DNA from: Moorena sp. SIO3I8
GTDB taxonomy: Bacteria; Cyanobacteriota; Cyanobacteriia; Cyanobacteriales; Coleofasciculaceae
Reading direction: 5' to 3'
Assembly: GCF_010692325.1 (NCBI RefSeq)
Contig: NZ_JAAHHW010000002.1
Coordinates: 107,098 to 143,734, forward strand
DNA length: 36,637 nt
Shown: positions 1 to 36,637 of the stretch, piece after piece
Numbering within the stretch: position 1 is the stretch's first letter
How the letters are laid out: each line of letters opens with the position of its first letter
The notes under the pieces: model-generated
Told to the model about the DNA's origin: nothing
Databases searched by the model: none
The model's input: only the letters and a program-made list of their open reading frames with translations
Position numbers and translations under genes: made by a program

Positions 1-128
1 CTCCCTATCTCCCTATCTCCCTATCTCCCTATCTCCCTATCTCCCTATCTCCCTATCTCCCTATCTCCCTATCTCCCTATCTCCCTATCTCCCTATCTCC
101 CTATCTCCCTATCTCCCTATCTCCCTAC
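1..128. repeat. Octamer tandem repeat (CTCCCTAT)n
   Basis: About sixteen near-perfect copies of the 8-mer CTCCCTAT run from the window edge to just after the stop of the neighbouring minus-strand gene. Related 7-mer (CTCCCTA) and 8-mer arrays recur through the window in both orientations. The true left end lies outside the window. Confidence 0.95.
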
Positions 129-139
129 TCGTGAAATTC

Positions 140-886
140 TTAATTAGACCCCTCAAACACTGGTATGCCATCATCTGAGGATTCTGCCGGTGCAGGTGCT
201 GGAAGTTGAGGGCTAGTGTCAGGAAAACGTTCACCACTAGTCTTTGGTTGGGCTTGTGGTTTGGTAAAAATATATTCCCTGCTGGGGGTAGGTGGTGAAG
301 GTTGAGGGCTACTGTTCCACTGTGGCGCGACAGTATTAGCGATCGCACCATAGGTAAGATAGATATGACCTAATTGTCTGCCTTGATAGACACGTTTGGT
401 AAATCGCCAACCAGGATCAAGAAAGATTTTGAGAAAGCCATTAGCCAAACCTCTGGTGCGGCCAAGCTCAATGTCTGGGGCATTGCGGTCAATGCGGTGA
501 CTCCCTACTAATACCAATTCCCCATTCCGCTTAACCACTCTGAGCATATAGTCTAGGCCGAAGTCTTGACTATCGACGCGCATAGAATAGCCGTTGCTGT
601 CTGTACTGCGGCCACAAATTCCTGTAAAGTCAAAGTTGAGCAGCAGAGGCTCTACTACAACTGGGTTAGTGCCACGTTCACCCCAGCACGCTTGCCAGTT
701 TGCAATCTGCTCAATGACTAGTAATTGATAGCGGTTGTAGCCAAAAGGGGCAGCAACGGCAATAAAATTGTTTCCGTTAACTTCGATGTTGTCAAAAGTA
801 TTGGCTGCTGCTGGATTGATAGCGCCTAAGGTAAGGCAAGAAGCTGTAGTGATGGCAGTAGCTGCTAGCCAGGGTGATGTGTTCAT
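140..886 (-). CDS. DUF3747 domain secreted protein
   Basis: 248 residues. The first ~28 residues form a Sec signal peptide with a hydrophobic core and a likely cut after the Ala run (PAAA). The body matches what I know of the cyanobacterial DUF3747 family: an FIAVAAPFG..YQLLVIEQI segment, a conserved LLLNFDFTGICGRSTDSNGY block around residues 80-100, and an LVLVGSHR segment. The last ~60 residues are Pro/Ser-rich and probably disordered. The product is probably periplasmic or cell-surface; its function is not known. The gene stands alone, with a repeat array beyond its stop and a 328-bp repeat-filled gap upstream. Family assignment is from memory of the conserved blocks. Confidence 0.85.
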   Translation of the reverse strand: MNTSPWLAATAITTASCLTLGAINPAAANTFDNIEVNGNNFIAVAAPFGYNRYQLLVIEQIANWQACWGERGTNPVVVEPLLLNFDFTGICGRSTDSNGYSMRVDSQDFGLDYMLRVVKRNGELVLVGSHRIDRNAPDIELGRTRGLANGFLKIFLDPGWRFTKRVYQGRQLGHIYLTYGAIANTVAPQWNSSPQPSPPTPSREYIFTKPQAQPKTSGERFPDTSPQLPAPAPAESSDDGIPVFEGSN

Positions 887-1011
887 GGGTTTTACCGTTC
901 CTAAGTCAGACTATTCCCGGTAGACGCTAACACTAAAGAATTTGCTCCCCTAGTGATATATTCATATTATATCAACTCGGCTTGTTGAAGAATATCTTAG
1001 AAAAAGAGAAA

Positions 1012-1210
1012 AGGTCAGTGGTCAGTGGTCAGCCGTCAGTGGTCAGCCGTCAGCTTATTTGATCAGGACTTACCCACAGACTCCATGTGTAGGGTGGGCA
1101 AAACCTTGCCCACCCTACAGGTAGCTGATAGCTGATAGCTGATAACTGATAACTGATAACTGATAACTGATTGCTGACCGCTGATTACTGATAGCTGATT
1201 ACTGATAGCT
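1012..1210. repeat. Dispersed GTCAGTG / GCTGATA repeat cluster
   Basis: The gap between the DUF3747 gene and the cyclophilin gene is mostly short degenerate direct repeats: GGTCAGTGGTCAGCCGTCAG, then GCTGATAGCTGATAACTGA strings. The same words fill gaps near 9.97, 14.0, 16.6 and 20.8 kb. No ORF with coding character is visible in 887-1214. Confidence 0.85.
1089..1118. repeat. 12-bp-stem hairpin, possible terminator of the cyclophilin gene
   Basis: GTAGGGTGGGCA (1089-1100) pairs perfectly with TGCCCACCCTAC (1107-1118) across a 6-base loop. It lies about 100 bases beyond the stop of the minus-strand cyclophilin gene. No T-run follows on either strand, so it may simply be a dispersed hairpin repeat. 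Confidence 0.6.
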
Positions 1211-1214
1211 TACG

Positions 1215-1730
1215 TTATTCGTTAATCGTCACTTTCACCATTTGAACAGGGGTTTTGGGGCGATCACCGCGATCAGTAGGGGTGCTTTCAATCTTTTGCA
1301 CCACATCCATACCCTCAGTCACTTTACCAAAAACTGGGTGCTTCGAGGGGCCTGGAGAAAACCAATCGAGATAGGAATTGTCCCGTGTATTGATGAAAAA
1401 CTGACAACTACCGCTATTGGGAGCACCGGTATTTGCCATAGATAATGTACCTGGCTGATTGGAGATTTTGGCATTGTCCGGGTGCTCATCCTGGATGCAG
1501 CCGTCAGGACCATTCCCGGTACCGGCGCGACCACTATTGGGATCCTTGCTATAGGGACAGCCAAACTGAATCATGAAGTTATTAATCACCCGGTGAAAAT
1601 GAAGACCATCGTAGAAACCAGACTTGGCTAGTTTAATGAAATTACCGGCTGTCTCTGGCATCACATCTGTGAACAATTCCACGGTAATTGTGCCTAAAGA
1701 GGTTTCTAGGGTTGCGGTTGGGTTTGCCAT
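1215..1730 (-). CDS. Peptidyl-prolyl cis-trans isomerase, cyclophilin type
   Basis: 171 residues, a normal length for a cytosolic cyclophilin B. It catalyses cis-trans isomerisation of prolyl bonds. The active-site signature is complete: FHR at 45-47, MIQ at 53-55, the SMANTG...SGSCQFFI stretch at 97-113, W123 in the LDWF loop and H131 in HPVFG. No signal peptide is visible, so it is probably cytoplasmic. The start at [10 protein letters not shown] gives the family-typical N-terminus; upstream a weak GAG ribosome-binding element can be seen. The gene is monocistronic, flanked by repeat-rich gaps on both sides. Confidence 0.95.
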
Positions 1731-1782
1731 CTATATTTCTCAGTTAATGAGAGTTTTGTTAACACTCAACTAGGATACAGCA

Positions 1783-2040
1783 GGGAGTGGGGAATCGGGA
1801 GTCGGGAATCGGGAATCGGGAATCGGGAGTCGGGATTCGGGAGGTAAGCTATCAGCTATTAGCTATCAGGTATCAGCTATCAGCTTATGCCCACGCTACT
1901 AGATCGGTGCTTTTGAATAAGCGATGCAGCGGGTTAGGTCACAGGCTGGAAGCCTGTGCCACGGCTGACTGCTGACTACTGACCGCTGACTACTCCCTAC
2001 TCCCTACTCCCTACTCCCTACTCCCTACTCCCTACTCCCT
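1783..2040. repeat. Composite repeat: GGGAATC, GCTATCA, hairpin, (CTCCCTA)n
   Basis: Three repeat types follow each other. First come GGGAATCGGGAGTC words (1783-1845), then TATCAGCTAT words (1847-1888), then an 8-bp-stem hairpin CACAGGCT/AGCCTGTG (1940-1958), and last a CTCCCTA 7-mer array (1991-2040). The array runs into the stop codon of the next gene. The open frame at 1787-1975 is repeat-derived and not a gene. Confidence 0.9.
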
Positions 2041-3394
2041 ACCTAACAATTTCACTAAACGACCTCTTACCGATCCTCTGAGGTGATGGTTTAATGTCAG
2101 GAGGAAGAGATTGCACCACTCCCCATTTAGTTACTAATTCTTTTAGCAGCATCTCTTGCTCAGTCCGGAATTTGGTATAGTCTCCCCCTGAATTCATGAC
2201 AGCAAACCAAACAGTGCCATAGGTTTGAGTTGGTAAGGCTCCGGCTAAGGTACTAACATAATTCAAACTACCGGATTTAACTACTGCTAAGTTAGGCAAT
2301 GGACGTTCATTTAATATACCTTTGTCTTCTCCTACGATGGCAAATACATCAGCAACGGTCATGTTGTATTGCTGAAGATAGCGCTCAATGGCGAGAAATA
2401 CAGCAGTGACAGCCCGAGGAGACATGCGATTTTCTTCACCTAAACCAGACCCATTGATTAAGCTAATTTCTGATTGGGGTACTCCCGCTGCTTCTGCTGC
2501 TTTGCGGGCTACCACTTTGGCACCACCAGCTGTATTCGCTAGCATGTCGGCCATTTTATTATTACTGTAGCGATTCATTTTCTTCAGCAGTTCCGCCAGG
2601 GGAAAGGAATACTGGCGCACTAGGGGCTGTAGGTTGTCAGGGGGTGAAGCTACCACTTGCACAGAGCCTGCGATCGCAATTTCTGGTCTAGGGGTACCTG
2701 GGGGTAAGGTCTGATACTGAGTTTCTGCTGCTGGTGGCCAACTCTTACCATTCAAGCCTTGCTTGAGCAGAGTGCCAGCTTTGAGGGGTAAGGTCTCAAA
2801 ATTCATATAAAACTTACCCACAATCACCAAATTACCGGTTACTTGCTTGATTCCTAACTGATTTAACTGGTTGCCTACTGCTATGGCTTCTTCCCAAACA
2901 AAAAAGGGGTCTTCTGATCCTTCAACCACTAGGTCTCCTTGTAGCACCCCGTTCTCAATCGGTCCGGTGGCGCTAAATTTGGTAATGAATTGGTGGTCAG
3001 GACCAAGAGTAGAAAGAGCGGCTAGGGTGGTGGCTGCTTTGGTAAGGGATGCTGCGGGTAAGGGAGTAGTGCCTTGGTAATTCGCTAAGAGGGTATCTCC
3101 TGATTCGATCCATATGCCTTGATTGGTCTTGGTCATCCCTTTGGCGGATAATCCTTTCAGGTATTGGTCAACACTCTGTTGGCTTCCTGGATTAGGATTC
3201 GTTTCCGCAACGGTTAGGGGTTGATCAGGCTTTTGGATCACCTTTAGTGCATTCTCTGGTTCTGAGGACTTGGAAGCATCTGGATCAGGAGATGGAGATA
3301 CACCCTTTGGGGAATCCGCCCCATTACATCCAATTACTAGTGCTAGGAGTAGTGTAGATAGTGTAGCAGTTACATAAGTCTTCGTTTTGAGCAT
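2039..3394 (-). CDS. dacB: D-alanyl-D-alanine carboxypeptidase, S13 (PBP4) family lipoprotein
   Basis: 451 residues. The N-terminus is a lipoprotein signal with lipobox VIGC (Cys23), followed by a Ser/Pro-rich linker to about residue 72. All three penicillin-binding motifs are present in order: SxxK as SLTK at 116-119 (nucleophile Ser116), SxN as SNN at 277-279, and KTG as KSG at 373-375. This is the S13 arrangement, with a large insert between the first two motifs. The enzyme trims or cross-cleaves peptidoglycan stem peptides; membrane anchoring through lipid is inferred. The stop codon TAG is formed by the first bases of the downstream CTCCCTA array. Monocistronic. Confidence 0.9.
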   Translation of the reverse strand: MLKTKTYVTATLSTLLLALVIGCNGADSPKGVSPSPDPDASKSSEPENALKVIQKPDQPLTVAETNPNPGSQQSVDQYLKGLSAKGMTKTNQGIWIESGDTLLANYQGTTPLPAASLTKAATTLAALSTLGPDHQFITKFSATGPIENGVLQGDLVVEGSEDPFFVWEEAIAVGNQLNQLGIKQVTGNLVIVGKFYMNFETLPLKAGTLLKQGLNGKSWPPAAETQYQTLPPGTPRPEIAIAGSVQVVASPPDNLQPLVRQYSFPLAELLKKMNRYSNNKMADMLANTAGGAKVVARKAAEAAGVPQSEISLINGSGLGEENRMSPRAVTAVFLAIERYLQQYNMTVADVFAIVGEDKGILNERPLPNLAVVKSGSLNYVSTLAGALPTQTYGTVWFAVMNSGGDYTKFRTEQEMLLKELVTKWGVVQSLPPDIKPSPQRIGKRSFSEIVR

Positions 3395-3745
3395 TATTAT
3401 TGTATAGCGGTTTTCAATTAGGTGAGGTCTTTTTTTTAAGGGAGCAGGGAGTAGGGAGTAGGGAGTAGGGAGTAGAGGTAATAAGATTGACTGTACCTCA
3501 TAAGTATGATCAACGCTATATTAGGTGATATCTTTCCAAATTATCTAGCCTTATATACTATAATCGAGCCTGATATAATACTCAATTATAATACTATATT
3601 TCGTTTATACCTAAACTTACAAATACAGCGTTTTTACTAGCTATCAGGTACACAGTATTTTTTACCTATTACCTGCTCCGAAGTCCCTGCTCCCTGCTCC
3701 CTAAAACCCAAGAATTTGTACCTCATCCAATTTAAAACTGCTGTA
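3395..3745. other. Gene-free gap with short GGGAGTA arrays
   Basis: 351 bases. A purine 7-mer array (GGGAGTA, 3439-3474) lies upstream of dacB, and a complementary CTGCTCCCTG cluster lies at 3667-3703. The middle (3520-3650) is AT-rich with several TATAAT-like words; the dacB promoter probably lies in the part nearest 3400. No ORF is supported. Confidence 0.6.
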
Positions 3746-4075
3746 CTATATCTTTTCTTCTAACTGTTTAAGTTTCAAATTTACTTCCAAATCATCCCGT
3801 CCCACAATAGTTTCTATGTTACCGAGGCGTTCTTCTATTTGTTGTACTTGATTAGGAAGAAGGGTTTTATCGGACTTGTTATGAGAGTGCCAAACAAAAG
3901 CGGTGCTAGTTGCTGCGCCCCCGATGACAATCATCGGTAGAGCTAACTTATATTTGCCTGGGGCAAAAATCATACAAATCGCTAACATCACAGTAGAATA
4001 AGACCAAATTTGTTTGGTGGTCATCGCACGGATATTTAGAGATTTCTCGAATTCGGATTGTTGTTGATAAGTCAT
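3746..4075 (-). CDS. Small two-helix membrane protein of unknown function
   Basis: 109 residues, family not recognised. After a polar N-terminus (1-20) there are two hydrophobic segments, about 24-41 and 44-62, separated by a short GKYK turn, so an inner- or thylakoid-membrane hairpin is likely. The C-terminal ~40 residues (QVQQIEERLGNIETIVGR, then LKLKQLEEKI) have heptad-like spacing and probably form a coiled coil. Codon use looks ordinary. It stands alone between repeat-filled gaps. It could be a small scaffold or regulator, but the sequence does not show a function. Confidence 0.65.
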   Translation of the reverse strand: MTYQQQSEFEKSLNIRAMTTKQIWSYSTVMLAICMIFAPGKYKLALPMIVIGGAATSTAFVWHSHNKSDKTLLPNQVQQIEERLGNIETIVGRDDLEVNLKLKQLEEKI

Positions 4076-4085
4076 GGTTTAGTAA

Positions 4086-4140
4086 AGGGAGTAGGGAGTA
4101 GGGAGTAGGGAGTAGGGAGTAGGGAGTAGGGAGTAGGGAA
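4086..4140. repeat. (GGGAGTA)n heptamer array
   Basis: About seven copies of GGGAGTA follow the 109-residue gene's upstream end. It is the reverse complement of the CTCCCTA array near 2.0 kb. Confidence 0.9.
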
Positions 4141-4160
4141 TCGGGAATAGGGAGTGTGGA

Positions 4161-4556
4161 ATAGGCATCTTGCCTGTATCGGGCATCAGGCGTGGAACGG
4201 GCATCTTGCCTGTATCATACCCAGGCGGGCAGGATGCCCGCTCTACTGAGATTGAGTGGAATGGGCATCTTGCCTGTATCGGGCATCAGGCGTGGAACGG
4301 GCATCTGGCCTGTATCATACCCAGGCGGGCAGGATGCCCGCTCTACTGATATTGGGTGGAATAGGCATCTTGCCTGTATCGGGCATCAGGCGTGGAACGG
4401 GCATCTTGCCTGTATAATACCCAGGCGGGCAGGATGCCCATTCTACTGATATTGGGTGGAACAGGCATCTTGCCTGTATCGGGCATCAGGCGTGGAACGG
4501 GCATCTTGCCTGTATAATACCCAGGCGGGCAGGATGCCCGCTCTACTGATATTCAG
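4161..4556. repeat. 100-bp tandem repeat, four copies
   Basis: Units begin at 4161, 4261, 4361 and 4461 with a period of exactly 100 bases. Each unit holds two direct GGCATCTTGCC (or GGCATCTGGCC) words, a GGGCATCAGGCGTGGAACG spacer and the inverted counterpart GGCGGGCAGGATGCCC, so each can fold on itself. The reading frame at 4192-4449 is a by-product of the period. Confidence 0.95.
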
Positions 4557-4613
4557 CTGATAGCTGAGAGCTGACCGCTGATAGCTTAAATTCCATCACC
4601 TATTGATCATGTT

Positions 4614-5594
4614 TCAAGAGTTCTGATCCATGGTCAGTAAAATTTTCAAGACTCCCTGCTGCTGGGCATGGTTAAAGGCGGTTAACCCTTCCTCAACTGG
4701 GTAATGAGCTTGGATTAGGTAGTTGACATTTACTTTATCTTGTGCTAGTAAATCAATGGCTGGTTTAAAGGGACCGCAACGGGAACCGATTAGGGTAATT
4801 TCGTCTACTACCAGAGATGATGCATCAAAGGTTAGCTGGCCAGCGTAGGTACTTTTTAAGACGAGGGTACCTCGTGGGCGCAAGGCTCCACGGGCAAGGG
4901 CAAAGCCTTCGGGGTTGCCAGTACACTCGACTGAGATATCGAAACTACCGTTAGTGATGGCATCGGCAAAGCCTACTTTAATTCCTCTGGCTTCTAAATT
5001 GGCCAATTTCTCGTGATGACGGCCAATCACTAGCAAATTGCAGCCCGTTAGGGCTAGGGTTTGTGCTACCAGTTGTCCGAGCTTACCGTCTCCGACTACT
5101 AACACCTGGTGATCGGGACGTACCCTCACTTGTTCTTGAATTTCCAGAGCAGCAGCCAAGGGCTCAGTAAAGGTGGCGGCATCAGTAGAAATAGTATCGG
5201 GTAAGGGATGTAAGTTTTTTACCGGCAAGGTCAGATAGTCAGCAAAGGCTCCGTTACGGTTAACAATACCTAAGACAGTACGGTTTTGGCAGTGAGTCGG
5301 TTGTCCACTTCTACAAAATCGACATTCACCACAGGCGGCATTAATTTCTCCCACCACCCGCTGGTTGACTAAATTGTCTGGTCCATCTTCCACAACACCA
5401 ACAAATTCATGACCTAATATACCTTTGTAGGGGTAATAGCCTCGGATTAGTTCCAAATCCGTGTTGCATATCCCCGCACGCAACACCCGCACTAAGGCTT
5501 CATCAGAGGGTGGTGATGGCACAGGTAGGTCAGTGCGCAGTTGCAGTTGCTGGTTTTCGAGCCAGAGTCCTTTCATTGTTGATTGTTGTGACAA
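4614..5594 (-). CDS. Zinc-dependent alcohol dehydrogenase-like MDR protein
   Basis: 326 residues. It is a medium-chain dehydrogenase/reductase. Catalytic zinc ligands are Cys43 (AGICNTD) and His62-Glu63 (GHE), with Glu144 as the probable further ligand. The four structural-zinc cysteines are C88, C91, C94 and C102. The Rossmann NAD(P)-binding loop is GDGKLG (168-173). Substrate is unknown; the compact length (usual 340-380) and the single ICNTDLELI N-terminal motif resemble sorbitol/threonine-dehydrogenase-like family members. The start could also be Met7 (MKGLWLENQQ), which removes a polar six-residue extension. Cytoplasmic, apparently monocistronic, and flanked on both sides by hairpin-repeat arrays. 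Confidence 0.88.
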   Translation of the reverse strand: MSQQSTMKGLWLENQQLQLRTDLPVPSPPSDEALVRVLRAGICNTDLELIRGYYPYKGILGHEFVGVVEDGPDNLVNQRVVGEINAACGECRFCRSGQPTHCQNRTVLGIVNRNGAFADYLTLPVKNLHPLPDTISTDAATFTEPLAAALEIQEQVRVRPDHQVLVVGDGKLGQLVAQTLALTGCNLLVIGRHHEKLANLEARGIKVGFADAITNGSFDISVECTGNPEGFALARGALRPRGTLVLKSTYAGQLTFDASSLVVDEITLIGSRCGPFKPAIDLLAQDKVNVNYLIQAHYPVEEGLTAFNHAQQQGVLKILLTMDQNS

Positions 5595-5664
5595 GATTAG
5601 AGAAATTTGTTCCTATTTCTCATCTTAATCGGTGGCATTACTGACTGGAGTAGGCTAAAAATTC

Positions 5665-6045
5665 GTGGAACTGGCATCTTGCCAGTTTCAATAGATCATG
5701 GAATGGGCATCAGGCGTGGAACTGGCATCTTGCCAGTTTCAATAGATCATGGAATGGGCATCAGGCGTGGAACTGGCATCTTGCCAGTTTCAATAGATCA
5801 TGGAATGGGCATCTTGGTAGAACTGGCATCTTGCCAGTTTCAATAGATCATGGAATGGGCATCAGGCGTGGAACTGGCATCTTGCCAGTTTCAATAGATC
5901 ATGGAATGGGCATCTTGGTAGAACTGGCATCTTGCCAGTTTCAATAGATCATGGAATGGGCATCTTGGTAGAACTGGCATCTTGCCAGTTTCAATAGATC
6001 ATGGAATGGGCATCAGGCGTGGAACTGGCATCTTGCCAGTTTCAT
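5665..6045. repeat. 50/51-bp tandem hairpin repeat, eight copies
   Basis: The core AACTGGCATCTTGCCAGTT is itself a hairpin (AACTGGCA/TGCCAGTT, 3-base loop). Core copies start near 5671, 5722, 5773, 5823, 5874, 5924, 5974 and 6025. Units ending in GGGCATCAGGCGTGGAA are 51 bases; those ending in GGGCATCTTGGTAGAA are 50. The two types are interleaved, which points to unequal exchange. Confidence 0.95.
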
Positions 6046-6052
6046 GCTTATT

Positions 6053-6345
6053 TTCAGGCGGGCAGGATGCCCACTCTACTGATATTTAATAGATTTGCGG
6101 GCGGGCAGGATGCCCACTCTACTGATATTTAATAGATTTGCGGGCGGGCAGGATGCCCACTCTACTGATATTTAATAGATTTGCGGGCGGGCAGGATGCC
6201 CACTCTACTGATATTTAATAGATTTGCGGGCGGGCAGGATGCCCACTCTACTGATATTCATGCTTATTTGCGGGCGGGCAGGATGCCCACTCTACTGATA
6301 TTTAATAGATTTGCGGGCGGGCAGGATGCCCACTCTACTGATATT
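6053..6345. repeat. 43/44-bp tandem repeat, seven copies
   Basis: GGCAGGATGCCCACTCTACT words start at 6061, 6104, 6147, 6190, 6233, 6277 and 6320. Most units carry a GATATTTAATAGATTTGCGGG spacer in part; the sixth follows a variant spacer (ATTCATGCTTATTTG), giving 44 bases. GGGCAGGATGCCC is the inverse of the GGCATCTTGCC core of the preceding array. The open frame at 6181-6423 is repeat-derived. Confidence 0.95.
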
Positions 6346-6429
6346 CATTCAAAGACTGAGGCAACGCTATTTCGGAAATTACTACTAAACATTAATTTCA
6401 TACATCTCATTAAAGCTGTTTGACCCGGT

Positions 6430-6501
6430 GGTGCGTTACGGGACGGGCTTTTTAAACACTGGCGACGGAGAAAATCATTGCGAGCCCGTCCCTAACACAC
6501 C
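6430..6501. repeat. Inverted repeat downstream of the pentapeptide gene
   Basis: GGTGCGTTACGGGACGGGCT (6430-6449) pairs, with two mismatches or slips, with AGCCCGTCCCTAACACACC (6483-6501). The loop is about 33 bases. It sits directly beyond the stop at 6508 and may end that transcript, or be a small MITE-like element. Confidence 0.6.
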
Positions 6502-6507
6502 CTACGC

Positions 6508-8580
6508 CTAAACCTCCCTCCATCCCTCGATTGTTGCCATCAAAATATTCACCAGAGGATGATCTATAGCTTCCTTGAAGGCTTCCAATCCTCCTGCTTT
6601 CAGGGCATTGATCACCTTATTTTTTAAGGTTGGGTTAGTCTCAATTTGGTCAATAACTTCACCTACAACTGTCATCTTTTCTTTGTTGGTTGTAGTGGGA
6701 TTAGTCTGGGATAGTTGGTTGAGGAGTTGCTGGATTTCTGCTGCTGCTTCGGCTAGGCTTTGTTTTTGTTCTGATGTAAAATTATTCGTGTTAACTTGTC
6801 TAGCATTGTCGTTGAAAACATTAAAGTTATTAGGATTATTAGCTCTGCTTTGATCTATATCTAGATTATCTATATTAAAATTACGTGAATTATCTGACAT
6901 ATCACTCTCGGCTTTAGCTGTATTTGTAAAATTAACTATAGGATTCGATGAATGATTGCTGTTAGAGGCTATAGCAATTTCCTTTAGATCCTGAATATGG
7001 TGAGTTATAGCCTCTTCTCTACCCTCTAGAAAAGCAATTTTTTTCTCTGCTTTTAACCTAACTTCATAAACTTGTAAAAATTGTTTTTCAACGTTACCTT
7101 TATCTGTGGCTTCTGGCACTTCCAAGGTAAGCAAAACATCATTACCTTTATTCTCAATGGCTTGAATCGAATCATGAGTAATTTCAGGATATTCCGCCAT
7201 TATTTTTTGGAAGGCTTGACGAAATGCTTCTCGATTAACACCATTCCGCAGCAGAATCTGCACGGTATTCATAATCTTTTTATAGAGCTTTTCAAAATCC
7301 CCTGGTTGGAAAACCCGATCAGGATCATGGGGACGACGCTCTCGACTTCCTTGAGGATTGGGCTTCTCTAGTAAAAAGACATACTGACAATCAATATTAG
7401 TTAAGGTAGTTGTTGAGTCAATATTCCACGCTTCTAAACAAGCTCCGGTTAAATAAGCATGAGTAAAATCAGTACCAACTGCTTGAGCTTCAGTTAAATT
7501 AGCCCATTCTAAATTAGCCTCCTCTAAGGTAGCTTCGCTAATATCAGCCAGTTTTAGATTAGCCCTTTTTAACTTAGCTCCTTTTAAATTTGCGCCTCTA
7601 AGATTGGCATTACTATAATTAGTATTATAACCATTACCAGTTATCAATAATTCTCTGACAGCAGTATCAGCTAAGATAGTTTTACCTGGTCTAGCTCGGT
7701 CAAGTTTTATGGTATTTCGCCAACAGGTACAGGTGAGATTAGCCTCTCTTAAATTTGTACTTTTGAGGGTAGCTCCCGTAAAATCAGCATCAGTTAGGTT
7801 AGCGTTGTAAAAACTGGTACCTCCTGTAGCAGCAAATGCAATCGCAATATTGCGAATCCAGGCATCTCGGGGGTCTCCTTTTAGAGCACGCCAACCCAGG
7901 TAAGCACCAAGTAATACTAAGACTAAGCCCACAGCTATGGCTACGGCTATGTCTACGGGTCCGCTTAATCTGAAGGCACCCACGACGGCGGTGGCGATGA
8001 TGGTGGCGCTGGTAATGATGGTGGCGATGGCGGTGGCGATGGCGGTGGCGATGATGGTGGCGATGGCGATGATGGTGGCGCTGGCGATAACGCTGGCGAC
8101 GGGTATGGCGCTGGCGACGGGTATGGGGATGGAAAAGACGATTGCAATGACGATTGCGCTGGCGCTGGCGATGACGCTGGCGATGGCGCCTCCTGCTCCG
8201 AGCCCTTGACGCAGGATAACACTATATACTACAATTAGTATAACCAAACCTATCCAACCGAAGACTTGGGATTCTAAGTCGTTGTCAAAGATTAACGCTA
8301 CTACCGCCCCACCAAGTAAGGATACAATTCCTGATAGTCCTGACACTATCCATGAAACTAACAGAAGAACAATTGTCCACCGTTTCTGTAATCCAGCCTT
8401 CGCCTTACAGAACTTAGTTCCGGTTAGAGTAGCATTCTTAAAGTTCGCGCCCCTAATATCAGCTTCACTAAAATCTGCCCCTGAAAGGTCTTTTCCTTGG
8501 AATGACTGACCTCTGAGATTTTCCTTACGGAAATCCCTTTCTCCATTCTTATATCTGCTTATAACTTCTTCAGCTTTCAT
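6508..8580 (-). CDS. Pentapeptide-repeat membrane protein, full-length paralogue
   Basis: 690 residues. A first pentapeptide block (about 18-62; A(N/D)F/L-type five-residue repeats) is followed by roughly 165 residues of hydrophobic sequence (68-234), built largely of Ile/Ala/Thr steps, with a final helix ending GWRALKGDPRDAW. A second pentapeptide block runs about 252-404. The third part begins FQPGDFEKLYKKI (~425) and is a region I recognise from other cyanobacterial pentapeptide proteins. It ends in an Asn-rich linker and a helical tail (EQKQSLAEAAAEIQQLLNQL, then NPTLKNKVINALKAGG) also common in that group and possibly an effector- or signalling-associated module. The function is unknown. 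It is the downstream-most of three tandem paralogues and the only one with the C-terminal half. Confidence 0.85.
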   Translation of the reverse strand: MKAEEVISRYKNGERDFRKENLRGQSFQGKDLSGADFSEADIRGANFKNATLTGTKFCKAKAGLQKRWTIVLLLVSWIVSGLSGIVSLLGGAVVALIFDNDLESQVFGWIGLVILIVVYSVILRQGLGAGGAIASVIASASAIVIAIVFSIPIPVASAIPVASVIASATIIAIATIIATAIATAIATIITSATIIATAVVGAFRLSGPVDIAVAIAVGLVLVLLGAYLGWRALKGDPRDAWIRNIAIAFAATGGTSFYNANLTDADFTGATLKSTNLREANLTCTCWRNTIKLDRARPGKTILADTAVRELLITGNGYNTNYSNANLRGANLKGAKLKRANLKLADISEATLEEANLEWANLTEAQAVGTDFTHAYLTGACLEAWNIDSTTTLTNIDCQYVFLLEKPNPQGSRERRPHDPDRVFQPGDFEKLYKKIMNTVQILLRNGVNREAFRQAFQKIMAEYPEITHDSIQAIENKGNDVLLTLEVPEATDKGNVEKQFLQVYEVRLKAEKKIAFLEGREEAITHHIQDLKEIAIASNSNHSSNPIVNFTNTAKAESDMSDNSRNFNIDNLDIDQSRANNPNNFNVFNDNARQVNTNNFTSEQKQSLAEAAAEIQQLLNQLSQTNPTTTNKEKMTVVGEVIDQIETNPTLKNKVINALKAGGLEAFKEAIDHPLVNILMATIEGWREV
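7975..8200. repeat. Hexamer/nonamer low-complexity DNA inside the pentapeptide gene
   Basis: On the plus strand the DNA is a string of GGCGAT, GGCGGT, GGCGCT and GATGGTG words. Read on the minus strand these encode alternating Ile-Ala, Thr-Ala and Ser-Ala in the membrane region. Because the units are multiples of three, other frames stay open as well, which explains overlapping open frames at 7937-8209 (+) and 7965-8222 (-). Confidence 0.85.
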
Positions 8581-8661
8581 TAGTGATAGTTATATAGTGG
8601 TTTATCAGCTATCAGCTTATGTGCTACGCACACGCTACGCGAACAGTTTTTGAATAAAACA

Positions 8662-8713
8662 GGTAAGCATTGCTTTAATCTCTGTTACGTCAGCTGACTG
8701 CTGAATGCTTACC
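8662..8713. repeat. MITE-like element with GGTAAGCATT inverted ends
   Basis: GGTAAGCATT (8662-8671) and AATGCTTACC (8704-8713) are perfect 10-bp terminal inverted repeats. The interior contains TTTAATCTCTGTTACGTCAG. The outer flank TTTTTGAATAAAACA also accompanies the copies near 16.65 and 20.89 kb. Confidence 0.75.
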
Positions 8714-8751
8714 TTAAGTATTGATTCTTAGAGTATTTTTGCTGATTAATT

Positions 8752-8870
8752 TAGATGCATTTTCCCTGCCTTCGCGATCATAATCGCCAAGGAAAATCAA
8801 AGGAGGGAAGTTTCAATTAGAAACTGATTCAATTTAATCAATTATGATCCTATCACAAACCAGAGCTCTG
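8752..8870 (-). promoter_or_regulatory. Conserved non-coding block, copy 1
   Basis: This block lies in the gap between paralogues 1 and 2 and aligns by eye with 10150-10245 and 11740-11880. Shared words are CC(T)GCCTT..GCGAT, AAGGAAAA and ATTAGAAAC. It contains two small inverted repeats, GCGAT/ATCGC and AGTTTC/GAAACT. It sits upstream of the first paralogue, so a regulatory or leader role is inferred. Direction on the minus strand is assumed from the gene. Confidence 0.45.
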
Positions 8871-9053
8871 AGTATATAACAATTTCTCAGATAAAACACT
8901 TAAAATCCTGAGCGAAAAGACTTAGAACAATCAAAAAATATAGCGCTATACCCATGAAACAGGGAAAGAAAGGGGAATGTGGGAAGTGCTCCCGACTCCC
9001 GACTGAATATTTACCCTTGTTATCAGCTAACAGCTGACGGTTGATAGCTCACC

Positions 9054-9938
9054 TTAGCTCTGTCTAGCCAAGTCAAGTTTACTAGTATTATCCAAACTAG
9101 TACCAGTAAGATTAGCCTTTCTTAAATCTGTACTTTTGAGGGTAGCTCCGGTAAAGTCAGCATTGGTTAGGTCAGCGTTGTAAAAACTAGTACCCCCTGT
9201 AGCCGCAAATGCGATCGCAGTAGTGCGAATCCAGGCATCTCGGGGGTCCCCTTTTAGAGCACGCCAGCCCTGGTAAGCACCAAGTAATACTAAGACTAAG
9301 GCTACAGCTATGGCTACGGCTATGTCTACAGATCCGCTTAATCGGAAGGCGATGGCGCTGGCGCTGGCGCTGGTGATGAAGAGGCTAACGACCCTGGCGC
9401 TGGCCCTGGCGCTGGTCTTGGCGCTGGCGCTGGTGATGGCAACGGCATAGATGCTGGCGATGGCAATCGGGCAGGCGAAGCCGCTGACGCTGCCGCTGTC
9501 GATGGCAACGGTGCTGACGGCACCGAAAGCACAGACGAAACCGAGGACGGCTCCTGCTCCCATACCTTTACGCAGGATAACAATATATACTATAATTACA
9601 CAAACCAAAGCTATCCAGCTGGAGACTTGGTTATCTAAGTTGTCAAAGATAAACGCTACTACCCCCCCACCAAGGAAGGAGAGAATTCCTGATAGTCCTG
9701 ACACTATCCAGGAAACTAACAGAAGAACAGTTACCCACCGTTTTTGTAATCCCGCCTTGGCCTTACAGAAGTTAGTTCCGGTTAGAATAGCATTCTTAAA
9801 GTTGGCTCCCCTAATATCAGCTTCACTAAAATCTGTTCCTGAAAGGTCTTGCCCCTGGAAAGACTGACCTCTGAGATTTACCCTGCGGAAATCCCTTTCT
9901 CCATTCTTATATCTGGTTAGAACTTCATTAGCTTTCAT
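9054..9938 (-). CDS. Pentapeptide-repeat membrane protein, short paralogue 2
   Basis: 294 residues from the chosen start. The order is the same as in its 690-residue neighbour: N-terminal pentapeptide block, long hydrophobic Ala/Ser/Val-rich region, helix ending GWRALKGDPRDAW, and a second short pentapeptide block. It then stops at KLDLARQS, exactly where the long paralogue continues (KLDRARPGKT). I chose the ATG at 9938 (MKANEVL) because it aligns with MKAEEVI of the long copy; an in-frame ATG at 9962 would add eight residues. The membrane part is again encoded by GGCGCT-type hexamers. Function unknown; anchored by several predicted membrane helices. Confidence 0.8.
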   Translation of the reverse strand: MKANEVLTRYKNGERDFRRVNLRGQSFQGQDLSGTDFSEADIRGANFKNAILTGTNFCKAKAGLQKRWVTVLLLVSWIVSGLSGILSFLGGGVVAFIFDNLDNQVSSWIALVCVIIVYIVILRKGMGAGAVLGFVCAFGAVSTVAIDSGSVSGFACPIAIASIYAVAITSASAKTSARASARVVSLFITSASASAIAFRLSGSVDIAVAIAVALVLVLLGAYQGWRALKGDPRDAWIRTTAIAFAATGGTSFYNADLTNADFTGATLKSTDLRKANLTGTSLDNTSKLDLARQS

Positions 9939-9962
9939 AGCTTCCATTAGTGGTAGTAACAT

Positions 9963-10110
9963 AGTAAGCTATCAGTTATCAGCATTCAGCGGTCAGCATT
10001 CAGCATTCAGCATTCAGCATTCAGCATTCAGCTTTTGAATAAAACAAGCTGATAACTAAGAGCTGACGGCTGTTCGCGTAGCGTGAGCTAAAAGCTCACG
10101 GCTGACGGCT
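9963..10110. repeat. Dispersed CATTCAGC / GCTGACGG repeats
   Basis: Five CAGCATT(CAGC) words near 9990-10030 are followed by a TTTTGAATAAAACA flank word and GCTGACGGCT repeats, including a CGCGTAGCGTGAGC hairpin word. The rest of the 9939-10427 gap holds the conserved block listed separately; no gene is supported. Confidence 0.8.
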
Positions 10111-10149
10111 TACCTGAAGTATTAATAATTAGATTATTTGTGCTGATTA

Positions 10150-10250
10150 ATTAATTTAGATGTATTTCCCCTGACTTAGGGATTAGACTCCCTAGGGAAA
10201 ACCGAAGGAACAGAGTCTTGATGATAAACTGGGTTCAGTATATTCACTGA
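10150..10250 (-). promoter_or_regulatory. Conserved non-coding block, copy 2
   Basis: It aligns by eye with blocks upstream of the other two paralogues: GACTTAGGGATTAG, TCCCTAGGGAAAACC, then GAGTCTTGATGATAAACTGG. The inverted repeat GGGA/TCCC replaces the GCGAT/ATCGC pair of copy 1. It lies upstream of short paralogue 2. Confidence 0.45.
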
Positions 10251-10427
10251 ACAATATATCATATTTTCTGATTGAAGCAAATTAAGAAACTTTAAAAGTA
10301 TAGCGCTATATTAATGGAAAGGGAACAGCGGATCTGGGAACAGGGAATAGGGAAAGAACCCTCAGCCGTTGGCCGTAGCAAATAAGCTGACCACTGACCG
10401 CTGACGGCTGACCACTGATAGCTCACC

Positions 10428-11375
10428 TTAGCTCTGTCTAGCCAAGTCAAGTTTACTAGTATTTTCCAAACTAGTACCAGTAAGATTAGCCTGTCTTAAA
10501 TCTGTATTTTTGAGGGTAGCTCCGGTAAAGTCAGCATCGGTTAGGTCAGCGTTGTAAAAGCTAGTACCCCCTGTAGCCGCAAATGCGATCGCATTCGTCC
10601 GAATCCAGGCATGTTTAGGGTCTTCCGTTAGAGCACCCCAGCCCAGGTAAGAACCAAGTAAAGCCAAGAGGAAGGCTAAAGTTCCAGCTAAGGAAGAGGC
10701 GAGCTGGAAGCCCAAGGTTCCGGTTCTGGCAAAGGGCAAGGCTAACTGCTGTATGGCATAGACTCCAGCTACAGCTCCACCTACTGCTACCAACAAGCCT
10801 AAGACTCCAATTAAGACACCATCAAACACTTCCACTGCCGCTCCAGTGGTAGCTACCGCTAGGGCTATGACCAAGGGTAAGCCTAAGGCAAAGGCTAGGG
10901 CGAAGGGGAAGGCTAAGCCAAAGGCTCCAGCGACAGCGACAGCTACGGCAAAGGCAAAGACCAAGCCTACCACTAAAGCTTGGACTGTTTGAATACCTTG
11001 ACCAAGGATAACAAAAAATAAAACAATTATTGCTACCAAGGCTATCCAGGCAAAGATTAGGTTTGAACCCTGGACATAGTTAACAATAAATGCTGCATAA
11101 CTCCCACCATAAAATGAAGCAATTGCTGATAGTATTAACGCTATCGATGAAACCAATAGAATAACAATTGACCAGGATCTTTGTAATCCAGCCTTTGCCT
11201 TACAGAACTTAGTTCCCCTGAGCATCGCATTCTTAAAGTTAGCTCCTCTAAGATCAGCGTCACTAAAATCTGCCCCAGACAGGTTTCTCCCTTGGAATGA
11301 CTGACCCCTGAGATTTACCTTTCGGAAATCCCTTTCTCCTTGGGCATATCTCGCTAGAATTGTTTGAGCTTTCAT
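10428..11375 (-). CDS. Pentapeptide-repeat membrane protein, short paralogue 3
   Basis: 315 residues from Met at 11375 (MKAQTIL), chosen by alignment with the two neighbours; two more residues (ML) are possible. An N-terminal pentapeptide block (NLRGQSFQGRNLSGADFSDA) precedes about 190 residues of hydrophobic sequence rich in Ala, Val, Leu and Gly. Then come LGWGALTEDPKHAWIRT and a second short block ending KLDLARQS, as in paralogue 2. The membrane part is the most diverged of the three and its DNA is less strictly hexameric (AAGGCTA, CAAAGGC words). It is the oldest-looking or fastest-changing copy. Function unknown. Confidence 0.8.
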   Translation of the reverse strand: MKAQTILARYAQGERDFRKVNLRGQSFQGRNLSGADFSDADLRGANFKNAMLRGTKFCKAKAGLQRSWSIVILLVSSIALILSAIASFYGGSYAAFIVNYVQGSNLIFAWIALVAIIVLFFVILGQGIQTVQALVVGLVFAFAVAVAVAGAFGLAFPFALAFALGLPLVIALAVATTGAAVEVFDGVLIGVLGLLVAVGGAVAGVYAIQQLALPFARTGTLGFQLASSLAGTLAFLLALLGSYLGWGALTEDPKHAWIRTNAIAFAATGGTSFYNADLTDADFTGATLKNTDLRQANLTGTSLENTSKLDLARQS

Positions 11376-11412
11376 TAGCATTTTTAGGAGTTATTAATTG
11401 GGTGAGCTATAA

Positions 11413-11525
11413 ATTAGGGAGTAGGGAGTAGGGAGTAGGGAGTAGGGAGTAGGGAATAGGGAGTAGGGAGTAGGGAGTAGGGAGTAGGGAGTAGGGAGTA
11501 GGGAGTAGGGAGTAGGGAGTAGGGA
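11413..11525. repeat. (GGGAGTA)n heptamer array
   Basis: About fifteen copies of GGGAGTA/GGGAATA directly upstream of short paralogue 3, leaving only about 40 bases between the array and the start codon. Confidence 0.95.
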
Positions 11526-11739
11526 AAAAATACTCTATACTTTAATTACTATGAGAAGCGCTATAGTCATTAGTTGCTTGACCAGGATAAACCAGTATTA
11601 TTTTTAAATCCCTACTGGATATAAGATTAATCCTCTAACTATTGATACTTATAGCAATCGCTGTAGCAATTGTGATAATTTTAACTCCCTACTTCCTACT
11701 CCCTGTTGCCTTTGATATAGAGGATTTTTGCTTATTAAT

Positions 11740-11882
11740 AAGATGGGTTTGCTCTGCCTTTGCGATTAGAATCCCTAAGGAAAACCGCAGCAGGGGAGTT
11801 CCCATTAGAAACGGGTTCGCTATCGATGATTATGATTGTTTTACTAACGACTACCGAGAGGATATCACAAATCCTGACCAAA
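11740..11882 (-). promoter_or_regulatory. Conserved non-coding block, copy 3
   Basis: Words CTCTGCCTTTGCGATTAGAA, CCCTAAGGAAAACC and CCCATTAGAAACGGG align with the blocks near 8.77 and 10.17 kb. This copy also keeps GATATCACAAATCCTGACC, which matches CTATCACAAACC of copy 1. A plus-strand open frame at 11642-11965 runs across it, but I do not regard that as a gene. Confidence 0.4.
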
Positions 11883-11975
11883 AAAACTTAATAAAATCTA
11901 AAATTATAGCCCTGCTCCCTATTCCCTACTCCCTACTCCCTAAAGGAATTTGTGACAAAATTTAAAAAAATATGC

Positions 11976-12003
11976 TATAATATAATATTTTTTGTGATAT
12001 AAT
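11976..12003 (+). promoter_or_regulatory. Candidate promoter of the 62-residue ORF unit
   Basis: Three TATAAT words occur at 11976, 11981 and 11998. The last is preceded by TGTGA, giving an extended -10 (TGaTATAAT) that would start transcription at about 12010, right at the first hairpin. No clear -35 at ideal spacing is seen. Confidence 0.5.
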
Positions 12004-12008
12004 GAAAA

Positions 12009-12070
12009 CGTGGAGAATAAATTCCACGGAAGAGCCAGCCCGCAGATCTTGTCGGGCTCGGGCTGGCTCT
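12009..12070 (+). promoter_or_regulatory. Two-hairpin structured leader
   Basis: Stem 1 is CGTGGA/TCCACG (12009-12014 with 12023-12028). Stem 2 is AGAGCCAGCCCG/CGGGCTGGCTCT (12031-12042 with 12059-12070), a perfect 12-bp stem. AGCCCG of the left arm could instead pair with a second CGGGCT at 12053-12058, so two folds compete. A strong ribosome-binding site (AAAGGAG, ~12083-12089) follows. It could be a cis-regulatory leader or a stable 5' end. Confidence 0.55.
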
Positions 12071-12101
12071 TGATCCCCATGTAAAGGAGACAACTTACAT
12101 T

Positions 12102-12290
12102 ATGTCTTACAGTCAACTATACCGATGGGTAATGATTCGGCTATTGCCACCGATGCCACCACTAGTTTTCGCTCGGTTTGAGAACCTTTCCGATGCCAAA
12201 AGCTATTCCCAGGCTCTGAAGCAGTTGATGCCCGATGCGAAATTTTTGATTTTTCTTGATATAGGTATGCCGATAGAGCAAGAGGAATAA
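12102..12290 (+). CDS. 62-residue small protein of unknown function
   Basis: 62 residues, not recognised. The start is supported by AAAGGAG about 12 bases upstream and by the structured leader and downstream palindrome, which frame it as a compact transcription unit. The N-terminal third (MSYSQLYRWVMIRLLPPMPP) is hydrophobic/aromatic. The middle (ARFENLSDAKSYSQALKQLM) looks like a strand and an amphipathic helix. A short hydrophobic strand (AKFLIFLDIG) follows, then an acidic tail. The strand-helix-strand pattern suggests a small soluble alpha/beta fold, but this is inference. It is divergent from the pentapeptide genes and lies just before a TnpB element. Confidence 0.7.
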   Translation: MSYSQLYRWVMIRLLPPMPPLVFARFENLSDAKSYSQALKQLMPDAKFLIFLDIGMPIEQEE

Positions 12291-12300
12291 TCTTAGGGGC

Positions 12301-12334
12301 TCAAGGGGTGATAATGATCATTATCACCCCTTGA
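12301..12334 (+). terminator. 34-bp perfect palindrome after the small ORF
   Basis: TCAAGGGGTGATAATGA (12301-12317) is followed at once by its exact reverse complement (12318-12334). It begins about ten bases after the stop of the 62-residue ORF. A T-run is weak (TGATTTGATGTTT), so it may be a terminator or an RNA-stabilising end. Confidence 0.6.
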
Positions 12335-12470
12335 TGATTTGATGTTTAGGTGATGATTAATGGAAAAAAAATCTCGATCAATATCATTAGTAAAGACCGA
12401 TAAAATGTTAAATCAATAATCATCTTATTAGAAAGATCTTCAGTTATAGCACAGCGCTATCGATATAGAG

Positions 12471-13886
12471 CAATTCACCTCCCGTTATACCCGCAGGGTT
12501 AGCGGGAGGTGAATTGCGGCCAAAAGCTTAGTTCTACTCAAGTAGCATTCCTGGATAGAATTGTGTTATAATTTAAGTATGCTGACACTAACCTACGAGT
12601 ACAAGTTAATTCCCTCTCAACAACAAATTGCCGTAATCGAAGATATCTTGAAGGTTTGTAGAAAGGTTTGGAATTACGCCTTAAGAGAACGAAAAGACTG
12701 GTACAAAAGTAGGAAATGTGCAGTTAATTATTGTTCTTTACAGCAGGAATATATAATTCCAGCAGATGAACCGTATCCCAACTACAAATTACAAGCTGCA
12801 AAATTAACTAAAGCCAAAAAGACCAATCCTGAACTTAAAAGAACAAATGCTCAAGTTTTACAACAAGTCTTAAAGAATTTAGACCGAGCATTTAATAATA
12901 TGAGAGAGCAGAGATATGGTTTTCCTAGATTTAAAAATAAATACCGGATGCGGTCGTTTGTATTCCCTCAGTTTAAAACTAATCCAATGAAAAACGAGTG
13001 GCTCAAGCTACCTCAGATTGGATTAGTTAAGATGAGATTGTCACGACCAATTCCAGATGGATTTAAAATCAAGCAAGTTAGGATAGTTAAACGGGCTAGT
13101 GGTTATTTTGCAATGCTGTCTTTACAAAGTGAAGTCAGTATTCCTGATATACCAGCGTGGGGTCATCCACTGGGGATTGATATTGGGCTAGACAAGTTTT
13201 TAGCAACTTCCGACAATGAGTTAATAGAGCGGCCTAGATTTTTAACCAAGCTGCACGGTAAGCTGAAATTGCTACAACGCAGATTAAAGTTAAAGAAAAA
13301 AGGGTCGGCAAATAGACATAAACTTAATTGTAAAATTGCAAGACTTCATCAAAAAATATCAGATACTCGAAAAGATTTTCACTTTAAGTTAGCACATCAT
13401 CTTTGTGACCAAGCTGGAATGATATTTGTTGTTGGCGAAGCCTGTCCGAAGGACATAGACTTAGATTTTAGAACTTGGGCAAAAGGGATGTTAGGTAAAC
13501 ATACCCTTGACGCAGGTTTTGGTCAGTTCTTCAATATTCTGGTCTGGGTTTGTTGGAAACGAGGAGTATATTTTGGCAAGGTTGATCACAGGTACACTAG
13601 TCAAATTTGTCCAAATTGTGCTACACATACAGGCAAAAAAGATTTATCTGAACGTATCCACTTTTGTCCCGAATGCCATTACGAGATCAACAGAGATGTT
13701 TCAGCTGCTCAAGTGATTTGTCAACGTGGTATCACTGCGGTCGGGCAGATCGTGGGAAAAATTGACTGTGTAGGCGGGCTGTCGGGGGTTGGTAACAACC
13801 TAGATAAGTGCTTAAGAAGCAGTAAACCCAGATCGTGAGGTTTGGGAATCCCCCGTTATAATCTCTGATTTAACGGGGGAGGATGT
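12471..13886 (+). mobile_element. IS605-family TnpB-only element (IS1341-like)
   Basis: The left end is a 14-bp perfect hairpin CAATTCACCTCCCG/CGGGAGGTGAATTG (12471-12484 with 12503-12516). The right end is a 9-bp hairpin CCCCCGTTA/TAACGGGGG (13850-13858 with 13871-13879) followed by AGGATGTC. Both ends share the CCTCCCGTTA/CCCCCGTTA word, as expected for ends recognised by the same TnpA. No tnpA lies inside, so mobility would need one in trans. End points are inferred to within a few bases; the family has no inverted ends or target duplication to check. Confidence 0.75.
12579..13838 (+). CDS. tnpB: TnpB RNA-guided nuclease, with an insertion at the catalytic Glu region
   Basis: 419 residues from ATG 12579; a TTG at 12561 is in frame but lies before a TTATAAT promoter-like word. 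The layout is TnpB: a helix-turn-helix-like N-terminus (YEYKLIPSQQQ), a wedge region, then a RuvC-type nuclease. Asp201 is in GIDIGLD, the zinc finger is C344/C347 with C363/C366, and the last Asp is Asp373 in NRDVSAAQ. The second acidic site, normally a V-E-D/N-L motif, reads IFVVGEACPKDIDLDFRTW (282-300 region). Compared with the expected IFVEDLDFRTW it carries about eight extra residues, and Glu287 is out of the usual place. The rest is intact. It would use the adjacent right-end RNA as guide. Confidence 0.9.
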   Translation: MLTLTYEYKLIPSQQQIAVIEDILKVCRKVWNYALRERKDWYKSRKCAVNYCSLQQEYIIPADEPYPNYKLQAAKLTKAKKTNPELKRTNAQVLQQVLKNLDRAFNNMREQRYGFPRFKNKYRMRSFVFPQFKTNPMKNEWLKLPQIGLVKMRLSRPIPDGFKIKQVRIVKRASGYFAMLSLQSEVSIPDIPAWGHPLGIDIGLDKFLATSDNELIERPRFLTKLHGKLKLLQRRLKLKKKGSANRHKLNCKIARLHQKISDTRKDFHFKLAHHLCDQAGMIFVVGEACPKDIDLDFRTWAKGMLGKHTLDAGFGQFFNILVWVCWKRGVYFGKVDHRYTSQICPNCATHTGKKDLSERIHFCPECHYEINRDVSAAQVICQRGITAVGQIVGKIDCVGGLSGVGNNLDKCLRSSKPRS

Positions 13887-13887
13887 C
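13740..13887 (+). ncRNA. Probable omega RNA overlapping the tnpB 3' end
   Basis: In this family the guide RNA scaffold spans the 3' end of tnpB and the right end. Here the stop region has an AAACC/GGTTT pairing (13824-13828 with 13839-13843), followed by the 9-bp right-end hairpin and AGGATGTC. The guide would start at about 13887, AT-rich flanking DNA. The 5' limit is not determinable by eye and 13740 is only a nominal value. Confidence 0.4.
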
Positions 13888-13989
13888 AAAAAAAATAATT
13901 AGTGGTCAGTAGCTAGTTGGTAATGAAAATAACACCAACAACTAACTACTAACCACTAATACTGATCTAGGAATGATAAATAGGTTGTG

Positions 13990-14150
13990 AGTAAGAATTC
14001 AGCCGTCAGCCGTCAGCCGTCAGCCGTCAGCCGTTATTAGTCAGCCTTTAGCTGATAGCTGATCACTGATAGCTGATAGCTGATAGCTGATAACTGATCA
14101 CTGATAGCTGACGGCTGATAGCTGATAGCTGATAGCTGAATGCTTACGAT
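13990..14150. repeat. GCCGTCA and GCTGATA dispersed repeats
   Basis: Four to five GCCGTCA copies (13999-14033), then many GCTGATAGCTGATAGCTG words, ending in GCTGAATGCTTACG, a half-end of the GGTAAGCATT element. They fill the 306-bp gap between the TnpB element and the cytochrome gene. No gene is seen there. Confidence 0.85.
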
Positions 14151-14192
14151 TGATTTTCACAAATCGTTTATAAACCCAATTGAATCAAGCTA

Positions 14193-14837
14193 TTACCAAC
14201 CATTGTCAGCTTGATACAGCACATAATCAGCAAGCGCTGCAATCTGCTCCTCTTTTAGCTTACCTTTGAAGGCTGGCATGGGGGGTTTACCATTGGTGAT
14301 CTGGTAAACGATCTTTTCCTTAGAATACATGCCATACTTCTCAAGGGCATCCTTTTTCAGAGTTTTTTGGGTATTGATTAAATTCTTTCCACCTGCATGA
14401 CAAGCGGCACAGTTGGCTGAGAAGACTTGTGCTGATTTCTTTAGGGCTGCGTCATCTACGGCTACAGCTACTTCGACAGGTTCAGCAGGAGTAGTTTCTT
14501 CCTCTGCTACTGCTTCTGGCTCAGCAGCAGGCTCAGGTGCTACAGCTACTTCTTCTGGTTCAGCGGGAGTAGTTTCTTCCTCTGCTACTACTTCTGGCTC
14601 AGCAGGAGTAGTTTCTTCCTCTGCTACTGCTTCTGGTTCAGCAGGAGTAGTTTCTTCCTCTGCTACTTCGGTGGGTTCCGCTGGGGATTCCACTGTTTCA
14701 ACTGCAGCAGTTGGGGCAGGTGTGGTTTCTGGAGGAACAGTAGCTGTAGTTGCGCTACCGCAACCATAGGTAAAGGTCAACACACAGACCGTTACCACTA
14801 AGAGTGATAGTAGCTTTTTCAATGCAATTTGTCTCAT
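14193..14837 (-). CDS. petJ: Cytochrome c6 with lipoprotein-like leader and long acidic linker
   Basis: 214 residues, about twice the length of usual pre-cytochrome c6. The C-terminal ~85 residues are a clear cytochrome c6: heme motif C143-A-A-C146-H147 ([10 protein letters not shown]), KDALEKYGM and the axial Met187 in KPPMPAFKG, ending [11 protein letters not shown]. It would carry electrons from cytochrome b6f to photosystem I or oxidase. The N-terminus has KK, a 14-residue hydrophobic core and Cys26 in TYGC; Tyr at -2 is unusual, so lipidation is likely but not certain. Residues about 45-128 are 13-residue repeats of the [13 protein letters not shown] type. The leader and linker closely match the plastocyanin gene 300 bp upstream on the same strand. 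Both would sit tethered to the membrane on the lumen or periplasm side. Confidence 0.88.
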
Positions 14838-14904
14838 GAGATTAAAAAAAACAAGTTCGCTAGTCCATACAGGATTGTCAGATCATGTATTTCTTTCCGT
14901 CAAA

Positions 14905-14917
14905 AGACAAGCTGTCA
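14905..14917 (-). promoter_or_regulatory. Operator-like palindrome upstream of cytochrome c6 gene
   Basis: AGACAAGCTGTCA contains the inverted repeat GACA-AGC-TGTC, 68-80 bases before the petJ start. The same GACAAGCTGTC is found upstream of the plastocyanin gene. The GACA/TGTC arms recall BlaI/CopY-type operators, a family known to control petE/petJ in some cyanobacteria; that link is inference. Confidence 0.5.
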
Positions 14918-14949
14918 AATTTATTGGTTTCTTCCTGACTTGAAACGCA

Positions 14950-14976
14950 GTAAGGGCGCACACCGTGCGCCCTTAC
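14950..14976. repeat. 12-bp-stem hairpin between petE and petJ
   Basis: GTAAGGGCGCAC (14950-14961) and GTGCGCCCTTAC (14965-14976) form a perfect stem with a 3-base loop. It lies 163 bases beyond the petE stop and upstream of the petJ operator, so it could separate the two transcripts. No T-run follows, and it may be a dispersed hairpin element. Confidence 0.65.
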
Positions 14977-15138
14977 GTCATACCCTAGGGTTATAGTTGC
15001 TGGGTAAGTGCTGATTGCAATTCACTGAACTACCACGATTTGCGATCGCTTAAGTCTTAGAATAGTTAATCTTGTGAAACCTCTGTGGTTTTCACATTCC
15101 AAATAAAGTCTTGATCAACAGCCCTAGTCCTAGTGCTA

Positions 15139-15792
15139 CTATGATGCAGCTTCAACATTGATTTTGCCTACCATGCCAGCACCACGGTGAGGGGCACAGT
15201 AGTAGGAGTATTTACCAGGCTCATCAAATGTAGATGTATAGGAAGAACCCGCAGACATCAACATGTTTTTATGACTCAGTGATTCGTTGCCCTCAACAAT
15301 AACATTATGAGGACCAATTTTGTTCATCACCCACTTGACGGTGTCCCCCGGTTTGATGGTAAGAACACTTGGGTCAAATTTTAGTTGGCCATTGTCTGTA
15401 CCCATTTTTACAGTGTAAGTTTCTGGAGCAGCTGCGGCAGCAGGCTCAGGTGCTACAGCCACCTCAGTGGCTTCGGCTGGGGCGGGTTCTTCTTCAGCCA
15501 CCTCGGTGGGTTCGGCTGGAGTGGGTTCTTCTTCAGCGACCTCGGTGGGTTCGGCTGGGGCGGGTTCTTCTTCAGCGACCTCGGTGGGTTCGGCTGGGGC
15601 GGGTTCTTCTTCAGCCACCTCAGGGACTTCCGCTGGGGCTTCCGCCTCTGGGGCAACTTCAGCAGCTGGGGCAGGTGTGGTTTCTGGAGGAACAGTAGCT
15701 GTAGTTGGGCCGCCGCAACCATAGGTAAAGGTTAAGATACAGACCGTTACCACTAGGAGTGATAGTAGCTTTTTCAATGCTATGTTTTTCAT
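15139..15792 (-). CDS. petE: Plastocyanin with lipoprotein-like leader and long acidic linker
   Basis: 217 residues; ordinary cyanobacterial pre-plastocyanin has about 130. The C-terminal ~95 residues (from ETYTVKMG) are plastocyanin with all four copper ligands: His162 (GPHNVIV), Cys199, His202 and Met207 in the signature [16 protein letters not shown]. The N-terminal leader ([12 protein letters not shown], then TFTYGCG; Cys26) is almost the same as in the cytochrome c6 gene downstream. Residues about 45-120 are 13-residue repeats of [13 protein letters not shown]. The mature domain is thus joined by a flexible acidic Pro/Ala arm to a probable lipid anchor. Role: electron carrier between cytochrome b6f and photosystem I. 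The start is immediately downstream of a 7-bp hairpin and promoter-proximal palindrome. Confidence 0.9.
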
Positions 15793-15799
15793 AAAAAAA

Positions 15800-15858
15800 T
15801 TGAACCATGACTGTCAACGGTTCAATTATATGACAAGCTGTCATCTTAAAAGCTGTCA
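15800..15858 (-). promoter_or_regulatory. petE promoter with palindromic operator and 5' hairpin
   Basis: On the minus strand TGACAGCTTGTCA (15831-15843) abuts a TATAAT -10 word (15825-15830), so a bound repressor would block the polymerase. A second TTTGACAGCTT lies at about 15848-15858. Between the -10 and the start, TTGAACC/GGTTCAA (15800-15806 with 15819-15825) can pair. The palindrome core is identical to the site upstream of petJ. Confidence 0.55.
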
Positions 15859-16086
15859 AACTTTTGATCAAACTGATTATGATCAGATGGCTTATAAATC
15901 CTACAGGTCAAGGCAAGGGCTGCTGGCACAGACATAGCGCGAGGCAGCAATTAAGTAATCTGCTACTATGCCCAGGTAGTATCCCCAGGTAGTATGCCCA
16001 GGGACATCCCAAGCTGCCATCACACCAGCAGTAATAGGGGCTCGCTCCACCGATGATCACAGCATCTTAGGTGCGGGAGATTATAG

Positions 16087-16527
16087 GTGGACATCATTAA
16101 GACACCTTATTTACCGGCACAAGGATTCTTTTTACTTGCACAAGGATTCTTTTTACTTGCACAAGGATTTTTTTTACCAGCACAAGGATTGCCTTGCTCT
16201 GTAGTACTCTCACCAGGAGCAGTATTGGTTGTGGGAGTTTCTCCGATTCACAACCATGGTACATGGGGAGTAGTAGCGGTGATCAGTGGCCAGGAAAAAA
16301 ACACCTTTTGGCGGCGTACTGATGACCCAGATTTTTGCGATCGCATCGAACAAGTTGGGTAAAAAATCCTATTCCCTGGAGATATTATTAGTTTTACCTC
16401 TGATGGGATCCATAGTGTGGAAGCAATGGGAGATGAACCAACAATTACCTTTAATATTTATGGGGAAACAAACTACGACCAGCGATTTGAGTTTGATCCA
16501 CTAACCCATTCTGCAAAGACCTTTTGA
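16087..16527 (+). pseudogene. Cupin / cysteine-dioxygenase-like pseudogene
   Basis: One frame holds a recognisable double-stranded beta-helix protein. The first metal-site motif is SPIHNHGTWGVVAVISGQEK, the later part is KILFPGDIISFTSDGIHSVE, and the end is TNYDQRFEFDPLTHSAKTF. A single TAA at 16360-16362 (after IEQVG, where homologues I recall have Glu) breaks it. The N-terminus is replaced by a short tandem repeat (three or four GCACAAGGATT copies giving PAQGFFLLAQGFFL). Its expected first ~100 residues are missing. The family is remembered as predicted metal-dependent cupins near cysteine dioxygenase. Both halves of the metal site survive, so decay looks recent. Confidence 0.7.
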
Positions 16528-16560
16528 ATGTAGAATTAAGAATTAAGAATTTATAATTTA

Positions 16561-16743
16561 GGTAAGCATTCAGTTATCAGCTATCAGTTATCAGCTATCA
16601 GCTATCAGCTTATGGGATAGGGCACGCTACAATAACAGCTTTTGAATAAAACAGGTAAGCATTCGTTTAATAGTCACGAAAGTCACAGGTTAGAAGCCTG
16701 TGCCACAAAGCTGACGGCTGACCGCTGACCGCTGAATGCTTAC
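16561..16743. repeat. GGTAAGCATT element with internal second end
   Basis: GGTAAGCATT at 16561 and again at 16654 (after TTTTGAATAAAACA) faces AATGCTTACG at 16734-16743. The inside has GCTATCAG words and an ACAGGTTAGAAGCCTGT hairpin. It looks like one MITE-like copy nested in, or duplicated with, another. Confidence 0.65.
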
Positions 16744-16965
16744 GAATTTAGAATTTAGAATTTACAATTTATAATTTACAATTTAGAATTGGTAATTATC
16801 AATTTAAAGTTGAAGGTTTTCTGTCAGCATACATAATTTAAACTTTAGAACCTATAATTCTACCTTCTTAATTCTACATTCTACCTTCTTAATTCTTAAT
16901 TCTTAATTCTTAATTCTTAATTCTACCTTCTTAATTCTACATTCTTAATTCTACATTCTTAATTT
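16744..16965. repeat. AT-rich GAATTTA / TTCTTAATT repeats
   Basis: Two arms of short repeats face each other: GAATTTAGAATTTACAATTT (16744-16800) and TTCTTAATTCTTAATTCTAC (16860-16965). They are partly complementary. The 16528-17014 gap contains no gene. Confidence 0.75.
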
Positions 16966-17014
16966 TACAACGCACCACCCACGGGCTGATATCTTGGTGT
17001 AGATGAACAATAGC

Positions 17015-18328
17015 TTAAGTCTCTAGCTCCTCTAAGGATTTCGGTACACCAGCAGTCAATACTTCATTCCCTGACTCAGTCACTAACACATCATCCTCAA
17101 TCCGAATCCCAATCCCGCGCCAGCGCTGATCAATAGCTGGCTGACCTTCCACAGGCTCAATATCAGGACCAATATAAAGTCCTGGTTCCACTGTTACTAC
17201 ATTACCGGGCTGAAAAATCTGCCAGTTTTCCCCCTGTTTGTAGCCTCCACTGTCATGGACATCCAACCCGAGCCAGTGACCAGTGCGGTGCATATATATA
17301 TGTTTATATTTCTCTTCTTTAATAATTTCCTCACTATCACCAGCCAGGAGTCCCAAATCGATTAACCCTTCCACCAGGATTTTCACAGCGGTGTCATGAA
17401 ATTGATTAAAGGGATTCCCTGGTTTAACTTGTGCGATCGCATTCAACTGTGCCTTCAAGACCAACTCATACAGAATTTTCTGCTCTGGGGTAAACTTACC
17501 ACCCACTGGAAATGTCCGAGTAATATCAGCGTTATAATACCCATAAGAACAACCAGCATCAATCAGTAGTAAATCCCCATCTTGCATCTGTCGATTGTTC
17601 TCGGTATAGTGTAGAACGCAGCTATTAGCCCCAGATGCTACTATGCTCGGATATGCCGGTCCGATGGCACCTCGTCGCCGAAAATCATGTTCTAGCTCTG
17701 CCTGCACTTCATATTCATAACGTCCAGGTTGAGTAAATGCTCTAGCATGGTTATGGGCATCCACAGAGATTTCCACAGCTTGACGCATCAACTTCAATTC
17801 CCTAGTACTCTTAACCCGGCGCATCCCATAGAGAATTAAGTTAGTGGATTCGAGAGCCATCGGTCCGGTTCCGTTCTTGGGATAAAGAGCCATCAACCTT
17901 TGCCAGTGTTTCAGGATGGTATCATTGAAAGCTTTATCCCGTCCCAAGTGGTAATAAATTCGATCGGCCTTTTTTAAATACTGAGGTAACTTCTCATCCA
18001 ACTCAGTAATCGGATAGGTCTCATCAGCACCAAATAGTTCTTTTGCTGCTTCGACACCTGTCCGATAGCCTGTCCATACTTCTTTCTTTGGTTCTTTCGG
18101 TTGCACAAACAGGACAAATCGGTGTTCTTCGTGATGGGGCGCTAGTACAACTACGGCCTCTGGTTCATTGAAACCTGTCAAGTAAAAAAAATCGCTATCC
18201 TGTCGGAAATTGTATTCCACAGTATTATGCATAATGGCAACCGGGGCGCTCCGAAAGATAGCGGTCCCGTTGCCAATCTTACTCATCAACTGTTCACGAC
18301 GCTCTTTATATTCGGTTTGTGGAATCAT
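17015..18328 (-). CDS. pepP: Xaa-Pro aminopeptidase (M24B)
   Basis: 437 residues, full length for PepP. It removes an N-terminal residue that precedes proline. An N-terminal aminopeptidase-P domain (about 1-165, with FYLTGFNEPEAV) precedes the pita-bread catalytic domain. All five dimetal ligands are visible: Asp257 and Asp268 (LLIDAGCSYGYYNADITRTF), His351 (RTGHWLG), Glu381 (VTVEPGLY) and Glu411 (IRIEDDVLVT). His358 in the DVHD motif is also present. No signal peptide, so it is cytoplasmic. Monocistronic, with a 310-bp gap upstream of the next gene's stop. Confidence 0.95.
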   Translation of the reverse strand: MIPQTEYKERREQLMSKIGNGTAIFRSAPVAIMHNTVEYNFRQDSDFFYLTGFNEPEAVVVLAPHHEEHRFVLFVQPKEPKKEVWTGYRTGVEAAKELFGADETYPITELDEKLPQYLKKADRIYYHLGRDKAFNDTILKHWQRLMALYPKNGTGPMALESTNLILYGMRRVKSTRELKLMRQAVEISVDAHNHARAFTQPGRYEYEVQAELEHDFRRRGAIGPAYPSIVASGANSCVLHYTENNRQMQDGDLLLIDAGCSYGYYNADITRTFPVGGKFTPEQKILYELVLKAQLNAIAQVKPGNPFNQFHDTAVKILVEGLIDLGLLAGDSEEIIKEEKYKHIYMHRTGHWLGLDVHDSGGYKQGENWQIFQPGNVVTVEPGLYIGPDIEPVEGQPAIDQRWRGIGIRIEDDVLVTESGNEVLTAGVPKSLEELET

Positions 18329-18479
18329 CCTTAGTTATTGGTTAGTTGTTCGCTATATTTCTTTTTAGCCTAAGCCCACCTAGATATAACCGGTTAATGG
18401 CAATTTTACCGTATAGGTTGTACCAACTCCGACTAACTGATACTTCTAACTGGTGCCTATAGAGAGCTATTTGAACGCA

Positions 18480-18509
18480 CCCCAGCTAAATTAAAAATTA
18501 TAGCTGGGG
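18480..18509. terminator. Hairpin between pepP and the MBL-fold gene
   Basis: CCCCAGCTA (18480-18488) pairs with TAGCTGGGG (18501-18509) over a 12-base AT loop. It lies downstream of the minus-strand MBL gene and may end it, though no clear T-run follows. The rest of the 18329-18638 gap shows no gene. Confidence 0.45.
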
Positions 18510-18638
18510 ATTCTTATGCTAGGTTGGACTGAGATAGCTTCCATAAACTACTGAGCGTCACTGGAGTTCTCAGCGTGTGGGACTCCACCAGTCCAGAAAA
18601 GCGGTTGCAGTCTGGGTAAGGGGCTAGGCAAGCCCATT

Positions 18639-19424
18639 CTAAAAGTTGTAGTTGTAACTCATTAGTTGAATCACTGACCCATCCTGGGATAAATCCCTTG
18701 AGCTAATCCTAATGGTATCGTTTTTGGCACGGCGTATGGGTGTGTCCTTCATCAATGTTAAAAACTCCTCCAGTGGCAAAATATCACACTGTTCGGCATC
18801 AGCGGCCTTGGTTCGGAAATGAGTAGGAATCATGATCTTGGCCTTAAGGAAATCAAATGCCTGTTTAGCTTCTTGAGGGTTGTAAGCTTTCGGTCCCCCT
18901 CCTACTGGAATCAACGCTAAATCAGGACGCCCGATCAGAATTTTCTGCTCAATATCTAGAGGTGCTGCTGCTCCTCCCAGGTGTAGGATATTGATACCAT
19001 TTTGAGTCCATTTCCAAGCCACATTATTACCAAACCGACGTCCACCGACTCGGTCGTGAGGAATACTAATTCCTTCGAATTTTAGCCCATTTACTTGAAA
19101 AATACCCGGTTCAAAGAGGAGCCGGGGACTCCCCGGTATTCCTTCCGCTGCTCCTTCATCTAGTAGTAGGCTACTGATTAGGACTAAATCTGCCTCTACT
19201 TTTGGTGATTTATATCTAGCCGTACACCCAATGGTTTGGAATGGGTTGACTAAAACTCGCACACCACCCCCAGTAAATAAAAAGCAGGTATGACCAAGCC
19301 ACTGTACTGTCAGTACATTGCGTGATGGCTGTGCTTGGTAAGAAGTGAGTCCAGAAGCTAAGCCGGTTGAAAGAGTTGTGAGTACACCCGCACTCACATA
19401 GCGCATCAACTGTCGCCGTTTCAT
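18639..19424 (-). CDS. Tat-exported MBL-fold (UlaG-like) protein lacking the usual metal motif
   Basis: 261 residues. A twin-arginine leader (KRRQLMRY, then an Ala/Gly/Leu-rich core to about residue 28) suggests Tat export. The body has the metallo-beta-lactamase fold pattern of UlaG-like proteins: VQWLGHTCFLF (40-50), VLVNPF (57-62), GISIPHDRVGG (118-128), ILHLGG (146-151) and MIPTHFRT (198-205). The HxHxDH zinc motif expected after ADLVLIS is replaced by SLLLDEG (85-91), and the LGD Asp by LGG. It may therefore bind metal weakly or not at all. Function unknown. It lies 24 bp downstream of the TrpG/PabA gene, so co-transcription is plausible. Confidence 0.8.
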   Translation of the reverse strand: MKRRQLMRYVSAGVLTTLSTGLASGLTSYQAQPSRNVLTVQWLGHTCFLFTGGGVRVLVNPFQTIGCTARYKSPKVEADLVLISSLLLDEGAAEGIPGSPRLLFEPGIFQVNGLKFEGISIPHDRVGGRRFGNNVAWKWTQNGINILHLGGAAAPLDIEQKILIGRPDLALIPVGGGPKAYNPQEAKQAFDFLKAKIMIPTHFRTKAADAEQCDILPLEEFLTLMKDTPIRRAKNDTIRISSRDLSQDGSVIQLMSYNYNF

Positions 19425-19448
19425 GGTTTCTTGGAAACAAGTTTATTT

Positions 19449-20066
19449 TCAGGGAGATATAGAGAGAGTAGCAGATGCTGGCAGGGATTCTAAGAAGTTT
19501 TTTAGAAGTTGCTTACCAGAACAGGTCAAAATACTCTCTGGATGAAATTGGACGCCTTCGAGGTGGGGATAGTTCCGATGTCTAACTCCCATAATTGTGC
19601 CATCATCTACCCAAGCCGTGATTTCCAAGACATCAGGACAGCTGCTGCGGTCAATAACTAAGCTATGGTATCGAGTCGCTGTGAAAGGATTGGGTAATTC
19701 CCGAAAAACCCCAACCCCAGTGTGATGAATCTCTGAGGTTTTGCCATGCATCAATACTGGTGCCGAAACAATTTTCCCACCAAATACCTGACCCAATGCT
19801 TGATGACCCAAGCAAACCCCTAGAATTGGTATATTTGACACCAAATTGCTGTAGATAGCACTTGATATGCCAGCATCTTCAGGACGTCCTGGTCCTGGAG
19901 AAATCACTACCCCATCTGGGTTGAGTTGGCGAATTTTCTGTAAATCAATTTTATCATTGCGATAGACCTGAATCTCTGATGCAACAGGTAATTGGGTACC
20001 CAATTCTCCTAGGTACTGTACTAAGTTGTAAGTAAAGCTGTCGTAGTTGTCAATGACAATAATCAT
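19449..20066 (-). CDS. trpG: Anthranilate / aminodeoxychorismate synthase glutaminase subunit
   Basis: 205 residues, a class I glutamine amidotransferase of the TrpG/PabA type. It releases ammonia from glutamine for the chorismate-binding partner (TrpE or PabB). The N-terminus [19 protein letters not shown] is diagnostic. The oxyanion motif is [11 protein letters not shown] (56-66). The nucleophile is Cys85 in [11 protein letters not shown] and the catalytic pair is His175/Glu177 in [10 protein letters not shown]. The sequence cannot settle whether it serves tryptophan or folate, as one gene often does both. The partner subunit is not in the window. The downstream MBL-fold gene follows after 24 bp. 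Confidence 0.92.
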
Positions 20067-20114
20067 GATCGGTTACTCCCGATTGACCATAGGTTGCAGG
20101 TTATAGATTATAGG

Positions 20115-20759
20115 TTACAACTTAATTGAACTCTGCCCTGGTTTTAAGCTTAGTATTCCAATCAGAATTGAGAATATCTCTTCTGTATCCCTAGGAATAG
20201 TCTGACTTTGAATAGTTTTGGCAATGTGCTTCCGTTTCCTATCAAGGGTTCCAAATTTCCAAATATCCCCCAGAGTAACAGCGCCATAGAGGACTTCAAT
20301 AGATTCGCTCTCTTCATACTTATCTAAAGCAATTAATTCTGCTGCTAACTGGTTGAAACCACCATCAATATCTTTCTTTTTGGCTTCTATAATAATCAGA
20401 TTTTGACTACTTTTTAATAAGTAGTCTAGCGCTCCCCCTAGCTGATCGTTAATGTCTAGGGGATACTCAACATTGACTTTAACTGGGAGCAGCTTGGCAA
20501 TTTCCAGGATTAGTGGGGCAATCAGAAATTCCCGTTTGGCAATTTCCGAGGTAATGCTTATTTTGGGAATAATGGTGTAGTAGGTATGGTTGAGGTTTTC
20601 AATGATATCTAGGTCATAGTTAGTAGACTTAGGGAGGTCAATTACTTCAATGGCAAAGGAGTAACCAAACTCACCAACAATTTCCTCAGTGGGATTGGTC
20701 ATCGCAAAATAGTCACTAAATGTATACTTTCGGTTTTCTTTGAATATCGATTTTTTCAT
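20115..20759 (-). CDS. PD-(D/E)XK-like protein of unknown function
   Basis: 214 residues. The N-terminal half is a conserved cyanobacterial hypothetical region (KYTFSDYFAMTNPTEEIVGE). The C-terminal half has the PD-(D/E)XK nuclease-fold pattern: a helix with Glu86, Asp112 in GGALDYLL, then Glu125-Ala-Lys127 (LIIIEAKKKD) and a QLAAEL helix after it. It ends with VLYGAVTLGDIWKFGTLDR, a tail also found in the neighbouring pseudogene at 21.5-22.2 kb. Restriction-like or housekeeping nuclease activity is possible but not shown. It lies 48 bp upstream of trpG on the same strand. Confidence 0.75.
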   Translation of the reverse strand: MKKSIFKENRKYTFSDYFAMTNPTEEIVGEFGYSFAIEVIDLPKSTNYDLDIIENLNHTYYTIIPKISITSEIAKREFLIAPLILEIAKLLPVKVNVEYPLDINDQLGGALDYLLKSSQNLIIIEAKKKDIDGGFNQLAAELIALDKYEESESIEVLYGAVTLGDIWKFGTLDRKRKHIAKTIQSQTIPRDTEEIFSILIGILSLKPGQSSIKL

Positions 20760-20889
20760 AAGTTAATTTGTCAGCAATCAGCTATCAGCGTGTCGCGTAT
20801 CAGTTATCAGCTTATGGGTTAGGTCTCAGCGTCGAAGCCTGTGCCACGGTAGAAGCCTGTGCCACGCTACTTGACTTTTGAATAAAACA

Positions 20890-20994
20890 GGTAAGCATTA
20901 GTTTAATCTTTGTTACGTCAGCTTCTCCCTGGCCGTAAGGATTAAGCGGAGTGCTGAGTGCTGAGTGCTGAGTGCTGAGTGCTGAATGCTTACC
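20890..20994. repeat. GGTAAGCATT inverted-end element
   Basis: Ends GGTAAGCATT (20890-20899) and AATGCTTACC (20985-20994) are perfect inverted repeats. The inside starts AGTTTAATCTTTGTTACGTC, as in the 8.66-kb copy, and then holds four GAGTGCTGAGTGCT words. The left flank carries TTTTGAATAAAACA. Confidence 0.75.
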
Positions 20995-21047
20995 CGATCA
21001 GCTAAGAGCTCCAAATAGATCATAATCCCGAGAATAAGGAATTCTGG

Positions 21048-21330
21048 CTCTTAATGTTGTTTAGCGATCGCATTGCTTAAATTGTAGTCAAATCTTGATT
21101 TTTGTAAGTAATCAAGTATTTATACTTATTTCTTCTGGTTAAGAGCGATTGGCCTTAGGCCTCAGCTTCCGCTAAAAGCGATCGCACTCGACTACCCAAC
21201 AACCAGCAAACCCGAGCTTGGCTTCACCCTCTTAATGTTGTTTAGCGATCGCATTGGTTAAATTGTAGTCAAATCTTGATTTTTGTAAGTAATCAAGTAT
21301 TTATACTTATTTCTTCTGGTTAAGAGCGAT
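21048..21330. repeat. 102-bp direct duplication, 181-bp period
   Basis: The stretch 21048-21149 recurs almost perfectly at 21229-21330 (from CTCTTAATGTTG to GTTAAGAGCGAT, including a HIP1 site). The 79-bp spacer holds another HIP1 site. The 20760-21508 gap holds this, the element above and GCTATCAG words, and no gene. Confidence 0.9.
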
Positions 21331-21508
21331 CACTCTTTATACTTGGTAAGTGCTATGAAACTCAGCGACTAATCGCTGTTTTAAGATATACTTTATAATT
21401 TACTTTATATACAGTCTCTTAGGCTACGGCGCACATCTGTTCCAATATCATAACGAGATAGTTTGATGTCTAAGATATGATTAGACCCAATCAGGATACT
21501 GATTAACT

Positions 21509-22165
21509 ATGGCATTTAGCGACTTTAAAACTATTGCTGATGTACAGAAACACTATCAAATTAAATACGAATAAGGAACATTTATAGTTTCTCAAGACAC
21601 TGACCCACCAGAAATTTTTTTAAAAGACCTAGAGTTTTATAAAGAAACGATAGATGTATTCAGCTCGGAAGCTTCCCGGAGTGAAATTATCATTTCTCCC
21701 TTGTTGCGAGAACTCTATAAAAAATACTATAAAACCTATGCTTTCTGGATTAAAAAAAGCATTTTCTATGATCAAGTTTTGTCAGGGACTCCTGACTATA
21801 TATTTTCGACAAAATCGGAATTAGGAAAAACGGTTTTAGAAAAACCACTGGTTATTATTGTTGAGGCGAATAAAAATGATTTTCAACAAGGTTGGGGGCA
21901 ATGCCTTGCCGAGTTAGTAGCTTCCAAAAAAATCTTAGGTGCGCTTTCCGTTGGCGAATTAAATTCGCCACGGGTCGCACCTCAAGATGTTCAACGTCCT
22001 GTTTATGGCATAGTTAATGATGGTAATTTATGGCAATTTGGACGATTACAAAGGGACATTTTTACTCAAAATATCGATAATTTTACGATTGATAAATTGT
22101 CAGGATTATATGGAGCATTAGACTATCTTATCCTGTTAACGGAAAACTATACTAGTAATCAGTAA
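21509..22165 (+). pseudogene. PD-(D/E)XK-like protein pseudogene
   Basis: The frame from ATG 21509 (MAFSDFKTIADVQKHYQIKY) matches a common cyanobacterial family from its first residue but stops at TAA 21572-21574. The same frame then runs on to 22165 with the rest of the protein: PPEIFLKDLEFYKETIDVF, SPLLRELYKKY and SGTPDYIF, where Asp is the first acidic site. The next motif is IIVEANKNDF, where the ExK lysine is Asn, followed by QGWGQCLAELVA. A 46-bp palindromic repeat is inserted in frame after KKI (21937-21982), adding about 15 residues before DVQRPVYGIVNDGNLWQFG. One nonsense change, one insertion and a lost active-site residue make this a decayed gene. The last part alone could still be translated from an ATG near 21701. 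Confidence 0.75.
21937..21982 (+). repeat. 46-bp palindromic element, copy 1
   Basis: Outer arms AGGTGCG (21937-21943) and CGCACCT (21976-21982) flank a core TGGCGAATTAAATTCGCCA (21952-21970), which is itself a near-perfect palindrome. It is inside the pseudogene. A same-length inverted copy sits at 26615-26660. Confidence 0.85.
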
Positions 22166-22281
22166 TATTCGTTATTACCTTCAACTCTTATAATTCCTGT
22201 CCCCCATTAATCTCACGCTCCCTGATCGGGTGAGACATGAGGCAACTGCTGGTCGAATGATCAACGTGGCTCAAAGCCTTG

Positions 22282-23202
22282 CTAGTCAATCAATTTACTC
22301 CAAGTTTGTGGTCCGACGATACCATCAGCCGTTAAACCTTGTTGTTTCTGAAATCTGATCACAGCACTTGCGGTGCCTGAACCAAAGATACCATCTGCCT
22401 GAGTTCCCACCCGACGTTGGAGATATTTTACCGTGGTCCCTCCAGCATGATTAGGTCTAAGTATGGGTTGCTCAAGAATCTGATTAATAGTCTTCCATGT
22501 GGTCGAGTCACCAATTCCAGTTTGGTTAATTCCTACAATAGCTTGAAATGTTTTTATTGCTGCTATAGTCGCCTGACCAAGAGATCCATCTTCTACTAAT
22601 GGCTGACCAGCAGGACTTTTAACTTTTAAGCGATTGAGAGCTTTTTGTAATTCTAGCACATTATCTTCGGAGGAAGATTGATTAGTTGGTGGTTCTTCTC
22701 CTGTTAATCCTTTAACAATTGCATTAGCCAATGCTTCTGGATCGTAGAGTTCCATATCTTTCTGGGAATCACAAAAGCAGCTTTCGATCAGAATTGCTGG
22801 CATATTGGTATATCGGAGGACATATAAATGAGAGCCATTTTTCACCTTTCTATTGAAGTAACCTAACTCCACTATCTTTTCTAAAACTGGCTGGGCAATT
22901 TTTTTGGCAGTATTACTAATCGCAAATACTTCTGTTCCATTAGCTTGGCCATTAAATGCATTAAAATGAATTGAAACAAACTGATCAACTCGATTAGCAT
23001 TGGCTATATTGCACCGTTGCCGCAGCGAGCTGCCCAAAGTACTCGCACTCTTAGGCTTGCATTCAACTACCTGATGTCCCAAGTCTCTCAATTTTGAAAT
23101 TACTCTCGTTCCCACGTCCCTAGTCATTTCATCTTCTACTCTGATACCTTGAGCTCCTGTATCAGCACGCAAGTTGTGACCAATATCAATTCCGTACTTC
23201 AT
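22282..23202 (-). CDS. N-acetylmuramoyl-L-alanine amidase with two peptidoglycan-binding domains
   Basis: 306 residues. It cleaves the bond between MurNAc and the stem peptide. The Amidase_3 domain (1-175) has zinc ligands His9 (DIGHN), Glu23 and His79 (SIHFN) and catalytic Glu140 (AILIESCF). Two PG_binding_1 modules follow: about 183-246 (LQKALNRLKV...GQATIAAIKTFQ) and 255-304 (VKYLQRRVG...TASAVIRFQ, DGIVGPQTW). No signal peptide is visible at the N-terminus. It may therefore leave the cell by another route, act after lysis, or be of phage origin, as in some cyanobacterial relatives. Monocistronic. Confidence 0.9.
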   Translation of the reverse strand: MKYGIDIGHNLRADTGAQGIRVEDEMTRDVGTRVISKLRDLGHQVVECKPKSASTLGSSLRQRCNIANANRVDQFVSIHFNAFNGQANGTEVFAISNTAKKIAQPVLEKIVELGYFNRKVKNGSHLYVLRYTNMPAILIESCFCDSQKDMELYDPEALANAIVKGLTGEEPPTNQSSSEDNVLELQKALNRLKVKSPAGQPLVEDGSLGQATIAAIKTFQAIVGINQTGIGDSTTWKTINQILEQPILRPNHAGGTTVKYLQRRVGTQADGIFGSGTASAVIRFQKQQGLTADGIVGPQTWSKLID

Positions 23203-23447
23203 GAAACCTTCTCAATCTCTATAATTAGCCCTTTTCTCTAATTCTGTTCTATGTTAGTGGATTTAAGCCAAGGGTGCTTAACAAAATTTAATAAACTGCT
23301 GCTAAATCGAAAACTCACACTGAACACTTGTTTTTTTCTAAATTGATCCGGATCAAGAAACCTTAAGGAATAACATCATAGGACTTTAAATGATTGTCCG
23401 AGTATAATATCAAGTCCGGTTAACTAGCCATAATCAAGAAAATTGAT

Positions 23448-23541
23448 GGGGAGATAGGGAGATAGGGAGATAGGGAGATAGGGAGATAGGGAGATGGGGA
23501 GATGGGGAGATGGGGAGATGGGGAGATGGGGAGATGGGGAG
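23448..23541. repeat. Octamer array (GGGAGATA / GGGGAGAT)n
   Basis: Eleven copies of an 8-mer, first AGGGAGAT then GGGGAGAT. It is the reverse-complement relative of the CTCCCTAT array at the window start. The remainder of the 23203-23781 gap has a CAATTCCCCATTACC cluster and no gene. Confidence 0.9.
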
Positions 23542-23781
23542 ATTTTTATTAAAGGGTAATTATCCGCAGATGCTATCATAAGCAATTGTTCTGAACTTTA
23601 ATCTGAACTTTAACTTGAACCTTGAGCACAGCATAAAGTAATGGGCAATAGGAAATTGGCTGACAATTCCCCATTACCCATTACCTTGTCCCAAATTACC
23701 AACTAACTAGCTGTAGCCTTCTTTTGCTTTAGCCTTTCGGGTTGTTGATATTAAAACCCAGGCTTTGTGATTGCTACAATG

Positions 23782-25266
23782 CTACAATTGAACGGTCACT
23801 GTCTTGACCTCGGTGTATTGCTGCAAGCCATACTCCCCAAGTTCACGACCAATCCCAGACTGCTTGAAACCACCGAAGGGAGCAGCGGCATCAAACACAT
23901 CATAGCAATTCACCCAGACAGTACCAGCACGGACATTGTTTGCGATCGCATGAGCTTTAGTAATATCCTTTGTCCACACGGCTGCTGCTAAGCCATACAT
24001 GGTATTATTTGCCCGCTGAATCACTTCATCAATATCTTTGAACTTAATAATGCTCATCACTGGGCCAAAGATTTCTTCTTGAGCAATCTTCATCTGATCT
24101 TGGACATCAACAAACACTGTCGGTTCGATGAAGTAACCGCGATCGCCAACTCGGCCACCACCACACAACATCTGAGCTCCTTCCTGCTGACCAGACTCAA
24201 TATAGCCCATCACCTTATTGAACTGTTCGAGATCCACTTGGGGACCCTGTTCTGTGTTGGCATCAAACGGGTCACCAACTGTACGATTTTGTGCCCGTTT
24301 CACACACTTGTCTACAAACTCGTCATAGCACTTCTCTTCCACAAACAGCCGCGAACCAGCACAACAGCACTGTCCTTGGTTAAAGAACAGGGCAAAGTGA
24401 GCGCCCTCAATGGTTTTATCCATGTCAGCGTCAGCAAAGACAATGTTAGGACTCTTACCACCAAGTTCTAGAGTGACGCGCTTGAGGTTACTCTTAGCAG
24501 CAGCTTCCATAATTAGATGCCCTACCTCAGTCGAGCCGGTAAAGGCAACTTTATCGATATCCATATGATGTGAAATCGCAGCCCCAGCGGTTGGTCCATA
24601 GCCTGAAAGAAGATTCACCACACCAGGAGGGAAACCTGCTTCGATAATCAGTTCACCGATCCGCAACGCTGATAAAGGAGTCTGTTCCGCCGTTTTCATC
24701 ACCACGGTGTTACCAGCTGCCAATGCTGGGCCTAACTTCCAAGCTTGCATCAACAGTGGAAAGTTCCAAGGAATAATCTGACCAACCACTCCCACAGGTT
24801 CATGGCGCGTGTAGCAGAAGTAGGGTCCGCTGATGGGAATTGTTTTGCCTTGAATCTTATCTGCCCAACCAGCATAGTACCGATAGCAGGCAATGACTAG
24901 AGACAAATCTGCATTAAACGAATCACGATAGGGCTTCCCATTGTCTAGGGTTTCCAGCCGTGCTATTTCTTCCTTGTTTGCTTCGATTAAATCAGCTAGC
25001 TTGTAGAGTAACTCCCCCCGCTGGGTGGCCGACATTTTGGGCCAGTCTCCACTGGTAAAGGCTGTCCTAGCCGCCACTACTGCTTTATCAACGTCTGGGG
25101 CATCAGCCTCAGCCACATCACAGATCACCTCTCCTGTAGCAGGGTTAATCGTCTCGAATCGTTTCCCAGAGACGCTCTCTACCCATTCGTTGTTAATCAG
25201 CAGCTGAGTTGGGCCGATTTTGACCGTTGGCTGTGGTCTTGTCTTTGGTGTAGGGGCGGTGACCAT
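23782..25266 (-). CDS. NAD(P)-dependent aldehyde dehydrogenase
   Basis: 494 residues, an ALDH1/2-like enzyme oxidising an aldehyde to the acid. Visible signatures are PWNFP (Asn168), the cofactor site GSTEVGH, the general base Glu267 in [10 protein letters not shown], and the nucleophile in [11 protein letters not shown] (most likely Cys301, the middle of three). EIFGPV, and [10 protein letters not shown] at the C-terminus, are also present. No signal peptide. The substrate cannot be named; the closest look is the broad retinal/betaine/acetaldehyde group. Its DNA upstream (25267-25601) is AT-rich with GTTCCCTATTCCC words. Monocistronic. Confidence 0.93.
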
Positions 25267-25601
25267 AATCGTCTTCTGTCGTTAAGTTTATTTTTTATGA
25301 CATTCTCAATTCTAATGGTGGATTGTCAACTTAAAATTTAACTAAAAATATATATTTTATTAATATTTTATTTACGATTGTTAACTAACTTTCAAGTTTT
25401 GCTTAATTTTGTTAACACTATAGCCAGAGTATCCCTAAGTATCCCTATGGTAATATCTATAGGGGCTATGATATTAATGAGGTTGTACACACCTATTTTT
25501 TACCTGTTCCCTGTTCCCTATTCCCTATTCCCTAAAATCCAAAACTTGTGTACCTAAGCTATTTGATTATTTGATAAATGCTATAAAATATTACTATCCA
25601 A
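25267..25601. other. AT-rich gene-free gap
   Basis: 335 bases upstream of the aldehyde dehydrogenase. AT-rich at 25320-25400 (likely promoter zone), two CCTAAGTATCCCTATGG words, and a CTGTTCCCTATTCCCTA repeat at 25505-25534. No ORF or structured RNA is seen. Confidence 0.5.
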
Positions 25602-26315
25602 TCACCCATTACCAATATTGGGTTGAACTCCATAGGTTTTAAACTTTTCTATAACTATCTGCATTTCTTCCTCACTCAATAATTGAGGTTCTCCATAAAT
25701 TTTGTTAACGCTGATGATTTTGATATAGATTTGAGCCAAGGTTTCTAGCTCTTGTGCGACTTTCAGAGCGTGCCTTAGATCTTTTCCACAGGCAATCATA
25801 CCATGATTTTTTAACAAACAGGCAAATGAATTGCCCAGTGCTTTTAGGGCGTTGTTGCTAAGTTCTTGAGTGCCAAAGGTAGCATAATCAGCTACCTTTA
25901 TACTGCTCCCACCTATCCTAGCAACCATATAATGAAAGCTGGGTATGGGTATACCCATACAAGCCAGTGCTGTAGCATGGATACTATGAGTATGAACAAT
26001 AGCATTGACATCGGAACGATTCAACAGTATGTCATAGTGAAATCGCCATTCACTGCTGGGTAAATAACGATTATTATCAGCAAAAACAGGTTGTTTGTCT
26101 TTGCCGAAGTAAATTTTGCAGATTTTATCAGGAGTTAGGTCTTCGTAGTCTAGTCCACTGGGGGTTATTGCTATTGCCTCACCGATACTGTCTCTAACCC
26201 TGACACTCACATTACCACTGGTACCTTGATTGATACCAAGACTGTTCATGCGAAGACAGGTATCAATGATCTGCTGGGCGGTTATGGTTTCAACAGGGAT
26301 TGACTTGATGATCAT
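25602..26315 (-). CDS. Class II aldolase, L-fuculose-phosphate aldolase-like
   Basis: 237 residues from ATG 26315 (MIIKSIPVETITAQQ). A GTG at 26381 would add 22 residues that look unlike the family, so I prefer the ATG. Class II aldolase/adducin fold: GTSGNVSVR (phosphate loop), ITPSGLDYEDL, SSEWRFHYDI (catalytic Glu), zinc ligands in HTHSIHA, and the later His in LKNHGMIACG. Retro-aldol cleavage of a sugar phosphate such as fuculose 1-phosphate is expected, but ribulose-phosphate or methylthio-sugar relatives cannot be excluded. Cytoplasmic. No kinase or isomerase partner is adjacent. Confidence 0.88.
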   Translation of the reverse strand: MIIKSIPVETITAQQIIDTCLRMNSLGINQGTSGNVSVRVRDSIGEAIAITPSGLDYEDLTPDKICKIYFGKDKQPVFADNNRYLPSSEWRFHYDILLNRSDVNAIVHTHSIHATALACMGIPIPSFHYMVARIGGSSIKVADYATFGTQELSNNALKALGNSFACLLKNHGMIACGKDLRHALKVAQELETLAQIYIKIISVNKIYGEPQLLSEEEMQIVIEKFKTYGVQPNIGNG

Positions 26316-26614
26316 ACTAAGTTGCACCTGATCCGGGAATTTGGGGACTTTGTCAACAATCCTATCCCCCTTGAGCACCACAAGGATATAGCAATCCTAA
26401 TTTCTAGGTGAACAATACTTCCCTAGTTCGTTAATTTGAGTTGCGAACTGTCACTGTTGAGGAATCATACAAGATTGCTATAGACACCGATGCACCGATA
26501 ATCCAACCCTATCTTAATCTGTTTATCAGTATTCTTACCCTTGCTGCAATCAGAATCAATTGCTATGTATAGCCATGGTAATTAATTTATTGACAATAAT
26601 GGATACTATTCTTC

Positions 26615-26660
26615 AGGTGCGACCCGTGGCGAATTTAATTCGCCAAGTAAGAGCGCACCT
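26615..26660 (-). repeat. 46-bp palindromic element, copy 2 (inverted)
   Basis: This is the reverse complement of the element in the PD-(D/E)XK pseudogene, with the same length and identical outer arms and core. The only differences are in six or seven bases of one spacer (CTTACT versus TTCCGT). It lies in the 26316-26907 gap, which otherwise shows no gene. Confidence 0.85.
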
Positions 26661-26791
26661 AACCATCTTCCCCCTCCTGCCCCTCTTTCTCCTTTTAACC
26701 ATCTTCCCCATTTTCCGGCTCTTCCGGTGAACCGCAACTCAAATCGGATTGCTACACCATGAATTAAAGCCGAGAGACACTCAACAACAAA

Positions 26792-26827
26792 AGTCGCCTA
26801 CCACTATGGCAAAAGCAATAGGCGACT
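26792..26827 (-). terminator. Rho-independent terminator of the BON gene
   Basis: On the minus strand AGTCGCCTA ... TAGGCGACT (9-bp perfect stem) is followed by TTTTGTTGTT. It is about 80 bases after the stop of the BON lipoprotein gene. Confidence 0.75.
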
Positions 26828-26907
26828 AACTCCTCTCTATGGATTAGATAATTACATCAATTAGGTAACATTGGCAACAAAGGATTGGTACTTGACCAGA
26901 TAAGCGA

Positions 26908-27366
26908 TCAGCTGTTTGGCTCTTTGACAGTAGCTTGAACATCCACGCTCTGAACACCTTCAACCTGGATTGCCAAAGGTGCAATCTGACTCAATTGATC
27001 ATCAGACGATACTTTTCCTGAGATAGTTACCATTCCCTCTGCCGCTTCAACTTCCAACTGGGTATTGGGGAGCTTGGTTTCTAAATTATTAAGTACTAAA
27101 CTGGCTAGTTGGTCATCTTCATCAAGGTTTTCTAAATTACCCAAGGCTTGATTTGGCTCTTGAGTAGTTCCAAAATTTACCTCGATTTCCTTTCGGGTTT
27201 CTTGAACCATGGCATCCCCTTGGTTTCCTTCAGACCGTAAGGAGACTAGTTCTTCATCGTTTTGATCTATAGAGTAGGAGGGTTCATCACTTGTTTTAGC
27301 TTCATCGCAAGCAGCAGCACCAAACAGAATCACTCCACCTAGTAAAATTGGCATCAACTTATTCAT
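26908..27366 (-). CDS. BON-domain lipoprotein
   Basis: 152 residues. A lipoprotein signal ends at GAAAC (Cys20). A negatively charged spacer (about 21-85) leads to a BON domain at about 86-150, with the alternating strand pattern LEVEAAEGMVTISGKVSS, then QVEGVQSVDVQATV. BON domains bind phospholipid membranes or cell-surface partners and are often stress-related (OsmY-like). Here a single copy is anchored by lipid to a membrane. It lies 211 bp downstream of the fasciclin gene on the same strand and has its own terminator. Confidence 0.85.
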   Translation of the reverse strand: MNKLMPILLGGVILFGAAACDEAKTSDEPSYSIDQNDEELVSLRSEGNQGDAMVQETRKEIEVNFGTTQEPNQALGNLENLDEDDQLASLVLNNLETKLPNTQLEVEAAEGMVTISGKVSSDDQLSQIAPLAIQVEGVQSVDVQATVKEPNS

Positions 27367-27577
27367 CTTTAATTTCTCCTTGTTCTCTCCTTGTATTTAC
27401 TCCAATCGAGTCCGGTTAATCACTTCGTATTCAGGTAAACCGCGACGTGTTAAGTGTTAAGTATTCAGTGAACATTGACACTATTAAATTTCCGAAAAAA
27501 CCTGAATAATAAGTAGTCAAACGGACGGGATATAATTCCCAAAAACACCAAACTTATTGAGCTTAATTTTCTAAATC

Positions 27578-28252
27578 TTAATTTGGCCTGACTCCTGTTG
27601 GTTTTGGTTCCGATTGAGCATGAGATCTTGAGGGCAAAATTACATGGTTAACAACATGCATAATGCCGTTAGTGGCTTCAATATCTGCTTGAGTTACCTG
27701 GGCATTGTTGACATTAACATTACCGTCTTCACCCACGTGTACTGTCACCGCTTTTCCAGCCATAGTGATAATGTCTCCCGACTGGATTTCACTGCTAGGA
27801 ACTGCACCACTTACAACATGATACTTTAGCAGCTTTACCAGTACCTCTTTGTTTTCTGGTTGTAGTAGACTGTCTAAGGTATTTGCTGGCAGTGCAGCAA
27901 AAGCGTCATCGGTGGGAGCAAAAACAGTGTAGGGTCCTTCACCTGCCAAGGTTTCCGTTAAGCCCGCTGCCTCAATTGCTTTGACAAGGGTTTGGAATTG
28001 ATCATTGCTCGCAGCTTGCTCTACAAGGTTACTGGTTGTAGATTCAGTGTCAGCGGTAGCTGGCATTTCTACCTTTTCACCCTCTTGAACGGGTTTGCTC
28101 AAGGAATCGGGGGCACTTTCTACCATAGACTCAGTTGCACCATTGACAGGATCTTTAACTGAGTTTTCTGTTTTTTCTTGCGCTATTGCCGGGAAACTGA
28201 TCAGAGCACTTAATCCCAGAATACCTGTTAGCAATTTAATGGGAGTTTTCAT
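27578..28252 (-). CDS. Secreted fasciclin (FAS1) domain protein
   Basis: 224 residues. A Sec signal peptide is cut after AIA (about 24). A Ser/Thr/Glu-rich region follows to about residue 72. One FAS1 domain (about 72-210) has both typical blocks: YTVFAPTDDAFAALP, and the late NGIMHVVNHVILP. LLKYHVV, in the middle, is also conserved. FAS1 proteins act in adhesion and surface interactions; this one is expected in the periplasm or outside. Its C-terminus is a short Pro-rich tail. A GGGAGTA array lies 110 bp upstream. Confidence 0.92.
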   Translation of the reverse strand: MKTPIKLLTGILGLSALISFPAIAQEKTENSVKDPVNGATESMVESAPDSLSKPVQEGEKVEMPATADTESTTSNLVEQAASNDQFQTLVKAIEAAGLTETLAGEGPYTVFAPTDDAFAALPANTLDSLLQPENKEVLVKLLKYHVVSGAVPSSEIQSGDIITMAGKAVTVHVGEDGNVNVNNAQVTQADIEATNGIMHVVNHVILPSRSHAQSEPKPTGVRPN

Positions 28253-28362
28253 TTAGATCATCTCTCCTGAATGCTAGGTATGGTTGACGCTTTCCAACTA
28301 AACGGCTTCATATTTTGATATTATTACCCAAAAGTAAAAAAGTCGGTAATAAATTTAGAAAT

Positions 28363-28438
28363 TAGGGAGTAGAAATTAGGGAGTAGGGAGTAGGGAGTAG
28401 GGAGTAGGGAGTAGGGAGTAGGGAGTAGGGAGTAGGGA
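28363..28438. repeat. (GGGAGTA)n heptamer array
   Basis: About ten GGGAGTA copies between the kinase stop and the fasciclin start, the same family as at 4.1 and 11.4 kb. Confidence 0.95.
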
Positions 28439-28537
28439 ATATGGCCTCAAAAATTATCACAATTAATTCCTACACGGATCTCTATATAATTCTTTATAAT
28501 TCTTTCAAAAGAAAATCCCAACCTAGAGCCTATATTC

Positions 28538-29809
28538 CTAAACCAGCGGTAAACGTATCTGAAAGCAGCTACCAACCCCAACCTGAGACGTAAGGGTGAT
28601 TTTTCCCCCATGACTGTGAGTGATTGCTTGAGCGATCGCAAGTCCCAACCCCGTACCCCTCTCTCGGTGAGAACGAGCTTTATCCGCACGCCAGAAGCGA
28701 TCAAACACAAACGGCTGATGTTCAGGGGCAATACCAATGCCAGTGTCCTCAATCATGACCAGGGCATAGCGATTCTGTTTGGCAACAGTAAGAACCACTT
28801 TTCCTTGAGGGGGTGTGTATTGCAGGGCATTCTCTAACAAGTTGGAAAATAAACGGGTGAGTTGCCCTTCATCCCCAATTACAGAGACTGTTGTCAGGCC
28901 GTGATATTCTAAGGTAATCTGCTTATCTTGAGCAAATGATTCTAACAATTCCACCAAATTATGCAAAACTGTATTGAGGGAAATGGGGACTGACTTTCGG
29001 GTCGGAATTGACAAGGCTGCATCAGTGCGAGCTAAAAATAGTAAGTCTTCTGCTAAGTGGCTCATCTGGTCTGTAGCGCTAGCAATAGCCACTAACTTCT
29101 TAGCATCCTTGGGATGAATGCGCTCAGGATGATTTCGCATCACATCCACAGAGGCTTTAATTGCTGTCAAAGGACTGCGCAATTCATGGGACGCATCAGC
29201 AGTAAACTGTTTAAGCTTTTTAAAACTTTTCTCAATCGGCTCAAGAGCTTTCTGGGTCAGCCAAAGTCCACCAATACCAACAAACCCTAGAGCGATCATT
29301 CCTCCCATTCCTAATCCCCAAAATAGTTGGCTTTGGACAATTTCTACATCCTCTGTGGATTGACTGGCTCGAATATAGCCCTCTAGGGATGGTTGGCTTG
29401 GTTTCGAGGTGTCCTTAAAAACAGAAATTGTAAACGTCCTAATCGGCTCTGATGTCTCAGGGAGTTCTAGAGTCAACGAACCCAGTTTTGGCGGGAAAGT
29501 CAATACAATCGCACCTCGCCTTGCCAATAGTTTCCCCTGATCATCAAACCATTCTAAGCTTTGTTTGTCTCGGTTAAAGATATCTCGCCAGGGGACTTCA
29601 TCAACTTGTTCAATGTATTGACTCCCTTTAACTTCTACTTCAGTAAATGAGGGGGCAGCAGATTGGGCTAAAGTCTGTAGTTTTTTGTCAAGTTGCTGGT
29701 ATAGACTCTGTGTTAAAAAAACATACACACCCGCACCAAATACACTCAAAATTGCGGCCATTACCATCAGGTAATACAACAAAAGACGCCAGCGCAAACC
29801 TTTAAACAT
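28538..29809 (-). CDS. Sensor histidine kinase
   Basis: 423 residues. TM1 (about 9-31) and TM2 (about 161-185) bracket a ~130-residue periplasmic sensor. A short linker leads to HisKA with His208 in FTADASHELRSPLTAIK, then HATPase_c: NLLENALQYTP (N box), DTGIGI (G1) and GTGLGLAIA (G2). The architecture is OmpR-partner type, similar to cyanobacterial RppB/ManS kinases, but the signal cannot be read from the sequence. Its response regulator is 308 bp upstream on the same strand, separated by repeat DNA. The stop lies next to an AT-rich tail and the GGGAGTA array. Confidence 0.93.
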   Translation of the reverse strand: MFKGLRWRLLLYYLMVMAAILSVFGAGVYVFLTQSLYQQLDKKLQTLAQSAAPSFTEVEVKGSQYIEQVDEVPWRDIFNRDKQSLEWFDDQGKLLARRGAIVLTFPPKLGSLTLELPETSEPIRTFTISVFKDTSKPSQPSLEGYIRASQSTEDVEIVQSQLFWGLGMGGMIALGFVGIGGLWLTQKALEPIEKSFKKLKQFTADASHELRSPLTAIKASVDVMRNHPERIHPKDAKKLVAIASATDQMSHLAEDLLFLARTDAALSIPTRKSVPISLNTVLHNLVELLESFAQDKQITLEYHGLTTVSVIGDEGQLTRLFSNLLENALQYTPPQGKVVLTVAKQNRYALVMIEDTGIGIAPEHQPFVFDRFWRADKARSHRERGTGLGLAIAQAITHSHGGKITLTSQVGVGSCFQIRLPLV

Positions 29810-29814
29810 CTGGT

Positions 29815-30110
29815 AATTAGTAATTAGTAATTAGTAATTTTAGTAATTGGTAATCGTTAACTGACCCAACTATACTTGATATCATTCGTTGCTTCACGAA
29901 TGCCGTCAACTTACCCTACGGGAAGGCCAAAGGCGAACAACCTGCCAACTTTCAACCTACCAACCTTAAACCTGCAACCTACCCTACGGGAACGCCAAAA
30001 GCGAACAACCTTGGCCAAAAGGCCACGCGCTTCGCAGCAAAGCGGGACTTCGTCCATCCCGTTCAACCTGCCAACTTTCAACCTGCCAACTTTCAACAGT
30101 AACAACTGAA
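29815..30110. repeat. TTAGTAA and CAACTTTCAACC repeats between kinase and regulator
   Basis: The 308-bp gap has AATTAGTAATTAGTAA repeats (29815-29850). These are followed by an array of CCTGCCAACTTTCAACC words at about 29940-29990 and 30060-30105, separated by TACGGGAACGCCAAAAGC and CTTGGCCAAAAGGCCACGC. The last two words reappear inside the chlH coding sequence. No gene is supported. Confidence 0.85.
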
Positions 30111-30117
30111 TATTGAA

Positions 30118-30795
30118 TTAGGGATTTTCTTTGAGACGATAACCCAAACCATAGACTGTCTCAATCAAATCAGAGGGAGCTCCTGCTGCGTCGAGTTTCT
30201 GTCGTAAACCTCGGATATGAGCTTTAACGGTTGCTTCTTCTGGTAGTCGTTCAAAGGACCATAGGTTTTCCAGGATTTGAGCACGGCTAAACACACGGCG
30301 AGGATGGCGCAGGAAAAATTCTAGCAGAGCATACTCTTTCGGACTTAGGGACAAGAGACGGTCTTTATAGAAGACTTCACAGGTACTGGGATCAAGGCGG
30401 AGGGAATCCCATTCCAGTACAGGTGGTAAGGTAGTATTTCCCCGGCGCAGTAAGGCCCTAATCCTAGCGGACAACTCTCCTAAATCAAAGGGTTTGACTA
30501 GATAATCATCTGCACCAGCATCCAGTCCTACAATTTTATCACTGATGGTATCCCGAGCCGTCAGCATTAGAATGGGAGTAAGGTCGCCTTGGGAGCGCAA
30601 CTTGCGGCAAAGGCTAATACCATCAATCTTTGGCAGCATCACATCTAACAAAATTAAATCATAGCTGAAGCTCTCTACTAGTTCCCTACCCTCTTGACCA
30701 TCATTGGCAACATCCACGACATAATGCTGGTCGGTGAGGTCTTCAGCAAGGGCGTCGGTAATCCGCTCATCATCTTCTACTAGTAAAATCCTCAT
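30118..30795 (-). CDS. OmpR-family response regulator
   Basis: 225 residues. The receiver domain has acidic Asp8/Asp9, phospho-acceptor Asp51 (LILLDVMLP), Thr79 and Lys101 (LVKPFDLGELSARIRALLRR). A winged-helix DNA-binding domain (about 125-222) has SPKEYALLEFFLRHPRRVFS and VKAHIRGLRQKL, then YGLGYRLKE. It is the partner of the histidine kinase that follows on the same strand. Target genes cannot be named; BON and fasciclin genes downstream of the kinase are possible only by position. Confidence 0.94.
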   Translation of the reverse strand: MRILLVEDDERITDALAEDLTDQHYVVDVANDGQEGRELVESFSYDLILLDVMLPKIDGISLCRKLRSQGDLTPILMLTARDTISDKIVGLDAGADDYLVKPFDLGELSARIRALLRRGNTTLPPVLEWDSLRLDPSTCEVFYKDRLLSLSPKEYALLEFFLRHPRRVFSRAQILENLWSFERLPEEATVKAHIRGLRQKLDAAGAPSDLIETVYGLGYRLKENP

Positions 30796-31253
30796 CTTCA
30801 GTACCTCTAACTCTAAATGATTACCTGACTTTTATCTTTGATTATGACCAATTTTTTGACAACTGTAGAAAAATTTGGGAGTTTTCCATGATACTGGTAA
30901 AATGATTGATAGTAAGTCAGGTTAATCAGTTACCAAATAGTGCCGGTATTTTTGGGAATGGCTTATGGGGAATCGTCAACTACAGCATTATTAGTTGATA
31001 TCTAGAAATCAAACTAATAAAAATAGGGAACTTCGGCTCAGCAAAGTAGCGCTTTTTGATACTGTTTTCGTCAATTATTTTTCCCTTGTCCAAAGTTCTT
31101 TTGTCCGCAGTTGCCGACAACTGCGCCCAAGTCTAATTAGTAATTATTCTCAATCATGGCACGACTTACCCAAGGGCACTGGGAGGGTTAGCCGATCAGT
31201 ACGATTATGATCAAATATGATCAAAGTGTAAAGAATTATTTCGAGCGGGTTCC
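30796..31253. other. 458-bp gap upstream of chlH
   Basis: The region lies between divergent genes. It is AT-rich near 30830-30910 (regulator promoter side) and holds one perfect hairpin, CGCAGTTG/CAACTGCG (31106-31113 with 31118-31125, 4-base loop), 128 bases before the chlH start. GAGCGGG at about 31239-31245 could be the ribosome-binding site. No convincing gene; the open frame at 30995-31210 is not supported. Confidence 0.5.
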
Positions 31254-34200
31254 ATGAAACGCATTGTACTGATAGCAGGATTTGAATCCTTCAACGCTGA
31301 CTTGTACCGCAAAGCTGCTGAGTTAGCTAGCTCCCGCTGTCCGGAACTGGATATTAGAGTATTTAGCGATCGCGAAATCACTGCCAACCCTGATACTGTA
31401 GAAGCTGCCCTCCAAGATGCCCAAGTCTTCTTTGGTAGTCTACTATTCGATTATGACCAAGTGTTATGGTTACGCGATCGCATTCAACACATCCCCATCC
31501 GCTTGGTATTCGAGTCAGCTCTAGAACTGATGAGCCTGACTCAAATTGGTCAGTTCAAAATTGGGGATAAACCCAAGGGGATGCCCAAGCCAGTAAAATT
31601 CATCCTGGACAAATTCAGCAACGGACGAGAAGAAGACCGCTTAGCAGGTTATATCAGCTTTTTGAAAATTGGTCCGAAGCTGCTGAAATATATTCCTGCT
31701 AGAAAAGTCCAAGACTTGCGCAATTGGCTAATTATCTACGGTTACTGGAATGCTGGTGGCTCAGACAATGTGGCATCTATGTTCTGGACCCTGGCAGAGA
31801 AATACTTACAGCTGAAAGTCGGAGAAATTCCGCCACCAGTGGAAACTCCAAACATGGGGCTACTCCATCCGGACTACGACGGGTATTTTGAATCCCCACG
31901 ACAATACCTAGAATGGTACAAAAACTTTAAAGTTAAACAATTAAACGTTATTGGGCAAAGCCCTACCAGCCCGCTAGCTTCTCAACACAACCTTGGCCAA
32001 AAGGCCACGCTACGCTCTCAACCAACTAACCTTCAACCCACCAACCTTCAACCCACCAACCTTCAACCAACTAACCTTCAACCAACTAACCTTCAACCAA
32101 CTAACCTTCAACCAACTAACCTTCAACCTGCCAACCCTAGAGAAAACCCTGTTGTTGGTATTCTGCTTTATCGCAAACATGTAGTTACAAAACAACCTTA
32201 TATTCCCCAGTTAATTCGCTACTTTGAGGAAGCTGGATTAACTCCTTTACCGATCTTTATCAATGGTGTAGAAGGTCATGTAGCTGTGCGGGATTGGATG
32301 ACATCTGCTTATGAAACCCAACAGCGGCAACTGGATAACGTGGAAACTCCTTCCCTCTCTCAAGACGCTGTAGAAGTTGATGCCATTGTTTCTACCATCG
32401 GTTTCCCGTTGGTAGGGGGTCCAGCTGGTTCTATGGAAGCAGGAAGACAGGTGGCTGTAGCGAAACGTATTCTCACTGCTAAGAATGTCCCTTATACTAT
32501 TGCTGCACCCCTACTGATTCAAGATATTTACTCTTGGACAAGACAAGGCATTGGGGGGTTGCAAAGTGTCGTATTATATGCATTGCCGGAATTGGATGGA
32601 GCAATTGATACTGTACCCCTAGGTGGTTTAGTCGGAGAAAATATTTATCTGATTCCCGAACGAGTTAAGCGACTGACTGGACGGGTAAAGCGTTGGATTC
32701 AACTCAGACAAACCCCACCAGACCAAAGACGAATTGCCATTATTCTCTATGGTTTCCCTCCTGGGTATGGAGCAACAGGAACAGCAGCCTTATTGAATGT
32801 ACCGCGATCGCTTCTTAAATTCCTCCACGCTCTAAAAGAACAAGGTTACACTGTTGGAGAATTACCAGAAGATGGGGAAGAACTAATCCGCTGGGTGAAA
32901 GCAGCAGACGAAGGGTTGAATGGTGACAGCTTGAATGGTGAATGTTCTAACCAGCAACATTCAACCAGCAACATTCAACCAGCAACCACCAACATTCAAC
33001 CTTGGCCAAAAGGCCACGCTACGCGAACAACATTCAACATTCAACCTTCGACCACAGTTAACGTTAAAACCCTACAAGAATGGCTAGGCTACTTGCTAAC
33101 TACCCGTATTGAAAAACAATGGCAATCCTTGACTGGTACAGGAATCAAAACCAATGGGGATGAGTTCGAGATTGGTGGGATTGAGTTAGGAAATGTCTGG
33201 ATTGGGGTACAACCACCCCTGGGTATTTCTGGAGACCCAATGCGGCTGATGTTTGAACGAGACATGACCCCACATCCCCAGTACACGGCCTTTTATAAGT
33301 GGTTACAGAATGATTTTGATGCCCATGCAGTGGTGCATTTTGGCATGCATGGCACCGTGGAATGGTTGCCTGGTTCACCCCTGGGGAATACGGGGTATTC
33401 TTGGTCGGATATTTTGCTAGGAAATATCCCGAATCTGTATATCTATGCCGCCAATAATCCTTCAGAGTCAATGTTGGCCAAGCGTCGGGGTTATGGGGTG
33501 TTGATTTCCCATAATGTACCCCCTTATGGTCGGGCTGGTTTGTATAAGGAGTTGGTAGTGCTACGAGATTTAATCTCGGAGTATCGGGAGGATCCTGAAA
33601 AGAATTATGCCTTGAAAGAAGCAATTTGTAAAAAGATTGTCGATAGTGGGTTAGATACCGATTGTCCCTTTGAGGATGCTAAGCGCTTGGGAATTGCTTT
33701 CAGTCCAGAGAATGTCCAGATGTTTAGTGCTGATTCATTTAATCACTATCTTGTCAAGTTGTACGATTACTTGCTAGTGCTGGAACAACGGTTGTTTTCT
33801 TCTGGGCTGCACACTCTAGGTCAAGTGCCTGATTCGGAACAGTTAGAATCTTACCTCAGGGCTTATTTTGGGGAAGATGTCCCGCAAGGGATAATTCAGG
33901 CCATTGTCGATGGAGAATTTGAACCGCAAACACCAGACGGACGTGAACAGATCCAGGATGAGAAGGTTGAGGAGGCGTTACGGATTGGTGAGTTGTTGAT
34001 GCAGACTGGGGAAGAGTTGACGAATTTGTTGCGGGGGTTGAATGGGGAGTATATTCCTCCAGCTCCTGGGGGGGATTTGTTGCGGGATGGTCCTGGGGTT
34101 TTGCCAACAGGACGGAATATTCACGCTTTGGATCCTTATCGGATGCCATCTCCAGCAGCTTATGAACGGGGCAGGGAGGTGGCCAGGAAAATTATTGCCC

Positions 34201-35288
34201 AGCATCTTGAGGAACATCAGGAGTATCCGGAAACTGTTGCGGTAATGCTATGGGGATTGGATGCGATCAAGACTCGTGGGGAATCCTTGGGGATTTTATT
34301 GGAGTTAGTAGGTGCAGTACCTGTTAAAGAGGGAACGGGACGGATTGTACGGTATGGTTTGATACCCTTAGCTGAGGTAGGTCATCCTAGAATTGATGTG
34401 TTGGCAAATCTCTCAGGGATTTTTCGGGATAGTTTTGTCAATATTGTTGAGCTGCTGGATGATTTGTTCCGTAGGGCGACTGAGGCAGATGAACCAGAGG
34501 AAGAGAATTTTATCCGCAAGCATGGGTTAGCGTTGCGATCGCAAGGGGTAGAGAATGTTTCTGCTCGGTTGTTTTCTAATCCAGCCGGGGATTATGGTTC
34601 TCTGGTCAATGACCAAGTAGTCGATGGTAATTGGGAATCCGGGGATGAATTAGCGAATACATGGCAAAGCCGCAATGTATTTAGTTATGGACGGCAAGAT
34701 AAAGGTCAAGCCCGTCCGGAAGTCATGGAGCAGCTGCTAAAAAGTACTAGTCGTATAGTCCAGGAAATTGATTCTGTCGAATATGGGCTGACGGATATTC
34801 AAGAATACTATGCTAATACTGGAGGCTTGAAGCGAGCAGCCGAAAAGCAAGGGGGTAAGACCGTTAATGCCAGTTTTGTAGAAAGTTTCTCAAAGGATAC
34901 TACACCCCGGAAGCTAGAGGATTTGTTGCGATTGGAGTATCGGACAAAGTTACTCAATCCCAAGTGGGCTGAAGCGATGGCCAATCAGGGGTCTGGGGGA
35001 GCTTATGAGATTTCCCAACGGATGACAGCATTGATTGGTTGGGGGGGTACAGCTGATTTTCAAGATAACTGGGTGTATGACCAAGCAGCAGATACTTATG
35101 CCTTGGATGAAGAAATGGCCAAGAGGTTGCGACAGGCAAATCCTGAGGCATTTCGCAATATTGTAGGCCGGATGTTAGAGGCAAATGGACGAGGATTCTG
35201 GGAACCGGATCAGGAAACCTTACAGAAGTTACGGGAGTTGTATGACCTCGCCGATGAGGAGATTGAAGGCGTGACGGCTGTAGGATAA
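31254..35288 (+). CDS. chlH: Magnesium chelatase subunit H family, with two repeat-derived inserts
   Basis: 1344 residues. It is the large porphyrin-binding subunit that inserts Mg2+ into protoporphyrin IX with ChlI/ChlD. The N-terminal DUF3479-type region starts MKRIVLIAGFESFNADLYRK. The core includes DAIVSTIGFPLVGGPAGSME, RIAIILYGFPPGYGATGTAA, HFGMHGTVEWLPGSPLG (about 694-710) and NPSESMLAKRRGYGVLISHN. The end is VVGRMLEANGRGFWEPD-like (about 1300-1320). This N-terminus differs from the ChlH I associate with slr1055-type genes, so it may be the second ChlH/CobN-like paralogue found in many cyanobacteria. Inserts at about residues 225-297 and 553-598 look foreign (see separate entries). The region before Gly-rich core motifs seems intact. 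Confidence 0.9.
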   Translation: MKRIVLIAGFESFNADLYRKAAELASSRCPELDIRVFSDREITANPDTVEAALQDAQVFFGSLLFDYDQVLWLRDRIQHIPIRLVFESALELMSLTQIGQFKIGDKPKGMPKPVKFILDKFSNGREEDRLAGYISFLKIGPKLLKYIPARKVQDLRNWLIIYGYWNAGGSDNVASMFWTLAEKYLQLKVGEIPPPVETPNMGLLHPDYDGYFESPRQYLEWYKNFKVKQLNVIGQSPTSPLASQHNLGQKATLRSQPTNLQPTNLQPTNLQPTNLQPTNLQPTNLQPTNLQPANPRENPVVGILLYRKHVVTKQPYIPQLIRYFEEAGLTPLPIFINGVEGHVAVRDWMTSAYETQQRQLDNVETPSLSQDAVEVDAIVSTIGFPLVGGPAGSMEAGRQVAVAKRILTAKNVPYTIAAPLLIQDIYSWTRQGIGGLQSVVLYALPELDGAIDTVPLGGLVGENIYLIPERVKRLTGRVKRWIQLRQTPPDQRRIAIILYGFPPGYGATGTAALLNVPRSLLKFLHALKEQGYTVGELPEDGEELIRWVKAADEGLNGDSLNGECSNQQHSTSNIQPATTNIQPWPKGHATRTTFNIQPSTTVNVKTLQEWLGYLLTTRIEKQWQSLTGTGIKTNGDEFEIGGIELGNVWIGVQPPLGISGDPMRLMFERDMTPHPQYTAFYKWLQNDFDAHAVVHFGMHGTVEWLPGSPLGNTGYSWSDILLGNIPNLYIYAANNPSESMLAKRRGYGVLISHNVPPYGRAGLYKELVVLRDLISEYREDPEKNYALKEAICKKIVDSGLDTDCPFEDAKRLGIAFSPENVQMFSADSFNHYLVKLYDYLLVLEQRLFSSGLHTLGQVPDSEQLESYLRAYFGEDVPQGIIQAIVDGEFEPQTPDGREQIQDEKVEEALRIGELLMQTGEELTNLLRGLNGEYIPPAPGGDLLRDGPGVLPTGRNIHALDPYRMPSPAAYERGREVARKIIAQHLEEHQEYPETVAVMLWGLDAIKTRGESLGILLELVGAVPVKEGTGRIVRYGLIPLAEVGHPRIDVLANLSGIFRDSFVNIVELLDDLFRRATEADEPEEENFIRKHGLALRSQGVENVSARLFSNPAGDYGSLVNDQVVDGNWESGDELANTWQSRNVFSYGRQDKGQARPEVMEQLLKSTSRIVQEIDSVEYGLTDIQEYYANTGGLKRAAEKQGGKTVNASFVESFSKDTTPRKLEDLLRLEYRTKLLNPKWAEAMANQGSGGAYEISQRMTALIGWGGTADFQDNWVYDQAADTYALDEEMAKRLRQANPEAFRNIVGRMLEANGRGFWEPDQETLQKLRELYDLADEEIEGVTAVG
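31985..32144 (+). repeat. In-frame repeat insert 1 in chlH
   Basis: A CTTGGCCAAAAGGCCACGCT word (31992-32011) is followed by eight 15-base units (CAACCAACTAACCTT type, 32019-32138) that encode QPTNL repeats, the last one QPANP. It is in the linker between YLEWY and NPVVGILLYRKH. The DNA is the same family as the gap repeat at 29.94-30.10 kb. Confidence 0.9.
32911..33049 (+). repeat. In-frame repeat insert 2 in chlH
   Basis: AACATTCAACCAGCAAC words and CCTTGGCCAAAAGGCCACG (33000-33018) with CTACGCGAACAACA. They encode SNIQPATTNIQPWPKGHATR, a low-complexity stretch between KAADEGLNG and TTVNVKTLQEW. The coding frame is kept across the whole insert. Confidence 0.85.
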
Positions 35289-35431
35289 GAGGGTGTGGGA
35301 TGACCGGGTGTGGTAATCGGGTGAAAATCTTGCTCTTAGTCATCCCGGTTCCTAAACCTGAAAATCTTTAACTTACCCGTTCACCCTACACTCGTTTACC
35401 CTACATCCGTTTAGCCAATCAATAAGAGTCT

Positions 35432-35461
35432 GAGTATAGTTATTTTATCCTAACTATACTC
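35432..35461. terminator. Hairpin between chlH and the small minus-strand gene
   Basis: GAGTATAGTTA (35432-35442) and TAACTATACTC (35451-35461) pair perfectly over an 8-base loop. It ends three bases from the stop of the 49-residue minus-strand ORF and about 140 bases after the chlH stop. It may be a shared, bidirectional end. Confidence 0.6.
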
Positions 35462-35463
35462 GT

Positions 35464-35613
35464 TCACCAGATTTTATGGCCTTTGCCTGAATAGCCTTGT
35501 TCGCTAGAGTCTTTAGTTTGCTTTTCTAGCTCTTGAGCCAATTTTGCAAATTTTTTCATTTCATCAATTAATGCTGCTGCTCCACTCTTTTGGGTTGTTG
35601 ATTGTTGGGACAT
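35464..35613 (-). CDS. 49-residue small protein of unknown function
   Basis: Too short to stand out, but well supported: ATG at 35613 is preceded by AGGA with 9-base spacing (AGGATAAACATCG then ATG), and a hairpin lies directly after its stop. The product starts MSQQSTTQKSGAAALIDEMK and ends YSGKGHKIW. The middle (ALIDEMKKFAKLAQELEKQT) is a charged amphipathic helix. No signal peptide or membrane segment. Not recognised; it could be a soluble small regulator, while a precursor-peptide role has no direct support. A plus-strand open frame of 62 residues (35544-35732) overlaps it and lacks such start signals. Confidence 0.55.
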   Translation of the reverse strand: MSQQSTTQKSGAAALIDEMKKFAKLAQELEKQTKDSSEQGYSGKGHKIW

Positions 35614-35942
35614 CGATGTTTATCCTGATAATTTTACTTACATTAGTTATTGGCATTAGCCGCAACGATGAGTTCCTCTATGAGTTACTCTACGCAATTG
35701 GCTCTCTATTTTTATATTTCTTGCCAAAATAAAGGAATCCGGATTAAGTCTGGTAGTTTAATATGAAGCGATCGCTAACTAAATAGGCAAGATTGTAAAC
35801 TTTTTGATTACTATAGCAATAAGCCGAATAGTTCGGAGTTACTCTGATTTTAAAATTGACAATCAACAATAGTCAATGAAAAATGGTTAATTTTAAAATA
35901 ACCAATCACTAACAATACCCATTTACACTATACTTTGTACCC
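35614..35942. other. AT-rich gap upstream of the CYTH gene
   Basis: 329 bases with one HIP1 site near 35769 and an AT-rich AACAATAGTCAATG region near 35860-35930, which is the likely promoter zone of the CYTH gene. No repeat array or structured RNA is seen. Confidence 0.4.
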
Positions 35943-36419
35943 ATGGCAACGGAAATTGAACGGAAATTTCTAGTAAAAGGCGAAGAGTGGCGGAAACTAG
36001 GCACTGGTAGTGTTTATCGCCAAGGTTACATTCGTACAACCAACCGCACTACTGTCCGGGTGCGCCTGGTGGGAGATCAAGGATATCTTACTATCAAAAG
36101 TCCCAAGGTGGGTTTTTCTAGAAAAGAGTATGAGTACCCTATCCCAGGCTCGGATGCTCAAGAAATGCTCGATACTTTGTGCCAGGGTCCCTTAATTGAG
36201 AAAACTCGTTATAAAATTGAACACGCTGGCTTGATTTGGGAAGTGGATGAGTTTGCTGGGGATAATCAAGGATTAATTTTGGCAGAAGTTGAACTAACTG
36301 ATGAAAATCAGGACATTGAACTACCAGAATGGATTGGAGTTGAAGTCTCTGATGATCCGAGATACTTCAACTCCAATTTAGTTCAGCATCCCTATACTCA
36401 ATGGTTACACAGAATCTAG
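35943..36419 (+). CDS. CYTH-domain protein (triphosphate tunnel metalloenzyme)
   Basis: 158 residues, the normal size for short bacterial CYTH proteins. The diagnostic EIERKFLV motif is at 4-11. Basic/acidic strand residues of the tunnel follow: RQGYIRTT, TVRVRLVG, GYLTIKS, EYEYPIP, KTRYKIE, WEVDEFAGDN and LILAEVEL. These proteins hydrolyse inorganic triphosphate or related substrates with divalent metal. Cytoplasmic. The start follows a CCC ATG context with little ribosome-binding signal. Monocistronic. Confidence 0.92.
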   Translation: MATEIERKFLVKGEEWRKLGTGSVYRQGYIRTTNRTTVRVRLVGDQGYLTIKSPKVGFSRKEYEYPIPGSDAQEMLDTLCQGPLIEKTRYKIEHAGLIWEVDEFAGDNQGLILAEVELTDENQDIELPEWIGVEVSDDPRYFNSNLVQHPYTQWLHRI

Positions 36420-36483
36420 GCTATAGGGTGTGGGGTGTGGGGTATGGGGGAAGAGAATTTGTACTTCTCTATCAGGAGTTATT

Positions 36484-36637
36484 TTAATTAGCCGCTTCGG
36501 GTGCTGGCAGATGGTCTGCTAATTGCTCAACAGATTCTACATCGATGGCCAGATCCATTAACTGTTCTAATTTTTCGACACTCAACCCCTTCACACGAGC
36601 TTGAATTTCAGGGGATAGGTCTCCAAAGCGCCTGTTA
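36484..36637 (-). CDS. DUF4351 domain protein, C-terminal end only
   Basis: The last 50 residues are in the window; the gene continues past the right edge. The visible part reads RRFGDLSPEIQARVKGLSVE, then KLEQLMDLAIDVESVEQLADHLPAP, which fits the DUF4351 helical pair found at the C-terminus of Rpn/PD-(D/E)XK transposase-like proteins. Which N-terminal domain it has cannot be seen. Stop TAA at 36484-36486. Confidence 0.75.
   Translation of the reverse strand, partial: NRRFGDLSPEIQARVKGLSVEKLEQLMDLAIDVESVEQLADHLPAPEAAN

Follow-up and report, generated by a model that had tools for sequence, protein, structure and literature searches.

The window, that is, the whole 36,637-nt stretch of DNA analysed, belongs to a Moorena-like genome (7.99 Mb in 510 contigs, 99.5% complete; G000 below) and carries on its minus strand a plastocyanin gene, petE (217 aa), followed by a cytochrome c6 gene, petJ (214 aa), each encoding a leader and a long acidic arm ahead of the redox domain (Table 1). 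Both open reading frames lie at the positions given in an earlier sequence-only reading of this DNA, and its proposal of a shared leader with Cys26 in a TYGC motif was borne out: the two 26-residue leaders are near-identical, both end in TYGC, and over their first 44 codons petE and petJ share 91% DNA identity. The closest named record to petE was M. bouillonii PNG, with 97% identity across the entire gene. Both genes lie downstream of a PepP-type aminopeptidase gene (17015-18328), and an IS605-type gene (12561-13838) adjoins the pair. Three other Moorena loci likewise have PepP upstream of petE (G001, L074; G002, L034/L075; SIO3H5, L035); its position is not visible in G003 because the contig ends ~1.2 kb past petE.

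Table 1 Features of the petE/petJ locus, with positions counted from the first letter of the window
Feature	Position	Strand	Details
Putatively tethered petE	15139..15792	-	Leader 1-26, acidic repeat arm ~27-124, plastocyanin domain ~125-217
Putatively tethered petJ	14193..14837	-	Leader 1-26, acidic repeat arm ~27-127, cytochrome c6 domain ~128-214
petE leader, codons 1-26, ending at Cys26 (TYGC), putative lipid-anchor signal	15715..15792	-	
petJ leader, codons 1-26, ending at Cys26 (TYGC)	14760..14837	-	
petE arm, 39-bp (13-residue) tandem repeats	15456..15639	-	4.7 copies, 91% match
petJ arm, 39-bp (13-residue) tandem repeats	14467..14669	-	5.2 copies, 78% match
Palindrome GACAAGCTGTC, putative copper-switch operator	15832..15842	.	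40 bp upstream of petE start
Palindrome GACAAGCTGTC, putative copper-switch operator	14906..14916	.	69 bp upstream of petJ start

The petE head matched the plastocyanin models PF00127 (83.7 bits, cut-off 21.2) and TIGR02656 (120.1 bits, above its curated cut-off of 87.85), its top PDB match was 1bxu (E 4e-35), and the copper ligands H162, C199, H202 and M207 were invariant over the 16 rows of the alignment. The petJ head matched PF13442 (53.2 bits, cut-off 27), with 2v08 as its top PDB match; against the PetJ model NF045930 it gave E 7e-37 but scored 125.8 bits, below the curated cut-off of 135, the match covering profile positions 26-110 of 110 and leaving positions 1-25 unmatched, which we read as the signal-peptide part of the model. 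Its heme residues C143, C146 and H147 (CxxCH) and the axial M187 were invariant over 12 rows, as was Q179, the Gln of IVYQ, a position located by motif and not by structure. According to the available portion of PMC8358224, a Gln at one position separates c6 from the low-potential c6A/B/C, and Q179 looks like this mark of a high-potential c6. AlphaFold2 modelled the redox domains of both proteins at pLDDT 89-97. petE departs from a soluble ~100-residue plastocyanin with an AxA signal in having a leader without AxA and a 98-residue arm. Chance low-complexity open reading frames were ruled out by the conservation of domains, ligands and syntenic copies.

Split at the domain boundary, the arms measured 98 (petE) and 101 (petJ) residues and not the 70-80 first read; their description as acidic, composed of 13-residue repeats and followed by intact heads stood. 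They are rich in Glu, Ala, Pro and Thr, with net charges of -28 and -29, respectively. Self-identity of the petE arm was 0.62 at lag 13, a level reached in 0/2000 shuffles at any lag of 3-30, and that of the petJ arm was 0.53 at lag 13 and 0.57 at its best lag of 26 (0/2000 shuffles). Arm length varies among Moorena copies, with 72 residues for petE in G001 (two repeats fewer) and 114 for petJ in G002 (one more). AlphaFold2 predicted an N-terminal helix (residues 4-24 in petE, 2-24 in petJ) and arms without secondary structure (block pLDDT 51-66 and 45-62, respectively), at an overall mean pLDDT of 76.2 for petE (16 aligned sequences) and 72.7 for petJ (12 aligned sequences). Queried with the leader and arm of petE, this genome yielded petE and petJ only, and no third protein of this build.

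The TYGC motif lies outside the canonical lipobox [LVI][ASTVI][GAS]C, as defined in the section of PMC8038367 available to us, mismatching at -3 and -2. Under a relaxed PROSITE-type rule (Cys at 15-35, K/R in the first seven residues), both proteins were positive. In all, the rule selected 14 of 89 distinct plastocyanins, every one of which has an arm, and no ordinary protein; the 75 negatives include one armed protein (L162), whose start lies outside the starts tried. Nine of 65 petJ were positive, six of them armed and three unarmed, the latter through spurious upstream starts in two cases (L124, L127) and an ordinary signal in the third (L096); the armed petJ of G003, interrupted by an N gap, is counted among the 56 without a lipobox. 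The background rate for this rule was 4/220 ORFs of at least 150 aa in 400 kb of G002. TYGC is kept in all five petE and all four petJ Moorena copies, and a canonical lipobox was present in 8/8 armed petE of Gloeobacterales and in 1/3 armed petE and 2/3 armed petJ of the family f13.

Precedents for lipoproteins on the lumenal side of cyanobacterial thylakoids include CyanoQ, CyanoP and Psb27 (excerpts of PMC8038367; for CyanoQ also of PMC5033237). Ycf48, anchored likewise, is lipidated at a non-canonical CVSC in the same account, which shows that cyanobacteria do lipidate non-canonical sites; exchanging its C26 for Ala left the behaviour of the protein unchanged, which the authors take as a sign of low specificity (PMC8038367, in part). 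Unlike the proteins studied here, all four are assembly factors or extrinsic PSII subunits and not mobile carriers.

Scored against hand-picked sets of 11 PetJ signals, 11 PetE signals and nine other lipoprotein leaders, the Moorena leader reached a mean of 38.6 with the ordinary PetJ signal peptides (0/500 segment shuffles as high), 25.5 with the PetE signals and 26.4 with the other lipoprotein leaders. Because it scores highest on average against ordinary PetJ signals, the anchor was probably derived from one. The leaders of three armed f13 c6 proteins scored 35-38 against the Moorena leader, near the PetJ-signal mean. The most hydrophobic 12-residue stretch of the leader has a GRAVY of 3.09, as against 2.12 in the ordinary petJ of this genome, within a hydrophobic stretch that is short on reading the sequence (~17 residues). 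In three species, hydrophobic helical H-regions accompany delivery to the thylakoid lumen, a trend that holds clearly for signals cut by SPase I, less so for lipoproteins and not at all in Gloeobacter (PMC12341915, portion available). The hydrophobicity of the leader is thus only suggestive of thylakoid delivery; we rejected it as proof of location and retained it as supportive.

All four Moorena genomes searched (G000-G003) have the pair in the same order; in G003 a run of 100 N breaks the petJ arm, and the SIO3H5 contig carries the armed petE and ends 141 bases after it. Of the separate ordinary genes that the sequence-only reading proposed looking for elsewhere in this genome, petJ is present and petE was not found. 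No other PF00127 plastocyanin was detected in three of the four Moorena genomes (G000, G001, G002), where the armed petE is the sole one; G003 has an ordinary plastocyanin beside an ordinary petJ. All four carry an ordinary petJ extended at its C-terminus by 47-55 residues, and G001-G003 have a further ordinary petJ. The ordinary petE and petJ copies compared share with the Moorena pair their redox domains, ligands and probable partners, and differ in having cleavable-looking signals (AxA in most) and no arm.

Homologous fusions, suggested earlier as worth seeking in other cyanobacteria, were indeed present in Gloeobacterales and in f13. A targeted search of nine Gloeobacterales genomes found an armed plastocyanin with a lipobox in eight, most of which also have a second, ordinary one, and none in the ninth (G426). 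In f13, three of nine genomes (G399, G158, G420) encode an armed plastocyanin and, in tandem, an ordinary copy whose frame is only partly open in G158; each also carries, elsewhere in the genome, an armed c6, which adjoins a DoxX gene. These proteins resemble the Moorena pair in their lipoprotein-type leader, low-complexity arm and plastocyanin head, to which the three f13 genomes add the c6 head; they differ in their leaders, in having no leader common to petE and petJ, in the soluble plastocyanin that most also possess, and in arms that are shorter where measured (43 and 59 residues in two Gloeobacterales; 75 in petE and 40 in petJ of G399). Charge is low in the two Gloeobacterales arms measured, of eight (-4 and -1). 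A profile built from 10 armed plastocyanins, which necessarily matches its own members, was run class-wide against 388 genomes; in at least 10 of them (this one, G158 and eight that agree in contig and place with the Gloeobacterales genomes above) the match extended into the leader or arm of a protein of lipoprotein type. The profile also reached part of the way in G471 and at a second place in G439, both discarded as ordinary signals with an open frame upstream, and the long-frame plastocyanins of G137, G269, G344, G405, G155 and G323 and petJ of G318, G162, G312, G310 and G169 were likewise discarded as upstream in-frame extensions without an arm. Cyanaurora belongs to Gloeobacterales, and the order is described as lacking thylakoids in the available text of PMC13237429.

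The suggestion that the carriers are membrane-tethered gained indirect support from the co-occurrence of arm and leader Cys, from the same design in two other lineages and from the structural models; the departure of TYGC from the canonical lipobox counts against it.

In the petE tree, the armed Moorena forms made up one clade (100/99) and the armed f13 forms another (100/98), the latter inside a starred group of f13 plastocyanins, and a joint clade of the two was weakly rejected (AU p 0.034). A single common origin of all armed plastocyanins was set aside on these grounds, and separate origins are likely for petE in Moorena and f13, as the clades lie apart and their union is weakly rejected. 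The armed petJ likewise fell into two clades (each 100/100); here the joint clade was not rejected (p 0.176), so that petJ rejects neither history. Head dN/dS was 0.35-0.75 for petE (nine pairs; a tenth was identical) and 0.49-1.06 for petJ (six pairs), which is above the neighbouring PepP (0.14-0.17), on the whole above ordinary petJ (0.14-0.60) and similar to the second ordinary petJ (0.79-1.16). The petE leader is constrained, with at most one nonsynonymous against up to five synonymous differences per pair. Such weak constraint on the heads could reflect an accessory role, or a tether that relaxes the need for tight docking, and their fast evolution makes the function less certain.

GACA-N3-TGTC, the pattern of GACAAGCTGTC, occurs twice in the window, upstream of petE and of petJ, against a shuffle mean of 0.49, and four times in 400 kb of G002. 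It stands upstream of both armed genes in G001, G002 and G003 and of petE in SIO3H5, and further copies lie ahead of the ordinary petE in G003 and in two f13 genomes. It was absent from eight of 20 loci scanned, including the ordinary petJ loci of G000 and G001, and the exact palindrome was absent from the loci of the ordinary petJ beside PetR (L090, L091). A 13-base form with two mismatches allowed gave three matches in the window, a count reached by 10 of 100 shuffles and so not unusual. Beside the ordinary petJ of this genome (G000:C24) lie a gene of the BlaI family and an M56-type protease gene that scores weakly (PF05569, 23.6 bits, below the cut-off of 31; PF01435, 21.4, above the cut-off of 20.3). 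The PetR/PetP copper switch consists of a BlaI-family regulator and a BlaR1-type protease (PMC7896320, a commentary available in part), and judged by family membership this gene pair is as expected for such a switch. The shared palindrome and the PetR/PetP-like genes strengthen the earlier idea of exchangeable copper and heme heads, and on the same features petE and petJ are likely to be a copper-switched pair.

The likeness to cytochrome cy of Rhodobacter capsulatus, also put forward at the outset, holds for the layout. In the portion of PMC7876108 at hand, that protein has an N-terminal anchor (a 30-residue helix), a long, unresolved flexible linker of 69 residues and a C-terminal soluble carrier domain of 100 residues. 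Unlike the Moorena pair, it uses a transmembrane helix as its anchor, has a proteobacterial cytochrome c as its one head, and links bc1 with the cbb3 oxidase or the photosynthetic reaction centre. Linker length affects which partner it serves: the 69-residue linker is required for fast donation to the reaction centre, and ~45 residues serve respiration (PMC7876108, same portion). The Moorena arms (98 and 101 residues, no predicted structure) exceed this range of ~45-69. As a prediction, they could reach from b6f to PSI, and the arms of 40-60 residues measured in f13 c6 and Gloeobacterales plastocyanins may fit respiration.

We consider it fairly probable that both proteins are anchored as lipoproteins and, like cytochrome cy, carry electrons between b6f and PSI or an oxidase, with copper as the switch. 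They would be membrane-bound counterparts of the two usual photosystem I donors. In this scheme, for which we infer lipidation, thylakoid location, partners, regulation and kinetics, the leader would direct the chain through Sec, and Cys26 would probably be diacylated to become the anchored N-terminus; failing that, the uncleaved leader helix would serve as the anchor. The disordered acidic arm of ~100 residues, made up of repeats, would allow the head to move to and fro between cytochrome b6f and either PSI or a terminal oxidase while staying at the membrane surface, and copper supply would select the copper or the heme head through a PetR/PetP-type switch acting on the matching operators. 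More tentatively, with rather less than even confidence, the plastocyanin branch of Moorena may run entirely on a tethered carrier, its sole plastocyanin and the matching c6 being held on ~100-residue arms and swapped by copper, and tethered plastocyanins may have arisen more than once and been conserved in Gloeobacterales. If so, the carrier need not diffuse freely through the lumen, since plastocyanin and c6 would both be anchored on arms, and in the thylakoid-less Gloeobacterales anchoring would stop the loss of plastocyanin into the periplasm.

It is somewhat unlikely that the proteins are instead cell-envelope lipoproteins serving respiration or another periplasmic redox task and not PSI. 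The armed lipoprotein petE is conserved in Gloeobacterales, without thylakoids and mostly alongside a soluble form, the f13 armed c6 adjoins DoxX, the heads evolve fast, and ~45 linker residues are enough for respiration in cytochrome cy (PMC7876108, in part), all of which would suit such a role. It is harder to reconcile with the three of four Moorena genomes that have no other PF00127 plastocyanin, with a leader that resembles PetJ signals and has a hydrophobic H-region as in thylakoid-lumen signals (PMC12341915, in part), and with arms longer than the 69-residue linker on which fast reaction-centre donation depends in cytochrome cy. We regard as unlikely, too, an uncleaved leader acting as a transmembrane anchor, with no lipid on Cys26: the Cys is present in all nine Moorena copies read (five petE, four petJ), armed plastocyanins of two other lineages pass the relaxed rule, those of Gloeobacterales in canonical form, and the hydrophobic stretch is short at ~17 residues, although the predicted helix (4-24), its top 12 residues (GRAVY 3.09), the non-canonical TYGC and the helix that holds cytochrome cy (PMC7876108, in part) would favour it.

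A quite improbable alternative is that signal peptidase I cuts the leader and releases soluble proteins, the arm tuning charge or crowding in a saline or otherwise special lumen. Read as sequence, T-Y-G before Cys26 could suit such a site, and f13, which has thylakoids and arms too, is probably halophilic; yet the AxA site of the ordinary petJ and petE copies is missing, the 14 plastocyanins that pass the relaxed rule all have arms and no ordinary one passes, and the two Gloeobacterales arms measured of eight are little charged. That the genes are recent, decaying duplicates without function is very improbable, for although some petJ pairs have dN/dS near 1, the frames are open in all copies save for the assembly gap in G003, the ligands are invariant, the petE leader is constrained, the arms repeat in whole codons (39 bp) and the palindromes are kept.

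Plastocyanin and c6 are the textbook freely diffusing carriers, normally soluble, and how far they travel in the narrow lumen is an old question. If the proposed anchoring holds, natural tethered forms whose arms vary in 13-residue steps would be convenient material for testing tether length, range and rate, and a design hitherto seen in purple bacteria, heliobacteria and Chloroflexus would now extend to oxygenic phototrophs, where one anchor serves both of the interchangeable heads. The cytochrome c553 of heliobacteria is lipid-anchored and serves a type I reaction centre; these bacteria are anoxygenic, lack thylakoids and are not known to have a copper counterpart. We know of no heme twin with the same leader for the auracyanins of Chloroflexus, which also differ from the Moorena pair in being proposed to serve alternative complex III. 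Auracyanins are likewise blue copper carriers, of which AuraA is water-soluble and AuraB membrane-tethered (PMC3150298, available text). In the open-licence literature no paper was found that names a tethered, membrane-bound, membrane-anchored or lipid-anchored plastocyanin or c6, and among the papers listed none describes one in its title or the opening of its abstract; an earlier mention elsewhere is possible. A published survey of the c6 family excluded sequences of more than 200 residues (PMC8358224, in the portion cited above), so the 214-residue petJ would have escaped it.

As to transcription signals in the window, the promoter scan was uninformative (two found, 3.7 expected by chance), and nine terminator-like sites were recorded where 2.3 were expected, several of them inside the repeat arms.

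The ordinary petJ, which encodes a signal peptide without an arm and lies outside the tethered pair, carried a C-terminal extension of 47-55 residues in all four Moorena genomes (loci L090, L091, L086 and L088). The extension has a basic-aromatic terminus, KPKKR[SP]FWR..., and could itself bind the membrane.

Among the thylakoid-less Gloeobacterales, eight of nine genomes (loci L159-L162, L164, L165, L168 and L169) encode a plastocyanin of the lipoprotein type whose arm is rich in Thr, Pro and Ala, and most of these eight also encode an ordinary plastocyanin. In Candidatus Cyanaurora vandensis, two frames that resemble cytochrome c550 (L138:425-1492) each start with a lipobox-like leader.

Three genomes of f13, a cyanobacterial family in which some members have armed plastocyanin and armed c6, have a DoxX-type gene immediately 5' of the armed lipoprotein-type c6 (loci L142:782-1776, L143 and L150; DoxX assigned by Pfam for L142 only). 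In one f13 genome, G158, an ordinary plastocyanin gene (L069:1761-2012) adjoins the armed copy; the frame of the ordinary gene is open in the second part only (84 residues), and this gene is perhaps broken.

Other features of the window are listed below. The first of the three similar genes was identified by Pfam as a pentapeptide-repeat protein, which the remaining two resemble. A weaker relative of the IS605 OrfB/TnpB-type gene (35% identity) lies close to the petE/petJ pair of a second Moorena genome (L074).

Further features of the window
Feature	Position (nt)	Strand or setting
Three consecutive similar genes, middle parts hydrophobic	6508-11381	-
IS605 OrfB/TnpB-type gene	12561-13838	adjoins petE/petJ pair
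Two 7-bp tandem arrays, TCAGCCG x5 and TAGCTGA x13	13999-14139	just 3' of petJ
21-bp tandem array	16110-16190
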